Assembly: GCF_040939305.1 (NCBI RefSeq)
Contig: NZ_CP162511.1
Span: 2,542,001-2,606,000 of the forward strand
From: Herbiconiux sp. A18JL235
GTDB taxonomy: Bacteria; Actinomycetota; Actinomycetes; Actinomycetales; Microbacteriaceae
Direction: 5' to 3'
Length of the DNA: 64,000 nt
The notes under the pieces are model-generated. The model saw only the letters and a list, made by a program, of their open reading frames with translations. It was not told the origin of the DNA and did no database searches. Positions within the stretch are counted from its first letter, which is position 1. Each line of letters begins with the position of its first letter. Positions 1 to 64,000 of the stretch are shown here, one piece after another. The position numbers and the translations under genes are program-made.

Positions 1-525
1 GTACATCATCATCGGGGTGAAGTTCACGGGGACGCCGTAGTTCACCCCGTCGTAGACGGAGGCGTCGACGGCGGCCGTGGCGAGGGCCGCGGAGTCGTGC
101 GCGTCGTCGGTGTAGTAGTCGTCGAGGCCCTCGAACAGGCCCTGGCTGGCGAACTGCGGCATGCGCGACGCCGACATGGCGATGATGTCGGGGCCGTCGT
201 TGCCTGCCACCGAGGTGAGCACCTTCTGGTAGAGGGTGTCCCACGGCATGATGTTCGCGGTGACCTCCACCCCGTCCTGCGAGGCGTTGAAGTCGTCGAT
301 GACCTTCTGGAGGGCGGGGCCGTCGGGGCCGGTGAACCCGTTCCAGAAGTCGAGTGTGACCTTGCCCGAGGCGTCGGTCTCATCACCCCCGCCTCCGCCG
401 GAGCCCTGCCCGGTGCAGCCGGCGAGCGCGAGACCCGCGATGGTGAGCGCCGCGACCGCGGTGAGCGGGCGGGCGGCTCGGAAGAGACGCCGTTCACGGG
501 AACGGCGCCGGTGCTGTGTCTTCAT
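1..525 (-). CDS. ABC transporter sugar-binding lipoprotein (N-terminal part, runs off the window)
   Basis: Extracellular solute-binding protein of a carbohydrate ABC importer (family 1 type), anchored to the membrane as a lipoprotein. The 175 visible residues begin with an Arg-rich n-region, a hydrophobic stretch and a lipobox L-A-G-C with the lipidated Cys at residue 37, followed by a Gly-rich linker. The mature start reads VTLDFWNGFTGPDG, typical of this family. The ATG has a good Shine-Dalgarno (GAGGAG) about 7 bases upstream. The gene continues past the left edge, so permeases are probably there. It is divergent from a LacI regulator, with a palindromic operator between the two, so induction by the transported sugar is likely. 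The substrate cannot be named from this fragment. Confidence 0.88.
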   Translation of the reverse strand, partial: MKTQHRRRSRERRLFRAARPLTAVAALTIAGLALAGCTGQGSGGGGGDETDASGKVTLDFWNGFTGPDGPALQKVIDDFNASQDGVEVTANIMPWDTLYQKVLTSVAGNDGPDIIAMSASRMPQFASQGLFEGLDDYYTDDAHDSAALATAAVDASVYDGVNYGVPVNFTPMMMY

Positions 526-545
526 CGACTTCTCCTCAGATTGGT

Positions 546-602
546 CGTTCAACGTTGAACGAAGCGACGAATACCGTTATACATGAACGGTAATCGTTGA
601 AC
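546..602. promoter_or_regulatory. LacI-type operator region between the binding-protein gene and the LacI gene
   Basis: A perfect 16-bp palindrome CGTTCAACGTTGAACG lies at 546-561, just upstream of the binding-protein gene. Its half-site GTTGAAC recurs at 596-602, 42 bp away (about four helical turns). A second imperfect inverted repeat, ACCGTT...AACGGT, spans 573-591. LacI-family sites are palindromes with a central CG, which fits. The adjacent LacI gene is the obvious ligand-responsive repressor (inference). Confidence 0.7.
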
Positions 603-660
603 AAGGCGTTACCGTGAGGGTTATCGTCGGAATGCTCTCGATTGGGAAAGGAGGTCGGCG

Positions 661-1665
661 ATGGGGCGGCCCACACTGAAAGACGTTGCCGATCGTGTCG
701 GCGTTTCGGCCAAGACGGTCTCGAACGTGGTGAACGGCACCGGTTGGGTGACCGCGGAACTGCGCGAACGCGTGCAGCTCGCCCTGGTCGAGGTGGGGTA
801 CCGGCCGAACGCCGCCGCGCGGCAGCTGAGGAGCGGCCGCAGCGGCATGATCGCCCTCGCCGTGCCCGAGCTCAGCCAGCCCTACTTCGCCGAACTCGCC
901 GCCGAGCTGGTGCGCGAGGCGCAGGGTCGAACGATCACGGTGCTGGTGAATCAGACCGACGGCCTCGCCGACGTCGAGCGCAAGATCAGCGAGGGCATCG
1001 GAGCGACGGCCGTCGACGGCATCATCATGAGTCCCCTGGCGCTCGGAGCGAAGGAGCTCGAGGGCCGGCACGACAGCACCCCGCTCGTGCTGCTCGGCGA
1101 GCACATCGGCGACAGCGCCTTCCCGCACGTGACCGTCGACAACACCGCAGCCGCCAAGGCCGCCACCGAACACCTCATCGGCCTCGGCTGCCGCCGCATC
1201 GTCGCCGTCGGCGCGCAGCAGCACGGCCCGAACGAGACGGCCGTCCTGCGCCTCGCGGGGTACCGCGCGGCGCTCGAGGAAGCGGGGATCGACGTCGACG
1301 AGTCGCTCATCCTCCCCGTCGACGGCTTCCACCGCGAAGACGGGGCCCGGGCGGCGCGCACCATCCTGAGCGAAGACCTCCGGCCCGACGCCGTGTTCGC
1401 CTTCAACGACCTCCTCGCCCTGGGTGCGATGCACGTGCTCGCCACCGCCGGGGTCAAGGTACCCGACGACGTCGCCGTGATGGGCTTCGACGACATCGAG
1501 GAGGGGCGCTACGCCACGCCCGCCCTCAGCAGTGTGTCGCCTCACACCGGCGAACTCGTCACCAAGGCCATCGATCTCCTGTTCGCCCAGCCGGCCGAGC
1601 CGGGCATGCACACGGTGGGGTTCTCGATCGCCCACCGTGCCAGCACGAAAGGACCAGCGCAATGA
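661..1665 (+). CDS. LacI-family transcriptional regulator
   Basis: A 334-residue sugar-responsive DNA-binding repressor. The N-terminus MGRPTLKDVADRVGVSAKTV is a canonical LacI helix-turn-helix (about residues 1-25) followed by the hinge helix (residues ~48-60). The rest is a periplasmic-binding-protein-like ligand domain ending with the usual VPDDVAVMGFDD element. A very strong Shine-Dalgarno (AAAGGAGG, 647-654) sets the start. The stop overlaps the start of the GH2 glycosidase (ATGA), so the two are translationally coupled. It most likely represses itself, the glycosidase and the divergent sugar-binding protein through the palindrome at 546-561. Confidence 0.93.
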   Translation: MGRPTLKDVADRVGVSAKTVSNVVNGTGWVTAELRERVQLALVEVGYRPNAAARQLRSGRSGMIALAVPELSQPYFAELAAELVREAQGRTITVLVNQTDGLADVERKISEGIGATAVDGIIMSPLALGAKELEGRHDSTPLVLLGEHIGDSAFPHVTVDNTAAAKAATEHLIGLGCRRIVAVGAQQHGPNETAVLRLAGYRAALEEAGIDVDESLILPVDGFHREDGARAARTILSEDLRPDAVFAFNDLLALGAMHVLATAGVKVPDDVAVMGFDDIEEGRYATPALSSVSPHTGELVTKAIDLLFAQPAEPGMHTVGFSIAHRASTKGPAQ

Positions 1666-3545
1666 CCGCCTCGACCTCCCTCATCGGCGTCGACGTACTC
1701 CCCCGGGCCGCAGCGCAGCGAACGACCGCCGAGACACCGCCCGACGCCACCGCGCTCGACGGCGCGTACCCCCGGCCCCAGCTCGTGCGCGCCGCATGGT
1801 GCGAGCTGTCGGGCCCGTGGGAGTTCGCGTGGGACGACGGGCTCGAGTACACCCACGACGAGGTGCCCTTCTCCCGGGTGATCGAGGTGCCGTTCCCCCC
1901 GGAGTCGCCCGCCTCGGGCATCCACGACACCGCGATGCACCAGTCGGCGTGGTACCGGCGCACGGTCGGCGCCGCAGAACTGCAGCAGGCGGGTGCGGCG
2001 CCGGGCGCCGCCGGCCGGGTGCTGCTGCACTTCGGCGCCGTCGACCACGATGCGAGCGTCTGGGTGAACGGCACTCTGGTGGCGCAGCACTCGGGCGGGC
2101 AGACGCCGTTCACTGCCGACGTCACACCGTTCGCCGGCGATGCGGCACGGCGTGGCGACGCCGACCTGACCGTGGTGGTGCGGGCCGTCGACCGCCCCGA
2201 CGACGTGTCGGTGCTGCGCGGCAAGCAGGACTGGCGGGAGGAGCCGCACGCCATCTGGTACCACCGCACCACGGGCATCTGGCAGCCGGTCTGGCTGGAG
2301 TGGGTGCCCGAGGTCTCGGTGAGCGACATCGTCTGGCGGGCGGATGCCGCGACCGCGACCGTCGAGGCCGAGATCGAGCTCTCCGGCGCGGTGGGCGCAG
2401 CAGCGACGGTCGAGGTGGAGCTCACCCACGACGGCGAGACCGTCGCCGCCGGCTCGGTGCAGACCCTCGGCCGGAGCCAGGCCTCGGTGCGGCTGGTCAT
2501 CCCCCGCCAGCTCAACGGCCAGCAGTACGAGGAACTGCTCTGGAGCCCCGCGCGGCCGACGCTCATCGGCGCCACGGTGACCCTCCGCCGGCCGGCCGAG
2601 CCGCAGCCGATCGACACGGTGTCGAGCTACCTCGGCCTGAGAAGCGTGGCCGTGACGGCGGGAGCCTTCCTGCTGAACGACCGACCCCTCCCGCTGCGGG
2701 CCGTGCTCGCCCAGAACTACTGGCCGGAGACCCACCTCGCCGCCACGGCCGGGATGCTGCGCCGGGAGGTCGAGCTCATCCTCGAGCTCGGCTTCAACGC
2801 GGCGCGCGTGCATCAGAAGGCCGAAGACCCGCGCTTTCTCTACTGGGCCGATCGCCTCGGGCTGATGCTCTGGGGCGAGACGGCGAGCGCCTACGCCTTC
2901 GACCCACGGGCGGTGACGGCGCTGGTGTCGGAATGGACGGCCGTGCTGCGACGCGACCTGTCGCATCCGTCGATCGTGGCCTGGGTGCCCCTCAACGAGA
3001 GCTGGGGGGTGCAGCACATCGCTCACGACGAGCGGCAACGAGCGTTCAGTCGTGCCGTGACCGAGCTCACGCGCACGCTCGACGGCACGCGCCCCGTGAT
3101 CTCGAACGACGGATGGGAGCACACCGACTCCGACATCATGACCATCCACGACTACGAGGCCGACCCGGCCGTGCTCGCCCGCCGCTACGGCGACCGTGAC
3201 GAGCTCGACCGCATGATCGACGGCTTCGGGCCGGCCGGGCGGCGTCTGGTCGTCGGCGGGCGATCGCACGGAAGCCGCCCGATCATGCTCACGGAGTTCG
3301 GCGGGGTGAGCCTCGCGACGGGGGCCGCCGGCGACTGGGGCTATTCGAGCGCCCGCGACACCGAGGCCTTCGAGCAGCAGGTCACGGCCATCCTCACCGC
3401 GGTCGGCTCGGCCGAACCGCTGGCCGGCTTCTGCTACACCCAGCTCACCGACACCGGCCAGGAGACCAACGGCCTCCTCTACGCCGACCGCTCCCCCAAG
3501 TTCCCCCTCGACCGCATCCGCGCCGCCGTCCAGGGCACCCCCTGA
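1662..3545 (+). CDS. Glycoside hydrolase family 2 (beta-galactosidase/glucuronidase type)
   Basis: A 627-residue cytoplasmic retaining beta-glycosidase. No signal peptide is seen. The order is sugar-binding jelly roll (residues ~25-200), immunoglobulin-like domain (~215-320) and TIM barrel (~330-620). The acid/base Glu sits in VPLNESWG (E446) and the nucleophile in MLTEFGG (E545), both classic GH2 positions. The length is near that of beta-glucuronidases (about 600) and well short of LacZ (about 1,020). It is coupled to the LacI gene upstream. The exact sugar (beta-galactoside, glucuronide, mannoside or other) is not decided by the motifs. Together with the divergent binding protein it forms a small uptake-and-hydrolysis unit for an oligosaccharide or glycoside. 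Confidence 0.9.
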   Translation: MTASTSLIGVDVLPRAAAQRTTAETPPDATALDGAYPRPQLVRAAWCELSGPWEFAWDDGLEYTHDEVPFSRVIEVPFPPESPASGIHDTAMHQSAWYRRTVGAAELQQAGAAPGAAGRVLLHFGAVDHDASVWVNGTLVAQHSGGQTPFTADVTPFAGDAARRGDADLTVVVRAVDRPDDVSVLRGKQDWREEPHAIWYHRTTGIWQPVWLEWVPEVSVSDIVWRADAATATVEAEIELSGAVGAAATVEVELTHDGETVAAGSVQTLGRSQASVRLVIPRQLNGQQYEELLWSPARPTLIGATVTLRRPAEPQPIDTVSSYLGLRSVAVTAGAFLLNDRPLPLRAVLAQNYWPETHLAATAGMLRREVELILELGFNAARVHQKAEDPRFLYWADRLGLMLWGETASAYAFDPRAVTALVSEWTAVLRRDLSHPSIVAWVPLNESWGVQHIAHDERQRAFSRAVTELTRTLDGTRPVISNDGWEHTDSDIMTIHDYEADPAVLARRYGDRDELDRMIDGFGPAGRRLVVGGRSHGSRPIMLTEFGGVSLATGAAGDWGYSSARDTEAFEQQVTAILTAVGSAEPLAGFCYTQLTDTGQETNGLLYADRSPKFPLDRIRAAVQGTP

Positions 3546-3641
3546 CCCGAGCCTTCGCGAGCAGCCCTCCGCTACCGCGCGGCCCGGTCGACCCGGAGGA
3601 CGAACGCAGCGTGCGCGACCTTGTTCGTCGCGGGCAGCGGG

Positions 3642-3965
3642 CTATGAAGCACCTGGACGTGGTTCGCGCTCGAACGAGCGGTACTCGACCTCGAACTCTG
3701 ATCCGAGTTGGACCGCGAGCTCTTCCGCGAGACCGCGTCCTTCGACCTCGTAGCGGTGGAGCGCGTCCGTCGAGCGCCACTCGAAGTCGTCGGTGAGCAG
3801 GCCGTAGTAGGCGACTTCCCAGGCGCTCAATCTCGCGACGAGGTCGTGGGACAGGCCCGTCTGCTCCAACGGGAAGGGACCGCTCAGCCAGATGGGGGTG
3901 TCGGCGTAGTCGGGAAGGAGCCGCACGACTCGTGCGTCGGGCGCGTCCGTCTCGTGGGGGGTCAT
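3642..3965 (-). CDS. Conserved hypothetical protein, 107 aa
   Basis: A small soluble protein without signal peptide or membrane segment. Visible features are a LLPDYADTPIWLSGPF-like stretch near residues 16-32, a Trp/Tyr-rich AWEVAYYGLL segment and an acidic C-terminus. It resembles a family of short actinobacterial proteins of unknown function, which I recognise only from memory. The ATG follows a plausible GAGGATG ribosome site, and a GTG two codons upstream is possible. It is divergent from nadE, 57 bp apart. The 96-bp gap to the GH2 gene on its 3' side holds no recognisable feature. No function is proposed. Confidence 0.72.
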   Translation of the reverse strand: MTPHETDAPDARVVRLLPDYADTPIWLSGPFPLEQTGLSHDLVARLSAWEVAYYGLLTDDFEWRSTDALHRYEVEGRGLAEELAVQLGSEFEVEYRSFEREPRPGAS

Positions 3966-4022
3966 GGTGACATCCTCACCGAAGGGGCGACGCCGGTGGG
4001 ATGAAGCGAGGATAATCGACGT

Positions 4023-4847
4023 ATGCGTGCGCTTCAGAAGGACATCATCGACGAGCTCGACGTTCGGTCTGAGATCGATCCCGCGGCCGAGGTCGAGCGG
4101 CGGGTCGGGTTTCTCCGCGACTACCTGATGACGACGGGGGCAAAGGGCTTCGTGCTCGCCGTGAGCGGCGGGCAGGATTCCAGCCTCACCGGGCGGCTGT
4201 GCCAGCTGGCCGTCGAGCGACTGCGTGAGGAGGGTGTCGACGCGGAGTTCGTGACGGTGCGGATGCCCTACCGGGTGCAGGCCGACGAAGACGACGCTCA
4301 GCTCGCCCTGCGCTTCATCGGAGCCGCCCCCGGCGTCGTGGTGAACATCGAGCACGGGGTCGACGGTGTGGTGCGCGACTACGCCGACGCGACCGGTACG
4401 GCGATGTCCGACTTCGCGAAGGGCAACGTCAAAGCGCGCACCCGCATGGTGGCGCAGTACGCGCTCGCCGGCGAGCGGGGGTTGCTCGTGGTGGGCACCG
4501 ACCATGCCGCCGAGGCGGTCACCGGGTTCTTCACGAAGTTCGGTGACGGCGGGGTCGACATCACCCCCCTCACCGGGCTCACCAAGCGCCAGGGCAAGGC
4601 GCTGCTGCAGCACCTGGGGGCCCCCGCCCGCCTCTACGAGAAGGCGCCCACCGCCGACCTGCTCGACCACACGCCAGGGCAGACCGACGAGAGCAACCTC
4701 GGCCTCGCCTACAGCGACATCGACGACTACCTCGAGGGCCACGAGGTGGCCGACGACGTCGCCGAGGCCATCGAAAAGCGGTTCCTCGCCACCCGCCACA
4801 AGCGGGCGGTGCCCGCCACCCCCTTCGACCGGTGGTGGCGGGCCTGA
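4023..4847 (+). CDS. nadE: Ammonia-dependent NAD+ synthetase
   Basis: Catalyses the last step of NAD+ synthesis: deamido-NAD + ATP + NH3 to NAD+ + AMP + PPi. At 274 residues it matches the short ammonia-dependent NadE form (E. coli 275) and lacks the N-terminal nitrilase-type glutaminase domain of the long form. The ATP-pyrophosphatase P-loop reads SGGQDSS at residues 48-54. Other family blocks visible are [27 protein letters not shown] and the C-terminal [12 protein letters not shown]. It is monocistronic, convergent with the alpha/beta hydrolase downstream (20-bp gap). Assignment is secure. Confidence 0.96.
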
Positions 4848-4867
4848 GCCGGCACTGAGCAGGCCTG

Positions 4868-5704
4868 CTACGCCTTGATGAAGGCGAGCAGGTCGGGGTT
4901 CAGCACGTCGGCGTGCGTGGTGAGCATGCCGTGGGGGTACCCCTCGTAGATCGTGAGAGTCGAGTTCGCGAGCAGTTCGTGCTGCTTGAGCGCAGCATCC
5001 TTGTAGGGCACGATCTGGTCGTCGTCGCCCTGCATCACGAGCACCGGCACGGTGATCGACTTCAGGTCGTCGGTCTGATCGGTCTCGGAGAACGCCTTGA
5101 TGCCCTCGTAGTGGGCGAGCGCGCTGCCCATCATGCCCTGGCGCCACCAGTTCTGGATGACCGGCTCCGACGCCTCGACGCCGTCGCGGTTGAAGCCGTA
5201 GAAGGGCCCGGCCGCCACGTCGCGGAAGAACTCGGCGCGGTTGGCGGCGAGAGCGGAGCGGAAGCCGTCGAACACCTCGATCGGCGTGCCCTCGGGGTTG
5301 GCGTCGGTCTTCACCATGAGCGGCGGCACCGCCGCCACGAGCACGGCCTTCGCCACCCGCCCCTGCGGCTCGCCGTACTTCGCCACGTAGCGAGCGACCT
5401 GGCCGCCACCGGTCGAATGCCCGATGTGGATGGCGTTGCGGAGGTCGAGATGCTCGACCACGGCGGAGACGTCGCTGGCGTAATGGTCCATGTCGTGCCC
5501 GGTCGCGATCTGCGAGGAGCGCCCGTGACCACGCCGGTCGCTCGCGACCACCCGGTAGCCCTCGCCCAGGAAGAAGAGCATCTGGGCGTCCCAGTCGTCG
5601 GACGACAGCGGCCATCCGTGGTGGAACACGATCGGCTGCGCGTCAGCGCTCCCCCAGTCCTTGTAGAAGATCTCCGCGCCATCGTCTGTGGTCACAAACG
5701 GCAT
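4868..5704 (-). CDS. Alpha/beta hydrolase (non-haem chloroperoxidase-like)
   Basis: A 278-residue single-domain alpha/beta hydrolase of the type often annotated as arylesterase or cofactor-free chloroperoxidase. The oxyanion motif HHGWPLSSDDW is at residues 28-38. The nucleophile elbow GHSTGGG puts Ser97 in place, and the triad is completed by an Asp in QGDDDQIV (about 228) and His258 in YPHGML. The start follows a clean GGAGGTG ribosome site; a longer upstream ORF has no such site. No signal peptide is seen, so it acts in the cytoplasm. The physiological substrate is unknown. About 200 bp of mostly featureless promoter DNA separates it from the divergent LacI gene. Confidence 0.9.
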   Translation of the reverse strand: MPFVTTDDGAEIFYKDWGSADAQPIVFHHGWPLSSDDWDAQMLFFLGEGYRVVASDRRGHGRSSQIATGHDMDHYASDVSAVVEHLDLRNAIHIGHSTGGGQVARYVAKYGEPQGRVAKAVLVAAVPPLMVKTDANPEGTPIEVFDGFRSALAANRAEFFRDVAAGPFYGFNRDGVEASEPVIQNWWRQGMMGSALAHYEGIKAFSETDQTDDLKSITVPVLVMQGDDDQIVPYKDAALKQHELLANSTLTIYEGYPHGMLTTHADVLNPDLLAFIKA

Positions 5705-5910
5705 TTCGCACCTCCGGTGTCGTGTCGCACCGAGCCCATCCCGGTCGACGGTGTTGACCTCCGCGCGCGTCGGCGGTGCGGAGTGCGATAACTGTAGCGC
5801 TGCCATCGACGACCGATGTCGGTGTCGGCGGATGTTGGGCAGACGTTCATCCGGTGCATCGATTACCCTGATTCGAGGCACCAACCGACGACACGTGAGG
5901 GGCAGCACCC

Positions 5911-6945
5911 ATGACCGACGCACCCGGCCGCCGCCCGACGATCGCCGACGTCGCAGCCCTCGCAGGGGTCTCCCGCGCTGCCGTGTCGAAGGTGTTCAAC
6001 GGCACCGGTCGTATCTCGGCGCCGACAGCTGCCCGCATCCACGACGCCGCACGGAAGCTGAACTGGACTCCGAGTACCGCGGCCGTGGCACTCCGGCGAT
6101 CGCGGAGCCGGACGGTGGGCCTCGTGCTCAACCGGCCGGGGGCGCTGGAGATCGGTGCGACGAGCTCTCTTCTCATCTCGGGCCTCGAATCGGTGCTGGC
6201 GCCTGCCGGGTACGGGCTGCTGCTCTATCTCATCGACCGCACTCCCGAAGACGAAGCCCGCGCCTACCGGGCGATGGCCGACGAACGGCGAGTCGACGGC
6301 GTCATCCTCACCGACAGCCGGTACGGCGACGGTCGCTTCGCCCTCATGCGCTCCCTCGGCTTGCCTGCCGTGCTGATCGGGACACCCGACGAGGGCGACC
6401 CGGTGCCCCATCTCGACTCGAACCCTCCCGGTGCGGGCATCGACGACGCGGTCGGCCATCTCGTCGATCTCGGGCACGAGCGGATCGCCTACATCGGCGG
6501 CCCCGACGACAGGGTCCAGGCGCGGGAGCGACGGCTGATGTTCGAGGCGGCAATGGCCTCAGCGCGGCTTCGCCCGATCGCCTCCATGGCCGTGCCGTAC
6601 AGCCCGGAGCACGCCGCGGAACGAACCGCGGCGCTTCTCGACGGCACCGCCGCGCAGCCGACCGCGATCATCTACGGCTCCGACCCGATGGCCATCGCGG
6701 GGATCAGCGCCGCTCGCGCGCGCGGTCTCGCCGTGCCCACCGATCTGTCGGTCATCGGCTTCGACGGCCTACCGATCGGCGCCTGGATCGACCCCAGCCT
6801 CACCACCGTGCAGCGCGACGCGGTTCAGCGCGGTCGTGCCGTGGCGACGAAGCTGCTGGAGATCCTCGGGGAGGCGGTGGTGGTGCAGGAGATCAGCCGA
6901 CCCCACCTGCTGGTGCGGGGTTCGACCGGTCCGGCTCCCCGGTAG
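5911..6945 (+). CDS. LacI-family transcriptional regulator
   Basis: A 344-residue repressor with an N-terminal helix-turn-helix (RPTIADVAALAGVSRAAVSK, residues ~8-27), hinge and periplasmic-binding-like effector domain with the VPTDLSVIGFDG block near residue 270. It stands alone upstream and is convergent with the dipeptide-type ABC operon. Its last 53 bp overlap the end of the ATP-binding protein gene on the opposite strand. The target is unknown; the nearby transport and glycosidase operon, or the divergent hydrolase, are candidates. An ATCGAT-centred near-palindrome lies upstream at about 5857-5872, but it is too weak to call as an operator. Confidence 0.92.
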   Translation: MTDAPGRRPTIADVAALAGVSRAAVSKVFNGTGRISAPTAARIHDAARKLNWTPSTAAVALRRSRSRTVGLVLNRPGALEIGATSSLLISGLESVLAPAGYGLLLYLIDRTPEDEARAYRAMADERRVDGVILTDSRYGDGRFALMRSLGLPAVLIGTPDEGDPVPHLDSNPPGAGIDDAVGHLVDLGHERIAYIGGPDDRVQARERRLMFEAAMASARLRPIASMAVPYSPEHAAERTAALLDGTAAQPTAIIYGSDPMAIAGISAARARGLAVPTDLSVIGFDGLPIGAWIDPSLTTVQRDAVQRGRAVATKLLEILGEAVVVQEISRPHLLVRGSTGPAPR

Positions 6946-7765
6946 CCGTGCCGTCGAGGCGTGGCGAGGCGGCCAGGAGCGTGCGGGTGTAGTCGTGCTG
7001 CGGGTGGCTGAAGATCGTCTCCGTGTCCCCCGCCTCGACGACGTCGCCGCGATAGAGCACGAGCACCTTCTCCGCCACCAGTCTCACCAGCGCCAGGTCG
7101 TGCGAGATGAACAGGTACGCCAGACGCAGCTCCTCGCGGAGGGTCATCAGCAGCTTGATGATCTGTGCTTGGATCGAGACGTCGAGCGCTGAGACGGGTT
7201 CATCGAGGATGAGCAGCTGCGGGTTCACACCGATCGCCCTGGCGATGGCCACCCGCTGCCGCTGACCTCCCGACAGCCGACTCGGATAGTCGTCGGCGAA
7301 CGACTCGGGCAGGCCGACCTGCCGGAGGAGCTCTTTCACCCGGCCCTCCCGGTCGGCGCGCGCGACGACGTCCTTGTGCACCGCCCACGGTTCGGCGATG
7401 AGTTCGGACACGGTCCTTCGCGGATGCAACGAGGCGTAAGGGTCTTGGAAGATCATCTGGAGGTGCCTCCGCTCAGCGCGCATCTGGGCCGGCGTGAGGG
7501 TCAGCAGATCGACCCCGCGGAAGCTGACGGTGCCCGCATCCGGTTCCACCAGACGGAGGACCGAACGCGCGAGCGTCGACTTCCCCGACCCTGACTCGCC
7601 CACGATCGCGAGGCACTCCCCCGCCCGCACCTCGAAGCTCACCTCGTTCACCGCCCGGACGGTGGTGCGCACCCCGCGGCGACGCGGGCCGCGGAACTCC
7701 TTCGTCAACCCGTCGACCCGGAGGATCGGTTCATCGGCGATAGTCGGTTCATCGGCGATAGTCAT
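6893..7765 (-). CDS. Oligopeptide/dipeptide-type ABC transporter ATP-binding protein (DppF-like)
   Basis: A 290-residue cytoplasmic ATPase subunit, the distal gene of the importer. Walker [10 protein letters not shown] is near residue 58, the Q-loop [11 protein letters not shown] follows, and the signature [14 protein letters not shown] and Walker B LLILDEP come before the switch His in ISHDLALV. The C-terminal [15 protein letters not shown] region is typical of Opp/Dpp ATPases. The start lies inside the end of the preceding ATPase gene (17-bp overlap), so translation is coupled. The 3' end overlaps the convergent LacI gene by 53 bp. Despite the family name, transporters of this class also carry oligosaccharides, and the neighbouring glycosidase makes that plausible here. 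Confidence 0.93.
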
Positions 7766-8675
7766 TGACTGCCCCTTGTTCGAGGATGGTCTCACCCATG
7801 ACCGGGGTGATGAGCGGGTCGTCTCGGCCGTCGTCGACGGAGGCCACGCCGTCCTCGAGCGACCGCAGGTCCTGCCAACGCGCGGCCCGGGCAGGATGGG
7901 CGGCGAGCAGCGCCTTGGTGTACGGATGCCGCGGTCGCTCGAACACCTCCTCCAGCACTCCACGCTCGACGATCTCGCCGCGGTACATGACGAGCACGGA
8001 GTCGGCGACGAGTCGTGCGACGGCGAGATCGTGGGTCACGAAGATGACGGACATGTCGTGCTCGCGCTGCAACCGGCGAAGCAGCCGGAGGATGCCGGCT
8101 TGGACGGTCACGTCGAGTGCCGTGGTCGGCTCGTCGGCGATGAGCACCTTCGGCTTCAAGGCGATGGCCATGGCGATGCAGATGCGCTGTCTCATCCCTC
8201 CGGAGAACTGATGCGGATAGTCGTCGATGCGAGACGCGGCGTCGGGGATGCCCACGGACTCCATCAACCGCAACGCCTCCTCACGGGCCTCGCGGCGGCT
8301 CGCACCACGGCGCACCCGGAGAATCTCGGTGAGCTGCGACCCGACGGAGAAGACCGGGTTCAGACTGTCGAGCGAGTCCTGGAACACCATCGACAGCCCG
8401 ACGCCGCGCACCGCCCTGAGCTGCTCCTCGCTGCGCCCGACGATCTGCTCGCCGTTGTAGAGGATCGACCCGGTGACCTGACCGGGGCGATCGACCAGGC
8501 CGAGCAGGGCTCGTCCCGTGACGGTCTTGCCCGATCCGCTCTCCCCGAGCAGGGCGAGGCTCTCCCCTTGCGCGAGCGAGAACGAGACACCGCGCACGGC
8601 ATCGACGTCGCCCCGCTCGCCATGGAACGTGATGCGCAGGTCGTCGACCTCGAGCGCGGCCGGTGAGTCGCTCAT
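7749..8675 (-). CDS. Dipeptide/oligopeptide-type ABC transporter ATP-binding protein (DppD-like)
   Basis: A 308-residue ATPase partner of the DppF-like subunit. Walker A is GESGSGKT (residues ~44-51), the Q-loop [12 protein letters not shown], the signature [14 protein letters not shown], Walker [13 protein letters not shown] and the switch VTHDLAVA. The [13 protein letters not shown] tail is the family hallmark. Its start overlaps the end of the permease gene by 4 bp (ATGA). It works as a heterodimer with the next gene at the cytoplasmic face of the two permeases. The order A-B-C-D-F is the standard Dpp/Opp operon order. Confidence 0.93.
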
Positions 8676-9694
8676 GAGCGCGTTCCCTTCTCGATCGCGG
8701 GGCGGTCGGAAGCCCTGCGCGAGACGCGGGTTCGTCGTGCCGGTTTCACGAAGAAGCCGCGCTGCGTGGGGTCTTCGATGGCCCGCAGCCAGTTCGACAG
8801 CAGGTTGGCAGCCAGAGCGGTCGCCACGATGGCCAGTCCCGGGAAGACCGTCACCCACCACGCCACGTTCAGGTACGAGCGGCCGTCGGCCACCATCATG
8901 CCCCAGTCGACGTCGGGTCTCTGCAGGCCGATGCCGAGGAAGCTGAGGCTCGCGGCGGCGAGGATGACGTTGGCGACCTCGAGCATCGCGAGCGTGCGCA
9001 CGGTGGGGGTCACCATGGGGGTGATGTCTTTCGCCATGATGCGCCAACTGCTGGCCCCGATCGACCGTGACGACTCCACGAACACCCGCTCGCGCAGTTC
9101 GAGCGTCTGAGCGCGAGCCGTGCGCAGGTAGACGGGGATGCGCGTGACCGCCAGCACGAGGACCAGGTTCGTGATGCTCGGCTGGAGCACGTACAGCACA
9201 GCGAGTGCCAGGAGGAGCGAGGGCACCGTGTGCAGGATGTCGGCGAGTCGCATCAGCACGGTGTCGACCCAGCCTCCGAAGAAGCCCGAGACGACTCCGA
9301 TGGCGAATCCCACGACCGCCGAGATCGCCACCGTGCACGCCGCGACGACCAGGGAGGTGCGCGCTCCCACGATGAGCTGGAGCAGGATCGGCCGGCCCAG
9401 GCTGTCGGCGCCGAGCACGAAGGCGAAGCCGTCGTCGAGGCTGAAGGGCGGGAGGAAGCGCAGGGCGAGGTCTTGGTGGTTCGCGGCGTCCGTGACGAAG
9501 ATCGGCACGACCGCCGCGATCAGCACGAGCACGACGAGCCAGAGCGAGCTGATGAGGGCACTCGGCGAGGCCGCCAAGAGCTTCAGATCGGCACCTCGCC
9601 CGCGCCGAGAGCCCCGCCTGGCCCGTGAGCCCTGCTCGGAGGGCGCAGCGGCGCTCGGAGGGCTCGTGGTGGCGGCTGCCTGGGTCGGAGTCAT
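8672..9694 (-). CDS. ABC transporter permease (DppC-like)
   Basis: A 340-residue integral membrane subunit. A basic, Ala/Ser/Pro-rich cytoplasmic N-tail (about 40 residues) precedes a first hydrophobic helix (LWLVVLVLIAAVVPIFV) and five more membrane segments. The LGADSLGRPILLQLIVGART motif after the first helix and the EAA-like loop near SRSIGASSWRIMAKDI mark the DppC branch. The C-terminus is again basic. It pairs with the DppB-like permease upstream (15-bp gap) to form the translocation path. Confidence 0.92.
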   Translation of the reverse strand: MTPTQAAATTSPPSAAAPSEQGSRARRGSRRGRGADLKLLAASPSALISSLWLVVLVLIAAVVPIFVTDAANHQDLALRFLPPFSLDDGFAFVLGADSLGRPILLQLIVGARTSLVVAACTVAISAVVGFAIGVVSGFFGGWVDTVLMRLADILHTVPSLLLALAVLYVLQPSITNLVLVLAVTRIPVYLRTARAQTLELRERVFVESSRSIGASSWRIMAKDITPMVTPTVRTLAMLEVANVILAAASLSFLGIGLQRPDVDWGMMVADGRSYLNVAWWVTVFPGLAIVATALAANLLSNWLRAIEDPTQRGFFVKPARRTRVSRRASDRPAIEKGTRS

Positions 9695-9709
9695 GATCGT
9701 CTCCTCGTT

Positions 9710-10627
9710 TCAGCTGATGCGCACGCGCGGATCGGCGAGGGCGTAGGTGAGGTCGACCAGGATGTTCAGCAGCACGACGGCGATGCCGACGATGAACACA
9801 CTGGCCTGGATGAGAGCGAAGTCGCGGTTGAGCACCGCGCCGACGATGAGCGTTCCGATGCCGGGGAAGGCGAACACGGTGCCCACGATGATCGCACCGT
9901 TCACCATCCCGGCGGCGCGGTCTCCGGCGACGGTGATGATCGGCAGGGCCGCATTGCGCAGGGCGTGACGGTAGACGAGCCTGTTGCCGACGAAACCTCG
10001 CGCGCGGGCGTTCTGCACGTAGCCCGAACCGAGAGCGTCGATCATCGCCCCCCGGGTCACCTGGATGAGCACACCGAGCGGCGCCAGCATCAGCGTGGCG
10101 ACGGGCAGGATCCAGGCGGCCGGTGTCGCTGCACCGGAGGTGGGCAGCAGACCGAGCTGGATGGAGAGGAAGAGCACGCCCACGAGGGCGAACCAGAAGT
10201 CGGGGATGCTCGCGGTGGTCAGGGAGGAGAATGTGATCACCTTGTCCATCGGGCGGAACTTGCGTCGCGCGGCGACGGCCCCCAAGGGGACGGCGATCGC
10301 CAACGACAGGGTGAGCGCGATCGCTGCGAGTGCGAGCGTGGGCGGCATGGCCTCCGCCGCGGCGACGAGCGCAGGACGTTGCTGCCAGATGGAGTCGCCG
10401 AAGTCAAGACGCGCCGCGCCTCCCAGGAACCTCAGGAACTGCTCCCAGACGGGCAGGTCGAAACCGTACTGCGCGTTGAACTGGGCGTAGCGCTCAGGAC
10501 TCGCGCCTTCGGGAAGGTACAGGTTCGCGGGGCTGCCGGTCAGTCGCGCCAGGAAGAAGACGATCACCACGACGCCGATGACGGTGACGACGCTCGTGAC
10601 CAGCCGTCGCAGCAAGAATTTCCACAT
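9710..10627 (-). CDS. ABC transporter permease (DppB-like)
   Basis: A 305-residue integral membrane subunit starting MWKFLLRRLVTSVVTVIGVV, the hallmark first helix of DppB/OppB permeases, followed by five further membrane segments. The extracytoplasmic part carries LDFGDSIWQQRP, and the EAA loop region YVQNARARGFVGNRLVYRHALRNA is clear. It lies 57 bp downstream of the solute-binding protein gene, and that gap holds a strong hairpin which probably tunes expression relative to the binding protein. Confidence 0.93.
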   Translation of the reverse strand: MWKFLLRRLVTSVVTVIGVVVIVFFLARLTGSPANLYLPEGASPERYAQFNAQYGFDLPVWEQFLRFLGGAARLDFGDSIWQQRPALVAAAEAMPPTLALAAIALTLSLAIAVPLGAVAARRKFRPMDKVITFSSLTTASIPDFWFALVGVLFLSIQLGLLPTSGAATPAAWILPVATLMLAPLGVLIQVTRGAMIDALGSGYVQNARARGFVGNRLVYRHALRNAALPIITVAGDRAAGMVNGAIIVGTVFAFPGIGTLIVGAVLNRDFALIQASVFIVGIAVVLLNILVDLTYALADPRVRIS

Positions 10628-10645
10628 GGGGTGTCAGCTCCAGAA

Positions 10646-10678
10646 GGGCTGCGGCCGGTTCACGGCCGGCCGCAGCCC
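10646..10678 (-). promoter_or_regulatory. Intercistronic hairpin between binding-protein and permease genes
   Basis: Perfect 13-bp inverted repeat, GGGCTGCGGCCGG and its complement, separated by a 7-base loop (TTCACGG). It lies just after the binding-protein stop codon and before the permease start. No T-run follows on the transcribed strand, so it looks more like a partial terminator or 3' mRNA-stabilising stem than a full terminator. In binding-protein-dependent transporters such stems commonly give excess binding protein over permease (inference). Confidence 0.65.
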
Positions 10679-10684
10679 TCGGGG

Positions 10685-12211
10685 TCAGTTGGCGAAATGG
10701 ACGTCGGAGATGCGCAGCTCGATGCCGGTGAGTCCGTTGGGCTCGTACTCGATACCGGGGCCGAGCATCAACAGCTTCGACTGGAGGGCGATGGGCAGGA
10801 ACGCGCCGACCTCGTCGTACTCGTACGACGCGGCCTCCTGATAGAGCCCGGATCGCTCGTCACCGACCGCGAGCTCGGCCTGCTGCAGCAGGGCGTCGAT
10901 CTCGGGGCTACGGACGGTGGAGTTCGAGCCTTCGCTGCCCATGTACTTCGGGAAGGTGAAGCTGGCGTCGCCCGAGACGTTGTCGTGCGAGATCGCGATG
11001 ATGTTCGCCTTCTGGTCCTCGGGGAAGGGAGCTCGCAGAAGCTGCAGCCAGGCGTCGGTGTCGAGGCTCAGGATGCTGACCGAGAAGCCGGCCTCCTGCA
11101 GGTTCTGGTGCACCGCCTGGATGACCTCGTCGGAGCCGGGGAACAGGTCGGGACGGGTCACGAGGTCGAACGGGGCGTCGACGTCGACGCCGTCGGCCTT
11201 CGCCTCGGCCAGGAGCTCCTTGGCCTTCTCGGGATCGTAACCCGGGCCGGTGTAGCCGTCGACGAAACCGTTCACCGTCGAGGCGACGATCTGATCGGTG
11301 GGAACACCGGCGCGGTCCATCAGCGAGGCGACGATCGTCTCCTTGTCGATGGCGTAGGCGGCGGCCTGACGCACCCGGATGTCGGTGAACGGCGCCTTCT
11401 CGGTGGGCGTGCGAAGGAAGAACACGCGGTTGTCGCTGTACTCCTTCGTGCGGTCGTCTGTGGTCGCATCCTGCACCGAGACGGGCACCGCGATGCTCGC
11501 CTCACCGGTCTTCGCCATGCCCGCGCGAACCGAGGGCTCGGAGCGGTAGACGTAGGTGACCCCGGTCGCTTCGGGGGAATCACCCCAGTAGCCGTCGTAT
11601 CGCGCGAGCGTCACGGATTCACCCTGAACCCAGTCTTCGAAGGAATAGGGACCCGTTCCGACGGGCTCCGAGGTCTTCTGATCGGCCGGTGTGCTCGGCG
11701 CACTGATGTCGGCGTAGCTGATGCGCAGCGGAAGGATGGAGTCGGGCGTCTCGGAGACGATCTCCAGCGTCGTGGCGTCGATCGCCGTCGCTGTGAGCGG
11801 GTAGGGGAACTGGTCGAGGTTCTGGCAGTTCAGCTCAGGGTCGACGACGCGGTTGATGCTGGCGGCGGCCGCTTCTGCGTCGAAGGCGCTTCCGTCCTGG
11901 AACGTCACACCCTCCCGCAGGCTGAACGTCCACGTGCGGTCGTCCTTCTGCTCCCACGACTCGGCGAGCAACGGCTCGACCTCCCCTGTGGCGGGGTCGA
12001 TGTGCGTGAGCGACTCCGTCACGTTCGAGCGCAGCACGACCGCGTTCGCGGCATCCTGTGTGTCACACGGATCGAGGGAGACCGGCTCGACCGCGACGAC
12101 GACCGTCAGGTCGCGGTCGGCGGGGGCGCCTTCCGAGGTGCCGGCGCAGCCGGCGAGAAGGACGAGAGACGAGACGGCGAACGCCGCTGCTCCCACTGAC
12201 GTCTTTGTCAT
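10685..12211 (-). CDS. ABC transporter solute-binding lipoprotein (SBP family 5, DppA-like)
   Basis: A 508-residue substrate-binding protein. The N-terminus is a lipoprotein signal with lipobox L-A-G-C at residues 19-22, then an Asp-rich linker. The mature region shows SBP_bac_5 features: EPLLAESWEQKDDRTWTFSL, VGTGPYSFEDW, the VRQAAAYAIDKETIV block and YDPEKAKELLAEAKADG. Length matches the family (500-540). It is anchored outside the membrane and delivers the substrate to the downstream permeases. It sits directly after the D-2-hydroxyacid dehydrogenase and GHL6-like genes, suggesting that the ligand is the compound those enzymes process rather than a peptide. Confidence 0.93.
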   Translation of the reverse strand: MTKTSVGAAAFAVSSLVLLAGCAGTSEGAPADRDLTVVVAVEPVSLDPCDTQDAANAVVLRSNVTESLTHIDPATGEVEPLLAESWEQKDDRTWTFSLREGVTFQDGSAFDAEAAAASINRVVDPELNCQNLDQFPYPLTATAIDATTLEIVSETPDSILPLRISYADISAPSTPADQKTSEPVGTGPYSFEDWVQGESVTLARYDGYWGDSPEATGVTYVYRSEPSVRAGMAKTGEASIAVPVSVQDATTDDRTKEYSDNRVFFLRTPTEKAPFTDIRVRQAAAYAIDKETIVASLMDRAGVPTDQIVASTVNGFVDGYTGPGYDPEKAKELLAEAKADGVDVDAPFDLVTRPDLFPGSDEVIQAVHQNLQEAGFSVSILSLDTDAWLQLLRAPFPEDQKANIIAISHDNVSGDASFTFPKYMGSEGSNSTVRSPEIDALLQQAELAVGDERSGLYQEAASYEYDEVGAFLPIALQSKLLMLGPGIEYEPNGLTGIELRISDVHFAN

Positions 12212-12258
12212 CTGTGGTTCTCCATTCAGGGATGGTCGGGAAGGGGCGTCTGCCACCC

Positions 12259-13284
12259 TCAGTGCTGGGTCGGTGCTGATGCGGAAAGGCTTCGCGTGAA
12301 GGCGTCGCGCGGCGTGATGGCGTTGAGCAGGTCTTGCCCCGCCCGGTACCGACGGGCGTTCTCGACGATGGTGTCGATCGATCGCTGGGTCTTGTCGGGC
12401 ATGCGCGGAGTCATGTGAGGGGTCATCACGAGGTTCGGAGCATCCCAGAGGGGTGAGTCGGCCGGCAGGGGCTCCTGTTCGAAGACGTCGAGCCCCGCAC
12501 CGCCGATCGTTCCCGACTCGAGCGCCTCGATGAGCGCCACCGTGTCGATGACCGGTCCCCGTGCCAAATTGATGAGGAATGCCGTCGACTTCATCTGCGC
12601 CAGACGCGCCGCGTCGAACAGGTGGAAGGTCTCGTCGGTGAGCTGTGTCGCCAGCATGATGACGTCGGATTCCTCGACGAGGCGGTCGATGCCGTCGCCG
12701 GAATCGGACGAAAGGAGCAGATCGACCTCGTCGGGTGCTGCGTCGGCAGAGCGACGATAGACGATCACCTTCATGCCGAACGCCTTGCCGAGTCGCGCCA
12801 TCTCGCGGCCGGTGTGGCCGAAGCCCACCACGCCGAGCGTCTTGCCCCAGAGTCCTTCCTTCCAGAAGTACCCCTCGATGCCGCGCCAGACGTGGTCGCG
12901 CTGGTGCTGGAAGAGCCGTTCGGCCTCGAAGGTGAGGGCGAGGGCGAAGTAGAACCCGTGCTGGGCGAGGGCAGGTGCCGAGCGCCCGGCGGATCCGGTG
13001 ACGAGCAGCCCTTTGGCGAAGACGTCGGGACGGGCCGAGCGGTTGAGGCCGGAGTGGTCGCAGTGCACCCACCGCAGGTGGGGCGCAGCGACGAAGCGAT
13101 CGTCGAGGTCGCCCTCGAGCACGGCCACGTCGGCGCGCTCCAGCACTTCGGCGATGGTGGCGGAGTCGTCGGAGGGACACCATACGAACTCCGCGGGAGC
13201 GAAAGCGCGCCTCAACTGATCGATCTCGCTCTCGTCGAACGGCACAGTCGAGAGCACGGTCGAGATGGTCCTGGTGTCGCTCAT
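12259..13284 (-). CDS. D-2-hydroxyacid dehydrogenase
   Basis: A 341-residue NAD(P)-dependent oxidoreductase acting on 2-hydroxy/2-keto acids. The Rossmann motif GVVGFGHTGREMA is near residue 155. The catalytic Arg is in NLARGPVID, the Glu in FEQEPLPADSPLW and the His in MTPHMT, all in family order. It resembles glyoxylate/hydroxypyruvate reductase-like members. The start overlaps the stop of the GHL6-like gene by 4 bp (ATGA). Within an operon that also holds a tartronate-semialdehyde-reductase-like enzyme and lies divergent from glycerate kinase, a role in 2-keto acid, hydroxypyruvate or glyoxylate reduction is reasonable (inference). Confidence 0.9.
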   Translation of the reverse strand: MSDTRTISTVLSTVPFDESEIDQLRRAFAPAEFVWCPSDDSATIAEVLERADVAVLEGDLDDRFVAAPHLRWVHCDHSGLNRSARPDVFAKGLLVTGSAGRSAPALAQHGFYFALALTFEAERLFQHQRDHVWRGIEGYFWKEGLWGKTLGVVGFGHTGREMARLGKAFGMKVIVYRRSADAAPDEVDLLLSSDSGDGIDRLVEESDVIMLATQLTDETFHLFDAARLAQMKSTAFLINLARGPVIDTVALIEALESGTIGGAGLDVFEQEPLPADSPLWDAPNLVMTPHMTPRMPDKTQRSIDTIVENARRYRAGQDLLNAITPRDAFTRSLSASAPTQH

Positions 13285-15395
13285 GCGGCATCCTTCGTGT
13301 CGGGTCGGGGGCGTTCGGCGTCGCCCGCGGTGATGGTGATGACGTCGAAGAGGCCGATGGCGGGCAACTTCACCACTGCTCGGCCGTCCTCCCATTCGAC
13401 AGCGCAGTCCACGCCACTCACGAGCGAACGCGCCGTCAGGCCGGATTCCCGGTCGTCCGGGGAGAGGGGAACGGCGATCTCGCCTCCCGTGATGGCTATC
13501 TCAGGGCCGAAGCTCGTGCGTCTGGCTCCGGAGAGGTTGAGCACGTGCACGACGGTGAGTCCCTCCCGGCGCTGCACCGTGATCTCGGCCTGCTCGGGGA
13601 GAACGGCGGTGATGCCGAGGTCGTCCCCGGCGAGCTCGCCGACCACGCTCAGGACGAGGTCCCGGATGCTCGTGAGACCGAGTTCGTGGTAGCTCCGACC
13701 GATCGTCCACGGGACCACGGCGATCCGTCCGCCTCCTGAGGTCCTGGGGCTCACCAGATAGGCGGGCTGGCCGTCGGGCAGGTTGCCGTACGACTTCTCC
13801 GGTGGTCCGAAGGGCGCTCTGCCGAGGTGCTCACCGTGCAGCTGGGCGTCGATGCGGGGTTCGATGTCGTGATGCGCGCCGTAGACCGGCACGAGCGCGC
13901 CGCTGAAACGGACCCCACCGCCCTGGCCTTCGCCGGCCACATAGGTCGATTTGAGCTCCTCGGGGTCGCTGACGGTGTGCAGGACGCGGCGCACCGGAGT
14001 GCCGGCCAGGAGGGGAGCCCCTGTGGCGTCGAATCCACTGGTGCCGGTCAACGCGATCCGCCCTCCTCCGGTCACGAAGTCGTCGAGCGCCGCGACGACG
14101 TCGGGGGTCAACCCGTCCATATCAGGCACGAGAAGGAGTGAGTAGCGGTCGAGACCACCGGCACCGCGCATGCCCGCTAGGCCCTCGAGCGGGACGACAT
14201 CGAACGCGACGTGGGTCTGCTGCAGCGCGGAGTACAGTCCGCGGAACTCGTGCACCGATTCCTGGTGGCGCTCGAGCCCCTGAGCCAGCCGATCGGGCCT
14301 CACCAACCCCACCCTGGCGCCGGGCCGGAGTGATTCGTAGACGCTGCGCTGGCCGTGGTGGAAACGCACGATCTCCGACGCCGGGTCGAGCGCAGCGTAA
14401 TGGACGTCGCCCGGTGCACCCATGATGTAGGTCGACGGGTTCGCCCCGCGCGCCATGGCCTGGAGCAGGTACTGCACGAAGTGCTCGGGCTGCTCTCCCG
14501 CCAGCCGGTACGGCATGTCGATGAAGGCGACCGAGTTCACCACGACCGGCCGATCGGGCTCCCGCGAGCGGAAGGCACTGACGGCCTCGCCCGTCGCGTG
14601 GTGCCACAGCTCCCGCCCCACCTCGTTGTTGGCCTCGTAGAACACGATGTCCGAACGGATGAGCCCGACGTTGGGCCGGCGAGCGCGGATGTGCGCATTG
14701 ATCCGGTCGGTGAGGTCGCCGATGACACCGGCCGACCAGTTGCGCCAGAGGTCGTACGCCGGAGATTCGGGCCCGGTCGGAAGCTCGAGCCCGCCGCTGT
14801 AGGCGGCGAAGGCGATGCGGGACGACTCGTTCTGCGAGACCCCGCGATACCGCCCGCTGTAGTCGATCTCGTTGAAGCCGAACCAGTTGAAGAAGAAGCC
14901 GTCGATGTCGTAGCGGTCGAGGATCTCGTCGATCACCTCGAACACCTTGTCCTGGTAGTACCCGGCGCTCGGGCACACGCTCACCAGACCGTTGTAGACC
15001 TGACGTCGACCCCGGGAGTCGATGAAGCACCACTCCGGGTGCTCATCGGCGATCGCGACGCTCACCTTCGAGAAGTCCATCCGTGCCAGCAACCGGAGTC
15101 CACGTCGGTGCGCCGCATCGACCGCGTCTCCGAGCAGATCTCCCCCCGGGCGGCCGTCGAGGAACGGGTTGCGCGTCTGGAAGGGGAGGTCGGACGGGTA
15201 GAACGACATGATCCCGCCGCCGTTCACGAGCCATGTGTCGGCGCCGAAGGCGACGACGGCATCGGCGACCTGATCGACGTCCATCGTCGCGTCGACCTCG
15301 CGGAGGTTGGTCTGGAACATTTCGAACGGTGCAGTCCACCAGTTCTCGCGCGAGAACCGGGCAGTGGTGCGCACCGGGGCATCGGTGCCGGTCAT
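13281..15395 (-). CDS. Putative glycosidase, GHL6-like TIM-barrel protein
   Basis: A 704-residue cytoplasmic protein without signal peptide. The N-terminal 350 residues read as an (alpha/beta)8 barrel: WLVNGGGIMSFYPSD, LLARMDFSKVSVAIADEHPEWC, then IDGFFFNWFGFNEIDYSG and LIRSDIVFYEANNE. These segments recall the hypothetical glycoside hydrolase 6 (GHL6) group related to alpha-L-fucosidases and GH42-like enzymes. A beta-galactosidase-trimerisation-like Rossmann domain follows (residues ~390-480, LLLVPDMDGLTPDVVAALDDFV), then a beta-sandwich. Activity of this group is not established as far as I know. It overlaps both neighbours by 4 bp, so it is tightly coupled to two dehydrogenases and an ABC importer. 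Confidence 0.72.
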   Translation of the reverse strand: MTGTDAPVRTTARFSRENWWTAPFEMFQTNLREVDATMDVDQVADAVVAFGADTWLVNGGGIMSFYPSDLPFQTRNPFLDGRPGGDLLGDAVDAAHRRGLRLLARMDFSKVSVAIADEHPEWCFIDSRGRRQVYNGLVSVCPSAGYYQDKVFEVIDEILDRYDIDGFFFNWFGFNEIDYSGRYRGVSQNESSRIAFAAYSGGLELPTGPESPAYDLWRNWSAGVIGDLTDRINAHIRARRPNVGLIRSDIVFYEANNEVGRELWHHATGEAVSAFRSREPDRPVVVNSVAFIDMPYRLAGEQPEHFVQYLLQAMARGANPSTYIMGAPGDVHYAALDPASEIVRFHHGQRSVYESLRPGARVGLVRPDRLAQGLERHQESVHEFRGLYSALQQTHVAFDVVPLEGLAGMRGAGGLDRYSLLLVPDMDGLTPDVVAALDDFVTGGGRIALTGTSGFDATGAPLLAGTPVRRVLHTVSDPEELKSTYVAGEGQGGGVRFSGALVPVYGAHHDIEPRIDAQLHGEHLGRAPFGPPEKSYGNLPDGQPAYLVSPRTSGGGRIAVVPWTIGRSYHELGLTSIRDLVLSVVGELAGDDLGITAVLPEQAEITVQRREGLTVVHVLNLSGARRTSFGPEIAITGGEIAVPLSPDDRESGLTARSLVSGVDCAVEWEDGRAVVKLPAIGLFDVITITAGDAERPRPDTKDAA

Positions 15396-16288
15396 CGTCG
15401 TCCTCCCCCGTTGAGCTCGGTCGTGAGAGCGAGCAGCGCGGAGTGGTCGAGCGCGCCGTCTCCCCGTGCGACGAGTGCCTGGACGAGCTGGGCGACCAGG
15501 GCGGTCGCGGGGAGGGCGACCCCCGCCTCGCGGGCGGTGCGCTGAACGATGCCGAGGTCTTTGTGGTGCAGCTCCACGCGGAAGCCCGGCGTGTAGTCCT
15601 CCTCGAGGAAGGCCCGCCGCTTGCGCTGGAGGACGGTACTTCCGGCAAGGCCCCCGCCGATGACATCCAGTGCCAGCTCGAGATCGACCCCTTGCGCACG
15701 CAGGAACACCAGGGCCTCGGCCAGCATCTGCAGGTGGCCCGCCACCATGAGCTGGTTGGCCGCCTTCACCGACTGCCCGCTGCCGGCGGGGCCGACCCTG
15801 ACGATCGTGGAGCCGAGAGCCTGCAGCAGCGGGAGAGCTCGGTCGACGACGTGCTGCTCCCCACCGATCATGATCGACAGCGCGCCTTCGACGGCGCCTG
15901 CCTCACCGCCACTGACGGGCGCATCGAGTGCCGCGACCCCCTGGGTCGCGAGTCGTTCGGCGATCGCGATCGACGCTCCCGGCTCGATGGTGCTCATGTC
16001 GATGAACAACGCTCCGTCTCGGAGGAGGTGGGAGACGCCGCCTTCGGCGTCGTCGCCCCCGAAGAGCACACCGAGCACGTCGGGCGTATCGGGGAGCATG
16101 GTGATGAGCACCTCGGCACCGTCGACCGCCTCGGCCGCACTCGCCACGGTCTCGACCCCGGTCAGCGCAGCGGCCGCACGGGTCGCGGCGCTCCTGCTGA
16201 AGCCGCGCACGCGATGGCCACTCGCCACGAGGTTCGCCGCCATGGGTGCCCCCATGATGCCGAGACCGATGAATGCCACGTCTGCCAC
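15392..16288 (-). CDS. 3-hydroxyisobutyrate/2-hydroxy-3-oxopropionate reductase family protein (GarR/GlxR-like)
   Basis: A 298-residue beta-hydroxyacid dehydrogenase. The NAD(P) motif FIGLGIMGAPMAANL is at residues 5-19, the substrate-binding DAPVSGGEAGA near 118 and the catalytic Lys in GSGQSVKAANQLM near 170. Candidate reaction: tartronate semialdehyde + NAD(P)H to D-glycerate. This fits the divergent glycerate kinase, which would phosphorylate the product. It is the first gene of an eight-gene leftward operon. Family members also include 3-hydroxyisobutyrate dehydrogenase, so the substrate is inferred from context. Confidence 0.88.
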   Translation of the reverse strand: MADVAFIGLGIMGAPMAANLVASGHRVRGFSRSAATRAAAALTGVETVASAAEAVDGAEVLITMLPDTPDVLGVLFGGDDAEGGVSHLLRDGALFIDMSTIEPGASIAIAERLATQGVAALDAPVSGGEAGAVEGALSIMIGGEQHVVDRALPLLQALGSTIVRVGPAGSGQSVKAANQLMVAGHLQMLAEALVFLRAQGVDLELALDVIGGGLAGSTVLQRKRRAFLEEDYTPGFRVELHHKDLGIVQRTAREAGVALPATALVAQLVQALVARGDGALDHSALLALTTELNGGGRR

Positions 16289-16319
16289 CCGAACTCCTTC
16301 ACGTCACTGTGCCGCTGTC

Positions 16320-16400
16320 ACGATCGGTAGACCGATTTACTGACATCCTGCTTCGACCCGTTTACCGGGCTGGTAGCGATAGTATTTCGATTTACCAAGC
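16320..16400. promoter_or_regulatory. Divergent promoter with repeated TTTAC half-sites
   Basis: The 137-bp region between the GarR-like gene and glycerate kinase contains ATCGGT-AG-ACCGAT (16323-16336) and three TTTAC blocks at 16336, 16361 and 16391, two of them TTTACC. The middle one faces a GGTAG, forming TTTACC-GGGC-TGGTAG. These repeats look like binding sites for one regulator serving both directions. No regulator gene is adjacent, so the protein is not identified. Confidence 0.5.
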
Positions 16401-16425
16401 AAGTCAAATGACTGTCAGGAGAACT

Positions 16426-17535
16426 GTGAGAATCGTCTTCGCCCCCGATTCGTTCAAGGGCTCGGCCTCGGCGACGGCAGTAGCCACGTCGTTGATCGCA
16501 GGCTGGCGACGTGTTCGCCCTCACGACGACCTCATCGCGTCGCCGATGGCCGACGGCGGGGAGGGCACCCTCGACGCGTTCCTCTCCGGGCGGCCCGGCT
16601 CGACGCGGGTACCGGTGCGGGTCACCGGGCCCGCCGGCAGCAGGATCGAAGCCGCCTGGGTGAGGCTCCCCGACGGAACCGCGGTGGTGGAACTCGCCAG
16701 CACGAGCGGCATCACCTTGCTCGAACGCCTCGCACCGGAGACGAGCACCAGTCTGGGTTTCGGCGAGGCCATCGCCGATGCGATCGCCCACGGTGCACCG
16801 AGGCTCCTGCTCGCTCTCGGCGGAAGCGCTTCCACCGATGGCGGCGCCGGTCTGCTCGCGGCTCTCGGAGCCCGCATCACTCGCGCGTCTCGGGTCGGGA
16901 CTCAGCCGGAGGCCGCTGGCGCCGACGACATCCTCGACATCGACCTCGACACGCTTATCCCCCTCCCCCCGGAGGGCGCCGTCATCCTCTCCGACGTCAC
17001 GAACCCCCTTCTCGGCCCACACGGGAGCGCTGCGGTCTTCGGCCCGCAGAAGGGGGCGGATGCGGAGACCGTCGTCAGACTCGAGGAGCGCCTCAGCCGA
17101 CTCGCCCTGATGCCCTCCTTCGCGGGCACCGACCCCATGACTCCGGGCGCAGGAGCTGCCGGTGGCGCCGCGTACGCACTGCTCGCCTGGGGAGCGACGA
17201 TGCAGTCGGGCGCACGGGCAGTGGCGAAGGCGACGGGGCTCGATCGCGCGATGGCAGGAGCCGATCTGGTGATCACCGGCGAGGGACGGTTCGACAGTCA
17301 ATCACGGTCGGGGAAGGTCGTCGGGGAACTGCTGACGATGGCCGCGGAGGTCGCCGAGCGCCCGACGCCTCGTCTGGCGCTGGTCGCCGGCTCGATCGAG
17401 GCCGCGACCGATGGGTTCCGCGACACGGTGTCCCTCACCGCGCTCGCGGGCGGCACCGAATCGGCACTGACCCGGACGACCCACTGGCTGGAGGAAGCCG
17501 GCGCCCGCCTGGCCATGGGAATCGCGCGCAGCTGA
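16426..17535 (+). CDS. Glycerate kinase (class II, GlxK/GarK type)
   Basis: A 369-residue kinase that phosphorylates D-glycerate (to 2-phosphoglycerate in this class), linking glyoxylate or sugar-acid breakdown to glycolysis. Family blocks: RIVFAPDSFKGS at the N-terminus, SPMADGGEGTLDAFL (~37), GGSASTDGGAGLLAALGARI (~130) and ITGEGRFDSQSRSGK (~285). I chose the GTG at 16426 because an AGGAG sits just upstream and the family starts with (M)RIVFAPDSFK. An in-frame ATG at 16408 is the alternative, adding six residues. It is divergent from the GarR-like gene and convergent with the SQR-like gene (32-bp gap). Confidence 0.92.
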   Translation: MRIVFAPDSFKGSASATAVATSLIAGWRRVRPHDDLIASPMADGGEGTLDAFLSGRPGSTRVPVRVTGPAGSRIEAAWVRLPDGTAVVELASTSGITLLERLAPETSTSLGFGEAIADAIAHGAPRLLLALGGSASTDGGAGLLAALGARITRASRVGTQPEAAGADDILDIDLDTLIPLPPEGAVILSDVTNPLLGPHGSAAVFGPQKGADAETVVRLEERLSRLALMPSFAGTDPMTPGAGAAGGAAYALLAWGATMQSGARAVAKATGLDRAMAGADLVITGEGRFDSQSRSGKVVGELLTMAAEVAERPTPRLALVAGSIEAATDGFRDTVSLTALAGGTESALTRTTHWLEEAGARLAMGIARS

Positions 17536-17567
17536 GCCTCGAACCGCGGGGCACGCTTCAGGCGCGG

Positions 17568-18788
17568 CTAGGCGCGCCCCTTCAGGATGAGGTGCCAGTA
17601 CACCCAGGGCAGCAGGTGCCGGTCGGCGACGAAGGTGGAGCGTCGCTCGCGGGCGAGACCCTTCCAGAACGGGATGGTGGGCTTCGGCCGGTAGCGGTCG
17701 TCGAACTCGGCGAAGACGACGGTGGAGCGCGACACGACGAAGGGACAGACGGAGTAGCCGTTGTAGCTCTCGGGCAGCGCCTCGCCCGCGAGGGCGGCGA
17801 CCAGGTTCTTCGCGAGCACCTTCGTCTGCTGCCGGAGGGCGCCGCCCGACTTCGAGGCGAAGACGCCGGCGGCATCGCCGAGCGCCCACACCTCCGGGTG
17901 CCTCGGGTGCCGCAGGGTGAGCGAGTCGACCTCGACGAAGCCTCCCGGCTCCCCCGGCGCCGCGAGGCCGGTGCCGCGCACCCAGTCGGGCGCCGACTGC
18001 GGCGGCACCGCGTGCAGCACGTCGTAATGCAGCCGCTCGGTGGCGGAGCGGTCGCCGACGGCGGCGATGCGCACCGTCTTCGCCGTGGCGTCGACCTCGA
18101 CCATCTCGCTCCCGTAGCGCACCTCGACGCCGTACTCGGCGACCTTGCGCTCGAGCTCGCGGTCGACGAGCGGCATGCCGAACAGCGTCGGGGTGGGCAG
18201 CACCAGAACCACCTTGATGTCGGCGAGAACGCCCGTCGCCCGCCAATAGTCGCAGGCGAGGTACATCGGCTTCTGGGCGGCGCCGGCGCACGACGCCGGG
18301 CCGTCGGGCTGGGTGAACACGACGGTGCCGCTGCGCACCCGCCGCAGCACGGCGGAGGCCTTCTGCGCGAGCTCGTACTCGTAGTTCGACACGCCCGACG
18401 GCGAGGCCATCGCCTCGGTGAGGCCGGGCACCGCATCCCAGTTCTTCTGAATGCCCGGACAGACGACGAGCTGGTCGTAGCCCACCGTCGAACCCGAGCT
18501 GAGCGTGATCGACCGATGGGCCGGGTCGATGCCCTTCACGCGGCCCTTGATCCACCCCACACCCCGCGGCATCACCTCGGCCTGGGGCCGGGCGGCGAGC
18601 GAGGCGGGAGCCGTGCCACCCGCGATGTGCGAGAACATCGGCTGGTACAGGTGCGTCTCGCGGGGTTCGACCACCACGACGTCGTCGACACCGTAGCGGC
18701 GCAGGCGGCCGGCGACGGAGAGCCCGGCGTTGCCGCCGCCCACGACGACGACGCGGTGGTGGCGGGATGCGGGGCGCGTGTCGGTCAT
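17568..18788 (-). CDS. Sulfide:quinone oxidoreductase-like FAD-dependent oxidoreductase
   Basis: A 406-residue flavoprotein. FAD-binding GGGNAGLSVAGRLRRYG is near residue 17, and a second dinucleotide motif region GYDQLVVCPGIQKNWDAVPG lies near 105. A SCAGAAQKPMYLACDYWR segment (about 165-182) carries two Cys residues and matches type II SQR/Hcar-like proteins. WALGDAAGVFASKSGGALRQQ forms the C-terminal FAD contact. Such enzymes oxidise sulfide and pass electrons to quinone at the inner face of the membrane. No persulfide dioxygenase or rhodanese neighbour is present, so the physiological substrate is not proven. It may instead be a related NADH or polysulfide enzyme. Confidence 0.85.
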   Translation of the reverse strand: MTDTRPASRHHRVVVVGGGNAGLSVAGRLRRYGVDDVVVVEPRETHLYQPMFSHIAGGTAPASLAARPQAEVMPRGVGWIKGRVKGIDPAHRSITLSSGSTVGYDQLVVCPGIQKNWDAVPGLTEAMASPSGVSNYEYELAQKASAVLRRVRSGTVVFTQPDGPASCAGAAQKPMYLACDYWRATGVLADIKVVLVLPTPTLFGMPLVDRELERKVAEYGVEVRYGSEMVEVDATAKTVRIAAVGDRSATERLHYDVLHAVPPQSAPDWVRGTGLAAPGEPGGFVEVDSLTLRHPRHPEVWALGDAAGVFASKSGGALRQQTKVLAKNLVAALAGEALPESYNGYSVCPFVVSRSTVVFAEFDDRYRPKPTIPFWKGLARERRSTFVADRHLLPWVYWHLILKGRA

Positions 18789-18879
18789 GGCCTCAACCTA
18801 CTGAGGTGGCCGCCGATCGGCTCGGCAGCGGCCGAACGCTCAGCCCGCGTGCAGGCGAGCGGTCAGTGGTGATGCCCGC

Positions 18880-19041
18880 TCAGTGTCGACGCTGGGTGGG
18901 CAGCAGCGAGAACGCGACGAACAGCGACGCCGAGACGCAGAGGATACCGCCGAAGAACACCCACACCTCGGTGTGGATGCCGAACAGCACGATGCCGAGG
19001 AGGAACAGGAGGATGGCTCCGATGGCGGCGAGCACGTTCAT
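18880..19041 (-). CDS. Small two-helix membrane protein, 53 aa
   Basis: This gene is too short for most ORF filters but well formed. The ATG has a GGAGG Shine-Dalgarno 8 bases upstream. The product starts MNVLAAIGAILLFLLGIVLF, continues with a short polar loop (GIHTEVW) and a second hydrophobic helix (VFFGGILCVSASLFVAFSLL), and ends in a basic tail. The layout predicts two membrane helices with the C-terminus probably cytoplasmic. It lies between the SQR-like gene (91-bp gap, same strand) and divergent tag. Function is unknown. Confidence 0.75.
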   Translation of the reverse strand: MNVLAAIGAILLFLLGIVLFGIHTEVWVFFGGILCVSASLFVAFSLLPTQRRH

Positions 19042-19098
19042 TCTGCAATCCTCCGATGGGGTGACCCGATGGTTCCGACGTCACCAATACTAGAGGAT

Positions 19099-19740
19099 GT
19101 GAACGTCGAGACCGGGCTGATCGTGGGCGCCGACGGGCTGGCCCGGCCGGCGTGGGCGTCCGCCGACCCTCTGCTGCAGCACTACTACGACACCGAGTGG
19201 GGCATGCCGGTGCGCGACGAGCGCGGCATGTACGAACGGGTGAGCCTCGAGGGCTTCCAGTCGGGGCTGTCGTGGGCGACCATCCTGCGCAAGCGCCCCG
19301 CGTTCCGGGAGGCGTTCGACGACTTCGATCCGGATGCGGTGGCCGGCTTCGGCGACGACGACATCGAGCGGCTGATGACCGATGCGCGAATCGTGCGCAA
19401 CCGGGCGAAGATCACCGCCACGGTCGCCAACGCGCGGGCGACGGTGGCGTTGCGCGACGACGACACGGTGGAGGGCGGACTCGCCGGGCTGGTCTGGTCG
19501 TTCAGGCCCGAGACCACGCCCCGACCCGAGCGCGTCTCCGACATCCCGACCAGCTCGGCCGAGTCGATCGCGCTGGCGAAGACGCTGCGGGCCAAGGGCT
19601 TCCGCTTCGTCGGGCCGACGACGATGTTCGCGCTGATGGAGGCGGTGGGCGTCGTCGACACCCACCTGCTGGCGAGCCACCGTCGCGGAAGCTCGGGAGT
19701 CTGGCCCTGCCATGGCGGATGTGGTTCGCTGGAGTCATGA
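19099..19740 (+). CDS. tag: DNA-3-methyladenine glycosylase I (Tag-like, zinc ligands not conserved)
   Basis: Excises 3-methyladenine from alkylated DNA. The 213-residue product contains YYDTEWGMPVRDERGMYE, LEGFQSGLSWATILRKR (with the Glu and Trp of the base pocket) and GFRFVGPTTMFALMEAVG, all Tag family blocks. In E. coli Tag a zinc is held by Cys4, His17, His175 and Cys179. Here the first Cys site reads RPAW, the His site is Tyr (QHYYDTEW), and the C-terminal pair reads HLLASHRR with no Cys, so the zinc snap appears lost. GTG at 19099 is preferred because it leaves room for a promoter before the divergent small gene; an ATG at 19069 is possible. It is coupled (ATGA) to the GNAT gene. Confidence 0.86.
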   Translation: MNVETGLIVGADGLARPAWASADPLLQHYYDTEWGMPVRDERGMYERVSLEGFQSGLSWATILRKRPAFREAFDDFDPDAVAGFGDDDIERLMTDARIVRNRAKITATVANARATVALRDDDTVEGGLAGLVWSFRPETTPRPERVSDIPTSSAESIALAKTLRAKGFRFVGPTTMFALMEAVGVVDTHLLASHRRGSSGVWPCHGGCGSLES

Positions 19741-20057
19741 GCGACAACACTGAGACCGAGGTCGTGCACCAGCCCGAGGGGCACCGCTACGTGCTGGAGG
19801 TCGACGGGCGCGAGGTGGGGTTCACCGGCTACACCGATCGCGACGGCAAGCGGGTCTTCCTGCACACCGAGATCGACCCCGCCGAGGGCGGGAAGGGCTA
19901 CGGCAGCATCCTCATCAAGGGTGCGCTCACGGCGGTACGTGAGGAGGGGCTGAAGGCCGTCGGCATCTGCCCGTTCGTCGAGGCCTACGTGAAGAAGCAC
20001 CACGACTTCGACGACATCGTCGAGCCCGCCTCGATCGAGCTGCGCGCCTCGCTCTGA
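19737..20057 (+). CDS. GNAT-like N-acetyltransferase (YjdJ/GtaN type)
   Basis: A 106-residue minimal acetyltransferase of the short family. HRYVLEVDGREVGFTGYTDRDGKRVFLHTEIDPAEGGKGYGSILIKGAL contains the acetyl-CoA loop (here EGGKGYG), followed by AVGICPFVEAYVKKH, the conserved catalytic-looking CPF-(V/A)-x-Y(V/I) segment. The start overlaps the tag stop (ATGA), so it is co-translated. Small-molecule or protein targets of this subfamily are largely unknown. Its 3' end is 4 bp from the convergent VOC gene. Confidence 0.88.
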   Translation: MSDNTETEVVHQPEGHRYVLEVDGREVGFTGYTDRDGKRVFLHTEIDPAEGGKGYGSILIKGALTAVREEGLKAVGICPFVEAYVKKHHDFDDIVEPASIELRASL

Positions 20058-20061
20058 GCCC

Positions 20062-20445
20062 CTACGCCATCACGGCGATGACGTTGCCCGACGGGTCGGT
20101 GAACCACGCGATGTCGGGCCCCATGCCCGCGGCCTTGCCGCGCCCGATGCCCTTCTCGTCCTGCGGCATGCCGTCGTAGCGCTCGAACTCCACCCCCGCC
20201 GCCGTGAGCTCGTCGACGGCGACGTCGATGTCGGGAACGACGAGGTTGAGCACCGTGAAGGTCGCCGGGGTGTGGTCATCGCCCTTCGGGTACGCCATCA
20301 CCGTCGCGCCTCCCGGCAGCGTGATGGTGAGCATCCCCATCTCGTTCTTGGCCACCTCGAGCCCGAGCACATCGCCGTAGAAGGCAGCAGCCGCATCCGT
20401 GTCACGCACGCTGAAGCCACTGAATCCCTCGGTGTACTGCGTCAT
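20062..20445 (-). CDS. VOC family (glyoxalase-like) protein
   Basis: A 127-residue vicinal-oxygen-chelate fold protein with two beta-alpha-beta-beta-beta modules. The first contains FSVRDTDAAAAFYGDVLGLEV and the second VPDIDVAVDELTAAGVEFE. The last strand IAWFTDPSGNVIAVM carries the typical D-P-(S/D)-G-N turn. Members include glyoxalase I, fosfomycin resistance proteins and dioxygenases. The usual metal ligands of lactoylglutathione lyase are not all evident, so no specific activity is given. It is single and convergent with the GNAT gene. Confidence 0.85.
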   Translation of the reverse strand: MTQYTEGFSGFSVRDTDAAAAFYGDVLGLEVAKNEMGMLTITLPGGATVMAYPKGDDHTPATFTVLNLVVPDIDVAVDELTAAGVEFERYDGMPQDEKGIGRGKAAGMGPDIAWFTDPSGNVIAVMA

Positions 20446-20513
20446 TCCGGCACCGCCTTCGTTTCATGTGAACACCGTCCACAATGTCACCACGGCGTCG
20501 CCGGGTAAAGGGC

Positions 20514-21281
20514 TCAGGCGAAGATCTCGTCGAAGAAGTCGGCCATCGCCCGCCAGCTGCGCGCATCGGCCCTCGGCCGGTAGGCGTCGATTCCGGGCCT
20601 CGTGAAGGCGTGCGGCGTGTCGCTGTAGCTCACGATCTGCCAGTCGAGGCCCGCGCGCTGACGCAACTCGTTCTCGAACGCCACCACCGTCTCGTCGGGT
20701 ACGACAGGGTCGGCGGCCCCGGTGAGCACGAGCAGCGGTGCGTCGAGCGACGCGACGTCGGCGGGCTCGTGCACGATGAGAGCGCCGTGGAACGAGACCG
20801 CGCCCGCGAGCGGGGTGCCGGTGCGGGCGAACTCGAGCGACGCCGACCCGCCGAAGCAGTAGCCCATCACGGCGAGCCGGTCGCGCTCGGCCTCGGCACG
20901 ACCGGCGAGCACCTCGTAGCCCGCCCGCACCCGCGCCCGCAGCGTGGGGAGGTCGGCGTAGTACTGCCGGGCGAGGGCCGATGCCTCCTCCGCGTCGGCC
21001 GGGCGCACGCCCTCGCCGTAGACGTCGGCGGCGAAGGCGACGTAACCGAGGCGCGCGAGCATCTCGCAGCGGGCCCGCACGTAGGCGTCCTCCCCCATCC
21101 AGTCGTGGACGACGACCACGCCGGGCCGGGGGCCGCTCCGCGAGGCGTCCCACACGAGCAGACCGCTCAGGGGCACGCCCGACTCCTCGTAGCGGATGCG
21201 CAGGGTCTCGATCTCCGCACCCTCCGGAAGGGGGACGCTCTCGATGAGATCGCGGAAGGGGGCGGCGGTATCGGTGGACAT
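20514..21281 (-). CDS. Dienelactone hydrolase family protein
   Basis: A 255-residue alpha/beta hydrolase of the DLH family. The Cys nucleophile is in MGYCFGGSASLE (C142), with an Asp in LTGAADPVVPDE and His in SDTPHAFTRPG completing the triad. WMGEDAYVRARCEMLARLGYVAFAADVYG near residues 61-89 is the family N-terminal block. True dienelactone hydrolases act in chlorocatechol degradation, but no catechol pathway genes are nearby and many members act on other esters or lactones. It is monocistronic. Confidence 0.88.
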   Translation of the reverse strand: MSTDTAAPFRDLIESVPLPEGAEIETLRIRYEESGVPLSGLLVWDASRSGPRPGVVVVHDWMGEDAYVRARCEMLARLGYVAFAADVYGEGVRPADAEEASALARQYYADLPTLRARVRAGYEVLAGRAEAERDRLAVMGYCFGGSASLEFARTGTPLAGAVSFHGALIVHEPADVASLDAPLLVLTGAADPVVPDETVVAFENELRQRAGLDWQIVSYSDTPHAFTRPGIDAYRPRADARSWRAMADFFDEIFA

Positions 21282-21325
21282 GCATCCGGTCTATCACGGA
21301 GCCGCCGGGTGCGACGGCCTGCGGC

Positions 21326-22966
21326 TCAGGTGAGCGCGGCGTGCCGCCCCACCCTGGCCCGCAGGTCTTTGCGGAGGATCTTGCCCGAGGTCGACTTCGG
21401 GATCGCGTCGACGAACTCCACCAGGCGAACCTTCTCGTGAGGGGCGACGCGGTCTTGCACCCACTCGATCACCGCGGCCTCGTCGACGACCGCCGGGCCG
21501 TCGGCGCCGCCGCCCGAACCCGCACCGGTCTCGGCGCGGCGCACCACGAAGGCCTTCGGCACCTCCTGGCCGTCGTCGTCGGGAACGCCGATGACGGCGG
21601 CGTCGGTGATCTGCGGATGAGCCAGCAGCACCGCCTCCAGCACCGCGGGCGCCACCTGGTAGCCCTTGTACTTGATGAGCTCCTTCAGCCTGTCGACGAT
21701 GGTGAACACCCCCGCCGCGTCGACCGTGGCGATGTCTCCGGTGTGCAACCAGCCCTCCGGGTCGATGGTGCGGGCCGTCGCCTCCTCGTCGTCGAGGTAG
21801 CCCGTCATCACCTGCGGCCCGCGCACGAGCAGCTCGCCGGGGGCGCTCGGACCGCGTCCGCGCCGCGGCACCCTCACGTCATGACCCGACTCAGGGTCGA
21901 CCACGCGGCACTCGGTGCCCGGAACCGCGAAGCCGATCGACGAGCGGTCGACGTCGCTGCGGCTCACCGGGATGACGTTGGTGACAGGGCTCGTCTCCGT
22001 CATGCCGTAGCCCTGGCAGACCACGCATCCGAGCCGTTCCGCCACCGCTTCGGCGAGCGAGCGGTCGAGCGGGGCGGCACCCGAGAACACCACCTCGACG
22101 TTCGACAGGTCGTACTCGGCGACGAGCGGATGCTTCGCCAGCGCCACGGCGATGGGCGGCGCGATGAAGACCCAGGTGCACCTCTGCTCGCTCACTGTTC
22201 TCAGGAAGTCGGCGAGGTCGAACTTCGGCATGGTGACGAGGGCAGCCCGCTTCAGCAGGGCGAAGTCGAGCAGCACCGACATCCCGTAGATGTGGAAGAA
22301 CGGCAGCACCGCGAGCACGCGGTCGTCGCGGCCGAGTGGGATGACCTCCTGGCACTGCAGCACGTTGGCCACCAGGTTGCGATGCGTGAGCATCACCCCC
22401 TTGGGGTGGCCCGTGGTGCCCGAGGAGTAGGGCAACACGGCGAGGTGGGTCGCCGGGTCGAAGCTCACGTCGGGAGCGGCGGCGCGATCGAACAGGAGGT
22501 CGCTGAGACTGGGGTGGCCGGTGACGCCGTCGATCACGACGAGGCGGTCGTCGGGGATGCCGGCCGCGGTCGCGGCCTCGTGGGCCTGCGGGTACAGCGG
22601 CGAGACCGTGAAGAGCCAGGTCGCGCGGGCGCTGGAGAGCTGGTTCGCGATCTCGGCCACCGTGTAGAGCGAGTTGATCGTGGTCGCGGTGCCGCCCGCG
22701 CGCAGCACACCGTGGAACACGGTGGCGAAGGCCGGCACGTTCGGGCAGAGGATGCCGACGCGGTCGCCGACCGCGAGCCCGCGGGCCGCCAGAGAGCCGG
22801 CGAGCGCGTCGATCTGGGCGACCAGGGCGCGATAGCTGGTCTCGTCGCCGGTGGGGCCGTCGACGAGCGCGACGCGGTCGAGGTCGGACTCGTCGAGCCC
22901 GTCGAAGAGGAGCTGGTAGACGCTCAGCGGGGGGATCTCGAGCGCGGGTGGGGTGGGCCTTGCCAT
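21326..22966 (-). CDS. AMP-dependent acyl-CoA ligase (4-coumarate-CoA ligase-like)
   Basis: A 546-residue adenylate-forming enzyme that activates a carboxylic acid to its acyl-CoA via acyl-AMP. The P-loop-like YSSGTTGHPKGVMLTH is near residue 180, the GYGMTE motif near 315, the HTGD motif near 410 and the C-terminal catalytic Lys in PKSTSGKILRKDL near 527. The sequence and length match 4CL/fatty acid ligase-like clade members. A Gly/Ala insert (AETGAGSGGGADGPAVVDEA) interrupts the C-terminal lid domain. The substrate is not deducible from motifs. It is monocistronic and divergent from nothing close by. Confidence 0.9.
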   Translation of the reverse strand: MARPTPPALEIPPLSVYQLLFDGLDESDLDRVALVDGPTGDETSYRALVAQIDALAGSLAARGLAVGDRVGILCPNVPAFATVFHGVLRAGGTATTINSLYTVAEIANQLSSARATWLFTVSPLYPQAHEAATAAGIPDDRLVVIDGVTGHPSLSDLLFDRAAAPDVSFDPATHLAVLPYSSGTTGHPKGVMLTHRNLVANVLQCQEVIPLGRDDRVLAVLPFFHIYGMSVLLDFALLKRAALVTMPKFDLADFLRTVSEQRCTWVFIAPPIAVALAKHPLVAEYDLSNVEVVFSGAAPLDRSLAEAVAERLGCVVCQGYGMTETSPVTNVIPVSRSDVDRSSIGFAVPGTECRVVDPESGHDVRVPRRGRGPSAPGELLVRGPQVMTGYLDDEEATARTIDPEGWLHTGDIATVDAAGVFTIVDRLKELIKYKGYQVAPAVLEAVLLAHPQITDAAVIGVPDDDGQEVPKAFVVRRAETGAGSGGGADGPAVVDEAAVIEWVQDRVAPHEKVRLVEFVDAIPKSTSGKILRKDLRARVGRHAALT

Positions 22967-23040
22967 GATCCGTCTCCTTTGACAGTGGTGGAGTCATTTG
23001 ACTCCCCCGAGGTGCCCCGCCGCAAGTGCGGGTCACCGGC

Positions 23041-24063
23041 TCAGGCGAGGCGGATGGCGCGCTGCAGGTGAGGGCGGAGCTCGAAGGCGCGGTCGATGCT
23101 GGTGCGGTCGACCCCGCCGCGGCCCCCGGCACCGGCGCCGTCACGCACCAGCTGCGGCAGCAGCGAGCGGCGCACCACCACCGACCCGGTGAGGCGACCC
23201 CGCGTCACGGCGGCGGCCGGCTCGTCGAGCGCGGCATCCGGAACCACCGTGACGAGAGCGGTGAACTTCACGCCCAACGACCGCGCGAGCGCCTTGGCGG
23301 CGCGGCTCAGCTCGTGCAGCGGCTCGACGCCGCGACCCAGCACCTCGCCCACCAGCTCGTCTTTGCGCAGGCGCACGTCGCCGCCCCAGTCCTCCGACTG
23401 CACGGCGAACAGCCCGGCGGGGCCGAGCACCACGTGGTCGATGGTCTCGGGAACGCCGCCGAGTTCACGCCCGGTGAGCACGTTGTTCCAGATCGTGTAC
23501 CCGATGCCGAGCGTCGACACGAGGCCCGCGGTCGCCTCCTCGGCGAGCGCCTTCGCGAGCCACGACCTGATCTCGCGGGGAGCCGAGCGCACGAGCGACG
23601 GCTCGTAGGGGTCGTCGATCGTGACGCCGCGCCCCACCCACTCGCGCAGCAGCTCGAGGTAGCGCTCGCGCTCCTGACCCCCGGGGTGCCCGTAGCTCCT
23701 GGCGCGCACGGTCGAGCTCTCGGCGCGACCCGCGGCGCGGAACGACCCCGTCGCGGGGCCGAAGCCCGAGCCCGAGGTCGACGCCGAGCCCGACGCCCCG
23801 GCCGAGTGCGCCGCACCGCCGTCGCCGCCCACGGAGCGCGAGCCGTGGCCGCGGTCGTAGGCCGCGCGGTCGGCGGGGGTGCCGACGCGCTCCCAGGCGC
23901 GCTGCACGCGGTCGAAGCGCGCGGCGTCTCCCCCGGTGTCGGGGTGCGTCTCGCGGAGCAGCCGGCGGTAGGCCTTGCGCAGCTCGCCGTCGCTCACCCC
24001 CGGGTCGACGCCCAGCACCTCGTAGGGCGTGGGGGACGCGGGGCTCTCGGACACCCGCTCCAC
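23041..24063 (-). CDS. J-domain protein fused to a NERD-like domain
   Basis: A 340-residue two-domain protein. Residues ~12-75 form a J-domain with the diagnostic HPD at 40-42 (LLRETHPDTGG), the Hsp70-stimulating motif. A Gly/Ser-rich linker follows. Residues ~190-310 resemble the NERD (nuclease-related) fold: TGRELGGVPETIDHVVLGPAGLFAVQSEDWGG. Where active nucleases of this fold have a Glu-x-Lys, this protein reads Q-S-E, so nuclease activity is doubtful. No signal peptide or membrane segment. The association suggests targeting of DnaK to a DNA or nucleoprotein substrate (inference). The usp gene is 69 bp upstream on the same strand and could be cotranscribed. Confidence 0.82.
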   Translation of the reverse strand: MERVSESPASPTPYEVLGVDPGVSDGELRKAYRRLLRETHPDTGGDAARFDRVQRAWERVGTPADRAAYDRGHGSRSVGGDGGAAHSAGASGSASTSGSGFGPATGSFRAAGRAESSTVRARSYGHPGGQERERYLELLREWVGRGVTIDDPYEPSLVRSAPREIRSWLAKALAEEATAGLVSTLGIGYTIWNNVLTGRELGGVPETIDHVVLGPAGLFAVQSEDWGGDVRLRKDELVGEVLGRGVEPLHELSRAAKALARSLGVKFTALVTVVPDAALDEPAAAVTRGRLTGSVVVRRSLLPQLVRDGAGAGGRGGVDRTSIDRAFELRPHLQRAIRLA

Positions 24064-24132
24064 GATACCGGCGGATGCTGGAACCCCGCCCCGCGCGGCG
24101 GTCCGCCCCGCACAGGGGCCTCTGGCGGCTCC

Positions 24133-25011
24133 CTACCCCTTGTCGGCGACCCGCAGCACGAGCAGCGGGCTCGGCGCGTGGATGAGCACGTCATGGCTCA
24201 CCGAGCCGAGCAGGAAGCGGCTGAGGCCGCGGCGCCCGTGCGTGCCGACGACGAGCAGCGCGGCGTCCTTCGCCGCGGTGATGAGCGCGGGAGCCGGGGC
24301 GTCGAGCACCACCGAGGTCTCGATGGTGACGGGGTCGGCGCCCGCAGCGCGGCGACTCTCTTCCAGGGCGGCGACGGTCGCGGCGACGCTGGCTTGCGTG
24401 CGCTCCTCGAGGGCGTCGTAGAGCTCGGAGTCGACGCCGAACTCGGGCTGGGTGAGGGGCGGGAGGGTCCAGGCGCTCACCACGGTGACCTTCTCGCCGA
24501 GCCGCGCGGCCTCCGCCACGGCGGCCTCGAGCAGCATCGCCGAGGCCTCGCTGCCGTCGACGCCCACCACCACCCCGCTGCGGTGAGCGGGCGCCAGGTC
24601 GGGGACGACGGCGACCGGCACCTTCGACGCCGCCGCCACCCGCACGCTCACCGCGCTCGTGGTGAGCCGCTCGTAGAGGTCTTTGCGGTAGCTGCCGACG
24701 ACGAGCAGCTCGGCCCCCGTCGACTCGGCCTGCTCGCAGAGCACGGTGACCGGATTGCCGACGGCGACGCGCGAGGAGACGGTGACGTGCGGGGCCTTCG
24801 AGTCGGCGTGGAACGCAGCGCTCGAGAGCACCACCTCGCCCTGCTTCTGCAGCAGGGGCGTCGCGGTGAAGGCGTCGGAGTCCCACGAGGTGTCGGCCAC
24901 GAAGAGCACGTCGACGTCGCGGCCGGTGGCCTCGGCCCGCCGCAGCGCCCAGTCGAGGGCGACCGTCGCCGACGGCGAACCGTCGAACCCCACCAGGATC
25001 GATCCGCTCAT
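24133..25011 (-). CDS. Universal stress protein, tandem UspA domains
   Basis: A 292-residue protein with two Usp domains (residues ~1-140 and ~148-290). The second ends in the ATP-binding pattern VVGTHGRRGLSRFLLGSVSHDVL, matching G-2x-G-9x-G-S. The equivalent place in the first (VVGSYRKDLYERLTTSAVS) is degenerate, so only the C-terminal half probably binds ATP. The start is the second in-frame ATG, with the N-terminus MSGSILVGFDGSPSATVAL typical of the family. Such tandem proteins are common in actinobacteria and respond to hypoxia or dormancy. No promoter element could be called. Confidence 0.9.
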   Translation of the reverse strand: MSGSILVGFDGSPSATVALDWALRRAEATGRDVDVLFVADTSWDSDAFTATPLLQKQGEVVLSSAAFHADSKAPHVTVSSRVAVGNPVTVLCEQAESTGAELLVVGSYRKDLYERLTTSAVSVRVAAASKVPVAVVPDLAPAHRSGVVVGVDGSEASAMLLEAAVAEAARLGEKVTVVSAWTLPPLTQPEFGVDSELYDALEERTQASVAATVAALEESRRAAGADPVTIETSVVLDAPAPALITAAKDAALLVVGTHGRRGLSRFLLGSVSHDVLIHAPSPLLVLRVADKG

Positions 25012-25212
25012 GACTCCGGGCCCCTCTCGTCGCACAGTTCCCTGTGCTCACGAGCCTAGCGAGCCGGTCGTGGCCGAGGCGATGGCGGGGCCGGATGCTC
25101 GGGAATACTGGTGGGGCGCATCCGGTTCCGAGCTTCATACGTTCGCATAAACTTGCGCCGGCGGCGCCACAGCGTGCGGCACGACGGTTCCCGGCACGAC
25201 AGAGGACACACC

Positions 25213-26259
25213 ATGGCAGAGCACACCCCCGACCACTACGAGTTCGGTCTCGACACCTTCGGCGACGTGACGGCGGATGCGTCGGGCGCGCCCCTGCACC
25301 CCGCCCAGGTGCTGCGCAACCTGGTCGAGCAGGGTGAGCTCGCCGACCAGGTGGGCATCGACTTCATCGGCCTCGGCGAGCACCACCGCGACGACTTCGC
25401 CGTGACCTCGCCCGAGGTGGTGCTGGCGGCCATCGCGGCGCGCACCACGCGCATCCACCTCGGGTCGGCGGTCACCGTGCTGAGCTCCGACGACCCGGTG
25501 CGGGTGTTCCAGCGCTTCTCCACGCTCGACGCGCTCTCGAACGGGCGGGCCGAGGTCATCCTCGGGCGCGGCTCGTTCACCGAGTCGTTCCCCCTCTTCG
25601 GCTACCAGCTGAGCGACTACGAGACGCTGTTCGAAGAGAAGCTGAACCTGTTCGCCGCGGTGCGGGAGCAGCATCCGGTGACCTGGGAGGGCTCGACGCG
25701 GGCGCCGCTCACCGAGCAGACGGTGTACCCGCCCGTGGAGCACGGGCTGCTGAAGACGTGGGTGGGCGTGGGCGGCAGCCCCGAGTCGGTGGTGCGCGCG
25801 GCGCGCTACGGGTTCTCGCTCATGCTCGCGGTGATCGGCGGCGACCCGGCACGGTTCGCGCCGTTCTCCGACCTCTACCGCAGAGCGCTCGAGCAGTTCG
25901 AGATCCCGCTGCAGCCCGTGGGCGTGCACTCGCCCGGGCACGTCGCCGACACCGACGAGGAGGCGCGGGAGCAGCTGTGGCCGCACTACCAGCGGCAGAT
26001 GAACCGCATCGGGCGCGAGCGCGGCTGGTCGCCGATGGGGCGGGCGCACTTCGAGCAGGAGACCGGGCCGCACGGGTCGCTGTACGTGGGGTCGCCCGAG
26101 ACGGTGGCGCAGAAGATCGCGTCGGCGCTGCGGGTGATCGGCGCCGACCGCTTCGACCTCAAGTACGGCAACGGCATGCTTGGGCACCCCGAGCTGATGC
26201 GCAGCATCGAGCTCTACGGCACTCAGGTGGTGCCGCGCGTGCGCGAGCTGCTCGCCTGA
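25213..26259 (+). CDS. LLM class flavin-dependent oxidoreductase
   Basis: A 348-residue luciferase-like monooxygenase (FMN or F420). The N-terminal FGLDTFGDV strand, IGLGEHHRDDFAVTSPEVVLAAIAART (residues ~55-80) and the WVGVGGSPESVVRAARYGFS block are typical, as is the C-terminal GSPETVAQKIASAL. An AGAGGA Shine-Dalgarno precedes the ATG. The protein is of the group often annotated as alkanal monooxygenase alpha-like. The substrate is unknown. It stands alone, with a 200-bp upstream region shared with divergent usp and a repeat-rich 400-bp region downstream. Confidence 0.9.
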   Translation: MAEHTPDHYEFGLDTFGDVTADASGAPLHPAQVLRNLVEQGELADQVGIDFIGLGEHHRDDFAVTSPEVVLAAIAARTTRIHLGSAVTVLSSDDPVRVFQRFSTLDALSNGRAEVILGRGSFTESFPLFGYQLSDYETLFEEKLNLFAAVREQHPVTWEGSTRAPLTEQTVYPPVEHGLLKTWVGVGGSPESVVRAARYGFSLMLAVIGGDPARFAPFSDLYRRALEQFEIPLQPVGVHSPGHVADTDEEAREQLWPHYQRQMNRIGRERGWSPMGRAHFEQETGPHGSLYVGSPETVAQKIASALRVIGADRFDLKYGNGMLGHPELMRSIELYGTQVVPRVRELLA

Positions 26260-26340
26260 GGGTGGGGGTGGTGGGGCGGGCGCGTGGCGCGCGCCCCGTG
26301 CGGCGCGTGCCGCCCGCCCGCCCGCCCCGCCACCTCGAGT

Positions 26341-26404
26341 TGGTCGCGCAAAGTGCTCCCATCCTGAGTTTTGGAGCACATTGCGCAACCAACACCTCAG
26401 GATG
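26341..26404. repeat. Interleaved-inverted-repeat element, copy 1
   Basis: The 64-bp unit has the order A-B-TTTT-A'-ACAC-B'. A (26341-26359, TGGTCGCGCAAAGTGCTCC) pairs with A' (26373-26391) at 17 of 19 positions. B (26360-26368, CATCCTGAG) pairs perfectly with B' (26396-26404, CTCAGGATG). The two stems are interleaved. This is the best-preserved of three copies in the 399-bp gap between the 3' ends of two convergent genes. Apart from the repeats, the gap holds only G/C-rich low-complexity sequence. Confidence 0.85.
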
Positions 26405-26486
26405 TGCGCCCACGCGCCGCAAGGTCCCACCCACCCCCAAGTTGGAATGCGCGCCCGCACACCCGAAGGCATTTCCCACCCCAAGA

Positions 26487-26551
26487 TGGTCGCGCGATGT
26501 GCTCCCATCCCGAGTTTTGGGGGCACTTTGCGCGACCAGCGCCTCAGGATG
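26487..26551. repeat. Interleaved-inverted-repeat element, copy 2
   Basis: Same architecture as copy 1. A (26487-26505) pairs with A' (26520-26538) at about 16 of 19 positions, with one more G-T pair possible. B (CATCCCGAG) differs from perfect pairing with B' (26543-26551) by one base. The TTTT linker is intact and ACAC is replaced by GCGC. The 82-bp spacer to copy 1 shares partial similarity with the spacer to copy 3 (a GATGC..CGCCC..GCACAC stretch), so the duplicated unit is longer than the stem region. Confidence 0.8.
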
Positions 26552-26601
26552 CGCGTCCCATGCCTTAGATGCTCGCCCTCGCACACGCCCCATCCACGCG
26601 C

Positions 26602-26666
26602 TGGTCGCGCAAATTGCGCCCATCCTGAGTTTTAGGGACGGATTGAGCGACCAACACCTCAGGGGG
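26602..26666. repeat. Interleaved-inverted-repeat element, copy 3 (degenerate)
   Basis: The outer ends of the main stem (TGGTCGC / GCGACCA), the B block CATCCTGAG, TTTT and ACAC are conserved, but the inner stem no longer pairs and B' reads CTCAGGGGG. The stop codon of ogt (26659-26661) lies inside its B' block, so the element has invaded or supplies the gene's 3' end. Confidence 0.7.
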
Positions 26667-27171
26667 TTGGGGTGGCGGCGCGGGACTCTCGGGCGAGGAG
26701 GGACTGCTTGACGGGGGTGCCCCAGGCGAAGCCGCCGAGGGATCCGTCGGTGCGGAGCACGCGGTGGCACGGCACGAAGAGTGCCGGGGCGTTGCGGGCG
26801 CAGGCGCTGGCGGCAGCGCGCACGGCGCTGGGCCGGCCGAGCGCGGCGGCGAACTCCTGGTAGCTGAGCGGGCTGCCGGCGGGGATGGTGCGGAGGGCCG
26901 CCCAGCCCAGCTGGTGGAACGCGCCCCCATGCTGCAGCACCCGCACCTCGTCGATCGCGGACACGTCTCCCGCGTAGTACGCCCTGGCGGCCTCGGCCGC
27001 GGCGCCCACCTCGCCCGGCTCGACGGAGGCGGGCCGCAGGGCCGGCGTGAGGCGGGCGACGAGGGCGGCGGCGTCATCTGTCCAGCCGGAGGCGAGCACG
27101 CGGCCCTCCTCGTCGGCGAGGATGCCGAACGCCCCATCGGGGGTGTCGAGGAACTGGATGACGGCATTCAT
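26659..27171 (-). CDS. ogt: Methylated-DNA--protein-cysteine methyltransferase
   Basis: A 170-residue suicide repair protein that transfers the methyl group from O6-methylguanine (and O4-methylthymine) to its own Cys. The active site [20 protein letters not shown] puts the acceptor at C135. The conserved helix-turn-helix region [22 protein letters not shown] precedes it. The start overlaps the stop of the ada-alkA gene (ATGA), so the two are made together, giving a dedicated alkylation-repair operon. The stop lies within the third intergenic repeat copy. Confidence 0.95.
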
Positions 27172-28763
27172 GAGGTCTCCTTGCTGCGCCGCGCGGCGGC
27201 GGCTCTCGGGGTGGTTCTCGCTCGCGGAGCCTCCGCGGCGGTGCGCCAGAGGTGGAGCGAGAGATAGGAGCGCCACGGCGCGAAGTCGGCGGCCCGGGCG
27301 GCGAGCTCCCGGGGCGAGTCGGGCAGCCCGAGCATGCGGGCGCCCGAGCGCAGGGCGACATCGCCCGTGAGCAGCACGTCGGGCCGGCCGAGGATGCGCA
27401 TGGCGAGGTATCCGGCGGTCCAGTCGCCGATACCCGGAAGCGCCACGAGGCGGGCGTGCTGCTCGGCAGCATCGTCTCCGGTGCCGAGCTCGAGCTCGCC
27501 CGACGCGAGCGCCTCGGCGACGGAGACGACGGTGCGGATCCTGGCACGCGGCCCCGTCAGCACCGCCCCCGCCTGCTCGGCGATCTGCGCCGCCGTCGGG
27601 AACAGCAGCGTGAGCTGCCCCACGGGGTCGTCGTCACCCGGATCCGCAGGCGCACCCGCCACCTCGGCGGCCCCGCGACGGTCGCTTCCCTCCCCTCCCG
27701 CGCCGTCGACGGCGCTCCTGCCGAAGGGGGTGCCCGCGGCGACGGCGAGGCGGTGGAGGAGGGTGCGCGCGGAGGGCACCGAGATCTGCTGGCCGACGAT
27801 GGCGCGCACCAGCATCTCGTGCGGATCGATGGCCCCCGGGAGCCTGATGCCGGGCACCGCCTCCACGCGCCGCGCCAGCACGCCGCCGCCGGCACCGGCG
27901 AGGGCGCCGTCGACCGCGATCGGGTCGGCGTCGAGGTCGAACAGACGACGGATGCGCGCCACCAGCACCGGCAGATCGGCCAGCGCGGCGAGGTGCGCCT
28001 CGAGCAGCAGGCGACCCGCGCGGTGCCGCACCACGAAGCATCCGGAACCCCCCGGCAGCCGCACGGTGCGCGCGAAGTGCGCCGGCCCCGCCGACTCCAC
28101 ACCCGGCACGGCGCGGGCGGCGAGCCACGCGAACACGCCGGCCGCGTCGAAGGGCTCGCGGTAGGGCAGGGCGAGCTCGATCGAGCCCGGCGTCGTGGCC
28201 GGGTGACCCGACTGCCGCGCCCGCATCTCGCTCGGCGTCAGCCGGAACACCTCGCCTATGGTGTCGTTGAACTGCCGGATGCTCGCGAAACCGGCGGCGA
28301 AGGCGATGTCACCGATCGGCAGCTCGGTCGAGGTCAGCAGGGTGCGGGCGGTCTGCGCCCGATGCGCCCTGGCGAGGGCGAGAGGGCCGGCTCCGAGCTC
28401 TTCGCCGAGCACGCGTGTGAGGTGTCGCGAGGAGTAGCCGAGGCGCGAGGCGAGGCCCTGCACGCCCTCGCGTTCGACGACGCCGTCGGCGATGAGGCGC
28501 ATCGCGCGGCCGGCGAGGTCGTCGCGCAGGTTCCAGGCGGGGGTGCCGGGCACCGCCTCGGGGAGGCAGCGCTTGCAGGCGCGGTAGCCCGCCTCGTGCG
28601 CTGCAGCGCTGGTCTCGTAGAAGGTGACGTTCGACGCCTTCGGCGTCCGGGCGGGGCAGCTCGGTCGGCAGTAGATGCCCGTCGACCGCACGGCCGTGAT
28701 GAACTGGCCGTCGAACCGCAGGTCGCGCGACTGGATGATGCGGTAGCGCTCCTCGAAGTCCAT
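27168..28763 (-). CDS. Ada-AlkA fusion: methyl-sensing regulator with 3-methyladenine glycosylase II
   Basis: A 531-residue fusion of three parts. Residues 1-75 are the Ada N-domain, with four zinc Cys (C32, C36, C63, C66) of which the first accepts a methyl from DNA phosphotriesters. Residues ~80-180 are an AraC-type DNA-binding domain ([21 protein letters not shown]). Residues ~195-510 are AlkA: helix-hairpin-helix [18 protein letters not shown] with the catalytic Asp in LLTGD. A low-complexity insert ([24 protein letters not shown]) lies within AlkA. Ada is normally an activator when methylated, so this protein probably controls its own operon with ogt as well as excising 3-methyladenine. 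Confidence 0.94.
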
Positions 28764-28872
28764 GCCACGAGCATGTCACGCGACCCGGCCGCTCTCTAGC
28801 GGGAATCGGACACGACGGTGGGAGACCCTGCACCGCCTTGCGGTGTCGGGGGGTCGCCGTAGGGTCGGGGGC

Positions 28873-30081
28873 ATGATCTCGGAGAACGATCGTCTCAGGC
28901 TCCTCCGCCCCTCGCACCGGCGCTCCGCGAACGCGCGCCGGTCGATCGTGCCGCCCTACCTGCTCGAGCGCATCGCGGGCGCCGACGCCTTCGGTCTCGA
29001 GCGAGCCGCCGCGGCGGCTCGGCGCTCGCTCACGGCAGACCCGGCGCTCAGGGCGGAGCGGTGGCGCGAGGGCGAACGCCAGGGGCTCGGCGACGCGGGA
29101 GGTGGCCGCCGCTCGCTCACGTCTCGGAGCGGATCGGGGGCCCTCGCCTCCCCCGGCTCGGCGGCGTCGCTCATCGCAGGAGAGGCGGCGGAGAGGGCCG
29201 TGCCCGATCGCACGGTCTACGACGCCGCGGGGTCGGAGACCCTCCCCGGGCGCGTGGTGCGGCGGGAGGGGGCGCCGGCCACGGGAGACCCCGCTGCCGA
29301 CGAGGCCTACGACGGGCTCGGCGCCACCCACGCTCTGCTTCTCGACGCCTTCGGCCGCGACTCGATCGACGGCAAGGGCCTGCCGCTGCTCGCCTCGGTG
29401 CACTACGGGCGCGACTACGACAACGCCTTCTGGGACGGCGACCGCATGGTGTTCGGCGACGGCGACGGCGAGGTGTTCGGGCGGTTCACTGCCTCGCTCT
29501 CGGTGATCGGCCACGAGCTCGCCCACGGCGTGACGCAGTACGAGGCGGGGCTGGTGTACCAGGGGCAGGCGGGCGCGCTCAACGAGTCGTTCTCCGACGT
29601 CATCGGCGCGCTCGTCGAGCAGCACCGGCGGGGGCAGACCGCGAGCGAGGCCGACTGGCTCATCGGGGCGGGGTTGTTCACCGACGCCGTCGAGGGCAGG
29701 GCACTGCGCTCGATGCTCGAGCCCGGAACGGCGTACGACGACGACGTGCTGGGTCGCGACCCGCAGCCGGCCGACATGGCGGGCTACGTCGACACCGCCG
29801 ACGACAACGGTGGGGTGCACCTCAACTCGGGAATCCCGAATCGGGCGTTCGCGCTCGCGGCGATCGAGCTCGGTGGCAGGGCGTGGGAGACCGTCGGCCC
29901 GGTCTGGTACGACACCGTGGGCGGGCCGCTGCTCAGCCCGACCGCCGACTTCGCGGAGTTCGCCGAGGCGACGATCACGACGGCGGGCGAACGCTACGGC
30001 GGCCGGTCGCGCGAGGTCTCGGCGATCGAGGGCGCATGGCGTACCGTGGGCGTGAGGAGCGATGAACCAGCAGCACGATGA
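28873..30081 (+). CDS. Protealysin-like M4 metallopeptidase
   Basis: A 402-residue thermolysin-family zinc protease. The zinc site HELAHGVTQYEAGL and the third ligand in ALNESFSDVIG are intact, and GGVHLNSGIPNRAF supplies the His of the transition state. The N-terminus has no signal peptide. It has a short propeptide with VPPYLLERIA (about residues 26-35), the PPxY-bearing motif of protealysin-type (PA4) propeptides. An Ala/Arg-rich stretch separates this from the catalytic domain. Protealysins lack a classical secretion signal and act inside or leak out of cells. The last 20 bp overlap the emfourin gene, a dedicated inhibitor. Confidence 0.93.
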   Translation: MISENDRLRLLRPSHRRSANARRSIVPPYLLERIAGADAFGLERAAAAARRSLTADPALRAERWREGERQGLGDAGGGRRSLTSRSGSGALASPGSAASLIAGEAAERAVPDRTVYDAAGSETLPGRVVRREGAPATGDPAADEAYDGLGATHALLLDAFGRDSIDGKGLPLLASVHYGRDYDNAFWDGDRMVFGDGDGEVFGRFTASLSVIGHELAHGVTQYEAGLVYQGQAGALNESFSDVIGALVEQHRRGQTASEADWLIGAGLFTDAVEGRALRSMLEPGTAYDDDVLGRDPQPADMAGYVDTADDNGGVHLNSGIPNRAFALAAIELGGRAWETVGPVWYDTVGGPLLSPTADFAEFAEATITTAGERYGGRSREVSAIEGAWRTVGVRSDEPAAR

Positions 30082-30418
30082 CGACGAGGGCGCCGGCCGG
30101 CCGACGACGCTGCGCATCACCGTGGCGCGCTCGGGCGGGGTGGGCGGGATGCGGCCGAGCTGGAGCGTGACGGCGTCGGAGGAGCCGGAGGTCGACTCGT
30201 GGCTGGCGCTCGTGGAGTCGTGCCCGTGGCCGAACCACGACGGCTCCGTCGGCCCGGGCGAGGCCGATCGCTTCGTCTACACGATCCGCGTGGTGATCGA
30301 CCCCGAACAGCACCCCGTCGAGGAGCGCGACGCCACCGTTCCCGAGGGCTCCCTCGCCGGCCCCTGGGCCGAACTCGTCGACCGCGTCAAGGACGCCTCG
30401 CCCCGCCGCCCTCGCTGA
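30062..30418 (+). CDS. Emfourin, putative protealysin inhibitor
   Basis: A 118-residue acidic cytosolic protein with TLRITVARSGGVGGMRPSWSV near residues 16-36 and a central FVYTIRVVI strand, resembling emfourin, the slow tight-binding inhibitor encoded next to protealysin in Serratia and many other bacteria. The gene starts inside the end of the protease gene in another frame (20-bp overlap), so protease and inhibitor are translationally coupled. Identification rests on the sequence pattern plus the diagnostic neighbour. Its last 32 bp overlap the convergent transglycosylase gene. Confidence 0.82.
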   Translation: MNQQHDDDEGAGRPTTLRITVARSGGVGGMRPSWSVTASEEPEVDSWLALVESCPWPNHDGSVGPGEADRFVYTIRVVIDPEQHPVEERDATVPEGSLAGPWAELVDRVKDASPRRPR

Positions 30419-31313
30419 CGGCGCGCGCGGCGTACTCGTTCGCCTGCGCGGCCACCGCGTCGACATAGCTGTCGAGGTGGTTGTAGGCGAAGACGGCGCT
30501 GTGCCATGTCGTCGGGTCGCTGAGGTCTCCGTAGTGGCACAGGTAGCGCGCCGCGGTGAGCGCGGCGTCGTCGATCTGTTGCGGGTCGGCGACGCCGTCG
30601 CCGTCGGCATCGGCGCCCCAGCTCGCCCAGGTCTGCGGGATGAACTGGAAGGGTCCCACTGCCCTGTCGGCCTGGGGGTCGCCATCGAGAGAGCCCCCGT
30701 CGGTGTCGGCCACGGCTGCGTACTCCCCTCCGTCGAGGCTCGGACCGACGATGCCGGGCGTCGCCCGGCCGTCGGCATCGAGGAGGGAGTCGCCGTGCGT
30801 TCCATGGCCCGACTCGATCCAGCCGAGTGCGGCGAGGGTGTTCCACCCGAGGCCGCAGGAGGGCTCTTCGGCGGCGAGTCGGAGCGAAGCCGCGGCGTAG
30901 GCGGTGAGGGCACGCACCGGAATCCCCGTCGCAGCGGCGGTCGCCGCAGCCCAGTCGGCAGACACCGAGGCGACCGCCGACGAGCCGTTCGTGCCCGGGG
31001 CGCCGGGGAGCGACGGCCCTCCGCCCGCGTCCGCTCCGCTGCCCGCCGTGTCGTGCTGCACGACCGCCGGCACGCTCTCGGCAGTGATCACCCGCGTTCC
31101 GAGCATCCCCGTGGCCCCGAGGCCCAGCCACACCACGAGCGCGATCACGCCCACGGCGAGCGCACCGAGTGCGCTGCGGGCAGTGCCGCGCGCACCCCTC
31201 CGGCGCTCGTCGCCCGGGTCGACCACGTCGTGTCGGGGCCGCGGAGAGCGGGCGTCGCGGCGTCGGCCCCTCGACCGCCGGGCGGGAGGGGGCGGTCGGC
31301 TGGGCATCACCAT
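30387..31313 (-). CDS. Membrane-anchored lytic transglycosylase
   Basis: A 308-residue peptidoglycan-cleaving enzyme. A basic, disordered N-tail (about 55 residues) precedes one membrane helix (ALGALAVGVIALVVWLGLG). The extracytoplasmic catalytic domain shows LAALGWIESGHGTHG with the catalytic Glu, followed by AVGPFQFIPQTWASWGADADGDG and the ALTAARYLC block, the pattern of MltB-like lytic transglycosylases in actinobacteria. The DADGDGVADP loop looks calcium-binding. The start is uncertain: ATG at 31313 or 31307 are both possible and no clear ribosome site is seen. The 3' end overlaps emfourin by 32 bp. Confidence 0.85.
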   Translation of the reverse strand: MVMPSRPPPPARRSRGRRRDARSPRPRHDVVDPGDERRRGARGTARSALGALAVGVIALVVWLGLGATGMLGTRVITAESVPAVVQHDTAGSGADAGGGPSLPGAPGTNGSSAVASVSADWAAATAAATGIPVRALTAYAAASLRLAAEEPSCGLGWNTLAALGWIESGHGTHGDSLLDADGRATPGIVGPSLDGGEYAAVADTDGGSLDGDPQADRAVGPFQFIPQTWASWGADADGDGVADPQQIDDAALTAARYLCHYGDLSDPTTWHSAVFAYNHLDSYVDAVAAQANEYAARAVSEGGGARRP

Positions 31314-31372
31314 CACGATAGCGTCGAGCACCGACCTCATGGGCGTCGTGCGCCGCGTCCTCCGCGTGGGCC

Positions 31373-31414
31373 CCGGGCGCCGACGCCGTGGCTCCGGGCG
31401 CCGACGCCGTGGCT
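31373..31414. repeat. 21-bp tandem duplication upstream of the ABC ATPase gene
   Basis: CCGGGCGCCGACGCCGTGGC plus T is repeated exactly twice head to tail, and a third truncated start (CCGTGCGCCG) follows. It lies in the divergent promoter gap between the transglycosylase and the ABC ATPase genes. No function is assigned. Confidence 0.8.
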
Positions 31415-31455
31415 CCGTGCGCCGCGTGCCGCGCGGCCCACGGCAGGATGGACTG

Positions 31456-32289
31456 ATGAGCTCCACGACCACCCATCCCTCCGGCCCCGGCCTCCCCTCC
31501 CCCGTGCTCGAACTCGCCGAGGTGAGCTTCGTGCGGCACGGGAGGACGATCCTCGACAGCGTGTCGCTGGTGGTGCGGCCCGGGGAGCACTGGGCACTGA
31601 TCGGCCCCAACGGGGCGGGCAAGAGCACGATCCTCAGCCTCTGCGGCGCGCTGCAGCACCCCACCTCGGGGCGCGTCGAGGTGCTCGGCCACCTCATCGG
31701 GCGGGTGGAGCTGCAGCGATTGCGGCGGTCGATCGGGCATGTGAACCCGCGGCATCCGATCACCTCGGCGCTGCCCATCCGCGACGTGGTGCTGACGGGC
31801 GCCACGGGCACGGTCGAGCTGCCGCCGCACCACCGGCCGAGCGACGACGAGCTCGACCGGGCCGACTCCTTCGTCGCGTTGCTCGGCCTCTCCGGCAAGG
31901 CCGGCGAGCCGTGGACGACCCTCTCGCAGGGCGAGCGCGGCCGCACCCTCATCGCCCGTGCCCTGATGACCGACCCCGAGCTGCTGCTGCTCGACGAGCC
32001 GTCGACCGGGCTCGACGTCGCCGCCCGCGAGCAACTGCTCGACACCCTCGACGTGGTGCGGACGGCGCACCCCTCGCTCGCCTCGGTGCTCGTCACCCAC
32101 CACCTCGAAGAGCTGCCGCAGAGCACCACGCACGCGGCGCTGCTGGCGGAGGGGCGCATCCTTCACGCCGGCGCGGCCGACGAGGTGCTCACCACCGCGC
32201 GCGTCACCGAGTGCTTCGCCCATCCCATCGAGATCGAGCACCGGCACGGCCGGTGGAGCGCCCGCTCACTCGCGCAGGCGGAGCGCTGA
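31456..32289 (+). CDS. ABC transporter ATP-binding protein (stand-alone)
   Basis: A 277-residue ATPase with Walker A GPNGAGKST (~residue 51), signature LSQGERGRTLIARALM (Q in place of the usual GG), Walker B LLLLDEPSTGLD and switch region VLVTHHLEELP. The arrangement resembles the iron/molybdate-type YlmA/ModF-like ATPases, which often occur without an adjacent permease. No permease or binding protein is present on either side, so the partner is elsewhere or the protein acts alone. It is convergent with the MpaB gene, with tandem hairpins in the 53-bp gap. Confidence 0.88.
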   Translation: MSSTTTHPSGPGLPSPVLELAEVSFVRHGRTILDSVSLVVRPGEHWALIGPNGAGKSTILSLCGALQHPTSGRVEVLGHLIGRVELQRLRRSIGHVNPRHPITSALPIRDVVLTGATGTVELPPHHRPSDDELDRADSFVALLGLSGKAGEPWTTLSQGERGRTLIARALMTDPELLLLDEPSTGLDVAAREQLLDTLDVVRTAHPSLASVLVTHHLEELPQSTTHAALLAEGRILHAGAADEVLTTARVTECFAHPIEIEHRHGRWSARSLAQAER

Positions 32290-32307
32290 GGCCCGTCGGG
32301 AGGCGAG

Positions 32308-32355
32308 CCGCGCCTGCTCAGGCGGGTGCCCGCCGCGCCTGCTCAGGCGGGTGCC
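32308..32355. repeat. Duplicated terminator-like hairpin between convergent genes
   Basis: CCGCGCCTGCTCAGGCGGGT plus GCC occurs at 32308-32330 and again at 32333-32355 (period 25). Each copy contains CGCCTG-CT-CAGGCG, a 6-bp palindromic stem. The second copy includes the MpaB stop codon. Position and symmetry suggest a bidirectional terminator for the two convergent genes. There is no T-run. Confidence 0.7.
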
Positions 32356-33155
32356 GGCTGCTGTTCCCCCGCCCAGGCGCGCAGCCGGGCGAGGTGGTGG
32401 CGCTGTGGCGCCCGACGGATGCGCGGGGGCAGCACGCGGTACACCGGCGCCGCCGCGTCGAGGAGGCGGTCGAGGCGGCGGGCGCGCGTCTCGTCCCAGT
32501 CGAAGCCGAACTGCTCGCGCGCCGCGGTGGGCAGGAGGCCCACGGTCACGAAGCGGGCGAGGGGCATTCCGGCGCGCATCCAGAGCGGGGCGTTCTCGGC
32601 GCGCAGCAGGGCGTCGGCGACCCCGCGCACGGTCGCGTCGACCCGCAGGGAGGCGACGGTCTCGTCGACGTAGCGGCGGAACGCGGCCCGGTCGGGCGGC
32701 CAGAGGCCCTCCGGCATCTGCAGCGTCGTGCCGAGGCGTGCGTACTCGCGGTACACCCGGTCGGCCGACGCCTCGTCGAGCCGCCCGAAGGCGCGCTCGT
32801 AGAGCAGGACCGCCGTGTCGTAGATGGTCGCCGCCACCCACCGCTGCAGCTCGGGGTCTCGGGCGTCGTAGGCGGGGGCACCGGATGCTCGGCCCGGCTC
32901 GCTGCGCACCGGCGCGTGCGCGCGGTTCACGGCGTCACGCACGAGCCGGACCTCGTCGGGCGATCCGTTCGAGAGGGCGTAGATGTAGCTCAGCGTGCCG
33001 GTGAGACGCTTCATGGGGCGGGCGGCGAAGTCGCTGTGCTCCGCGACGCCGTAGCCGATGGCCGGATGCGCGATCTGCAGCAGGATGGCCCGGCCCGCGC
33101 CGGCGAGCAGAAAGCTCTCGGGGGCGACGTCGGCGAGCGAGAGGCGGGCGGGCAT
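32343..33155 (-). CDS. Oxygenase MpaB family protein (DUF2236)
   Basis: A 270-residue alpha-helical protein of the ER-bound oxygenase MpaB/latex-clearing-protein family, whose characterised members are haem b oxygenases. The family-typical start SFLLAGAGRAILLQIAHPAIGYGVAEHSDF (about residues 14-43) contains the conserved His-Pro and Ser-Asp-Phe. A central RWVAATIYDTAVLLYERAFG segment also fits the family. No signal peptide is seen. Substrate is unknown. It is divergent from the geranylgeranyl-reductase-like gene (42-bp gap), and some relatives act on polyprenyl compounds, so a link is possible but unproven. Confidence 0.85.
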   Translation of the reverse strand: MPARLSLADVAPESFLLAGAGRAILLQIAHPAIGYGVAEHSDFAARPMKRLTGTLSYIYALSNGSPDEVRLVRDAVNRAHAPVRSEPGRASGAPAYDARDPELQRWVAATIYDTAVLLYERAFGRLDEASADRVYREYARLGTTLQMPEGLWPPDRAAFRRYVDETVASLRVDATVRGVADALLRAENAPLWMRAGMPLARFVTVGLLPTAAREQFGFDWDETRARRLDRLLDAAAPVYRVLPPRIRRAPQRHHLARLRAWAGEQQPAPA

Positions 33156-33197
33156 GCCTGCGACGGTAGCATCCGGGTCAGGTCGTAGCCTTGGAGC

Positions 33198-34628
33198 ATG
33201 GGCCGAGCATCCGGAGACCGCGGCTGGACCAGCGAGCACCTCGTCTGGGACGTGATCGTCGTCGGCGCCGGGCCGGCGGGCTCGTCGGCGGCGCGCGCCG
33301 CGGCCTCCGCCGGGGCGTCGGTGCTGCTCGTCGACCGGGCGCGCTTCCCCCGCTACAAGACCTGCGGCGGCGGGTTGCTCGGCGAGTCGCTCGCCCTGCT
33401 GCCCGCGCGTGCCCTCGGCACCGTCGAGTCGCGGGTGCCCGACACGCTGGTGACCCATCGCTTCGCGCGGTCGTTCCGGCTGCGGCGTGCTTCGCCCTAC
33501 CTGGCGATGGTGCGGCGGCAGGAGTTCGACCAGGCCCTCGTCGACGCCGCGGTGGAGGCGGGGGCGCTGTTCGTCGACGGGGTGACAGTGAAGGGGCTGG
33601 AGCATCCGGATGCGCCTGGCGGCGGCGACCGCGACGGTGACGGTGCTCGAGGGGCCGGCGGTGACCGCGACGGCGACCGTGCCCGAGGGGCCGGCCGTGC
33701 CGGTGTTCGACGGGACGGCGGTGGCGGCGCGGGCGGCGACCTCGCCCCAGGCGCCGGCGGCGGGGAGCTCGTCACCGTCACGACCTCGCAGGGGGTGGCG
33801 GTCGGGCGGGTGGTGATCGGGGCCGACGGCGCGAGCGGGCGGGTCGGGCGATACGTGGGCGTGCGCATCGGCGACACCGACCTGGGGCTCGAAGACGAGA
33901 TCGCCCTCCCCCGCGACGCGCGGGACTGGCGCGACACCGTGCGCCTCGACTGGGGCGACGCCGCGGGCAGCTACGCCTGGGTGTTCCCGAAGCGGGAGTC
34001 GTTGACGGTGGGGGTGATCCAGCGCAAAGGGTCGCCCGAGCAGACGCGCGAGTACCTCGCGGCCTGGCGGCGACACCTCGGGCTCGCGGAGGCCGAGGTG
34101 CTGCACTCCTCAGGACACCTCACACAGTGGCGCCGGCCCGGCTCGCCGGTGCGCCGGGGTCGCGTGCTCGTCGCGGGCGACGCCGCCGGCCTCCTCGAAC
34201 CCTGGACCCGCGAGGGCATCTCCTTCGCCCTCCGCTCCGGCGGCTGGGCGGGCGAGGCCGCCGCAAGCGCCGCGGCCGCCGCAGCCTCCGCGGGTGCCGT
34301 TGCTTCCGCGGGTGCGGCGGGTCATGCCGCACCGACGGCTGCCGCGGGCGTCGCACCGGGCGGCGCCGAGGCCGCGCTGGCGGGCTACGAGGCGCGGGTG
34401 CGAGCGGTGCTCGAGCCCGAGCAGGTGATCGGCGCCCGCCTGCTCACCCTCTTCGAACGCCGTCCGGCCCTGGTGCACCTGCTCCTCCGCACCCCGCCCG
34501 GAGCCCGCTTCTTCGTGCGCTTCTGCCGCGGCGAGACCACCCTCGCCCGCCTCGGGCGACACCGCGTCGTGCGTGCGGCACTCCGGATGCTCGCCAGGCC
34601 GACCGAGGTCAGCGGCGCGCGAGCGTGA
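33198..34628 (+). CDS. Geranylgeranyl reductase family FAD-dependent oxidoreductase
   Basis: A 476-residue flavoprotein. The FAD P-loop VIVVGAGPAGSSAARAAA is near residue 20, the PRYKTCGGGLL motif of geranylgeranyl reductases near 50, and the second FAD motif GRVLVAGDAAGLLEPWTREGISFAL near 325. The family saturates isoprenoid chains such as those of menaquinone or membrane lipids. Two insertions look recent: a 12-residue Asp/Arg/Gly repeat (DRDGDGARGAGG, then DRDGDRARGAGR) at about 144-167 and an Ala-rich run at about 355-385. Both are encoded by near-repetitive DNA. The 3' end overlaps the GH5 gene by 20 bp. Confidence 0.88.
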   Translation: MGRASGDRGWTSEHLVWDVIVVGAGPAGSSAARAAASAGASVLLVDRARFPRYKTCGGGLLGESLALLPARALGTVESRVPDTLVTHRFARSFRLRRASPYLAMVRRQEFDQALVDAAVEAGALFVDGVTVKGLEHPDAPGGGDRDGDGARGAGGDRDGDRARGAGRAGVRRDGGGGAGGDLAPGAGGGELVTVTTSQGVAVGRVVIGADGASGRVGRYVGVRIGDTDLGLEDEIALPRDARDWRDTVRLDWGDAAGSYAWVFPKRESLTVGVIQRKGSPEQTREYLAAWRRHLGLAEAEVLHSSGHLTQWRRPGSPVRRGRVLVAGDAAGLLEPWTREGISFALRSGGWAGEAAASAAAAAASAGAVASAGAAGHAAPTAAAGVAPGGAEAALAGYEARVRAVLEPEQVIGARLLTLFERRPALVHLLLRTPPGARFFVRFCRGETTLARLGRHRVVRAALRMLARPTEVSGARA

Positions 34629-36984
34629 GGCCGGGTGCGGCGGGAGGGGTCGACGACTCGACCTGCACGCCGACGGAGGCCGTCTCGCCTGGGCTCACCA
34701 ATTCGGCCCAGTGGGATCCGGTGCAGGTGACGGTGCCGCTCGCGACGACGCAGCTCATGCCCCACGAGCTCACCACGGAGGTGGCGTTCGGGTCGGTCCA
34801 CGAGGCGGTCCAGCCGCTCTGGCCGCCGTCGTTCTTCACCGCGAGTTCGGCGACGTAACCCGACTCCCAGATGCTCTGCAGCGTCCACGTCGCCGACAGG
34901 TCGCCCGCGGTCGCCGTCGCGCCTTCGCCCCGGCCGCCCGTCGCGCCCACGCCCCCACCGCCGCCCGCGTCTCCCGTCGCCGACGGGTCGGGGCTCGTGC
35001 CGGGCCCACCGCCGCCGGGGCCTGCCGAGGCGGGGGGGCCGGGCAGGCCGGGGGCCGCGGTGCCACCGATCTTGCCTCTCGAGCCGGGGCCGCCGATGCC
35101 CGGGGTCGCCGCCCCGCTCGCCGCGTCGTCCGACCCGCTGGCGCCGCCTGCGCCACTCGAAGCACCCCCTGGTGCCGGCGCCGGCCGCAACCACGGCTTC
35201 ACCGACTCGGGTGCGGGGCCGGGCACCTCGGCAGGCGCAGGGGCAGCAGCATCCGTCTCACCCGCTGCGCCGCCGGCCACCCCGCCCGCCGCCGGCGCGT
35301 GCACCGCAACGGGCGACCCCGGCCCGAGCAGCGGGCCGAGGGCGGCCACCTTCTCGGCCTGCGGGGTCACCCAGTCGTCCTGCACGAGCCCGCCGGTATC
35401 GCCCGAGTTCGGGTTGAACGACCAGTACGAGAAGCTCATGCCGTTCGCGGCGAGGTAGCCGACGATGGTCTCGAACCAGGCCCGGTCGGCGTCGGTCTCG
35501 AGCTTCGAGCCGAACTCGCCGAGGAGAACGGGGGCGGTGCCCGATGTGGCGAGGTACCCCCAGTTCGCGTCCCAGACACCCGGCAGGTTGGCCGGGTAGT
35601 CGGCAGCGGTGAACCAGCTCTGGGCGTAGATCGATCCGGGATAGTCGTGCGGTGAGTACACCACGCGTCCGGGCACAGAGAGCTCGACGGGCGCGTCGCC
35701 CGCATCGGCGAGGCCGCCGCCCCACCAGGTGAAGTCGCCGTTTCCCTGCCGTTCCACGCCCTCCACCACGATCAGCAGCCGCGGGTTGACCGCCAGCACC
35801 GCGTCACCGGCCCTCGTCGCGGCGGCGCGCCAGTCGACGGCCGGGTCGCCACAGCCCCAGCAGGCAGCACCGTGCGGCTCGTTGTGGAGGTCGACGCCGA
35901 TCACGGCGGGCTCGTCGCGATAGCGCTTGGCGAGCGCCGTCCAGTCGGCGATCCAGGTCGCCTCGCTGAAGCGATCGGTGTACCACAGCTCCGACTGCGC
36001 CCCCGAGTCGGGCCGATGCCGGTCGAGCAGCACCGTCAGCCCGTACGACTTCGCCGTGGCGACGACGGCGTCCATGAGCTCCAGCGGCGTGAGATCGACG
36101 AGGCCGGGGTTCGCCGAGGCGTTGATCGAGGTCGTCGCGGTCTGGGCGAGGCACTCGTTCGAGAACGGCAGACGGATGCTCGTGAACCCCATCGACGCGA
36201 TCTGCGCCATCCCCGCATCCAGACTGATCGACCACAGCCCGTGCGGCGCGCAGTTGCTCGTCTCCATGCCGAACCAGGCCACGGCCTTGATCACGTACGG
36301 CTCGCCCGATTCGGTGACGATCGTCGACCCTTCGGTGTGCAGCCAGCCCGGGATCTCGCGCGGCGCCTGTGTCGCGGCCGGGTCGGGGGCGCCGGTTGCG
36401 GGGGCGGCGGTCGAGGGCGCAGGTGCGGGCTCCGAGGGGTTCATCGTGCCTCCTGGATCGCTCGCGCCCGAGGTGCCCGGCACCGCCGGCGCCAGCGTCT
36501 GGTCGGCAGCCACCCCGGAATGCTTCGGCCGAGGCGTCACGTCGACGACCCCCTCACCCACCGAACCATCGAGGCCCGCCGCATCCGTCACGCCCCCCTC
36601 GATGCCCACGGATCCGCCCGCCGCCGGACTCGCCGAGGGAAACGCATCCGTCGCCACACCCGCCCCGCCGCCCGCCGCCGGGCTCGCCGAAGGAAGCGCA
36701 TCCGTCGCCACACCCGCCCCGCCGCCCGCCGCCGGACTCGCCGAGGGAAACGCATCCGTCGCCACACCCGCCCCGCCGCCCGCCGCCGGACTCGCCGAGT
36801 TAGGCGCATCCGCCGGGCCCCAGGCCGCGGTGGTGGCCGCCGCCCGGTTGGCGGAGAGCACGGCCGAGGTCACCGACACCGCCGTGGCGGTGCCCACCAC
36901 GGCGAGCACGAGCACAAGGCCAGCCGCGATGCCGCGCCGGCGCTCGCGCGCCCCGCGTTCCCCCGGCGTCACCACGACCCGCAC
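34609..36984 (-). CDS. Secreted/anchored GH5 cellulase with C-terminal CBM2
   Basis: A 791-residue endo-beta-1,4-glucanase. The N-terminal membrane/signal helix (IAAGLVLVLAVVGTATAVSV) lacks a clear processing site. It is followed by a long low-complexity linker with four 18-residue repeats, a GH5 barrel and a second Gly/Ala/Pro-rich linker, then about 100 residues resembling a CBM2 cellulose-binding module (SATWTLQSIWESGYVAELAV ... WTASWTDPN). Catalytic Glu residues lie in DLHNEPHG (acid/base) and LLGEFGSKL (nucleophile). I chose the GTG at 36984, which has GGAGCGGG upstream. A longer frame back to 37098 would start inside a palindromic repeat and is less likely. Confidence 0.88.
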   Translation of the reverse strand: MRVVVTPGERGARERRRGIAAGLVLVLAVVGTATAVSVTSAVLSANRAAATTAAWGPADAPNSASPAAGGGAGVATDAFPSASPAAGGGAGVATDALPSASPAAGGGAGVATDAFPSASPAAGGSVGIEGGVTDAAGLDGSVGEGVVDVTPRPKHSGVAADQTLAPAVPGTSGASDPGGTMNPSEPAPAPSTAAPATGAPDPAATQAPREIPGWLHTEGSTIVTESGEPYVIKAVAWFGMETSNCAPHGLWSISLDAGMAQIASMGFTSIRLPFSNECLAQTATTSINASANPGLVDLTPLELMDAVVATAKSYGLTVLLDRHRPDSGAQSELWYTDRFSEATWIADWTALAKRYRDEPAVIGVDLHNEPHGAACWGCGDPAVDWRAAATRAGDAVLAVNPRLLIVVEGVERQGNGDFTWWGGGLADAGDAPVELSVPGRVVYSPHDYPGSIYAQSWFTAADYPANLPGVWDANWGYLATSGTAPVLLGEFGSKLETDADRAWFETIVGYLAANGMSFSYWSFNPNSGDTGGLVQDDWVTPQAEKVAALGPLLGPGSPVAVHAPAAGGVAGGAAGETDAAAPAPAEVPGPAPESVKPWLRPAPAPGGASSGAGGASGSDDAASGAATPGIGGPGSRGKIGGTAAPGLPGPPASAGPGGGGPGTSPDPSATGDAGGGGGVGATGGRGEGATATAGDLSATWTLQSIWESGYVAELAVKNDGGQSGWTASWTDPNATSVVSSWGMSCVVASGTVTCTGSHWAELVSPGETASVGVQVESSTPPAAPGLTLARR
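36617..36812 (-). repeat. Four 54-bp in-frame repeats in the cellulase linker
   Basis: Units begin at 36617, 36671, 36725 and 36779 with an exact 54-bp period and encode copies of an 18-residue unit (SASPAAGGGAGVATDAFP or close variants). The middle copies differ by only a few bases, so expansion is recent. The fourth is truncated. The repeats lengthen the flexible linker between the membrane segment and the GH5 domain. Confidence 0.9.
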
Positions 36985-37059
36985 CCCCGCTCCCGCGCGG
37001 GCGCTCCGCCCGCACCCCCATCTTCCCCCGGTTCGCCCGTCCCCCGCTCCCTCCTGCGG

Positions 37060-37117
37060 CTTCTCCCGCACAAAGTCCGTGAAGACCGAGGTCTTCACGG
37101 ACTTTTTCGGGGAGAAG
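37060..37117. repeat. Long palindromic element, copy 1
   Basis: A perfect 16-bp inverted repeat AAAGTCCGTGAAGACC / GGTCTTCACGGACTTT with a 2-base centre (37072-37105) is extended outward, after a short mismatch, by CTTCTCCCG on the left and CGGGGAGAAG on the right. It lies between the end of mftD and the start of the cellulase gene. It could be the mftD terminator, being symmetrical, and T-rich on the right. The 269-bp gap 36985-37253 holds only this, its second copy and GC-rich filler. Confidence 0.8.
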
Positions 37118-37182
37118 TGGGGGGGGCGGGGCGGGTTCAGGTGACCGGGCGGAACGCGCCCACACCCAGACCTGTCTCCGCG

Positions 37183-37237
37183 TTGTCCCGCACAAAGTCC
37201 GGGAAGACCGAGGTCTTCACGGACTTTGTCGGGGAAA
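37183..37237. repeat. Long palindromic element, copy 2
   Basis: Second copy of the preceding palindrome, 122 bp away in the same orientation. Core arms at 37194-37209 and 37212-37227 differ by one mismatch (left arm AAAGTCCGGGAAGACC). The outer arms TTGTCCCG and CGGGGAAAAG are related but not identical to copy 1. It begins 17 bp after the mftD stop codon, the expected place for a terminator. Confidence 0.8.
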
Positions 37238-37253
37238 AGTGCGTGAGTGGGGG

Positions 37254-38588
37254 CTAGGGCTGGTCGGCCTCGGCCTTCGCGAGGGGCTTGGCCGCGCGGG
37301 AGGGGGTGCGGGAGGTCTTCTGCGGGGCGCGGGCCGGAGGCTCGGTGCCCGCACCCGTCTCCCCGCCGGCCGAGGTGACCGCGCCGGCACCGGCCGCTCC
37401 CCCGTCGCCCTCAGAGCCGCCGCCGAGGGTGCGCTCGAACCCGGCCGGGATGCTGAGGTCGTCTCGCCCGAGCTCGTGCACCGAGGAGTGCCCGGTGCCG
37501 AGCACCGCCGAGTCGAGCCCCCCGCGCAGGATGTCGAGCACGTTCTCCACCCCCGCCTGCCCGTTCGCGGCGAGACCCCACAGGTAGGCCCGGCCGATCA
37601 TCACGGCCCGGGCCCCGAGCGCCACGGCCTTCGCCACGTCGCCGCCGCGCCGCACGCCTCCGTCGAGAACGACCTCGATCTGGTCGCCGACCGCCGCGAC
37701 GACCGAGGGCAGCACCCGGATGGTCGCCGGCGTCGTGTCGAGGTTGTTGCCGCCGTGGTTCGACACCGAGATGGCAGTGACCCCCGCATCCACAGCCCGG
37801 CGGGCGTCGTCGACCCGGGTCACGCCCTTCAGCATGAACGGCCCGCCCCACTGCTCGCGCATCCACACCACGTCGTCCCACGACGGGGGCGGGGTCTGCA
37901 TCCACTCGTAGTAGGCGCCGAAGAACGTCGGCGCCGAGCCCCCGGGCGGCTGCAGATTGGGTGCGGTGAGGTCGGGCAGCTTGCGGGTCTTCGCGAAACG
38001 CAGCAGCCAGGCCGGATGCGGCAGCACGTTGGGTGCGAACTTCACCATGGTCTTCAGGTCGAGCTTCTCCGGGATCGACGGGGAACCCCAGTCGCGCCCG
38101 TTCGAGAACGACCAGTCGAGAGTCGCGATGAGCCCCTTCGCGCCCGCCGCGCGCGCCCGCTCCATGCGCTGGATCATGGCGTCGCGCGTTCCCGTCCAGT
38201 ACATCTGGTACAGCGTGTTCGGGTTGGCGGCGGTCACCTCCTCCACCGGCTTCGAGGCGAACGACGACAGCCCCATCGAGATGCCGCGGTTCGCGGCCGC
38301 CCGGGCCACGGCCACCTCGCCGTCGGGGTGCACCGCCTGCACGCCGGTCGGCGAGATCATCACCGGGAACGACAGGTCGAGCCCCATCACCGAGGTGGCG
38401 AGGTCGCGGGTGGCCTTGTGCCCGGCGACGTGCGGCGCGAAGCCGAGCTCGCTGAAGGCGCCGATGTTGTCGTCGATCGTCGTGCCCCGCTCGGAGCCGG
38501 CGACGAGCGCCCCGTACACCGAGGAGGGAAGCTGCTTCTTGGCCCGGCGCTGCGCCTCGGCCACGGTCTCGAACCATGCGTTCGCCAT
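37254..38588 (-). CDS. mftD: Pre-mycofactocin synthase MftD
   Basis: A 444-residue FMN enzyme of the L-lactate dehydrogenase/alpha-hydroxyacid oxidase fold. In mycofactocin synthesis it oxidatively deaminates the 3-amino-5-[(4-hydroxyphenyl)methyl]-4,4-dimethylpyrrolidinone (AHDP) to the redox-active alpha-keto lactam. Visible blocks: MISPTGVQAVHPDGEVAVAR, the FMN-binding LKGVTRVDDARRAVDAGV, the catalytic SNHGGNNLD with its His, and VVLDGGVRRGGDVAKAVALG. A roughly 50-residue Ala/Pro/Thr-rich tail after PAGFERTLGG is extra to the family core. It has its own upstream motif, shared with the mftA/mftR promoter, and sits 91 bp from the VWA gene. It is therefore probably a separate transcription unit as well as operon-end gene. 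Confidence 0.93.
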   Translation of the reverse strand: MANAWFETVAEAQRRAKKQLPSSVYGALVAGSERGTTIDDNIGAFSELGFAPHVAGHKATRDLATSVMGLDLSFPVMISPTGVQAVHPDGEVAVARAAANRGISMGLSSFASKPVEEVTAANPNTLYQMYWTGTRDAMIQRMERARAAGAKGLIATLDWSFSNGRDWGSPSIPEKLDLKTMVKFAPNVLPHPAWLLRFAKTRKLPDLTAPNLQPPGGSAPTFFGAYYEWMQTPPPSWDDVVWMREQWGGPFMLKGVTRVDDARRAVDAGVTAISVSNHGGNNLDTTPATIRVLPSVVAAVGDQIEVVLDGGVRRGGDVAKAVALGARAVMIGRAYLWGLAANGQAGVENVLDILRGGLDSAVLGTGHSSVHELGRDDLSIPAGFERTLGGGSEGDGGAAGAGAVTSAGGETGAGTEPPARAPQKTSRTPSRAAKPLAKAEADQP

Positions 38589-38640
38589 CGAACTCCCACT
38601 CTCCCCTCACCCTCTGCGGTGAGGATCACATCCATCATAA

Positions 38641-38655
38641 TGACACCGGGTGCCA
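38641..38655. promoter_or_regulatory. Candidate MftR operator upstream of mftD
   Basis: TGACACCGGGTGCCA, a near-palindrome TG-A-CACC-G-GGTG-C-CA, lies 53 bp upstream of the mftD start. Thirteen of 15 bases match the motif in the mftA/mftR divergent promoter (44967-44981), and both are preceded by TAA. On the mftD strand a CATTATGAT (-10-like) follows directly, as CATTAGTAT does at mftA. That MftR is the binder is inferred. Confidence 0.6.
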
Positions 38656-38679
38656 GAACATACCGTCCGGGCGCCCAAA

Positions 38680-39564
38680 TCACTCCCGGAACACGGCACC
38701 GAGTGCCGGGGCGACGTCGTGGAAGCCCCGGATGGCCCTGAACGTACCCCTCCCGAACCGCGCCAGCTCGCGCCCGAGCTCGACGTCCTTCTCGCCGCTG
38801 GTGTCGAGCAGCACGTCGAGCCTCGGCAGCCGCGCGGCGAACGGCCTCGGATCGGGCCCCGCGTTGTGCACGCAGTCCGACAGCAGGATGACCCGCGCGT
38901 TGCGCTCCGGCACCCCGGCGAGCTGCTCGGCGGCGATCTTCAGCGGGAAGGCGACGTTGGTGAGCCCCCGGGCCGGCAGCCGCAGCATCTCGTCGAGGAG
39001 CTCCATGGGCCGCACCGGGTCGCCGAGCCGGTGCAGCACCGCGGCATCCGACCAGAACGCCACCACGGCGAGCGCGTCGTGCGCGAGCTCGGCGGCCAGC
39101 GCCCCGACCGTCGCCGCGGCCGTGCGCACCCGCTCGCCCTTCATCGAGCCCGAGACGTCGACCGCGAGCACGACCGAGCGGCGTGCTCGCACGCGCTCGC
39201 GCACGATCACGTCCTCCTCCTCCGGCAGAGGCTTCTCGGCGAGCATCTGCAGCGTGAGGTCGAGATCGATCTCGTCGCTGCCGCCGCGGTAGGGCACGCT
39301 CTTCAGCTGCCCCCATCCGCGGTCGCGGGCTCCGTCGGCGCGCGGCTTCGGCACCGACAGCCGCGAGGCGATCTGCGCCGCCCGCTCGCGTACGAGCGCA
39401 TCGACGGGCGCGGCGTCGAGTTCCTCGGCGAGGAGGAGCACGCCCTCGTCGTCGGTGAAACCCTCGCCCGAGCCCGAGGGCCGCGGCTTCGCAGCACTCC
39501 CCCGCCCCGGCCCGGGCTGCGCACGGAGCACCAGCCCCGAGCCGCTGCCCGAGACCGAGTACAC
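38680..39564 (-). CDS. VWA domain protein paired with the MoxR ATPase
   Basis: A 294-residue protein with a C-terminal von Willebrand A domain. The metal-ion-dependent adhesion site is complete: DVSGS (136-140), the Thr of GLTNVAFPL and the Asp of LLSDCVHNAG. Residues 1-120 are a helical, charged N-domain. It belongs with MoxR AAA ATPases, which together act as a cofactor-insertion or activation chaperone for dehydrogenases and metalloenzymes. The start is uncertain. The GTG used here has no clear ribosome site, and the open frame continues 35 codons further upstream to a TGA which is the MoxR stop, in the same reading frame. Homologues may begin earlier, or an indel may be present. Confidence 0.8.
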   Translation of the reverse strand: MYSVSGSGSGLVLRAQPGPGRGSAAKPRPSGSGEGFTDDEGVLLLAEELDAAPVDALVRERAAQIASRLSVPKPRADGARDRGWGQLKSVPYRGGSDEIDLDLTLQMLAEKPLPEEEDVIVRERVRARRSVVLAVDVSGSMKGERVRTAAATVGALAAELAHDALAVVAFWSDAAVLHRLGDPVRPMELLDEMLRLPARGLTNVAFPLKIAAEQLAGVPERNARVILLSDCVHNAGPDPRPFAARLPRLDVLLDTSGEKDVELGRELARFGRGTFRAIRGFHDVAPALGAVFRE

Positions 39565-39669
39565 GGTGGGGTCTTCGTCGAGCTGCTTCGGCCGCCGGCG
39601 CAGCGGCTTGGCCCCGCGCGGTGCGTCGTCGCGGCGCCGGGAGACGGGGGTGTCGGCCTCGACCGCTCT

Positions 39670-40590
39670 TCACCCCGGCTCGGCCCTCGCCGGCTCCAGC
39701 ACGAAGTGGTCTTCCCAGATCTCGCGCAGCACCCGTTCCGGAGTCGTCTCCACCGCCTCGTCGACGTGGATGCGCCCCGACAGCGACACCAGCATCGCGT
39801 CGAAGAAGGTGGCCCGGTAGGCCTCCTCGTCGTCGACGTCCTGCCCCCGCAGCCCGAGCAGCTCGTGGGTCACCAGGGTGCAGTCGATGGCACCCCGCAC
39901 GCTCGACCCCTGACGCACATCCGGATGCTCGCGCGTCGCCCGCGTGACCGCGACCGCGTCGGGGATGATGCGGGCGGCGGCAGCGGCACCCGAGCCCGAG
40001 CCGAGCCCGGTGCGGAGGGCGACGATGCCGCGCTCGGCCTCGGCGTCCTGATAGCCGACGACGATGCGGTTGAGCCGGTCGCTCACGCTCGTGGACAGCC
40101 GTGTCGTGCCCACGTTGTCGAACGGGTTCATCGAGGCGATCACCCGGAAGGTGGGCAGCGCCTCCACGCGCCCCACCCTCGGCACCTCGATCGACCGGTC
40201 GGCCATCGCGGTGAGGAGGGTGTTCAGCGTGTCTTCCGGGGCACGGTTGAACTCCTCGATGTAGAGGAAGCCGCCTCGCCGCATCGCTTCGACGAGGGGC
40301 CCGGGCACGAAGTTGTCGGCGCTGTAGTCCTCCCGCAGCACCCGGGCCGGGTTGTGGTGGCCGACGAGCTTGCCGGAGGTGAGGTCGGCGTTGCCCTCCA
40401 CGAACACCAGCGGAATGCCCCACTCCTCGGTGATGGCTTTCAGCATCGTGGTCTTCGAGGTGCCGGGCGGGCCCTCGAGCACCAGGTCGCGACCCGCCGA
40501 GACGGCCGCGAGGGCGAGCTCGAGCTCGCGCTCACGGCCGACCAGGTGGGCGGCAACCCGCCGACGGGTGGCCTCCAGCGATTCACCCAT
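39670..40590 (-). CDS. MoxR-family AAA ATPase
   Basis: A 306-residue AAA+ ATPase. Walker A is GPPGTSKT (residues 40-47), Walker B GGFLYIEEFNRAP (~105-118), followed by sensor 1 FRVIASMNPFDN and an Arg finger region TRLSTSVSDRLNR. MoxR ATPases work with VWA partners to activate or load cofactors into enzymes such as methanol dehydrogenase, CO dehydrogenase or nitric oxide reductase. The ATG lies 2 bp after the SDR stop, so it is translationally coupled to the dehydrogenases, and the VWA gene follows. Its likely client is therefore a mycofactocin-dependent dehydrogenase (inference). Confidence 0.9.
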   Translation of the reverse strand: MGESLEATRRRVAAHLVGRERELELALAAVSAGRDLVLEGPPGTSKTTMLKAITEEWGIPLVFVEGNADLTSGKLVGHHNPARVLREDYSADNFVPGPLVEAMRRGGFLYIEEFNRAPEDTLNTLLTAMADRSIEVPRVGRVEALPTFRVIASMNPFDNVGTTRLSTSVSDRLNRIVVGYQDAEAERGIVALRTGLGSGSGAAAAARIIPDAVAVTRATREHPDVRQGSSVRGAIDCTLVTHELLGLRGQDVDDEEAYRATFFDAMLVSLSGRIHVDEAVETTPERVLREIWEDHFVLEPARAEPG

Positions 40591-40592
40591 CC

Positions 40593-41435
40593 TCACTTCA
40601 CCGTGTATCCGGCGTCGATCTTGAGCTCGGTTCCCGTGACGTACCGCGCCTCGTCGGAGGCGAGGTAGAGCACCGCGTTCGAGATGTCGATCGGCTCCAC
40701 CCACGGCACGGGCAGGGCGTTCGTGGTGGCGAACACCTCGGCCGCCTCCTCGCGGGTGGGGTGCTCGACGTGCGGCAGGAACAGCCTGAACGTCGCCTCA
40801 TTGAGGATCATGTCGGTCGCGACCCCGGTGGGGTGCACGGTGTTCACCCGGATGCGGTGCGGAGCGAGCTCGAGCGCCAGCGTGCGCATGATGCCCACCA
40901 CCGCATGCTTCGACGCCGTGTAGGCGACCACGTTCGGCGTGCCCTTGAGACCGGCCGTCGACGACGTGAGCACGATCGATCCACCGGTGCCCTGCTCGAT
41001 CAGGTGCGGGATGACGGCTTTCGCCGTGTGCCACACGCCCTTCGCGTTGATGTCGTTCACCATGTCCCACTCGGCGTCCTCGACCAGCTGCGACTGCTCG
41101 CCGAACGCGAAGACACCCGCGTTCGCCGAGACGATGTCGACGTGGCCGAGCTGCGCGACCCCCTCGTCGACCGCCGCCTTCAGCGCGTCGAAGTCGCGCA
41201 CATCCGCTTTGGTGGCCACGATGCGCCGGTCGAGCGCCTCGATCTGGCGCACGGTCTCGGCGAGGTCGTCCTCCGTGGCGCCGGCGTAGTACTTCTCCAT
41301 GCCGGGGATCGACTCCGCGATGTCGACGGCGATGATGTCGGCACCCTCCTCGGCGAGCCGCAGCGCGTGGCTGCGACCCTGCCCGCGCGCCGCGCCCGTG
41401 ATGAACGCGACCTTGCCCTCTACTCGTCCTGCCAT
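40593..41435 (-). CDS. Mycofactocin-coupled SDR family oxidoreductase (third of three)
   Basis: A 280-residue short-chain dehydrogenase beginning MAGRVEGKVAFITGAARGQG, the signature start of the mycofactocin-coupled SDR group. These carry a non-exchangeable NAD(H) and use mycofactocin as external electron acceptor. The family insert DLAETVRQIEALDRRIVATK (~residues 52-71) is present. Catalytic Ser is in VLTSSTAG and YTASKHA supplies Tyr and Lys. The ATG has a good GAGAGGAG ribosome site; a longer frame upstream does not. It lies 13 bp after the second SDR and 2 bp before moxR. The alcohol substrate is unknown. Confidence 0.93.
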   Translation of the reverse strand: MAGRVEGKVAFITGAARGQGRSHALRLAEEGADIIAVDIAESIPGMEKYYAGATEDDLAETVRQIEALDRRIVATKADVRDFDALKAAVDEGVAQLGHVDIVSANAGVFAFGEQSQLVEDAEWDMVNDINAKGVWHTAKAVIPHLIEQGTGGSIVLTSSTAGLKGTPNVVAYTASKHAVVGIMRTLALELAPHRIRVNTVHPTGVATDMILNEATFRLFLPHVEHPTREEAAEVFATTNALPVPWVEPIDISNAVLYLASDEARYVTGTELKIDAGYTVK

Positions 41436-41448
41436 GGTCCCGCTCCTC

Positions 41449-42282
41449 TCACTTGATCGCCGCACCGGCGTCGACGGGCAGCATGACCCCCGTGACGTAG
41501 CGCGACTCGTCGGAGGCCAGCCAGAGCACGGCGTTCGAGATGTCGACCGGGTCGACCCACGGGATGGGAATGGCGTTCATCGCGATGGCGCTGTCGGCGA
41601 AGTCCTTCTGCGTGGGGTTCTCGAGGTCGGGCCGGAACAGCTTGTAGGTGCCCTCGTTCTGCACCATCGGGGTGTCGACGGTGGTGGGGTGGATGCTGTT
41701 CACCCTGATGAAGTCGGGTGCCAGTTCGAGCGCCAGGGTGCGCATCAGCCCGACGACACCGTGCTTCGCCGAGACGTAGTGGGCGATGTTCGGGTAGGCG
41801 AAGATGCCGGCGTCGGAGCTGGTGAGGATGATCGACCCGCCGTTGCCTCCGGCCTTCAGGTGCGGGATTGCCGCCTTGGCCGTGCGCCACACGCCGTTGA
41901 GGTTGATGTCGACCATGTCGGCCCATTCCTCGTCGGGAATGTCTTCGGCGCGGTTCGGCGACCCGGCGATGCCGGCGTTGGCCGAGACGATGTCGAGCCG
42001 CCCGAGCTGGGCGACGCCGTCGTCGAGCACCGACTTCAGCTGGTCGAAGTCGCGCACGTCGGCCTTCGCGGCGACGATGCGGCGGTCGAGTGCCTCGACC
42101 TGGCGCACGGTCTCGGCGAGGTCCTCCTCGGTGGCCGGCGGTGCGTTGTTCGCCGCCACCGGAGCGCAGATGTCGACGGCGATGATGTCGGCGCCCTCCT
42201 GGGCGAGCCGCAGCGCGTGGCTGCGCCCCTGCCCCCGCGCCGCGCCGGTGATGAATGCGACCTTGCCCTCTACACGCCCCAT
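41449..42282 (-). CDS. Mycofactocin-coupled SDR family oxidoreductase (second of three)
   Basis: A 277-residue paralogue starting MGRVEGKVAFITGAARGQG. The NAD-binding glycine motif GAARGQG and insert DLAETVRQVEALDRRIVAAK are intact. Ser is in ILTSSDAG, and YVSAKHG supplies Tyr and Lys. It is about as similar to its neighbours as to each other by eye, so the triplication is not very recent. The substrate-loop region (PMVQNEGTYKLFRPDLENPTQ) differs from the other two, implying different alcohols. The upstream gap contains a duplicated GC hairpin. Confidence 0.93.
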   Translation of the reverse strand: MGRVEGKVAFITGAARGQGRSHALRLAQEGADIIAVDICAPVAANNAPPATEEDLAETVRQVEALDRRIVAAKADVRDFDQLKSVLDDGVAQLGRLDIVSANAGIAGSPNRAEDIPDEEWADMVDINLNGVWRTAKAAIPHLKAGGNGGSIILTSSDAGIFAYPNIAHYVSAKHGVVGLMRTLALELAPDFIRVNSIHPTTVDTPMVQNEGTYKLFRPDLENPTQKDFADSAIAMNAIPIPWVDPVDISNAVLWLASDESRYVTGVMLPVDAGAAIK

Positions 42283-42301
42283 CGCGTGCTCCCTTCGTCA
42301 T

Positions 42302-42343
42302 GGCCCCGGCGGGGCCGGTTGATGCGGCCCCGGCGGGGCCGGT
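42302..42343. repeat. Tandem GC hairpins between two SDR genes
   Basis: GGCCCCGGCGGGGCCGGT occurs twice within 42 bp (start-to-start 23-24 bp) in the 73-bp gap between SDR genes. Each copy folds as GGCCCC-GGC-GGGGCC, a 6-bp stem with a 3-base loop. Placed inside an operon, it may attenuate or stabilise the message rather than end it. Confidence 0.75.
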
Positions 42344-42355
42344 GAACGTTCGGGT

Positions 42356-43165
42356 CTAGAACTGCGTGTTGCCGGCGTCGACCGTGAGCTCGAGGCTCGT
42401 GACGTACCTCGACTCGTCGGAGGCGAGGAAGAGCACGGCGTTCGACTGGTCGACCGGCTCGGTGATCTCGATCGGCAGCAGGTTGGCGAGCATGCCGCCG
42501 AGCTTCGGGTGCGCCTCGAGCAGCGGGCCGAAGGCGCCTCCGCCGAGCGTGCCCATGGGCGTGTTGACGCCGGTCGGGTGGATCGTGTTGACGCGGATGT
42601 TGTACTCGGCGAGCTCGGTGGCGTAGGCCCGCATGAGCCCCACCACACCGTGCTTCGCGGTGACGTAGGCCGAGAGGAACGGCAGCCCCTTGATGCCGGC
42701 CGCGGAGCTGGTCATGATGATCGAGCCGCCGCCGTTGTCGATGAGGTGCTGCGTGCTGAGCTGGAGGGTGTTCCAGACGCCCTTGAGGTTGGTGCCGATG
42801 GTCTGGTCCCACACCTCCTCCGAGGTGTCCTTCCAGTCGGCGATCACGCAGATGCCCGCGTTCGCCACCACGATGTCGAGCTTGCCGAGCTGGGCGACGC
42901 CCTCGTCGATGGCGGCCTTCATCGCGGCCCGGTCGCGCACATCCGTCTTCGTGGCGATGATGCGACGGTCGAGCGCCTCGACCTGGCGCACGGTCTCGGC
43001 GAGGTCCTCCTCGGTCGAGGAGGGGTAGTCGATGTTCGGGATGTGGTCGGCGAGGTCGACGGCGATGATGTCGGCGCCCTCCTCGGCCAACCGCACCGCG
43101 TGGCTGCGGCCCTGCCCTCGCGCGGCGCCCGTGACGAACGCGACCTTTCCTTCAACACGCCCCAT
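42356..43165 (-). CDS. Mycofactocin-coupled SDR family oxidoreductase (first of three)
   Basis: A 269-residue short-chain dehydrogenase of the mycofactocin-dependent group. I start it at MGRVEGKVAFVTGAARGQG, where GGAAGGAG lies 7 bases upstream; the longer frame adds eight unlikely residues. The insert DLAETVRQVEALDRRIIATK is present. Ser is in IMTSSAAG, with Tyr/Lys in YVTAKHG. It lies 57 bp after mftC, so it is the first substrate dehydrogenase in the operon. Its C-terminal lid (GGGAFGPLLEAHPKLGGML) is distinct from the two following paralogues. Confidence 0.93.
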   Translation of the reverse strand: MGRVEGKVAFVTGAARGQGRSHAVRLAEEGADIIAVDLADHIPNIDYPSSTEEDLAETVRQVEALDRRIIATKTDVRDRAAMKAAIDEGVAQLGKLDIVVANAGICVIADWKDTSEEVWDQTIGTNLKGVWNTLQLSTQHLIDNGGGSIIMTSSAAGIKGLPFLSAYVTAKHGVVGLMRAYATELAEYNIRVNTIHPTGVNTPMGTLGGGAFGPLLEAHPKLGGMLANLLPIEITEPVDQSNAVLFLASDESRYVTSLELTVDAGNTQF

Positions 43166-43222
43166 TGCATGCTCCTTCCACTCCATCACTCCACGCGGGC
43201 CGTGTCTCGGCCCGTGGTCTTG

Positions 43223-44512
43223 TCAGCCCTCGGGCCGGAACCCGGCGAGCGGGTTCTCCTCGCAGGCACTCACCGGTGGCCGGTCGGGCCGGGTGAGGGA
43301 GAGCGTGATCGGCACGGCGCGGCTCTTCTTCGTGCTGATCAGCCCGCTGCTCACGGGTTTGCCGTCACGCCTCGGCCCGCGCACGGTCGAGTGCGAGTGG
43401 TCGCCGTCGGGCTTCGGGATGCTGTCGGCCTCCTTGCGCTTCTCGAGCGCCTCCTCGCCGAAGCCGCGCACGCACTCCGGGTCGGGGCCGTCGAGCGGCA
43501 GCCCGGTGAAGAACTTCGCGGCCATGCAGCCGCCCTTGCAGGAGTCGAAGAAGCTGCAGGATGCGCAGGCACCGCCCGATTGCGGGATGCGCAGGCGGGT
43601 GAACAGCTCGGAGTGCCGCCACACCTCCTGGAACCCGCCGGGCTCGCGCACGTTGCCGGCGAGGAACTCGTCGTGGATCGCGAACGGGCAGGCGTACACG
43701 TCACCGACCGGGTCGATGAGGCACACCACCCGGCCCGCACCGCAGAGGTTGAGACCGGGAAGCGCCTCGCCGTAGGCGGAGAGGTGGAAGAAGCTGTCGC
43801 CCGTGAGCACACCCTCGCCGTTCGCGACGAGCCAGTCGTAGAGCTCGCGCTGCTGCGCGGGCAACGGGTGCAGCTCGTCCCACACGTCGGCGCCGCGGCC
43901 CGACGGCCGCAGGCGGGTGAGCCGCAGCTGGGCGCCGTAGTGGTCGGCGATGGCCTTGAACTCGTCGAGCTGCGGGATGTTCTGCCTGGTGCACACCACC
44001 GAGATCTTGAAACCGGTGAACCCGGCATCCTTCATGTTCTGCATGGCGCGCATCGCCGTGGCGTAGGAACCGGGGCCGCGCACGAAGTCGTTCACCTCGG
44101 CGGTGGCGCCGTCGAGGGAGATCTGCACGTCGACGTAGTCGCTCGCGGCGAGCTTCTCGGCCACCTCGGGGGTGATCTTCACCCCGTTGGTGGAGAACTT
44201 CACCCCGACTTTGTGGGCGGTGGCGTAGTCGACGAGCTCCCAGAAGTCGCTGCGCACCGTGGGCTCGCCGCCACCGATGTTCACGTAGAACACCTGCATG
44301 CGCTCGAGCTCGTCGATGACCGCCTTGCACTCCTCCGTGCTGAGCTCGCGCGGATCGCGACGACCCGAGCTCGACAGGCAGTGCACGCACGAGAGGTTGC
44401 AGGCGTAGGTGAGCTCCCAGGTGAGACAGATCGGCGAATCGAGCCCGTACTCGAACAGGTCGACCAGGCGAGCCGCCTTCGCGGGCGGGCGGGGTGCGTC
44501 GAGGAGGGTCAT
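43223..44512 (-). CDS. mftC: Mycofactocin radical SAM maturase MftC
   Basis: A 429-residue radical SAM/SPASM enzyme. It decarboxylates the C-terminal Tyr of MftA and then forms a Val-Tyr C-C crosslink. The [4Fe-4S] cluster binding Cys residues lie in YACNLSCVHC (C38, C42, C45). The SPASM region carries CGAGRVVCLIDPVGDVYACPF and CASCSFFDSCKGGCMAAKFF, binding two auxiliary clusters. YVNIGGGEPTV is the conserved SAM-binding GGE. The start overlaps the mftB stop by 4 bp (ATGA). The C-terminal about 65 residues, rich in Lys/Pro, match the family tail. Assignment is secure. Confidence 0.97.
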   Translation of the reverse strand: MTLLDAPRPPAKAARLVDLFEYGLDSPICLTWELTYACNLSCVHCLSSSGRRDPRELSTEECKAVIDELERMQVFYVNIGGGEPTVRSDFWELVDYATAHKVGVKFSTNGVKITPEVAEKLAASDYVDVQISLDGATAEVNDFVRGPGSYATAMRAMQNMKDAGFTGFKISVVCTRQNIPQLDEFKAIADHYGAQLRLTRLRPSGRGADVWDELHPLPAQQRELYDWLVANGEGVLTGDSFFHLSAYGEALPGLNLCGAGRVVCLIDPVGDVYACPFAIHDEFLAGNVREPGGFQEVWRHSELFTRLRIPQSGGACASCSFFDSCKGGCMAAKFFTGLPLDGPDPECVRGFGEEALEKRKEADSIPKPDGDHSHSTVRGPRRDGKPVSSGLISTKKSRAVPITLSLTRPDRPPVSACEENPLAGFRPEG

Positions 44513-44784
44513 TGCTGCCTTTCGATCACCATCTGCGACACGGCGAGCGTGCCCAGGGCTAATTGGTAACGGGGCATGTCGGCATCGCCGATGCCCGCAC
44601 GGGAGAACGCGTCGCGGAGCGTCGCCGACCCGGCGAGGCCCTCGACCGCCGCGAGGAGCGCGCGGTCTTTCAAGAAGGAGAGCTTGCGTGTTCCGAAGTG
44701 GTAGAGCAGAGCACCGAAGGGCTCAGGGCGCACCGACACCTGCGGATGCAGGTCCCACGCGCTGTCCAGAGGCGGCGTGGTCAT
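44509..44784 (-). CDS. mftB: Mycofactocin RiPP recognition element protein MftB
   Basis: A 91-residue PqqD-like peptide chaperone that binds the MftA leader and presents it to MftC. The central YHFGTRKLSFLKDRALLAAVEGL (about residues 28-50) is the family core. It starts 9 bp after the mftA stop and overlaps mftC, so precursor, chaperone and maturase are one translational unit. Confidence 0.95.
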   Translation of the reverse strand: MTTPPLDSAWDLHPQVSVRPEPFGALLYHFGTRKLSFLKDRALLAAVEGLAGSATLRDAFSRAGIGDADMPRYQLALGTLAVSQMVIERQQ

Positions 44785-44793
44785 GGCGTCGGA

Positions 44794-44904
44794 CTAGTAG
44801 ACGCCGCACATGCCGTCGATCGACACCTCTTCGACGAGCGAATCCTCGACGACCGACACGTCGTCGTTCACGGTCTCGGTGCTGGCCACATCACGGTCAC
44901 TCAT
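44794..44904 (-). CDS. mftA: Mycofactocin precursor peptide MftA
   Basis: A 36-residue precursor (start MSDRDVAST, end SIDGMCGVY) carrying the invariant C-terminal IDGMCGVY. The last two residues, Val-Tyr, are crosslinked, released and converted to the redox cofactor mycofactocin. The leader is acidic (EEVSI just before the core), which is where MftB binds. The ATG is preceded by AGGAGAATCCC. The gene is far too short for ordinary ORF filters and sits inside a longer spurious frame. A TGACACCG-type palindrome lies 62 bp upstream, in the divergent promoter with mftR. Confidence 0.96.
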   Translation of the reverse strand: MSDRDVASTETVNDDVSVVEDSLVEEVSIDGMCGVY

Positions 44905-44966
44905 GGGATTCTCCTCATGGTCGTATTCGTCTTCTTCGTCGAATCGCGGCGATAGCACGATACTAA

Positions 44967-44981
44967 TGACACCGAGTGCCG
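44967..44981. promoter_or_regulatory. Candidate MftR operator in the mftA/mftR divergent promoter
   Basis: TGACACCGAGTGCCG, half of each arm palindromic (CACC-G-AGTG), lies between the two start codons. On the mftA side it abuts a -10-like CATTAGTAT. On the mftR side it follows GATACT, where the transcript should start, so a bound repressor would block both. The same motif recurs upstream of mftD. TetR family repressors typically bind such short palindromes. Confidence 0.6.
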
Positions 44982-44998
44982 AATGGAAGGGGGCAGAC

Positions 44999-45625
44999 GT
45001 GACCGACGCGTCGGAGACGCCCACCACCGCCCCCGCGCGAGTGGGCAGGCAACCCTCGACCAGCCGGGCCGAACTCAGCCACATCGCCTTGCAGCTCTTC
45101 CTCGAGAACGGCTTCGACGCCACGACGATCGACCAGATCGCGGCGCGGGCAGGAATCGGGCGGCGCACCGTGTTCCGGTACTTCCCGTCGAAGAACGACC
45201 TGCCCTGGGGCGACTTCGACCTGCTGCTCGACCGCATGCGCGCCCACCTCGCGAGCATGCCCGCCGAGCTCCCCCTGGTCGACGCGCTGCACGCCGCCGT
45301 GGTGGAGTTCAACCGGTTCCCCGTCGAGGAGGTGCCCTACCACCGCCAGCGCATGGACCTGCTCCTGAACGTCCCCACGCTGGTCGCCCACTCGACCCTG
45401 CGCTATGCCGCCTGGCGAGCCGTGATCGCCGCCTTCGTCGCGGAGAGACTCGGCGAACCGGAGGAGTCGCTGCGCCCGCAGGCCATCGCCTGGTCGTACC
45501 TCGCGGTCTCCCTCTCGGCCTACGAGCAGTGGCTGCGGCACGACGACGCCGACCTCGCGCTGCTGCTCGACGAGGCGGTGGCAGCGCTGGCCTCGACCTT
45601 CGACACCACCCGCGGCGACGGGTAG
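44999..45625 (+). CDS. mftR: Mycofactocin system TetR-family regulator MftR
   Basis: A 208-residue TetR regulator. The helix-turn-helix region (ELSHIALQLFLENGFDATTI ... GIGRRTVFRYFPSKNDLPWG) closely follows MftR proteins, including the FRYFPSKND block. In mycobacteria MftR represses the mft cluster and is relieved by long-chain acyl-CoAs. The GTG start is preceded by GGAAGGGGG; an ATG at 44966 would place the start inside the candidate operator and is less likely. The gene is divergent from mftA and 7 bp upstream of mftG, forming an mftR-mftG unit. Confidence 0.92.
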   Translation: MTDASETPTTAPARVGRQPSTSRAELSHIALQLFLENGFDATTIDQIAARAGIGRRTVFRYFPSKNDLPWGDFDLLLDRMRAHLASMPAELPLVDALHAAVVEFNRFPVEEVPYHRQRMDLLLNVPTLVAHSTLRYAAWRAVIAAFVAERLGEPEESLRPQAIAWSYLAVSLSAYEQWLRHDDADLALLLDEAVAALASTFDTTRGDG

Positions 45626-45632
45626 CCGCACG

Positions 45633-47279
45633 GTGAGCGCGCCGGCCGACGAGGTCTGGGACGTCGTTGTGGTCGGCGCCGGCGCCTCAGGCTGCGCCCT
45701 CGCTGCGCGCCTCGCCGAAGACCCGTGGCGGCGCGTGCTCGTGCTCGAGGCCGGCCCGGTGCCGGCGTCTGCCGGGGAGTTCCCCACCGACGCCCTCGAT
45801 GCGGCGACGATCGCGGGGGCGGCACCCGGGCATCCGCTCAACTGGGCCTACCCTGCGACGCTCTACGAGGGGCGGCCCTATTCGCTCGCCCGCGGGCGGG
45901 TCGCCGGTGGCTCGACGACCGTCAACGGCGGCTACTTCGTGCGCCCGCGCCGGGTCGACCTCGACGGCTGGGCTGAGCTCGGCGGCACCGGATGGAGCTG
46001 GGAGGCCTGCCTGCCGGCTCTGCGGCGGCTCGAGGCGGATGCTCAGTACGGCACGGATGCGCTGCACGGCTCCTCGGGGCCCATGCCTGTCACCCGCGCG
46101 CCGATCGGGCCCGACGGTGACGGCGGCACCGCGACGGCATCGGCCTTCGTGCGGGCCGCACGGGCCGCCGGGCTGCGGTTCGAGGCCGACAAGAACGGCG
46201 ATCAGCCGAACGGTATCGGCCCGCTGCCGATGAACCTGCGCGACGGCGTGCGCTGGAACGCGGCGCTCGCCTACCTGCTGCCGCCCGTCGGCCGGGCGGC
46301 GGGGCGGCCGAACCTCGAGCTGCGCGGGGAGGCGACGGTGCGGCGGGTGGTGCTGCAGCCGGGCGGCCCCGGTGCGAGCGCTTCGATGCCGCGCGACCGC
46401 CTGCCGAGCACGCCCAGGGTCGTGGGCGTCGAGGTGGCGAGCGGCGGCACAGTGTCGATGGTGCACGCGCGCGAGGTGGTGCTCGCGGCCGGAGCACTCG
46501 CCACCCCGCTGCTGCTGCTGCGATCGGGAATCGGCCCGCGCGACGAACTCGACGCCGCCGGTGTCGCGTGCGCGGTCGACTCGCCCCGGGTGGGGCGGGG
46601 GCTGAGCGACCACCCGCAGGTTCCGGTGACCTGGGTCGACCGGTCGCTTCCGCCGGAGCACCGCGTGCCGAGCCTCGAGATCGTGCTGAACACCGCGGTG
46701 GGCGACGCCGGTGACGAGGTCGAGGTGCTGCCGCTCACGCGGCCGATGGACGAGCTGCTGACGAGCGCGGAGTCCGCGACGCCACAGGGAGCGCTCGACG
46801 CGCCCGGCTCCGCGCGGCGGCTGACGGCGCTGGTGGCGCTGCAGACCTCACGGGCCAGGGGCAGCATCCGTCTCGTCGCGGGAACCGACGGACCCGAGCC
46901 GCGCATCGACCTCGGCTACCTCGACGACCGGCTCGATCGCACCGCCCTGCGTGCCGGGGTGCGGCTCGCCGTCGGCCTGCTGCACTCCCCCGCCTTCGAC
47001 GACGCGACCGGGGTGCAGCCCGAGCCGGCGGTCGTCGGTGACGACGACTCCCTCGACGCCTGGCTCCTCGACCACCTCGGTACGGCCTTGCACAGCTGCG
47101 GCACCGCGGCGTTCGGCGGACCATCCGCCGTGACCGACGGATTCGGGCGGGTGAACGGGGTGAGGGGGCTGCGCATCGCCGACCTGTCGATCGTGCCGAC
47201 GGCTCCCCGGCGCGGCCCGGCCCTCACGGCGGTGCTCGTCGGTGAACGCGTCTCCGATTTCCTGCGCTCGGGGCACTGA
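45633..47279 (+). CDS. mftG: Mycofactocin system GMC family oxidoreductase MftG
   Basis: A 548-residue FAD flavoprotein of the glucose-methanol-choline family. ADP-binding VVVVGAGASGCALAARLAED is near residue 11. The GMC signature RGRVAGGSTTVNGGYFVRP is near 90. The C-terminal catalytic His is in HSCGTAAFGG and GLRIADLSIVPTAPRRG is the last FAD contact. MftG is thought to pass electrons from mycofactocinol to the respiratory chain, regenerating the oxidised cofactor. GTG start, 7 bp after mftR. Its presence argues that the pathway is active even though mftE and mftF are not nearby. Confidence 0.93.
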   Translation: MSAPADEVWDVVVVGAGASGCALAARLAEDPWRRVLVLEAGPVPASAGEFPTDALDAATIAGAAPGHPLNWAYPATLYEGRPYSLARGRVAGGSTTVNGGYFVRPRRVDLDGWAELGGTGWSWEACLPALRRLEADAQYGTDALHGSSGPMPVTRAPIGPDGDGGTATASAFVRAARAAGLRFEADKNGDQPNGIGPLPMNLRDGVRWNAALAYLLPPVGRAAGRPNLELRGEATVRRVVLQPGGPGASASMPRDRLPSTPRVVGVEVASGGTVSMVHAREVVLAAGALATPLLLLRSGIGPRDELDAAGVACAVDSPRVGRGLSDHPQVPVTWVDRSLPPEHRVPSLEIVLNTAVGDAGDEVEVLPLTRPMDELLTSAESATPQGALDAPGSARRLTALVALQTSRARGSIRLVAGTDGPEPRIDLGYLDDRLDRTALRAGVRLAVGLLHSPAFDDATGVQPEPAVVGDDDSLDAWLLDHLGTALHSCGTAAFGGPSAVTDGFGRVNGVRGLRIADLSIVPTAPRRGPALTAVLVGERVSDFLRSGH

Positions 47280-47357
47280 GCGTCGAGCGTCGAACCGCGT
47301 GAGCGCGGCGCCGGCCGTGCCTGCTGCGCCTGCTCGGCCCCGTGCCAGACTGGCGGC

Positions 47358-48104
47358 ATGAAAGACCAGCAGCACGCGCGCGTCTTCGGCACCGAGGCCA
47401 CGGCCTACGAGCTCGGCCGGCCGGGGTACCCCGTCGACGCGGTCGACTGGATCCTCTCCCACGTCGACACCGACGAGGGCACCCCTCCCGACGTGGTCGA
47501 CCTGGGCGCCGGAACCGGCAAGCTCACCGCCTCGTTCGTCGGCCGAGCCGCATCCGTCACCGCCGTCGAGCCCGACGTCGCGATGCTCGCCACCCTCGAG
47601 GCCCGTCTGCCCGGTGTGGTCGCGCTCGAAGGCTCGGCCGAGGCCGTCCCGCTCGGAGCCGCATCGGCCGACCTGGTGACCATGGCCCAGGCCTGGCACT
47701 GGGTCGACCCGGTGGCGGCGAGCGCCGAGGTGGCGCGGGTGCTGCGGCCGGGCGGGGTGCTCGCCCTGCTCTGGAACGTACGCGACGAGGGCACCGAGTG
47801 GGTGGCGGCGCTCAGCCGTACCATCGGCTCGTCGATCGCCGAGGAGTTCGACACCGTACGGCCTCCCCTGGCCGCGCCACTGCGCCGCGACGCCTACGCC
47901 CAGTTCACCTGGGTGAACCGCCTCGACCGAGAGCAGCTCGTCGCCATGGTGACCTCGCGCAGCTACGTCATCGCCATGCGGGCCGCAGAACGAGCGGCCC
48001 TGCTGGCGTCCGTCGACGAACTCATCGATACACACCCGCAGCTGGCCGGGCGTGAGCGGTTCGAGCTGCCCTACCTGACGAGGGTGACGCTCGCCCGGGT
48101 CTGA
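47358..48104 (+). CDS. Class I SAM-dependent methyltransferase
   Basis: A 248-residue methyltransferase-domain protein. Motif I is VVDLGAGTGKLT (residues ~47-58), the acidic end of strand beta2 is VTAVEPD, and post-I motifs include ADLVTMAQAWHWVDP and RVLRPGGVLALLWN. The family (often annotated as ubiE/COQ5-like or trans-aconitate methyltransferase-like) methylates small molecules. Nothing around it indicates the substrate. It starts 78 bp after mftG on the same strand; a link to mycofactocin is possible but not supported by sequence. Confidence 0.9.
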   Translation: MKDQQHARVFGTEATAYELGRPGYPVDAVDWILSHVDTDEGTPPDVVDLGAGTGKLTASFVGRAASVTAVEPDVAMLATLEARLPGVVALEGSAEAVPLGAASADLVTMAQAWHWVDPVAASAEVARVLRPGGVLALLWNVRDEGTEWVAALSRTIGSSIAEEFDTVRPPLAAPLRRDAYAQFTWVNRLDREQLVAMVTSRSYVIAMRAAERAALLASVDELIDTHPQLAGRERFELPYLTRVTLARV

Positions 48105-48129
48105 GCGGCGAACCCGGCGGTGGCGGTCA

Positions 48130-48165
48130 GCCCGCGGCGGGCGGCGCGCCCGCGGCGGGCGGCGC
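48130..48165. repeat. 18-bp tandem duplication in an intergenic gap
   Basis: GCCCGCGGCGGGCGGCGC is repeated exactly twice in the 79-bp gap between the methyltransferase and LssY genes. Each copy contains the self-complementary GCCCGC-x-GCGGGC arrangement, so the DNA can form two adjacent hairpins. Possible terminator of the methyltransferase gene. Confidence 0.75.
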
Positions 48166-48183
48166 ACCGGATACCCTGTCCCC

Positions 48184-49623
48184 ATGCCCGACACCCTGAC
48201 GGAGGCCGACCCCTCGGTGCACGACGCCCCCAGGCGCCGACGAGGCTTCTCGATCAACGCCGTGTTCGACAACGTGTTCTTCGTGGTGGCCGGCGTCGCC
48301 TCGATCTGGCTCGCGTATCTCGTGCTAACCCAGGGCTTCGCCTCGGGCTGGGCCCAGATCTGGTTCTACCTGGTGTTCTGGGTGCTGGTCGCCTACATCG
48401 CGCTGCCGCGCCTTCACCGCATCCTCACGAACATCTACGTGCCGAACTACTTCATCGGCCGCACTCGCACGAGCGACGGGCTGCTCGGCGACCCCGTGAA
48501 CCTCGGCCTGCTCGGCAGCGAGGAGCAGCTGCACACGGCGATGCTCGCGGCGGGATGGACGAGGGCAGACGACCTTTCTCTGCGGAGCGGATGGCGCATC
48601 GTCACCTCCACCCTGCTCCGGCGCAGCTACGACGAGGCCCCGGTGAGCCCGCTCATGCTGTTCGGCCGCAACCAGGACTTCGCCTATCAGCAGGAGGTGA
48701 AGGGCAACCCCGCCAAGCGTCACCACGTGCGCTTCTGGCGTTGCCCCGAGGGCTGGCTGCTGCCCGGCGGGCACCAGACCGACTGGCTCGCGGCGGGCAC
48801 CTACGACCGCGCCGTGGGCTTCTCGCTGTTCACCCTGCAAATCACGCACAAGATCGACGAGAACACCGACGTCGAGCGCGACCACATCGTGACGACGGTG
48901 CAGGCGGCGGATGCGGTGGTCGGCGTGCGGGTGCTGAAGGACTTCGCCACCGGCTACCACTCACGCAACGGCGGCGGCGACTCCATCGTCACCGACGGCG
49001 ACCTCCCGGTGATCGACCTGCGGCGGGTGACGCCGTCGGCAGCGGGGGTCGCCGAGGTGCGGGCGCCCGTGCCGACCCCGCACGACGATGTCGCCGGACG
49101 AGAACCCCTGGCCTCGAAGGTGGTGCGCCGACCCGGCCCGACGGTCTTCGGCGGCGTTGTCGTGCTGCTGCGGGCCTTCGTTCCCGTGCTGCTCGTGCTC
49201 GCCGTGCTGCTCGACTGGTCGGCGGTGCGCGACGCCATCCAGCTCGACACCGGCTCGGAACTGCCCGCGGAGGTCGACCGCGATCTCACGCTGTGGATCC
49301 TCGTGGCGGGCGCCATCGCGTTCGGTATCGCCGAGTTCCTGTTCGGGCTGTTCGTCTTCCTGGGGAGCAACGTGGCGCGCATCCTGGTGATGTCGTTCAG
49401 CGCGATCAACATCATCATCGTCGCCGTCGATCACATCGACGGCAGGGTGCAGATCACCCTCGGAACGAATCTCATCGGGCTCTCGCTCGACATCCTCATC
49501 CTCATCGCGCTGTCGAGCAGCCGGGCACGGGACTACGCCAGGCGCCCCCGCGAGAAGAGGCGGAGCACAGGCGCGGGCCGCGCGCGAAGCGTACCCGTCA
49601 CGCAGCGATCATCGAGAGGCTGA
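48184..49623 (+). CDS. LssY C-terminal domain membrane protein
   Basis: A 479-residue membrane protein. Two hydrophobic helices are at ~residues 28-85. A soluble LssY_C-like domain follows at ~90-285: SEEQLHTAMLAAGWTRADDLSLRSGWRIV, and HHVRFWR with the conserved His and Arg. Three or four further helices follow after 320. The domain occurs in Legionella secretion accessory and PAP2-associated proteins, and its function is unknown. The 3' end overlaps a convergent small gene by 26 bp. Confidence 0.85.
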   Translation: MPDTLTEADPSVHDAPRRRRGFSINAVFDNVFFVVAGVASIWLAYLVLTQGFASGWAQIWFYLVFWVLVAYIALPRLHRILTNIYVPNYFIGRTRTSDGLLGDPVNLGLLGSEEQLHTAMLAAGWTRADDLSLRSGWRIVTSTLLRRSYDEAPVSPLMLFGRNQDFAYQQEVKGNPAKRHHVRFWRCPEGWLLPGGHQTDWLAAGTYDRAVGFSLFTLQITHKIDENTDVERDHIVTTVQAADAVVGVRVLKDFATGYHSRNGGGDSIVTDGDLPVIDLRRVTPSAAGVAEVRAPVPTPHDDVAGREPLASKVVRRPGPTVFGGVVVLLRAFVPVLLVLAVLLDWSAVRDAIQLDTGSELPAEVDRDLTLWILVAGAIAFGIAEFLFGLFVFLGSNVARILVMSFSAINIIIVAVDHIDGRVQITLGTNLIGLSLDILILIALSSSRARDYARRPREKRRSTGAGRARSVPVTQRSSRG

Positions 49624-49960
49624 CGCCCGCGACCGAGAGTGCCATGACGGCGCTCGCGAGGGCGACGTTCGAGAGCATCGACTCGGTGAGGCGCGAGTGA
49701 CGCGCCCCCTGCTCGGCTACGCCCATCGCCTGGGCGAGGTCGCTGCAGCTGCCGAGCCGTCGCCCGGTGGGGCCGGTCACGACGAAGTGGCCTTGGGTGT
49801 ACTCGATCATCCCGGCGTACTCGCCACGGCGCGAGCCCACCCAGAGCTTGGCCTCGGGGCTCGCCCACGTCACCTCGACGGCGACGGGGGACGCCTCGGC
49901 GGCGACCGGGGACACAGCGGCGTGCGACCGCGCTGCACGGATGTCGGTGACGAGAGCCAT
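49598..49960 (-). CDS. Hypothetical protein with a C-terminal membrane helix, 120 aa
   Basis: The first about 85 residues are soluble with EVTWASPEAKLWVGSRRGEYAGMIEY and HFVVTGPTGRRLG strand-rich segments. The last about 22 residues (LSNVALASAVMALSVAGVSLSM) form one helix, so this is likely a tail-anchored protein with its domain in the cytoplasm. The ATG at 49960 has GGAGAGTGGAG upstream. The promoter region is unusually AT-rich and holds the palindrome AGTTCGGCGAACT at 50013-50025. I do not recognise the family. Confidence 0.72.
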   Translation of the reverse strand: MALVTDIRAARSHAAVSPVAAEASPVAVEVTWASPEAKLWVGSRRGEYAGMIEYTQGHFVVTGPTGRRLGSCSDLAQAMGVAEQGARHSRLTESMLSNVALASAVMALSVAGVSLSMIAA

Positions 49961-50079
49961 CGTTGCTCCACTCTCCACTTCGTCTGACTGATTATTAGAA
50001 AGACTAGCGACAAGTTCGGCGAACTAAAGGGGCTTGCGCGGCGAGTCGAGGTCGAGTATGCGCTCGGGCGGGCCTCCGC

Positions 50080-51051
50080 TCAGGCCTCGGCGGGCACCCT
50101 CACGATGAGCGAGCCCGCGTCGACCCAGGTCTTCAGCGCGACGGCCTTGCCGAACCCGTCGCCGTCGAGCTCGATCTCCTCCGGCCGCTGCAACCGCAGC
50201 GTGAGCGACGACCCCTTGAGGTAGTTGAGCGCCCGCACCTCCTTGGTGAGGCCCATCAGCTTGCGGCCCACGGTGTTGCGCCGCAGCACGCCGTTCTCCC
50301 AGAACACCTTGACCATGATCTGCACCCAGCCGATGAACCCCTCCGGCCGCAGCACGACGATGTCGAACTCCCCGTCGTCGACGGCCGCATCGGGCAGCAG
50401 CAGGATGTTCGCGGGCAGGGAGCCGCAGTTGCCGATCATGATGGTGTGCGCCCGCACGCTGCGGTTGCCCTTGCCGTCGAGGTTGTAGCGGATGCGCAGC
50501 TGGTTCTTGTCGCGCAGCACCTGGACGATCGCCTTCACGTAGGCGAGCCAGCCCACCTTGGCCTTCAGCTCGTCGTCGGTGGCGGCGAGCATCTTCGCGT
50601 CGAGCCCCAGCCCCGCCATGACGAGGTAGGCGTGCTCCGACACCGAATCGTCTTCGTGACGGATGCGGATGACACCGAGGTCGATCGGGCGATCGGCGCC
50701 GCGGAACGCGGTCTCAAGGGAGTTCGCGGGGTCGTCGAGGGTGAGCTCGAGGTTGCGCGCCAGGAGGTTGCCGGTGCCGGAGGGCAGCAGCGCGAGCGGC
50801 ACGCCCGAGCCACGCAGCACCTCGGCCACCGAGCGCACGGTGCCGTCTCCCCCCGCGGCGATCACCAGGTCGACCTTCTCGGCGAGCGCTTTCTTCGCCT
50901 GGCCGGGGCCCGGGTCGTCCTCCGTCGTCTCGAGCCAGAGCGTCTCGCCCCAGCCCGCCGTCGCCTCCTCCGCCGACACGGCCTCGCGCAGGGCGTCGAG
51001 GTCGACTTTCACGGGGTTGTACACGAGGGCTGCGCGCGGCGGGGTCGTCAT
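50080..51051 (-). CDS. Diacylglycerol/lipid kinase family protein
   Basis: A 323-residue lipid kinase with the DAGK catalytic fold. The nucleotide-binding IAAGGDGTVRSVAEVL is near residue 68, and LALLPSGTGNLLARN near 93 is the substrate/magnesium loop. The C-terminal half is the beta-rich domain (NILLLPDAAVDDGEFDIVVL). Substrates of this group include diacylglycerol and undecaprenol or phosphatidylglycerol-related lipids. It is 41 bp downstream of the CD-NTase-fold gene on the same strand and may share a transcript. Confidence 0.92.
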   Translation of the reverse strand: MTTPPRAALVYNPVKVDLDALREAVSAEEATAGWGETLWLETTEDDPGPGQAKKALAEKVDLVIAAGGDGTVRSVAEVLRGSGVPLALLPSGTGNLLARNLELTLDDPANSLETAFRGADRPIDLGVIRIRHEDDSVSEHAYLVMAGLGLDAKMLAATDDELKAKVGWLAYVKAIVQVLRDKNQLRIRYNLDGKGNRSVRAHTIMIGNCGSLPANILLLPDAAVDDGEFDIVVLRPEGFIGWVQIMVKVFWENGVLRRNTVGRKLMGLTKEVRALNYLKGSSLTLRLQRPEEIELDGDGFGKAVALKTWVDAGSLIVRVPAEA

Positions 51052-51092
51052 GGGGCCGACCGTACCAGGAGTGGGGTCGCGATGGTCGGTGA

Positions 51093-51977
51093 TCAGAGTT
51101 CGGGGAAGCCGTCGCCGAACAGCGCCCGGAGGTACGCCGAGGCGGTGGCGGCGTCTCCGTCGAGATAGGCGTTGATCGCGCCCCGCGAGCTCGACGCCGC
51201 GCGCTCGACCGGGTAGCCGGCCTCGATGGCCCCAGCCAGCCGCGGCGCCGCCCGCACGGGCTGCACCAGCGACGGGCTGGACGGGTCGGGCACCGGCACC
51301 AGACCGGCGTCGGAGAGCGCCTCCCACACCCAGCACAGATCCCACAGCCGGTTGAACGACGGCTGCTGCAGCGTCTGGCGCAGGGCGACGGTCTCGAGGT
51401 AGTACGACGAGACGGGCACGTCGAGGCGGTGCTTCCAGGCCAGGAGGAGTCGCACCAGCTCGCGCACCGAGCCGTCGATGTCGATGCGCGAGAGCAGCAC
51501 GCCACGCGCCGCGGGCCGGCACAGCACCCAATGCCGGGCCGCGTCGACGACCCAGACCGCCGCCGCGGTGGCACCCGGCGCATCCGGGCCCCCGCCGGTC
51601 GCGTGCTCGTAGGCGGGCAGCAGACGGACGCCCGGAGTACCCGTCGCGGCGTCGGCCGTCATCACGAGGGAGTCGCTCTGCACCGTTGCCGCGGGCGACC
51701 CGGAGGTCTCGAGGCCGGCGAGCATCGTCTCGAGCGCCTTCGCCGGCGAGCGCGGCCGCGACCCGCGCAGCACCACGATGACGTCGAACAGGCTCGACCC
51801 CGCCACCGCCGTGCCGTGCGCGAACGACCCGGCGTCGACGGCGCTGAGGGCGAGGCCGTCGGCCAGGAGCGGCGCCACCAGCGCGCGCGCAACGGCGGCA
51901 GCCGCGCGCGCCTCCGCCTCAGACGGGCGCAGACTCGCGGCGAAGCCCGCGAGAGCATCGGCGACCTCATCGATCAC
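51093..51977 (-). CDS. CD-NTase/OAS-fold protein with degenerate catalytic residues
   Basis: A 294-residue protein resembling the OAS/CD-NTase nucleotidyltransferase fold. The helix-turn GS motif reads DAGSFAHGTAVAGSS (48-62). The following strand has only one of two expected acidic residues (FDVIVVL: D65 present, I67 in place of Asp). The third catalytic Asp is replaced by Arg118 in GVRLLPAYEH. The C-terminal helical half, with LVRLLLAWKHRLDVPVSSYY, fits the OAS core helices. GTG start with AGGAGG upstream. It is followed closely by the lipid kinase and preceded by a helical unknown. Catalytic activity is unlikely; a scaffold or sensor role is more plausible (inference). Confidence 0.72.
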   Translation of the reverse strand: MIDEVADALAGFAASLRPSEAEARAAAAVARALVAPLLADGLALSAVDAGSFAHGTAVAGSSLFDVIVVLRGSRPRSPAKALETMLAGLETSGSPAATVQSDSLVMTADAATGTPGVRLLPAYEHATGGGPDAPGATAAAVWVVDAARHWVLCRPAARGVLLSRIDIDGSVRELVRLLLAWKHRLDVPVSSYYLETVALRQTLQQPSFNRLWDLCWVWEALSDAGLVPVPDPSSPSLVQPVRAAPRLAGAIEAGYPVERAASSSRGAINAYLDGDAATASAYLRALFGDGFPEL

Positions 51978-52059
51978 GGCGTCCTCCTGCCACGAATGTA
52001 CCCCTCACCCGGCGCCGGCCGACAGGTGCGCTGCCGTCGCGACGCAGGAGGGCTGCGCG

Positions 52060-52701
52060 CTAGCGCGAGGAGCGACGGCGTGCCTGACGGCGACGGCCCT
52101 CGGCGAGATCGTGGAGGTCGAGCTCCTGCAGCAGGCGCATGCGTTCGACGCGGTCGCGAGCGTAGTCGTCGTCTCGCGCCAGCCCCTCGACGCGGCGGGT
52201 GTCGTCGAGGCGGGCGGTGAGCTCGCGGGATATCTCGTCCCAGGCGCGGGTGCGGGCCTCCTCCACCACCTCGGCCACGATCTCGGGCTCGAGCGCGTCG
52301 CTGCGGAGCCGCCGGGCGACCTCGGAGTAGACCGCACGCCGGGCGACCAGCAACTCGACGTCGCGCGACTTGTAGTCGTGCTCGTGACGGGCCACGCCGG
52401 GATCGCTCATGACCTGCTGGATGAGCTCGCTCGCGTGCTCGGCGTTGCGCTCCTGCTCCTCGGCCAACTCGCCCGCCACCTCGGAGTAGGCGCGGGCCGC
52501 CTCATCGCGGTCGAACGGCAGGTCGTCGCGGAGGGCCGAGACGATGAGCCGGTTCTTCAACGCGAGCACCGCCGAGAAGCGGGCGATGAGCAGGCCGTCG
52601 GCGATGGCTGCGTCGATCTCCTCGCGAGGAACCGGAGGAGGGGTGGCGATCGGCTTCCCGGTGGCGATCCACCGCGGACCGCCTCCACGCTTGCGCGCCA
52701 T
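52060..52701 (-). CDS. Hypothetical helical charged protein, 213 aa
   Basis: A soluble, highly charged, almost entirely helical protein. Residues ~35-190 are rich in Arg, Glu, Asp and Ala with heptad-like patterning (EVAGELAEEQERNAEHASEL, RRAVYSEVARRLR), so coiled-coil or long helical hairpin structure is expected. The N-terminus (MARKRGGGPRWIATGKPIAT) is basic and Gly-rich; the C-terminus is an Arg-rich tail. ATG at 52701 has AGGTGGG upstream. It lies 82 bp upstream of the CD-NTase-fold gene on the same strand. I do not recognise the family. Confidence 0.75.
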   Translation of the reverse strand: MARKRGGGPRWIATGKPIATPPPVPREEIDAAIADGLLIARFSAVLALKNRLIVSALRDDLPFDRDEAARAYSEVAGELAEEQERNAEHASELIQQVMSDPGVARHEHDYKSRDVELLVARRAVYSEVARRLRSDALEPEIVAEVVEEARTRAWDEISRELTARLDDTRRVEGLARDDDYARDRVERMRLLQELDLHDLAEGRRRQARRRSSR

Positions 52702-52790
52702 CACACCCACCTTTCCGTCTGCTTCAGGATAATCGCCCGCGGTCCGAGGGACCGATTCAGTATCATCCGGTAAGACATCGCGAGGGAGGC

Positions 52791-53120
52791 ATGCCTGTGG
52801 GAACGCTGATCTACGGCCCGCACGGTTCGGAGTTCGAGTTCGACGACAGATTGTTGGCGCACCTCAGGGTGGTCATCGTCACGAAGTTCAGGCGCCGGGA
52901 GTCGTTCACCCTCAGCTGGGAGGTGCACCGCGACAGCGGGGGCGGGCGCATCTCGCTCTGGCTCGACCCGTCGATACCGCTGCAATTCCACTTCCGCGGC
53001 AGTCGCGAACCGGCGCTCAACCGCGAATGGATCGAGAACCTCGCCACCATCGCGGGCACGACCACCGGGCTCGTGCCGCTCGACGAGCCGAAATCGCCGG
53101 CTCATTCCTCGGTGACCTGA
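52791..53120 (+). CDS. DUF7882-type small protein, 109 aa
   Basis: Starts MPVGTLIYGPHGSEFEFDDR and continues LLAHLRVVIVTKFRRRESFTLSW, a pattern I know from a small conserved protein family widespread in Microbacteriaceae (DUF7882; sometimes mislabelled as ATP-dependent DNA ligase). The central segment GGGRISLWLDPSIPLQFHFRG is strand-rich and also family-like. Function is unknown. It is upstream of and co-directional with the TetR gene, but the TetR operator separates them. Divergent from the helical unknown. Confidence 0.82.
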   Translation: MPVGTLIYGPHGSEFEFDDRLLAHLRVVIVTKFRRRESFTLSWEVHRDSGGGRISLWLDPSIPLQFHFRGSREPALNREWIENLATIAGTTTGLVPLDEPKSPAHSSVT

Positions 53121-53129
53121 TGCCGAGCT

Positions 53130-53152
53130 AACTTTTCGCATTGCGAAAAGTT
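53130..53152. promoter_or_regulatory. TetR-type operator upstream of the regulator/MFS pair
   Basis: A perfect 11-bp inverted repeat, AACTTTTCGCA and TGCGAAAAGTT, around a single central base. It lies 24 bp upstream of the TetR gene start, in an AT-rich island (AAATATTTT follows). A TATTTT ending 5 bp before the GTG could be the -10, which would make the transcript leaderless. The adjacent TetR is the expected binder. Confidence 0.78.
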
Positions 53153-53176
53153 TCTCTCTGTGCAAATATTTTCACC

Positions 53177-55439
<2,263 letters not shown>

Positions 55440-55445
55440 GCGGGG

Positions 55446-56027
55446 TCAGCGCGGCGGGGTCGCCAGCGCCGGATCGCGGCCGATGAACGCCATCAGCTTC
55501 GACTCGGGGTCGGCGTCGGCGCCCACCGCGACCCTCGGCCCGTACTGGCCGGAGGCCCGGAGCATCTCATCGAGCGGCTCCATGCCGGCCAGCAGCTCGC
55601 TGCAGACCTCGGGGTCGAGGCGGGCGGGCTGCCCGGTGGCTGTCGCGAGGTCCCAGCTGTGCAGGAAGACGTCGGTGACGTAGAAGCGGTCGATCGCCTC
55701 GCTGAGCTGCAGCTCGCCGATGTGCGGGTTGCTGAACGGGGCGGCGGATGCGCCGGGGTCGTCGAGCACGGCCTGCACGTGGCCCGCGTGAACCCGCCAG
55801 GCCTCCGCCGGGTCGTCGTCGGACGACGGTGCGGGCGGGAGCACGAGGTCGCTGCCGCCCGCGACGAAGGCCGGGAGCCAGGTGACGAGGTGACGCACCA
55901 CGTCGCGGGCCGCCCATCCCTCGACGGGTGCCGGAGCATCCCACCCCTCGGCGGAGACCGCCGCGGCGAGCTCGGCGAACCGGCCCGCCACGGCACGATG
56001 ACGGTCGGCTGCACTCGTCGGAAGCAT
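55446..56027 (-). CDS. Maleylpyruvate isomerase-like DinB-fold protein
   Basis: A 193-residue four-helix protein of the mycothiol-dependent maleylpyruvate isomerase N-terminal/TIGR03086 group. The conserved WAARDVVRHLVTWLPAFVAGG (with a metal-binding His) lies near residues 38-58 and FLHSWDLATATGQPA near 118-132. Such proteins bind a divalent metal and probably use mycothiol. The substrate is unknown. It is convergent with the MFS gene (6-bp gap). Confidence 0.87.
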   Translation of the reverse strand: MLPTSAADRHRAVAGRFAELAAAVSAEGWDAPAPVEGWAARDVVRHLVTWLPAFVAGGSDLVLPPAPSSDDDPAEAWRVHAGHVQAVLDDPGASAAPFSNPHIGELQLSEAIDRFYVTDVFLHSWDLATATGQPARLDPEVCSELLAGMEPLDEMLRASGQYGPRVAVGADADPESKLMAFIGRDPALATPPR

Positions 56028-56068
56028 GCCGCCACCGTACCCCCTCGCGCCGGGTTGAGAGACACGCC

Positions 56069-57367
56069 CTAGGCGGGAACACCCTCCGTCTCGACGCGGG
56101 GGAAGCGGTCGAACAGCTTGTCGAAGACGGCATGCCGGTCGAACTGGAGGGCGTAGGCGCGCGCCTCGTCGGCCCACTCGCGGCGCTCGTCGGCCGAGGT
56201 GTGCAGCACGGCCCGGTCGATCGCCGCGGCGATCGCGTCGGGATCGTTCACCGGCACCACGATGGCGTGGTCGCCGATGGCCTCCCCGATGCCCCCGGTG
56301 AGCGTCGTGATCACCGGCCCGCCGCCGGCGAGCATCTTCTCGGCGAGGGCGATGCCGAAGGTCTCCACGAACTCCGGCCGCGGTTTCGACGGCAGCACGA
56401 AGGCCGCGCAGCCGGCCATGAGGTAGGGCTTCTCCGCGTCGCCGACATCGTCGAGGAAACGGATGCGATGCGCCAGCGGTGAGGCCGCCGCCAGTTCCTC
56501 GAGCGCTTCGGCCTGGGGCCCCCGGCCCGCGATGACGAGAGGCATCTCGGTCGTGCGTGCCACCTCGCTGCGCTCGAAGCCGGCGATGAGGTCGTCGACG
56601 CCCTTCGCATCCGTCAGCCGGGAGAGGAAGAACAGGTAGCCGTCGTCGACGAGCCCGCGCGAGTCGAGCTCGGCGGCCTTGGCCACCGGGTCGAGGTCGA
56701 GGTACTGGGCGGCGTCGATCGCCGGGTAGGAGACGACGATGCGGTCGCGGCACTGCTCGGCGAACCGGGTTCCGTGCTGCTCGTCGACGCGCTGAGCCTC
56801 TTCGATGATGAGGTCACGGGTGTACTCCGACACGGCGACGCAGTGATCTTGCGAGAGGTACGACGAGAGGATGTGCGCTGCGGCCCCGAGCCGCCCCTCC
56901 TCCACGGCGGTGCGCACCACGTTCGTGACGTCGGAGCCGACCGCCTCGGCGATGGTCGTGACGTTCACCGGCAGACCGGTGCCCCACGCCGCGCGCACGG
57001 CGTCGGCGACGGCGATGGTGTGCGGGCTGAGGTAGAGCGAGAGCGCCACGGTGGGCACGCCGTCGGTGAACAGCTCCACCAGGCGCCCGGTGATCCCGGC
57101 GAGGTAGCGGCCGTCGGGAACCTTGTAGTCGCCGACCGGGGCGGGCCGCTCGACGATGATGCCGGGGCTGTAGGGAAGCACCGTGTCGAGGGGCTTCAGC
57201 GGGAGGCCGGCGGCCGCGAGCCGTTCGATCGGCCAGGTGACGATGCGCACCTCGTCGAAGCCACGGGTGAGCGCTGTCTCGGCGAGGTTGCGCCCCTCGA
57301 CCGAGTGCCCGCAGATCACCGGATCGGCGCGGACGATGATCACCAGGCGATTCCTGATCTCGGTCAT
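56069..57367 (-). CDS. GT4-family glycosyltransferase
   Basis: A 432-residue GT-B fold glycosyltransferase. The N-terminal acceptor domain begins MTEIRNRLVIIVRADPVICG. The C-terminal nucleotide-sugar domain shows FFLSRLTDAKGVDDLIAGFE, MPLVIAGRGPQAEALEE and the E-x7-E block PEFVETFGIALAEKMLAGGGPV. The start overlaps the stop of the GH92 gene (ATGA), so the two are co-translated. No membrane segment, so it acts at the cytoplasmic face. Donor and acceptor are unknown. It is not MftF: it has the GT-B rather than the GT-A fold and lacks that family's pattern. Confidence 0.88.
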   Translation of the reverse strand: MTEIRNRLVIIVRADPVICGHSVEGRNLAETALTRGFDEVRIVTWPIERLAAAGLPLKPLDTVLPYSPGIIVERPAPVGDYKVPDGRYLAGITGRLVELFTDGVPTVALSLYLSPHTIAVADAVRAAWGTGLPVNVTTIAEAVGSDVTNVVRTAVEEGRLGAAAHILSSYLSQDHCVAVSEYTRDLIIEEAQRVDEQHGTRFAEQCRDRIVVSYPAIDAAQYLDLDPVAKAAELDSRGLVDDGYLFFLSRLTDAKGVDDLIAGFERSEVARTTEMPLVIAGRGPQAEALEELAAASPLAHRIRFLDDVGDAEKPYLMAGCAAFVLPSKPRPEFVETFGIALAEKMLAGGGPVITTLTGGIGEAIGDHAIVVPVNDPDAIAAAIDRAVLHTSADERREWADEARAYALQFDRHAVFDKLFDRFPRVETEGVPA

Positions 57368-59877
57368 GGGGTGTCTCCTGTCTGGTCCGGTTCGGGGAGG
57401 GCACGGGTCGGGGCCGCCGCATCGGTGACGATGGTCGGGTGGTCGGCGTGCGGAGAGTCGTCGGCATCGGGCTCGGCACCCGTGTCGATGACGCCGTGAG
57501 GGGCGTGCAGATGCGCCTGTTCGCGCGAGTCGGTGTCGATGGGGCCGGTCACCGACTCGAGCACGGTGTCGTGGGCGGTGGCGCCGGCGGCTCCCCGCGC
57601 ACCCACCGGGGCGACGGGCTCTGCATGCGCGGTGCCCGTGCCCGAGCCGGTGCCGGCACCGCGGGACCCGTGCGGCGCCTCGTCGGCGGGCCGGCTCGAC
57701 GGAGGCACGTCGGTGGTGCCCCACGAGCTCGGCCGCGGGCCGAGTCGCACGACGAGCGAGCCACCGGAGTGGAACTCCTCACCGCTCAACCAGGTGCGGT
57801 GCAGCGGTGTCCCGTTGAGGAGCGCCGACTGCACGTACTGCACGGGTCCACCGGCCTCGGGCTCGACGAAGCCCTCGGTGCGGATGGTGAACTCGCCCTC
57901 GCCGACGGCGACGGTGGCCTCGCGGAACGAAGGGGCGTTCACGAGCAGGATGTTCTGGCCGGCCACCGGGAAGAGCCCGAGCGACGCCCAGACGTACCAC
58001 GAGCTGAGCCCGCCCGAGTCGTCGTTGCCGGGCAGCCCACCGCGCCCCGTGCCGAACTGCTGGTGCACGATGTCGTGAACGATCTCAGCAGTGCGATCGG
58101 GGCGGCCGGCGTAGTGGTAGGCCCAGGGCGCATCCATGTCGGGCTCGTTGTTCAGTCCCTCGAAGCGACCGAGCCTGTACCCGGCGAGCAACTCGTCTGC
58201 ACCGGGCTTCAAGCCCGGCTGCACCACCGGCTCGGCGCCGTACCCGAAGAAGGCGTCGAGCTGCTCGATGAAGCGCTCGCGACCGCCGCTCACGGCGATG
58301 CGCCCCTCCATGTCGTGCTGCAGGCGGAACGAGTAGTTGTAGCGGCTGCCCTCGTAGTAGGTGGAGTCTTTCAAGAGCCCTGACTCGGGGTCGTAGGCGT
58401 TGACCCAACGTTCCGCCAATGCCTCGAACTGGGCGGCGAGCGCCTTGTCGCCCACGTGCCGGGCGACCTTGGCGGTGCACCAGTAGCCGAAAGCGATGTC
58501 GAGGGTGTGCGAGATCGGATGCGCCTCCCCCCGCAGCAGGTACTCCTCGCCGTAGGTGCGGCGCAGGTCGTCGCTCATGTGCACGAGCGCCCAGTCCCAG
58601 TCGATTCCGGGCACGCCGAGCTGGCAGAGATCGGCGAGCAAGGTGTGGGCGAGGGCGCTGCCCTGCCGGGAGAAGCGGTCGCCGCCCCGCGCCAAGCGGT
58701 AGCCGATGGGGAAGTTGCCCTCCTCCTCGCAGATGGTGAGCAGGGCGTTCGCGAGCTCGACCGCCTTCTCCGGCTGCAGTGCGGTCAGCAGCGGCAGCTG
58801 GGTGCGGTAGATGTCCCACATCGTCGAGATGTCGAAGGCGAACGGGCCGTCGGCCGGCCAGAACGGGCTCTCCGACGGGGCGAAGCTCGGCTTGATGAGC
58901 GAGTGGTAGAGGGCCGTGGCGAAGACGGTCTTGCGGGCGCGGCTCGGCGTGTCGACCGTGATCGCCTTCAGCTGCTTGCGCCAGGTCTTCTGGGTGCGCT
59001 CCCGCCTGGCCTCGAAGCGCGCGGGGCCGGGGCCGCAGTCGTGGCGGAGGTTCCGCTCCGCCTGCTCGACCCCGCGGAAGGAGAAGCCGATGCGTAGCTC
59101 GATGGTCTGGCCCGGTTCGCTCGGCCCGGCCCACATGAGGCCGAAGTTGCGCAGGGTCGTCGGCCTGATGTGATCGAAGTCGAGCCTCGTGCCGCCCGGC
59201 ATGAGCCGGCGGTCGTACCAGAGCATCTGCCGCCACTGCGGGGTGTCGGCCTCGATGTGCACCGCGATGGGCGCCCCCTCGGCCACCACGACCCCACTCG
59301 CCACGCCCGGCTCGATGGTCTCGAGGTGGGCGCGCAGCGGGATGGTGGAACCGTAGGGGATGGCGAGTCCGCCGAGCGAGAAGTCGATGACCACGCGGGC
59401 GTTGGAGTGGCGCGGGAAGGTGTAGCGATGCACCGCACTCTTGGGGCCGACGGTGATCTCGGCGGTCACGCCGGAGTCGAGGGTGGCGGTGTAGTAACCG
59501 GGCGACGCATCCTCGTCGACGATCTCCCAGCTGCGGCCGAGCACGTCGAGCGGCTCGATCATCGGGGTGACCCTGAAGTAGTTGTAGTACTTGCGGATGG
59601 CGCCGGTGCCCGACTGCTGGAAGTGCGAGAAGCCGCTGGCGAGGTTGGTGTCGTGGATGGTGTCGGGGATGCCCTCGAGGCTGAGGTCGTACCGCCCGTA
59701 CCCCGTGGGGTAGGCGCCCGAGTAGGCGCAGGCCGAGACCATGCCGAGCGGGAAGGTGGCCCCGGGGTGGGTGTTGCCGATCTGCGGCTTCGGCCACCAC
59801 CAGGTCGCCGCGAGACCCGACTGCGGCGGAAGCGCCGTGACGTCGGTGCCGATGAACGGGTCGACGCGTTCGATCAT
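57364..59877 (-). CDS. GH92 family alpha-mannosidase (no signal peptide)
   Basis: An 837-residue exo-alpha-mannosidase-type enzyme. The N-terminal half, VDPFIGTDVTALPP ... WPKPQIGNTHPGATFPLGMV, and the C-terminal block GRGGLPGNDDSGGLSSWYVWASLG are GH92 hallmarks, the latter usually GNEDxG. Enzymes of the family use calcium and an inverting mechanism. No signal peptide or lipobox is seen, so the enzyme looks cytoplasmic, which is unusual in a family that is mostly secreted. The last about 130 residues are a disordered Pro/Asp/Thr tail not in the family core. It is coupled to a GT4 gene and preceded by a small ORF whose stop overlaps its start. Confidence 0.9.
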   Translation of the reverse strand: MIERVDPFIGTDVTALPPQSGLAATWWWPKPQIGNTHPGATFPLGMVSACAYSGAYPTGYGRYDLSLEGIPDTIHDTNLASGFSHFQQSGTGAIRKYYNYFRVTPMIEPLDVLGRSWEIVDEDASPGYYTATLDSGVTAEITVGPKSAVHRYTFPRHSNARVVIDFSLGGLAIPYGSTIPLRAHLETIEPGVASGVVVAEGAPIAVHIEADTPQWRQMLWYDRRLMPGGTRLDFDHIRPTTLRNFGLMWAGPSEPGQTIELRIGFSFRGVEQAERNLRHDCGPGPARFEARRERTQKTWRKQLKAITVDTPSRARKTVFATALYHSLIKPSFAPSESPFWPADGPFAFDISTMWDIYRTQLPLLTALQPEKAVELANALLTICEEEGNFPIGYRLARGGDRFSRQGSALAHTLLADLCQLGVPGIDWDWALVHMSDDLRRTYGEEYLLRGEAHPISHTLDIAFGYWCTAKVARHVGDKALAAQFEALAERWVNAYDPESGLLKDSTYYEGSRYNYSFRLQHDMEGRIAVSGGRERFIEQLDAFFGYGAEPVVQPGLKPGADELLAGYRLGRFEGLNNEPDMDAPWAYHYAGRPDRTAEIVHDIVHQQFGTGRGGLPGNDDSGGLSSWYVWASLGLFPVAGQNILLVNAPSFREATVAVGEGEFTIRTEGFVEPEAGGPVQYVQSALLNGTPLHRTWLSGEEFHSGGSLVVRLGPRPSSWGTTDVPPSSRPADEAPHGSRGAGTGSGTGTAHAEPVAPVGARGAAGATAHDTVLESVTGPIDTDSREQAHLHAPHGVIDTGAEPDADDSPHADHPTIVTDAAAPTRALPEPDQTGDTP

Positions 59878-60023
59878 GTGCGGGCTCCTCGGTCTCGGTG
59901 ACCGATGCTGCCGGTCGTGCGGTGGTACATCGTCGGAGAGTAGGTTCCGGATGCGGCCGGAACGTGAACCGCCGGTGTCGAATCGGAGAACGGGACGACG
60001 GTGCTGGGGAGTGGGGCTGCCAT
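59874..60023 (-). CDS. Small upstream ORF coupled to the GH92 gene, 49 aa
   Basis: A 49-codon frame starting MAAPLPSTVVPFSDSTPAV with AGAGGATCCC just upstream. Its TGA overlaps the GH92 ATG (ATGA), the same arrangement as other coupled genes in this window. The product is Ser/Thr/Pro-rich with a basic C-terminus and no hydrophobic helix, so it is either a true small protein or a translated leader. It is too short to judge coding bias with confidence. Much of the 165-bp gap upstream of the GH92 gene is this frame. Confidence 0.45.
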   Translation of the reverse strand: MAAPLPSTVVPFSDSTPAVHVPAASGTYSPTMYHRTTGSIGHRDRGART

Positions 60024-60042
60024 GGGATCCTCTGCGGTCGGG

Positions 60043-60573
60043 TCAGGGTGGGGGCGCGGTGAGGAGCGCGGCGCGCTCGGCGAGGTAGGGGGCGAGCGGG
60101 GCGAGGGCGTCGGAGCCGGCGGTGGCGTTCCAGCGCACCAGGAGCTCGCCACCCCGCGCCACCACGGCGCCGTCGCCGCGGCGCAGCGCCGTCGGGTCGA
60201 GGTCGACCTCCCGTGCATCCCAGTTGACGGTGTCGCCGCGGTCGAACTTGCCCTGGAAGGCCGCCCTGCGGTAGTCGCGGCGCTGCTCGGCGCGCGGGTT
60301 CTGGTTGGTCACCCGTCCAGGGTCGACGGCCCTCGTGACCGAACCGGTGGTGAACAATCGCCCCTCGGCATCGAGGAGCAGCACGCCGAGCCGCCAGACC
60401 CGTTCGACCGGCACCATCACCGGTGCCCGTCGTACACCGAGGATGGGGCGGCGGGTCTCATACGAGGCGAGCGCCTCCGTGCGGGCGCCCGTCTCCTGAA
60501 GCGCCCGCACGGTGGAGCCCAGCAGCTCGCCGAGTCGAGCCGCGATCGTGTCGTCATCGGCGCGGTCGTCCAT
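60043..60573 (-). CDS. Hypothetical soluble protein, 176 aa
   Basis: No signal peptide or membrane helix. The N-terminal 40 residues are helical and charged. The middle, MVPVERVWRLGVLLLDAEGRLFTTGSVTRAV (about residues 52-82), is strand-rich with a pattern like a small beta-barrel. The rest includes FDRGDTVNWDAREVDLDP and GGELLVRWNA. It resembles a conserved actinobacterial protein annotated only as hypothetical. It lies immediately upstream of the small ORF-GH92-GT4 chain on the same strand (19-bp gap) and may be cotranscribed. Confidence 0.72.
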   Translation of the reverse strand: MDDRADDDTIAARLGELLGSTVRALQETGARTEALASYETRRPILGVRRAPVMVPVERVWRLGVLLLDAEGRLFTTGSVTRAVDPGRVTNQNPRAEQRRDYRRAAFQGKFDRGDTVNWDAREVDLDPTALRRGDGAVVARGGELLVRWNATAGSDALAPLAPYLAERAALLTAPPP

Positions 60574-60608
60574 ACGGAGACGTTACCTGCCCGCGTGTGT
60601 CGGTGGTG

Positions 60609-61082
60609 TTACGGGTCGAGCGACCGGGCGCGTCGGTCGCCCGCCCAGGCGAGCAGCACGGCACCGCCTGCGCCCGAGAGGGAGCCGAGGGCCGCTGCGC
60701 CGAGCGATTGCGGGTCGGGGCTCACGAGCAGCACGGCCGCGAACAGGACTGCGGCCACCGCTGCTCCCCCCGCTCCGGCGACGATCACCGAGGGTGCCCG
60801 CAGCGTCCACAGAACGACGGTGACGACGGCGAGCACGGTGCCGAGGGCCACCCCGAGAGCAGCGCCCGCCGCCGATGCCCAGAACACCGCGTAGAGCAGG
60901 ATCTCGGGCGACCCCGTTCCGCCGAGCGGTGAGGGCTGGAGCACGGTGTCGGGGAGGAAGGCGAGGAGAGCTGCACCGACGCCGAGACGGGCGGCGAGCA
61001 GACCCCCGGCGGGAAGAGCGAGCACCGCGGTCGAGAGCGGAGGGCGGGGCCGAGCCGCCCTCCGCCCCGACCCGGTGGTCAT
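60609..61082 (-). CDS. Integral membrane protein, 157 aa
   Basis: After a basic 15-residue N-tail the protein has four hydrophobic segments: AVLALPAGGLLAARLGVGAALLAFL, ILLYAVFWASAAGAALGVALGTVLAVVTVVLW, VIVAGAGGAAVAAVLFAAVLLV and GAAALGSLSGAGGAVLLAWAG. It ends in a short basic tail. The start overlaps the stop of the secreted-protein gene (ATGA), so they are made together. Function is unknown; a membrane partner of the secreted protein is a reasonable guess. Confidence 0.8.
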   Translation of the reverse strand: MTTGSGRRAARPRPPLSTAVLALPAGGLLAARLGVGAALLAFLPDTVLQPSPLGGTGSPEILLYAVFWASAAGAALGVALGTVLAVVTVVLWTLRAPSVIVAGAGGAAVAAVLFAAVLLVSPDPQSLGAAALGSLSGAGGAVLLAWAGDRRARSLDP

Positions 61083-62278
61083 ACGCCGCCGCCTCCGCCC
61101 GATCCGGTGGCGCTGTCGGCGACGCGCTTCCAGTAGAGCAGCCAGTTCGCCCCCGCAGCGCGCGAGTTGATGAGGTTGATGGCGGGCCCGTTGTCTTTGC
61201 GCACCATCGCGTGCACGTAGAGGTGCAGGTAGCCGCTCGGGTCGTTGTACCAGGAGAAGGTGATGAGCGAGCCCGCTCCGTCGAAGTGCCCGTCGAGCGC
61301 GAGGAACTGGAGGGCTCCCCCGTTCGCCGTCTGCGCCTTGACCGGAGCCGCCGTCGCCGTCCAGGTGAACGGCGTCACGCTGAGCGGCAGGATCTCGCCG
61401 TCGACCGGGTAGGAGCGGGGCGCTCCGAAGATGGGGAAGTAGCAGTTGAAGCACCCGTGCAGCAGTCGCGAGACCGCGTTCTCGCTGGCCTTCGGGTGGT
61501 TGACCGACCATCCGGTGCTGCTGGTGGAATAGTCGTAGCTGTAGAGCCACAGCGGGTCGAGCAGCACCGGGAACCGGGCGCCCTCGAGCTCGACGTGCTG
61601 GGTGAGCGTGCTGCCGCTCCACGAGTACGTGGTGGGCAGCGAGCGGCCCGAGGCGTCGCGCGCCCAGGGCGCGGCGAGGGTGCCGATGTAGTGGTGCGAG
61701 GCATCGGAGAGGAGGGTGTCGCCCGTCGGCAGCACCGTGGGGTAGCTGCCCTCGGGGAGCGCGAAGTCGTAGGAGCTCTGCTCGCCGGCCGAGGCGTCGG
61801 CGAGCGCCGTGAGCAGGCGCACTCCATCGCGCACGGGCTGGAGGTAGGCGGCCGAGGCGTCGTCGGCTCCGTCGAACCAGCTGATGCCCTGAGCCTCGCG
61901 GGCGGCGCCGCGGGCGCCGTTCACGGCGATCGACACGGGGAGCCCGGCGCCTTCGGTCTCGGCGGGAGCCAGGTGCAGCGCCTCGCCGGCCTCGGCGGGG
62001 AGCCGCAGCTCGAACGGCGTCGCCCCGGTCTGCCGAGCGAGCTCTGCACGACCCACAGCATCGAGCGGCGGGAGGGTCTCGTCGAGCAGCTCGGGTGCCA
62101 GCGCCTCGAGGAGGGCGACAGGGTCATGGATGCTCGGCGCCGGCTGGGCGGAATCGGCGGACTGGCCGGGTGGGGCCGCGGCGGCGGGTGTCGCGATGAG
62201 CACGCCTCCGGTCAGTGCGACGAGTGCAGCACCGGCGAGGAGCGTGCGGCGTGAGGGGCGGTGGAGCGAACGGGGCAT
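61079..62278 (-). CDS. Secreted protein of unknown function with Tat-like signal
   Basis: A 399-residue exported protein. The N-terminus has a twin Arg in PSRRTLLAGAALVALTGG and a processing site near ATPAAAA. The mature protein is strand-rich, with SSYDFALPEGSYPTVLPTGDTLL and QHVELEGARFPVLLDPLWLYSYDY. A LLHGCFNCYFPIFGAPRSYP block (about 300-320) has two closely spaced Cys, which could form a redox or disulfide pair. The C-terminus is Gly-rich. An AT-rich TATAAAGTGAG-like -10 lies upstream on this strand. It resembles exported actinobacterial proteins of unknown function. Confidence 0.78.
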   Translation of the reverse strand: MPRSLHRPSRRTLLAGAALVALTGGVLIATPAAAAPPGQSADSAQPAPSIHDPVALLEALAPELLDETLPPLDAVGRAELARQTGATPFELRLPAEAGEALHLAPAETEGAGLPVSIAVNGARGAAREAQGISWFDGADDASAAYLQPVRDGVRLLTALADASAGEQSSYDFALPEGSYPTVLPTGDTLLSDASHHYIGTLAAPWARDASGRSLPTTYSWSGSTLTQHVELEGARFPVLLDPLWLYSYDYSTSSTGWSVNHPKASENAVSRLLHGCFNCYFPIFGAPRSYPVDGEILPLSVTPFTWTATAAPVKAQTANGGALQFLALDGHFDGAGSLITFSWYNDPSGYLHLYVHAMVRKDNGPAINLINSRAAGANWLLYWKRVADSATGSGGGGGV

Positions 62279-62389
62279 GGAGGAGCCTCTCTTGGTCGAT
62301 CGTCCCCACGAACCTGCCGTGCACTCACTTTATAGACATAGTGCGTTCGTGCCACATGTTTTCGAGCAGAACTCATCCTTTCGGACGAC

Positions 62390-62953
62390 TCATTGCGGGT
62401 CGCAGTGGCTGAGGTCGGTCTCGGCGAGCGGGCTCCCCTCGGCGATCACGTAGGTGACGAGCAGCACGACGTCTTCGGTGCCCTCGTTCTTGCCCTCGTG
62501 CACGTAGTGCGCGCCTTCGACGATCGAGTCGCCGGCGAGGTACTCGTGCACGCCGCCGGGATAGACGGGCGCGTAGTGCGTGAGCGTGCCCTGCTCCACC
62601 ACGGCGACGAGCTGTCCGTCGTGGCAGTGGAGGCCGGTGCCGGCACCGGGTTCGATCGTGATGCGGCGGTAGGCCACCTGCACCGGGCCGGTGACCTCGA
62701 CGTCGACGGCGGCGTCCTGCCCGCCTTTGCCGAGTTCCTCCACGACGACCGGTGCCTGAGTCGCGAGGGAGGCCGGCGGTGTCGGAGACGCAGCCGTCGG
62801 GGTCGACCCCGCGGCGGTCGCCGCCGCGGGGGATGCGGCGACGTCCTCGGGCGGCACCGAGCATCCGACGAGGGCGACGAGCAGTGCTGCCGCGGTTACG
62901 GCGCCGAGCGGTCCGCGGGCGCGGCGCAGGGTGGTGCGGGTGCTGTGTCGCAT
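62390..62953 (-). CDS. Cupin-domain lipoprotein
   Basis: A 187-residue exported protein. The lipobox L-V-G-C ends at Cys31, followed by a Pro/Thr-rich linker. The C-terminal about 110 residues form a cupin: ITIEPGAGTGLHCHDGQLVAVVEQGTL (with the first His pair) and GDSIVEGAHYVHEGKNEG (second motif). The metal-binding His residues are mostly present, so a bound metal ion is likely. It is anchored outside the cell membrane. It is monocistronic and its role is unknown. Confidence 0.85.
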   Translation of the reverse strand: MRHSTRTTLRRARGPLGAVTAAALLVALVGCSVPPEDVAASPAAATAAGSTPTAASPTPPASLATQAPVVVEELGKGGQDAAVDVEVTGPVQVAYRRITIEPGAGTGLHCHDGQLVAVVEQGTLTHYAPVYPGGVHEYLAGDSIVEGAHYVHEGKNEGTEDVVLLVTYVIAEGSPLAETDLSHCDPQ

Positions 62954-63122
62954 GGAGACCTCGTCACGGGGCGGTAGGGGCGCCGTCCCATGGTGGCAGC
63001 GGGGTGGTCGCCGTAGGCGGCTGCGGCCACCCCCAGTTCGGGGAGTTCCCCGTGCCGCGCCGCACGTGATCGACTGCCGTCGCCTATCCTGATCGCGATC
63101 CGCCCACCACCCGAGAGCAGCC

Positions 63123-63860
63123 ATGACGACCCGCGACCTCCTCGACGGCCGGCGACGACGACCGCGCCGACGCGCCCGCGTCGCCGTCATCGTCTCCCTA
63201 GCCGTGGTCGTCGTGCTCGCCGCCGGGATCGCGGTCGCGCTCTGGTGGCTCCCTCCCGTGCTCGCCGAGACGCCGCGCGAACGCCTCGAGGCCACCACCA
63301 CGGTCACCGTCTTCGACGACGACGGCTCCGCCTCGGTCGTCGTCGACCCCGGGTGGCTCTCGATCGGCGTGGGGCCGTTCCTGCCCACGGCGACCGCCAC
63401 CCTGGTGAGCCCCGACGACGCGTACCGTGCGCGCTTCGGGCTCGCCGGCCCCGACGGCTTCGACGCGACAGCGCTGCTCGACTCGCTCGGGTTCGGGGAG
63501 GCCACGGCGACGGCCACCTCGTCGCCCGGCGGCTCCGACGGCCCCGGCGGCTCCGCCGCACCCGACAGCCCCGACGCTCCCGACGGCCTCGTCTGGAGCG
63601 AGGAGACCCTGAGCAGCGGTGCCGTGGTGCGCTACGCCGACGTCGTGCGGGGCGACGACACGGTGACCGTCGCATCCGTCTCCGCCCCGGCCGACGACCC
63701 GAACCGCGCCGTGCTGCTCACCCTCGTCGCGTCGACGCCCACGGCCACCGCGGCGGACTATCGCACGGTGACGGCGCAGCTGCTCGGCTCGGTGACCTTC
63801 GGCCCGCCAGGCCACCCCACCGCATCCCCCTCCCCGTCTGCGGCGGGAGCCCTCCGATGA
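63123..63860 (+). CDS. Membrane-anchored protein of unknown function, 245 aa
   Basis: A basic N-terminus ([11 protein letters not shown]) and one membrane helix (VAVIVSLAVVVVLAAGIAVAL, residues ~20-40) leave the rest outside. The extracytoplasmic part (~60-235) is strand-rich: VVVDPGWLSIGVGPF and VVRYADVVRGDDTVTVASVSA. A Ser/Pro/Gly-rich loop (GGSDGPGGSAAPDSPDAPDG) interrupts it. Its stop overlaps the next lipoprotein start (ATGA), so both are one operon. No family recognised. Confidence 0.8.
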   Translation: MTTRDLLDGRRRRPRRRARVAVIVSLAVVVVLAAGIAVALWWLPPVLAETPRERLEATTTVTVFDDDGSASVVVDPGWLSIGVGPFLPTATATLVSPDDAYRARFGLAGPDGFDATALLDSLGFGEATATATSSPGGSDGPGGSAAPDSPDAPDGLVWSEETLSSGAVVRYADVVRGDDTVTVASVSAPADDPNRAVLLTLVASTPTATAADYRTVTAQLLGSVTFGPPGHPTASPSPSAAGALR

Positions 63861-64000
63861 GGCCGCGCCTGCGCCGGGCCGTGGGTGCCACCGCCCTCGC
63901 CGTCGTGGCGGCGCTTCTCGCCGGGTGCGCGAGCATCCCGCCCGCCCCCGCCTGGAGCCCACCGCCGGCAGCGGTTCCCGCCGTCTCGCTCGGCGACCCC
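63857..64000 (+). CDS. Lipoprotein N-terminus (runs off the window)
   Basis: The visible 48 residues begin MRPRLRRAVGATALAVVAAL and contain a lipobox L-A-G-C (Cys at residue 24), then a Pro/Ala-rich linker. It is coupled to the preceding membrane protein by an ATGA overlap. The domain that follows is outside the window, so no function is given. Confidence 0.75.
   Translation, partial: MRPRLRRAVGATALAVVAALLAGCASIPPAPAWSPPPAAVPAVSLGDP

Follow-up and report, generated by a model that had tools for sequence, protein, structure and literature searches.

The window analysed here, a stretch of 64,000 nt from Herbiconiux sp. A18JL235, carries a mycofactocin locus in which a MoxR-type AAA+ ATPase and a VWA protein stand between three mycofactocin-coupled SDRs and mftD (Table 1). 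The genes that the original prediction had named are in place and on the strands it gave, and MftB, MftC, MftD, MftR and the three SDRs pass their NCBIfam cut-offs. The start codon of MoxR was set by alignment with relatives; the coordinates of mftR are those of the profile-matched part, its start codon not being settled. The C-terminal motif of MftA (IDGMCGVY) is also present in the loci of six relatives. SDR3 and MoxR meet at TGA-GG-ATG, a gap of 2 nt, which makes translational coupling of MoxR to the SDRs plausible. As predicted, a repeat region and a cellulase follow mftD: 155 nt with a hairpin-like repeat separate it from a GH5 cellulase. In Herbiconiux solani the matching cellulase comes after mftF.

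Table 1. Mycofactocin locus of Herbiconiux sp. A18JL235, in window positions
Feature	Position	Strand	Basis
mftA, mycofactocin precursor, 36 aa, C-terminal SIDGMCGVY	44794..44904	-	read directly in sequence
mftB	44509..44784	-	TIGR03967 101.8 bits, cut-off 33
mftC, radical SAM maturase	43223..44512	-	TIGR03962 654.6 bits, cut-off 265
SDR1, mycofactocin-coupled SDR	42356..43189	-	TIGR03971 365.5 bits, cut-off 300
SDR2, mycofactocin-coupled SDR	41449..42282	-	TIGR03971 409 bits, cut-off 300
SDR3, mycofactocin-coupled SDR	40593..41465	-	TIGR03971 395 bits, cut-off 300
MoxR-type AAA+ ATPase, 306 aa, Pro-Gly-TGA end	39670..40590	-	AAA_5 match; alignment
TGA AGA, in-frame stop then rare Arg codon; proposed readthrough site	39667..39672	-	
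VWA frame, continuous with MoxR frame	38680..39669	-	VWA_2 match
mftD	37254..38588	-	TIGR03966 696.5 bits, cut-off 470.85
mftR, TetR-type regulator	45038..45625	+	TIGR03968 273.2 bits, cut-off 224.9
MftG-like GMC dehydrogenase	45633..47279	+	TIGR03970 377.3 bits, just below cut-off 387.45

Whole-genome profile searches gave no match to MftE or MftF inside the window, as had been claimed, and found both elsewhere in the genome, far from it and above the curated cut-offs (285.4 and 403.7 bits, respectively). The two had been suggested to be either unlinked or replaced. They are unlinked; since both are encoded, no replacement of their function is needed, and replacement by other enzymes is ruled out. 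The ORFs of 248 and 479 aa after mftG were also rejected as MftE and MftF, being a methyltransferase and an LssY_C protein. With mftA-B-C, the MftA motif, and MftD, MftE and MftF above curated cut-offs, the mycofactocin biosynthesis set is present. Relatives retain mftE and mftF after mftD, so the two genes have been lost from the syntenic site in this genome, and their absence from the locus is a local rearrangement. A quick tree with modest support suggests that MftE is a Herbiconiux-type gene that was relocated. MftF, by contrast, clusters with that of another genus (G026, 100/100) and falls outside a Herbiconiux clade (100/99), and this copy therefore looks acquired.

Distribution of the MoxR-VWA pair and its neighbours

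Among 150 Microbacteriaceae, this MoxR lies near mftC in 6 of the 7 genomes that bear mftC, which is more than chance would give, and the trend extends well beyond the family. Unlinked MftE and MftF of normal architecture, together with a lack of MoxR-VWA beside the mft genes of relatives, had been named as evidence against a chaperone module; the former was found, the latter was not. In a survey of the phylum the MoxR subfamily, at 290 bits or more, was present in 27 of 53 mycofactocin (mftC) genomes vs. 2 of the 343 without mftC (Fisher p 7e-25); this line was set after the scores had been seen, and dropping it gives 28 of 53 vs. 5 of 343.

The association with dehydrogenases is tight. The nearest same-strand upstream gene encodes a mycofactocin-type dehydrogenase in 87 of 102 MoxR copies (SDR 63, Zn-ADH 24); these counts, like the others given for the loci, are not independent because the loci have common ancestry. 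A VWA gene lies downstream of MoxR in 95 of the 102, 12 of them fused. In 23 of 26 survey genomes a member of the curated family TIGR03989 is found -1 to 159 nt upstream, and in the other three a mycofactocin-type SDR. In three genomes (G202, G385 and G472) SDRs precede one MoxR copy and a Zn-ADH the other. As a control, the four MoxR paralogues of the Herbiconiux genome were inspected in loci of about 3.5 kb, and none has a mycofactocin-type dehydrogenase or mft gene beside it.

These associations could also arise if the pair helped to make mycofactocin or to activate MftD or MftG, and shared no more than an operon with the dehydrogenase. The placement of the pair between mftC and mftD in most Microbacteriaceae loci, and the rarity of MoxR in genomes without mftC, fit this explanation, but several observations make it improbable. 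MoxR was absent, at E 1e-50, from 25 of the 53 mftC genomes. Copies that have left the mft genes have kept the dehydrogenase: 12 of 22 unlinked copies (no mftB-F within 10 kb; 5 kb of sequence per side) still follow one, and on two Rhodococcus plasmids MoxR stands beside mycofactocin-type SDRs while no gene annotated for mft biosynthesis lies within 7 kb. In the MoxR tree the copies sort by upstream-enzyme class, the 3 classes requiring 2 changes. Adjacency to a single SDR orthologue was ruled out, the label switching 25 times in a quick tree of 183 SDRs. The analysis behind both trees used the loci of MoxR copies above 280 bits, which excludes L121-L124 and the L092 copy of 265 bits, and omitted the near-duplicates L062, L074 and L089. 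Two findings weigh against a dedicated helper of dehydrogenases: the mftC genomes without MoxR include 13 of 14 in one family (f6), with up to six TIGR03989 enzymes each, so that not every such enzyme needs the module, and 8 of the 22 unlinked copies follow no recognised gene.

A helper module for mycofactocin enzymes, as originally proposed, thus gains support from comparative genomics well beyond the Microbacteriaceae, unlinked and plasmid copies included. Literature searches found neither a tie between MoxR-VWA and mycofactocin dehydrogenases nor the in-frame TGA described below.

An in-frame TGA between MoxR and VWA

In the branch of MoxR that follows SDRs, 59 of the 60 unfused loci have MoxR and VWA in a shared frame that a single stop interrupts, and the stop context is TGA-AGA or TGA-AGG in 59 of 59 in-frame loci and in both plasmid copies. 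The exception, L093, is out of frame; there VWA is split into two parts and the MoxR stop reads TGA-CGC. The in-frame, stop-context and constraint counts cover MoxR copies above 280 bits, and so exclude L121-L124 as well as the L092 copy of 265 bits; lowering the line to 200 bits adds an in-frame locus, which by elimination is L124, where G444 has a partial copy. The TGA analyses omit the near-duplicates L050, L073 and L091, and the codon test also L082. AGR accounts for 197 of the 3605 Arg codons of these genes, and among 176 SDR stops 3 are followed by it. Set against this, the VWA genes of these loci themselves end in TGA in 52 of 59 cases.

The linker after the TGA shows coding constraint in the frame of MoxR, with a pN/pS of 0.31 vs. 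1.60 and 2.04 in the other two frames. On the simplest reading of these sequences, programmed UGA readthrough would join MoxR and VWA. Conserved programmed readthrough is known from few chromosomal genes of bacteria. Termination at the TGA and a nearby restart on a weak codon (GTG, CTG, ATC, etc.), which would make VWA a separate protein, was considered as well. A Shine-Dalgarno-like GAAGRG follows the TGA, and in 47 of 59 loci at least one of the seven possible starts of translation table 11 lies within 24 nt of the stop. No start codon is conserved across the loci, however, and 12 of 59, the window included, have none of the seven within 50 nt. In the window there is no in-frame ATG, GTG or TTG for 105 nt after the TGA, the first being a GTG at 39564, and the earliest possible start of any kind is a CTG at +66. 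Coding constraint is already seen at codons +2 to +9 (pN/pS 0.47 vs. 0.93 and 2.03 for the two alternative frames). Restart is unlikely overall, though it may occur in the 47 loci with a possible start close by.

Selenoprotein genes, too, show an in-frame TGA that is conserved and followed by constrained coding sequence. Yet in the three fused homologues that could be aligned by eye Glu rather than Cys stands at the place of the TGA, and seven sequences folded singly showed no strong hairpin after it (z -1.41 to 0.59), so that a selenocysteine codon is highly improbable. The folding also gave no shared RNA structure that might stimulate readthrough, a feature that not all readthrough genes have. 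If readthrough does occur, usual gene calling splits one possibly recoded gene into two, as in both plasmid records.

A putative remodelling machine for dehydrogenases

The predicted structures place the pair among AAA+ machines that act with a VWA partner. The MoxR model (pLDDT 88.1) has NorQ and then CbbQ as its nearest folds, and the VWA model is nearest to the VWA domain of NorD. Walker A is found in 97 of 98 MoxR copies and a Walker B-like motif in 98 of 98; the D/S/S/T residues of the VWA MIDAS are present in 96 of 96 and the last D in 93 of 94. By sequence, the nearest prokaryotic match of MoxR in the PDB is CbbQ (57.6 bits), with 140 bits to midasin, a eukaryotic relative; the same search with VWA gave no match. 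MoxR resembles GvpN (TIGR02640, 73.9 bits, cut-off 266.8) and MadB (NF047784, 44.8 bits, cut-off 475) at the level of the superfamily and belongs to neither. A known anti-phage system was also rejected, PADLOC giving MoxR only 20.8 and 18.2 bits to IetA and VWA none.

Kept Walker and MIDAS motifs are in line with the NorQ-NorD pair, in which a NorQ hexamer is described as working with one NorD (PMC9976466). The partners here are mycofactocin dehydrogenases, with no nitric oxide reductase among the identified neighbours; NorD is about 70 kDa, whereas usual ORF calling gives VWA 294 aa; and NorQ and NorD are separate proteins, in contrast to MoxR and VWA, whose shared frame runs on across the TGA. 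CbbQ-CbbO, described as a rubisco activase that repairs the inhibited enzyme (PMC8718961), offers a model for the proposed role, although no rubisco gene was seen nearby and the client would be a dehydrogenase. The VWA protein also approaches the CoxE type, scoring 26.3 bits to VWA_CoxE against a cut-off of 26.4 in a profile search, a cut-off that is exceeded in L098 and L103. CoxD-CoxE is reported as an AAA+ plus VWA pair for CO dehydrogenase maturation (PMC4240915; PMC3471820), but a CO dehydrogenase gene was not seen in the region.

Taken together, the genomic tie to dehydrogenases of two folds, the structure predictions and the intact motifs of ATPase and MIDAS make it somewhat probable that MoxR-VWA is an AAA+ remodelling machine of the NorQD/CbbQO type that serves mycofactocin-coupled dehydrogenases rather than mycofactocin synthesis, with UGA readthrough in the SDR branch. 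VWA would dock on the dehydrogenase; the MoxR hexamer would spend ATP in opening the protein that encloses the non-exchangeable NAD, so that this buried cofactor may be loaded or reset. In the SDR branch some ribosomes would read the UGA, giving free MoxR and some MoxR-VWA fusion, here of 636 residues including the one at the UGA. A single gene could thereby supply a hexamer with few VWA arms.

The SDR family as a rule needs no metal. Insertion of a metal or another cofactor is suggested by NorQD, the nearest fold for both proteins, which is described as inserting iron (PMC13036017). One MoxR subfamily, however, follows both SDRs and zinc enzymes, and insertion of this kind is distinctly unlikely. 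More tentatively than the remodelling role itself, the UGA signal, mostly CCN GGN UGA AGR, may set the ratio of free MoxR to fusion in a "nicotinoprotein activase" that loads or rescues buried NAD in unrelated folds, and that may have spread in Actinomycetota, also on plasmids, along with its clients.

An ATPase that tracks mycofactocin dehydrogenases across two folds makes the question of how they acquire or regain their cofactor addressable by one knockout. The module could also matter for the expression of mycofactocin enzymes in foreign hosts.

The mycofactocin locus and the fate of mftE and mftF

The minus strand of the window carries mftA, mftB, mftC, three TIGR03971 SDRs, a MoxR-type AAA+ ATPase, a VWA protein and mftD; mftR and a gene for an MftG-like GMC enzyme lie on the plus strand. 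NCBIfam, Pfam and direct reading confirmed this gene content, as first claimed from the sequence. MftB, MftC, MftD, MftR and the SDRs exceeded their NCBIfam cut-offs, the MftG-like protein scored slightly below its own, and one further TIGR03971 SDR over the cut-off lies elsewhere in the genome, outside the window. The closest named relatives of MoxR, MftC and MftD are from Herbiconiux. A methyltransferase gene adjoins mftG, as in several Herbiconiux loci and genome G026, and may encode this locus's equivalent of MftM, the mycofactocin methyltransferase.

Whole-genome search of the 4.3-Mb genome located the mftE and mftF missing from the window, distant from it and from one another; of the two possibilities first offered, unlinked or replaced, the former holds. 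Seven of 150 sampled Microbacteriaceae genomes have mftC, the window's genome included. In all six others MftE and MftF were over the cut-off and adjacent; the pair is at the mft locus in five and on another contig in G101. In Herbiconiux solani the gene order is mftD-mftE-mftF-GH5 cellulase. In the window mftD is followed by the corresponding cellulase (75% identical across 362 residues), so mftE and mftF have departed from a syntenic site. The matching arrangement is also found in a second Herbiconiux locus (L030) and not in L031.

MftC and MftD of the window's genome fall inside the Herbiconiux clade. In a quick tree MftE also falls there, with modest support (81 and 89 SH-aLRT). MftF pairs with that of G026 (100/100) and lies outside the clade of Herbiconiux MftF (100/99). 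Because the two proteins group differently, the trees suggest that mftE moved and that mftF was probably replaced. The displacement is a local rearrangement. Where the pair is missing there are two copies of a strongly palindromic, hairpin-like 24-nt repeat, possibly a terminator or scar, whose 20-nt core was found in none of 131 collected loci.

Split genes were seen at two other loci. In L130 (genome G385) mftC occupies two ORFs within an otherwise complete cluster, through mutation or sequencing error. In L036 (Frondihabitans sucicola) mftC, mftG, mftR and mftF each appear as two neighbouring ORF matches, which suggests frameshifts in the record or gene decay.

Features within and outside the window (window positions unless prefixed C1)
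Feature	Position	Strand	Score
MftE	C1:3411025-3411798		285.4 bits
MftF	C1:792360-793727		403.7 bits
mftD-cellulase junction with repeat	37072-37227		fold z -6.86
Methyltransferase adjoining mftG	47358-48104	+	
LssY_C protein	48184-49623	+	
CBASS-like oligonucleotide cyclase	51093-51977	-	118.9 bits (PADLOC)
TetR-type regulator, then DHA2-family MFS exporter	53141-55439	+	

Association of MoxR with mycofactocin and its dehydrogenases

The refuting condition set at the outset, that relatives do not conserve MoxR-VWA beside mft genes, did not come true: MoxR lies near mftC in six of the seven Microbacteriaceae mftC genomes (G018 has no MoxR; in G101 a contig end interrupts the locus). An even draw of 396 genomes from the phylum contained 53 with mftC. 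The MoxR profile at E 1e-50 detected 33 genomes, 28 of them with mftC (28/53 vs 5/343, Fisher p 2e-23, kinship ignored). Above 290 bits, a line set after the scores were inspected, there were 29, of which 27 had mftC (27/53 vs 2/343, p 7e-25, kinship again ignored); both mftC-negative genomes are incomplete (G322, 89%; G499, 87%). At E 1e-50, MoxR was not detected in 25 of the 53 mftC genomes. In family f6, 13 of 14 mftC genomes are without MoxR and the other, G444, has a partial copy.

MoxR similarity (63 loci), the survey genomes and the window yielded 105 MoxR copies, 102 after removal of duplicates. The upstream neighbour was taken as the closest gene on the same strand, up to 300 nt away, and labelled with profiles built on these loci. 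It was an SDR for 63 copies and a Zn-ADH for 24; two copies had a tandem MoxR there, one mftC, one an FMN dehydrogenase and 11 nothing recognised. All six upstream Zn-ADHs tested against NCBIfam were TIGR03989, and two low-scoring SDRs (L102, L115) were TIGR04504/NF040491, another mycofactocin-coupled kind. An independent count, omitting the window's genome and the partial G444, placed a curated TIGR03989 gene upstream of MoxR, at a distance of -1 to 159 nt, in 23 of 26 survey genomes; the remaining three (G251, G430, G532) have an SDR there instead.

Twenty-two copies with at least 5 kb of DNA on each side have no mftB-F within 10 kb in the available sequence. Twelve follow such a dehydrogenase, two are tandem and eight follow nothing recognised; among these eight, in L082 and L088 an SDR lies on the other strand, 2.3 and 4.7 kb away, and L121-L123 are weak matches (205-255 bits) in mftC-negative genomes. 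One of the latter, L121 (G192, 255 bits), lies near a dimethylamine methyltransferase gene and may be a sister module that serves a different client. MoxR was found in two of 72,556 plasmid records (PLSDB), both from Rhodococcus, with no mft biosynthesis gene within 7 kb in the incomplete PLSDB annotation. In R. qingshengii MoxR comes right behind a mycofactocin-coupled SDR gene, the two overlapping by 4 nt; in R. ruber such SDRs flank MoxR on either side and are encoded on the opposite strand.

In G202, G385 and G472 one MoxR copy follows SDRs and another follows a Zn-ADH. On a quick 92-row MoxR tree the SDR, Zn-ADH and TIGR04504 SDR classes require two changes, the minimum for three; with every label, exceptions included, 11 are required (least 6, shuffled mean 33.1). 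Taken together, the upstream enzymes, the unlinked and plasmid copies and the tree suggest that the module follows the dehydrogenase more than the mft pathway.

A conserved UGA between MoxR and VWA

Twelve of the 102 copies are MoxR-VWA fusions; in L098 Pfam places both domains in one protein. The copies above 280 bits comprise 11 fusions, 59 pairs that share a reading frame interrupted by one stop codon, and 20 pairs in different frames. All 59 in-frame pairs belong to the SDR branch of MoxR. The out-of-frame pairs are 19 from the Zn-ADH branch (counting L102 and L115) and L093, an SDR-branch locus with VWA in two ORFs. Since all unfused SDR-branch loci but L093 share the frame, 59 of 60 are in frame.

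The stop is TGA in all 59, followed by AGA (36) or AGG (23). These codons are otherwise rare (197 of 3605 Arg codons of the same genes) and come after the stop of only 3 of 176 SDR genes and 2 of 59 VWA genes. SDR stops at these loci are mixed (82 TGA, 66 TAG, 28 TAA); TGA ends 52 of the 59 VWA genes. The two plasmid copies also carry an in-frame TGA-AGA. Some 100 nt after the TGA encode a common peptide, RAVEADSP...PLRRKPKQL. In the MoxR frame this stretch has pN/pS 0.31 (46 pairs), similar to MoxR (0.28) and VWA (0.33); the two alternative frames gave 1.60 and 2.04. Codons +2 to +9 alone gave 0.47 vs 0.93 and 2.03 (58 loci).

In the window the first 105 nt after the TGA contain no ATG, GTG or TTG, and the first 66 nt contain no table-11 start of any kind; at 36 of the 59 loci ATG, GTG and TTG are all absent from the first 50 nt. 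When all seven table-11 starts are counted, 47 of 59 loci have one within 24 nt, and translation may therefore restart at weak codons in these loci. Selenocysteine insertion at the TGA is unlikely, because three fused homologues, aligned by eye, have Glu at the matching place and no strong hairpin follows the TGA in the seven sequences folded.

As to the proposed UGA readthrough, a NorQ hexamer is described as carrying one NorD (PMC9976466), and partial readthrough would likewise supply few VWA arms per MoxR ring. In G202 and G385 a MoxR stands in tandem with a MoxR-VWA fusion, which fits a requirement for the two forms; the lone fusions of other genomes do not require both.

Protein identity and proposed role

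AlphaFold models were built from 30-row alignments. That of MoxR (pLDDT 88.1) is nearest in fold to NorQ, then CbbQ; that of VWA (pLDDT 75.4) most resembles the VWA domain of NorD and the MIDAS domain of Rea1 (TM-scores near 0.5). In sequence searches the MoxR profile matched midasin (140 bits) and CbbQ (57.6 bits), and the VWA profile had no match. Walker residues in MoxR and MIDAS residues in VWA are retained. No NCBIfam model reached its cut-off on either protein, and PADLOC gave only weak IetA matches for MoxR.

Among the open-access PMC matches listed, there was no paper linking mycofactocin with MoxR, VWA/CoxE or MadB, none on NDMA-dependent enzymes or nicotinoproteins with MoxR, none combining SDR, MoxR and VWA, and none on readthrough with MoxR or VWA. 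The single paper matching both mycofactocin and MoxR holds them in unrelated lines of a table. 'ATPase' does not occur in the available portion of Haft 2011 (PMC3023750), nor 'MoxR' or 'VWA' in that of the MftG paper (PMC11778925). As far as this literature shows, the module is undescribed.

NorQD is reported to insert iron (PMC13036017, PMC9976466) and CbbQO to release inhibitors from rubisco (PMC8718961). In TIGR03971 SDRs the NAD is described as buried, with no exchange by NMR (PMC5264612). The original prediction of a helper module for mycofactocin enzymes is supported by the conserved genomic tie to such dehydrogenases; its mechanism we infer by analogy. Judged from sequence, the MoxR-VWA module is real and widespread, with an unexpected conserved UGA, and the machine would open mycofactocin dehydrogenases for NAD.
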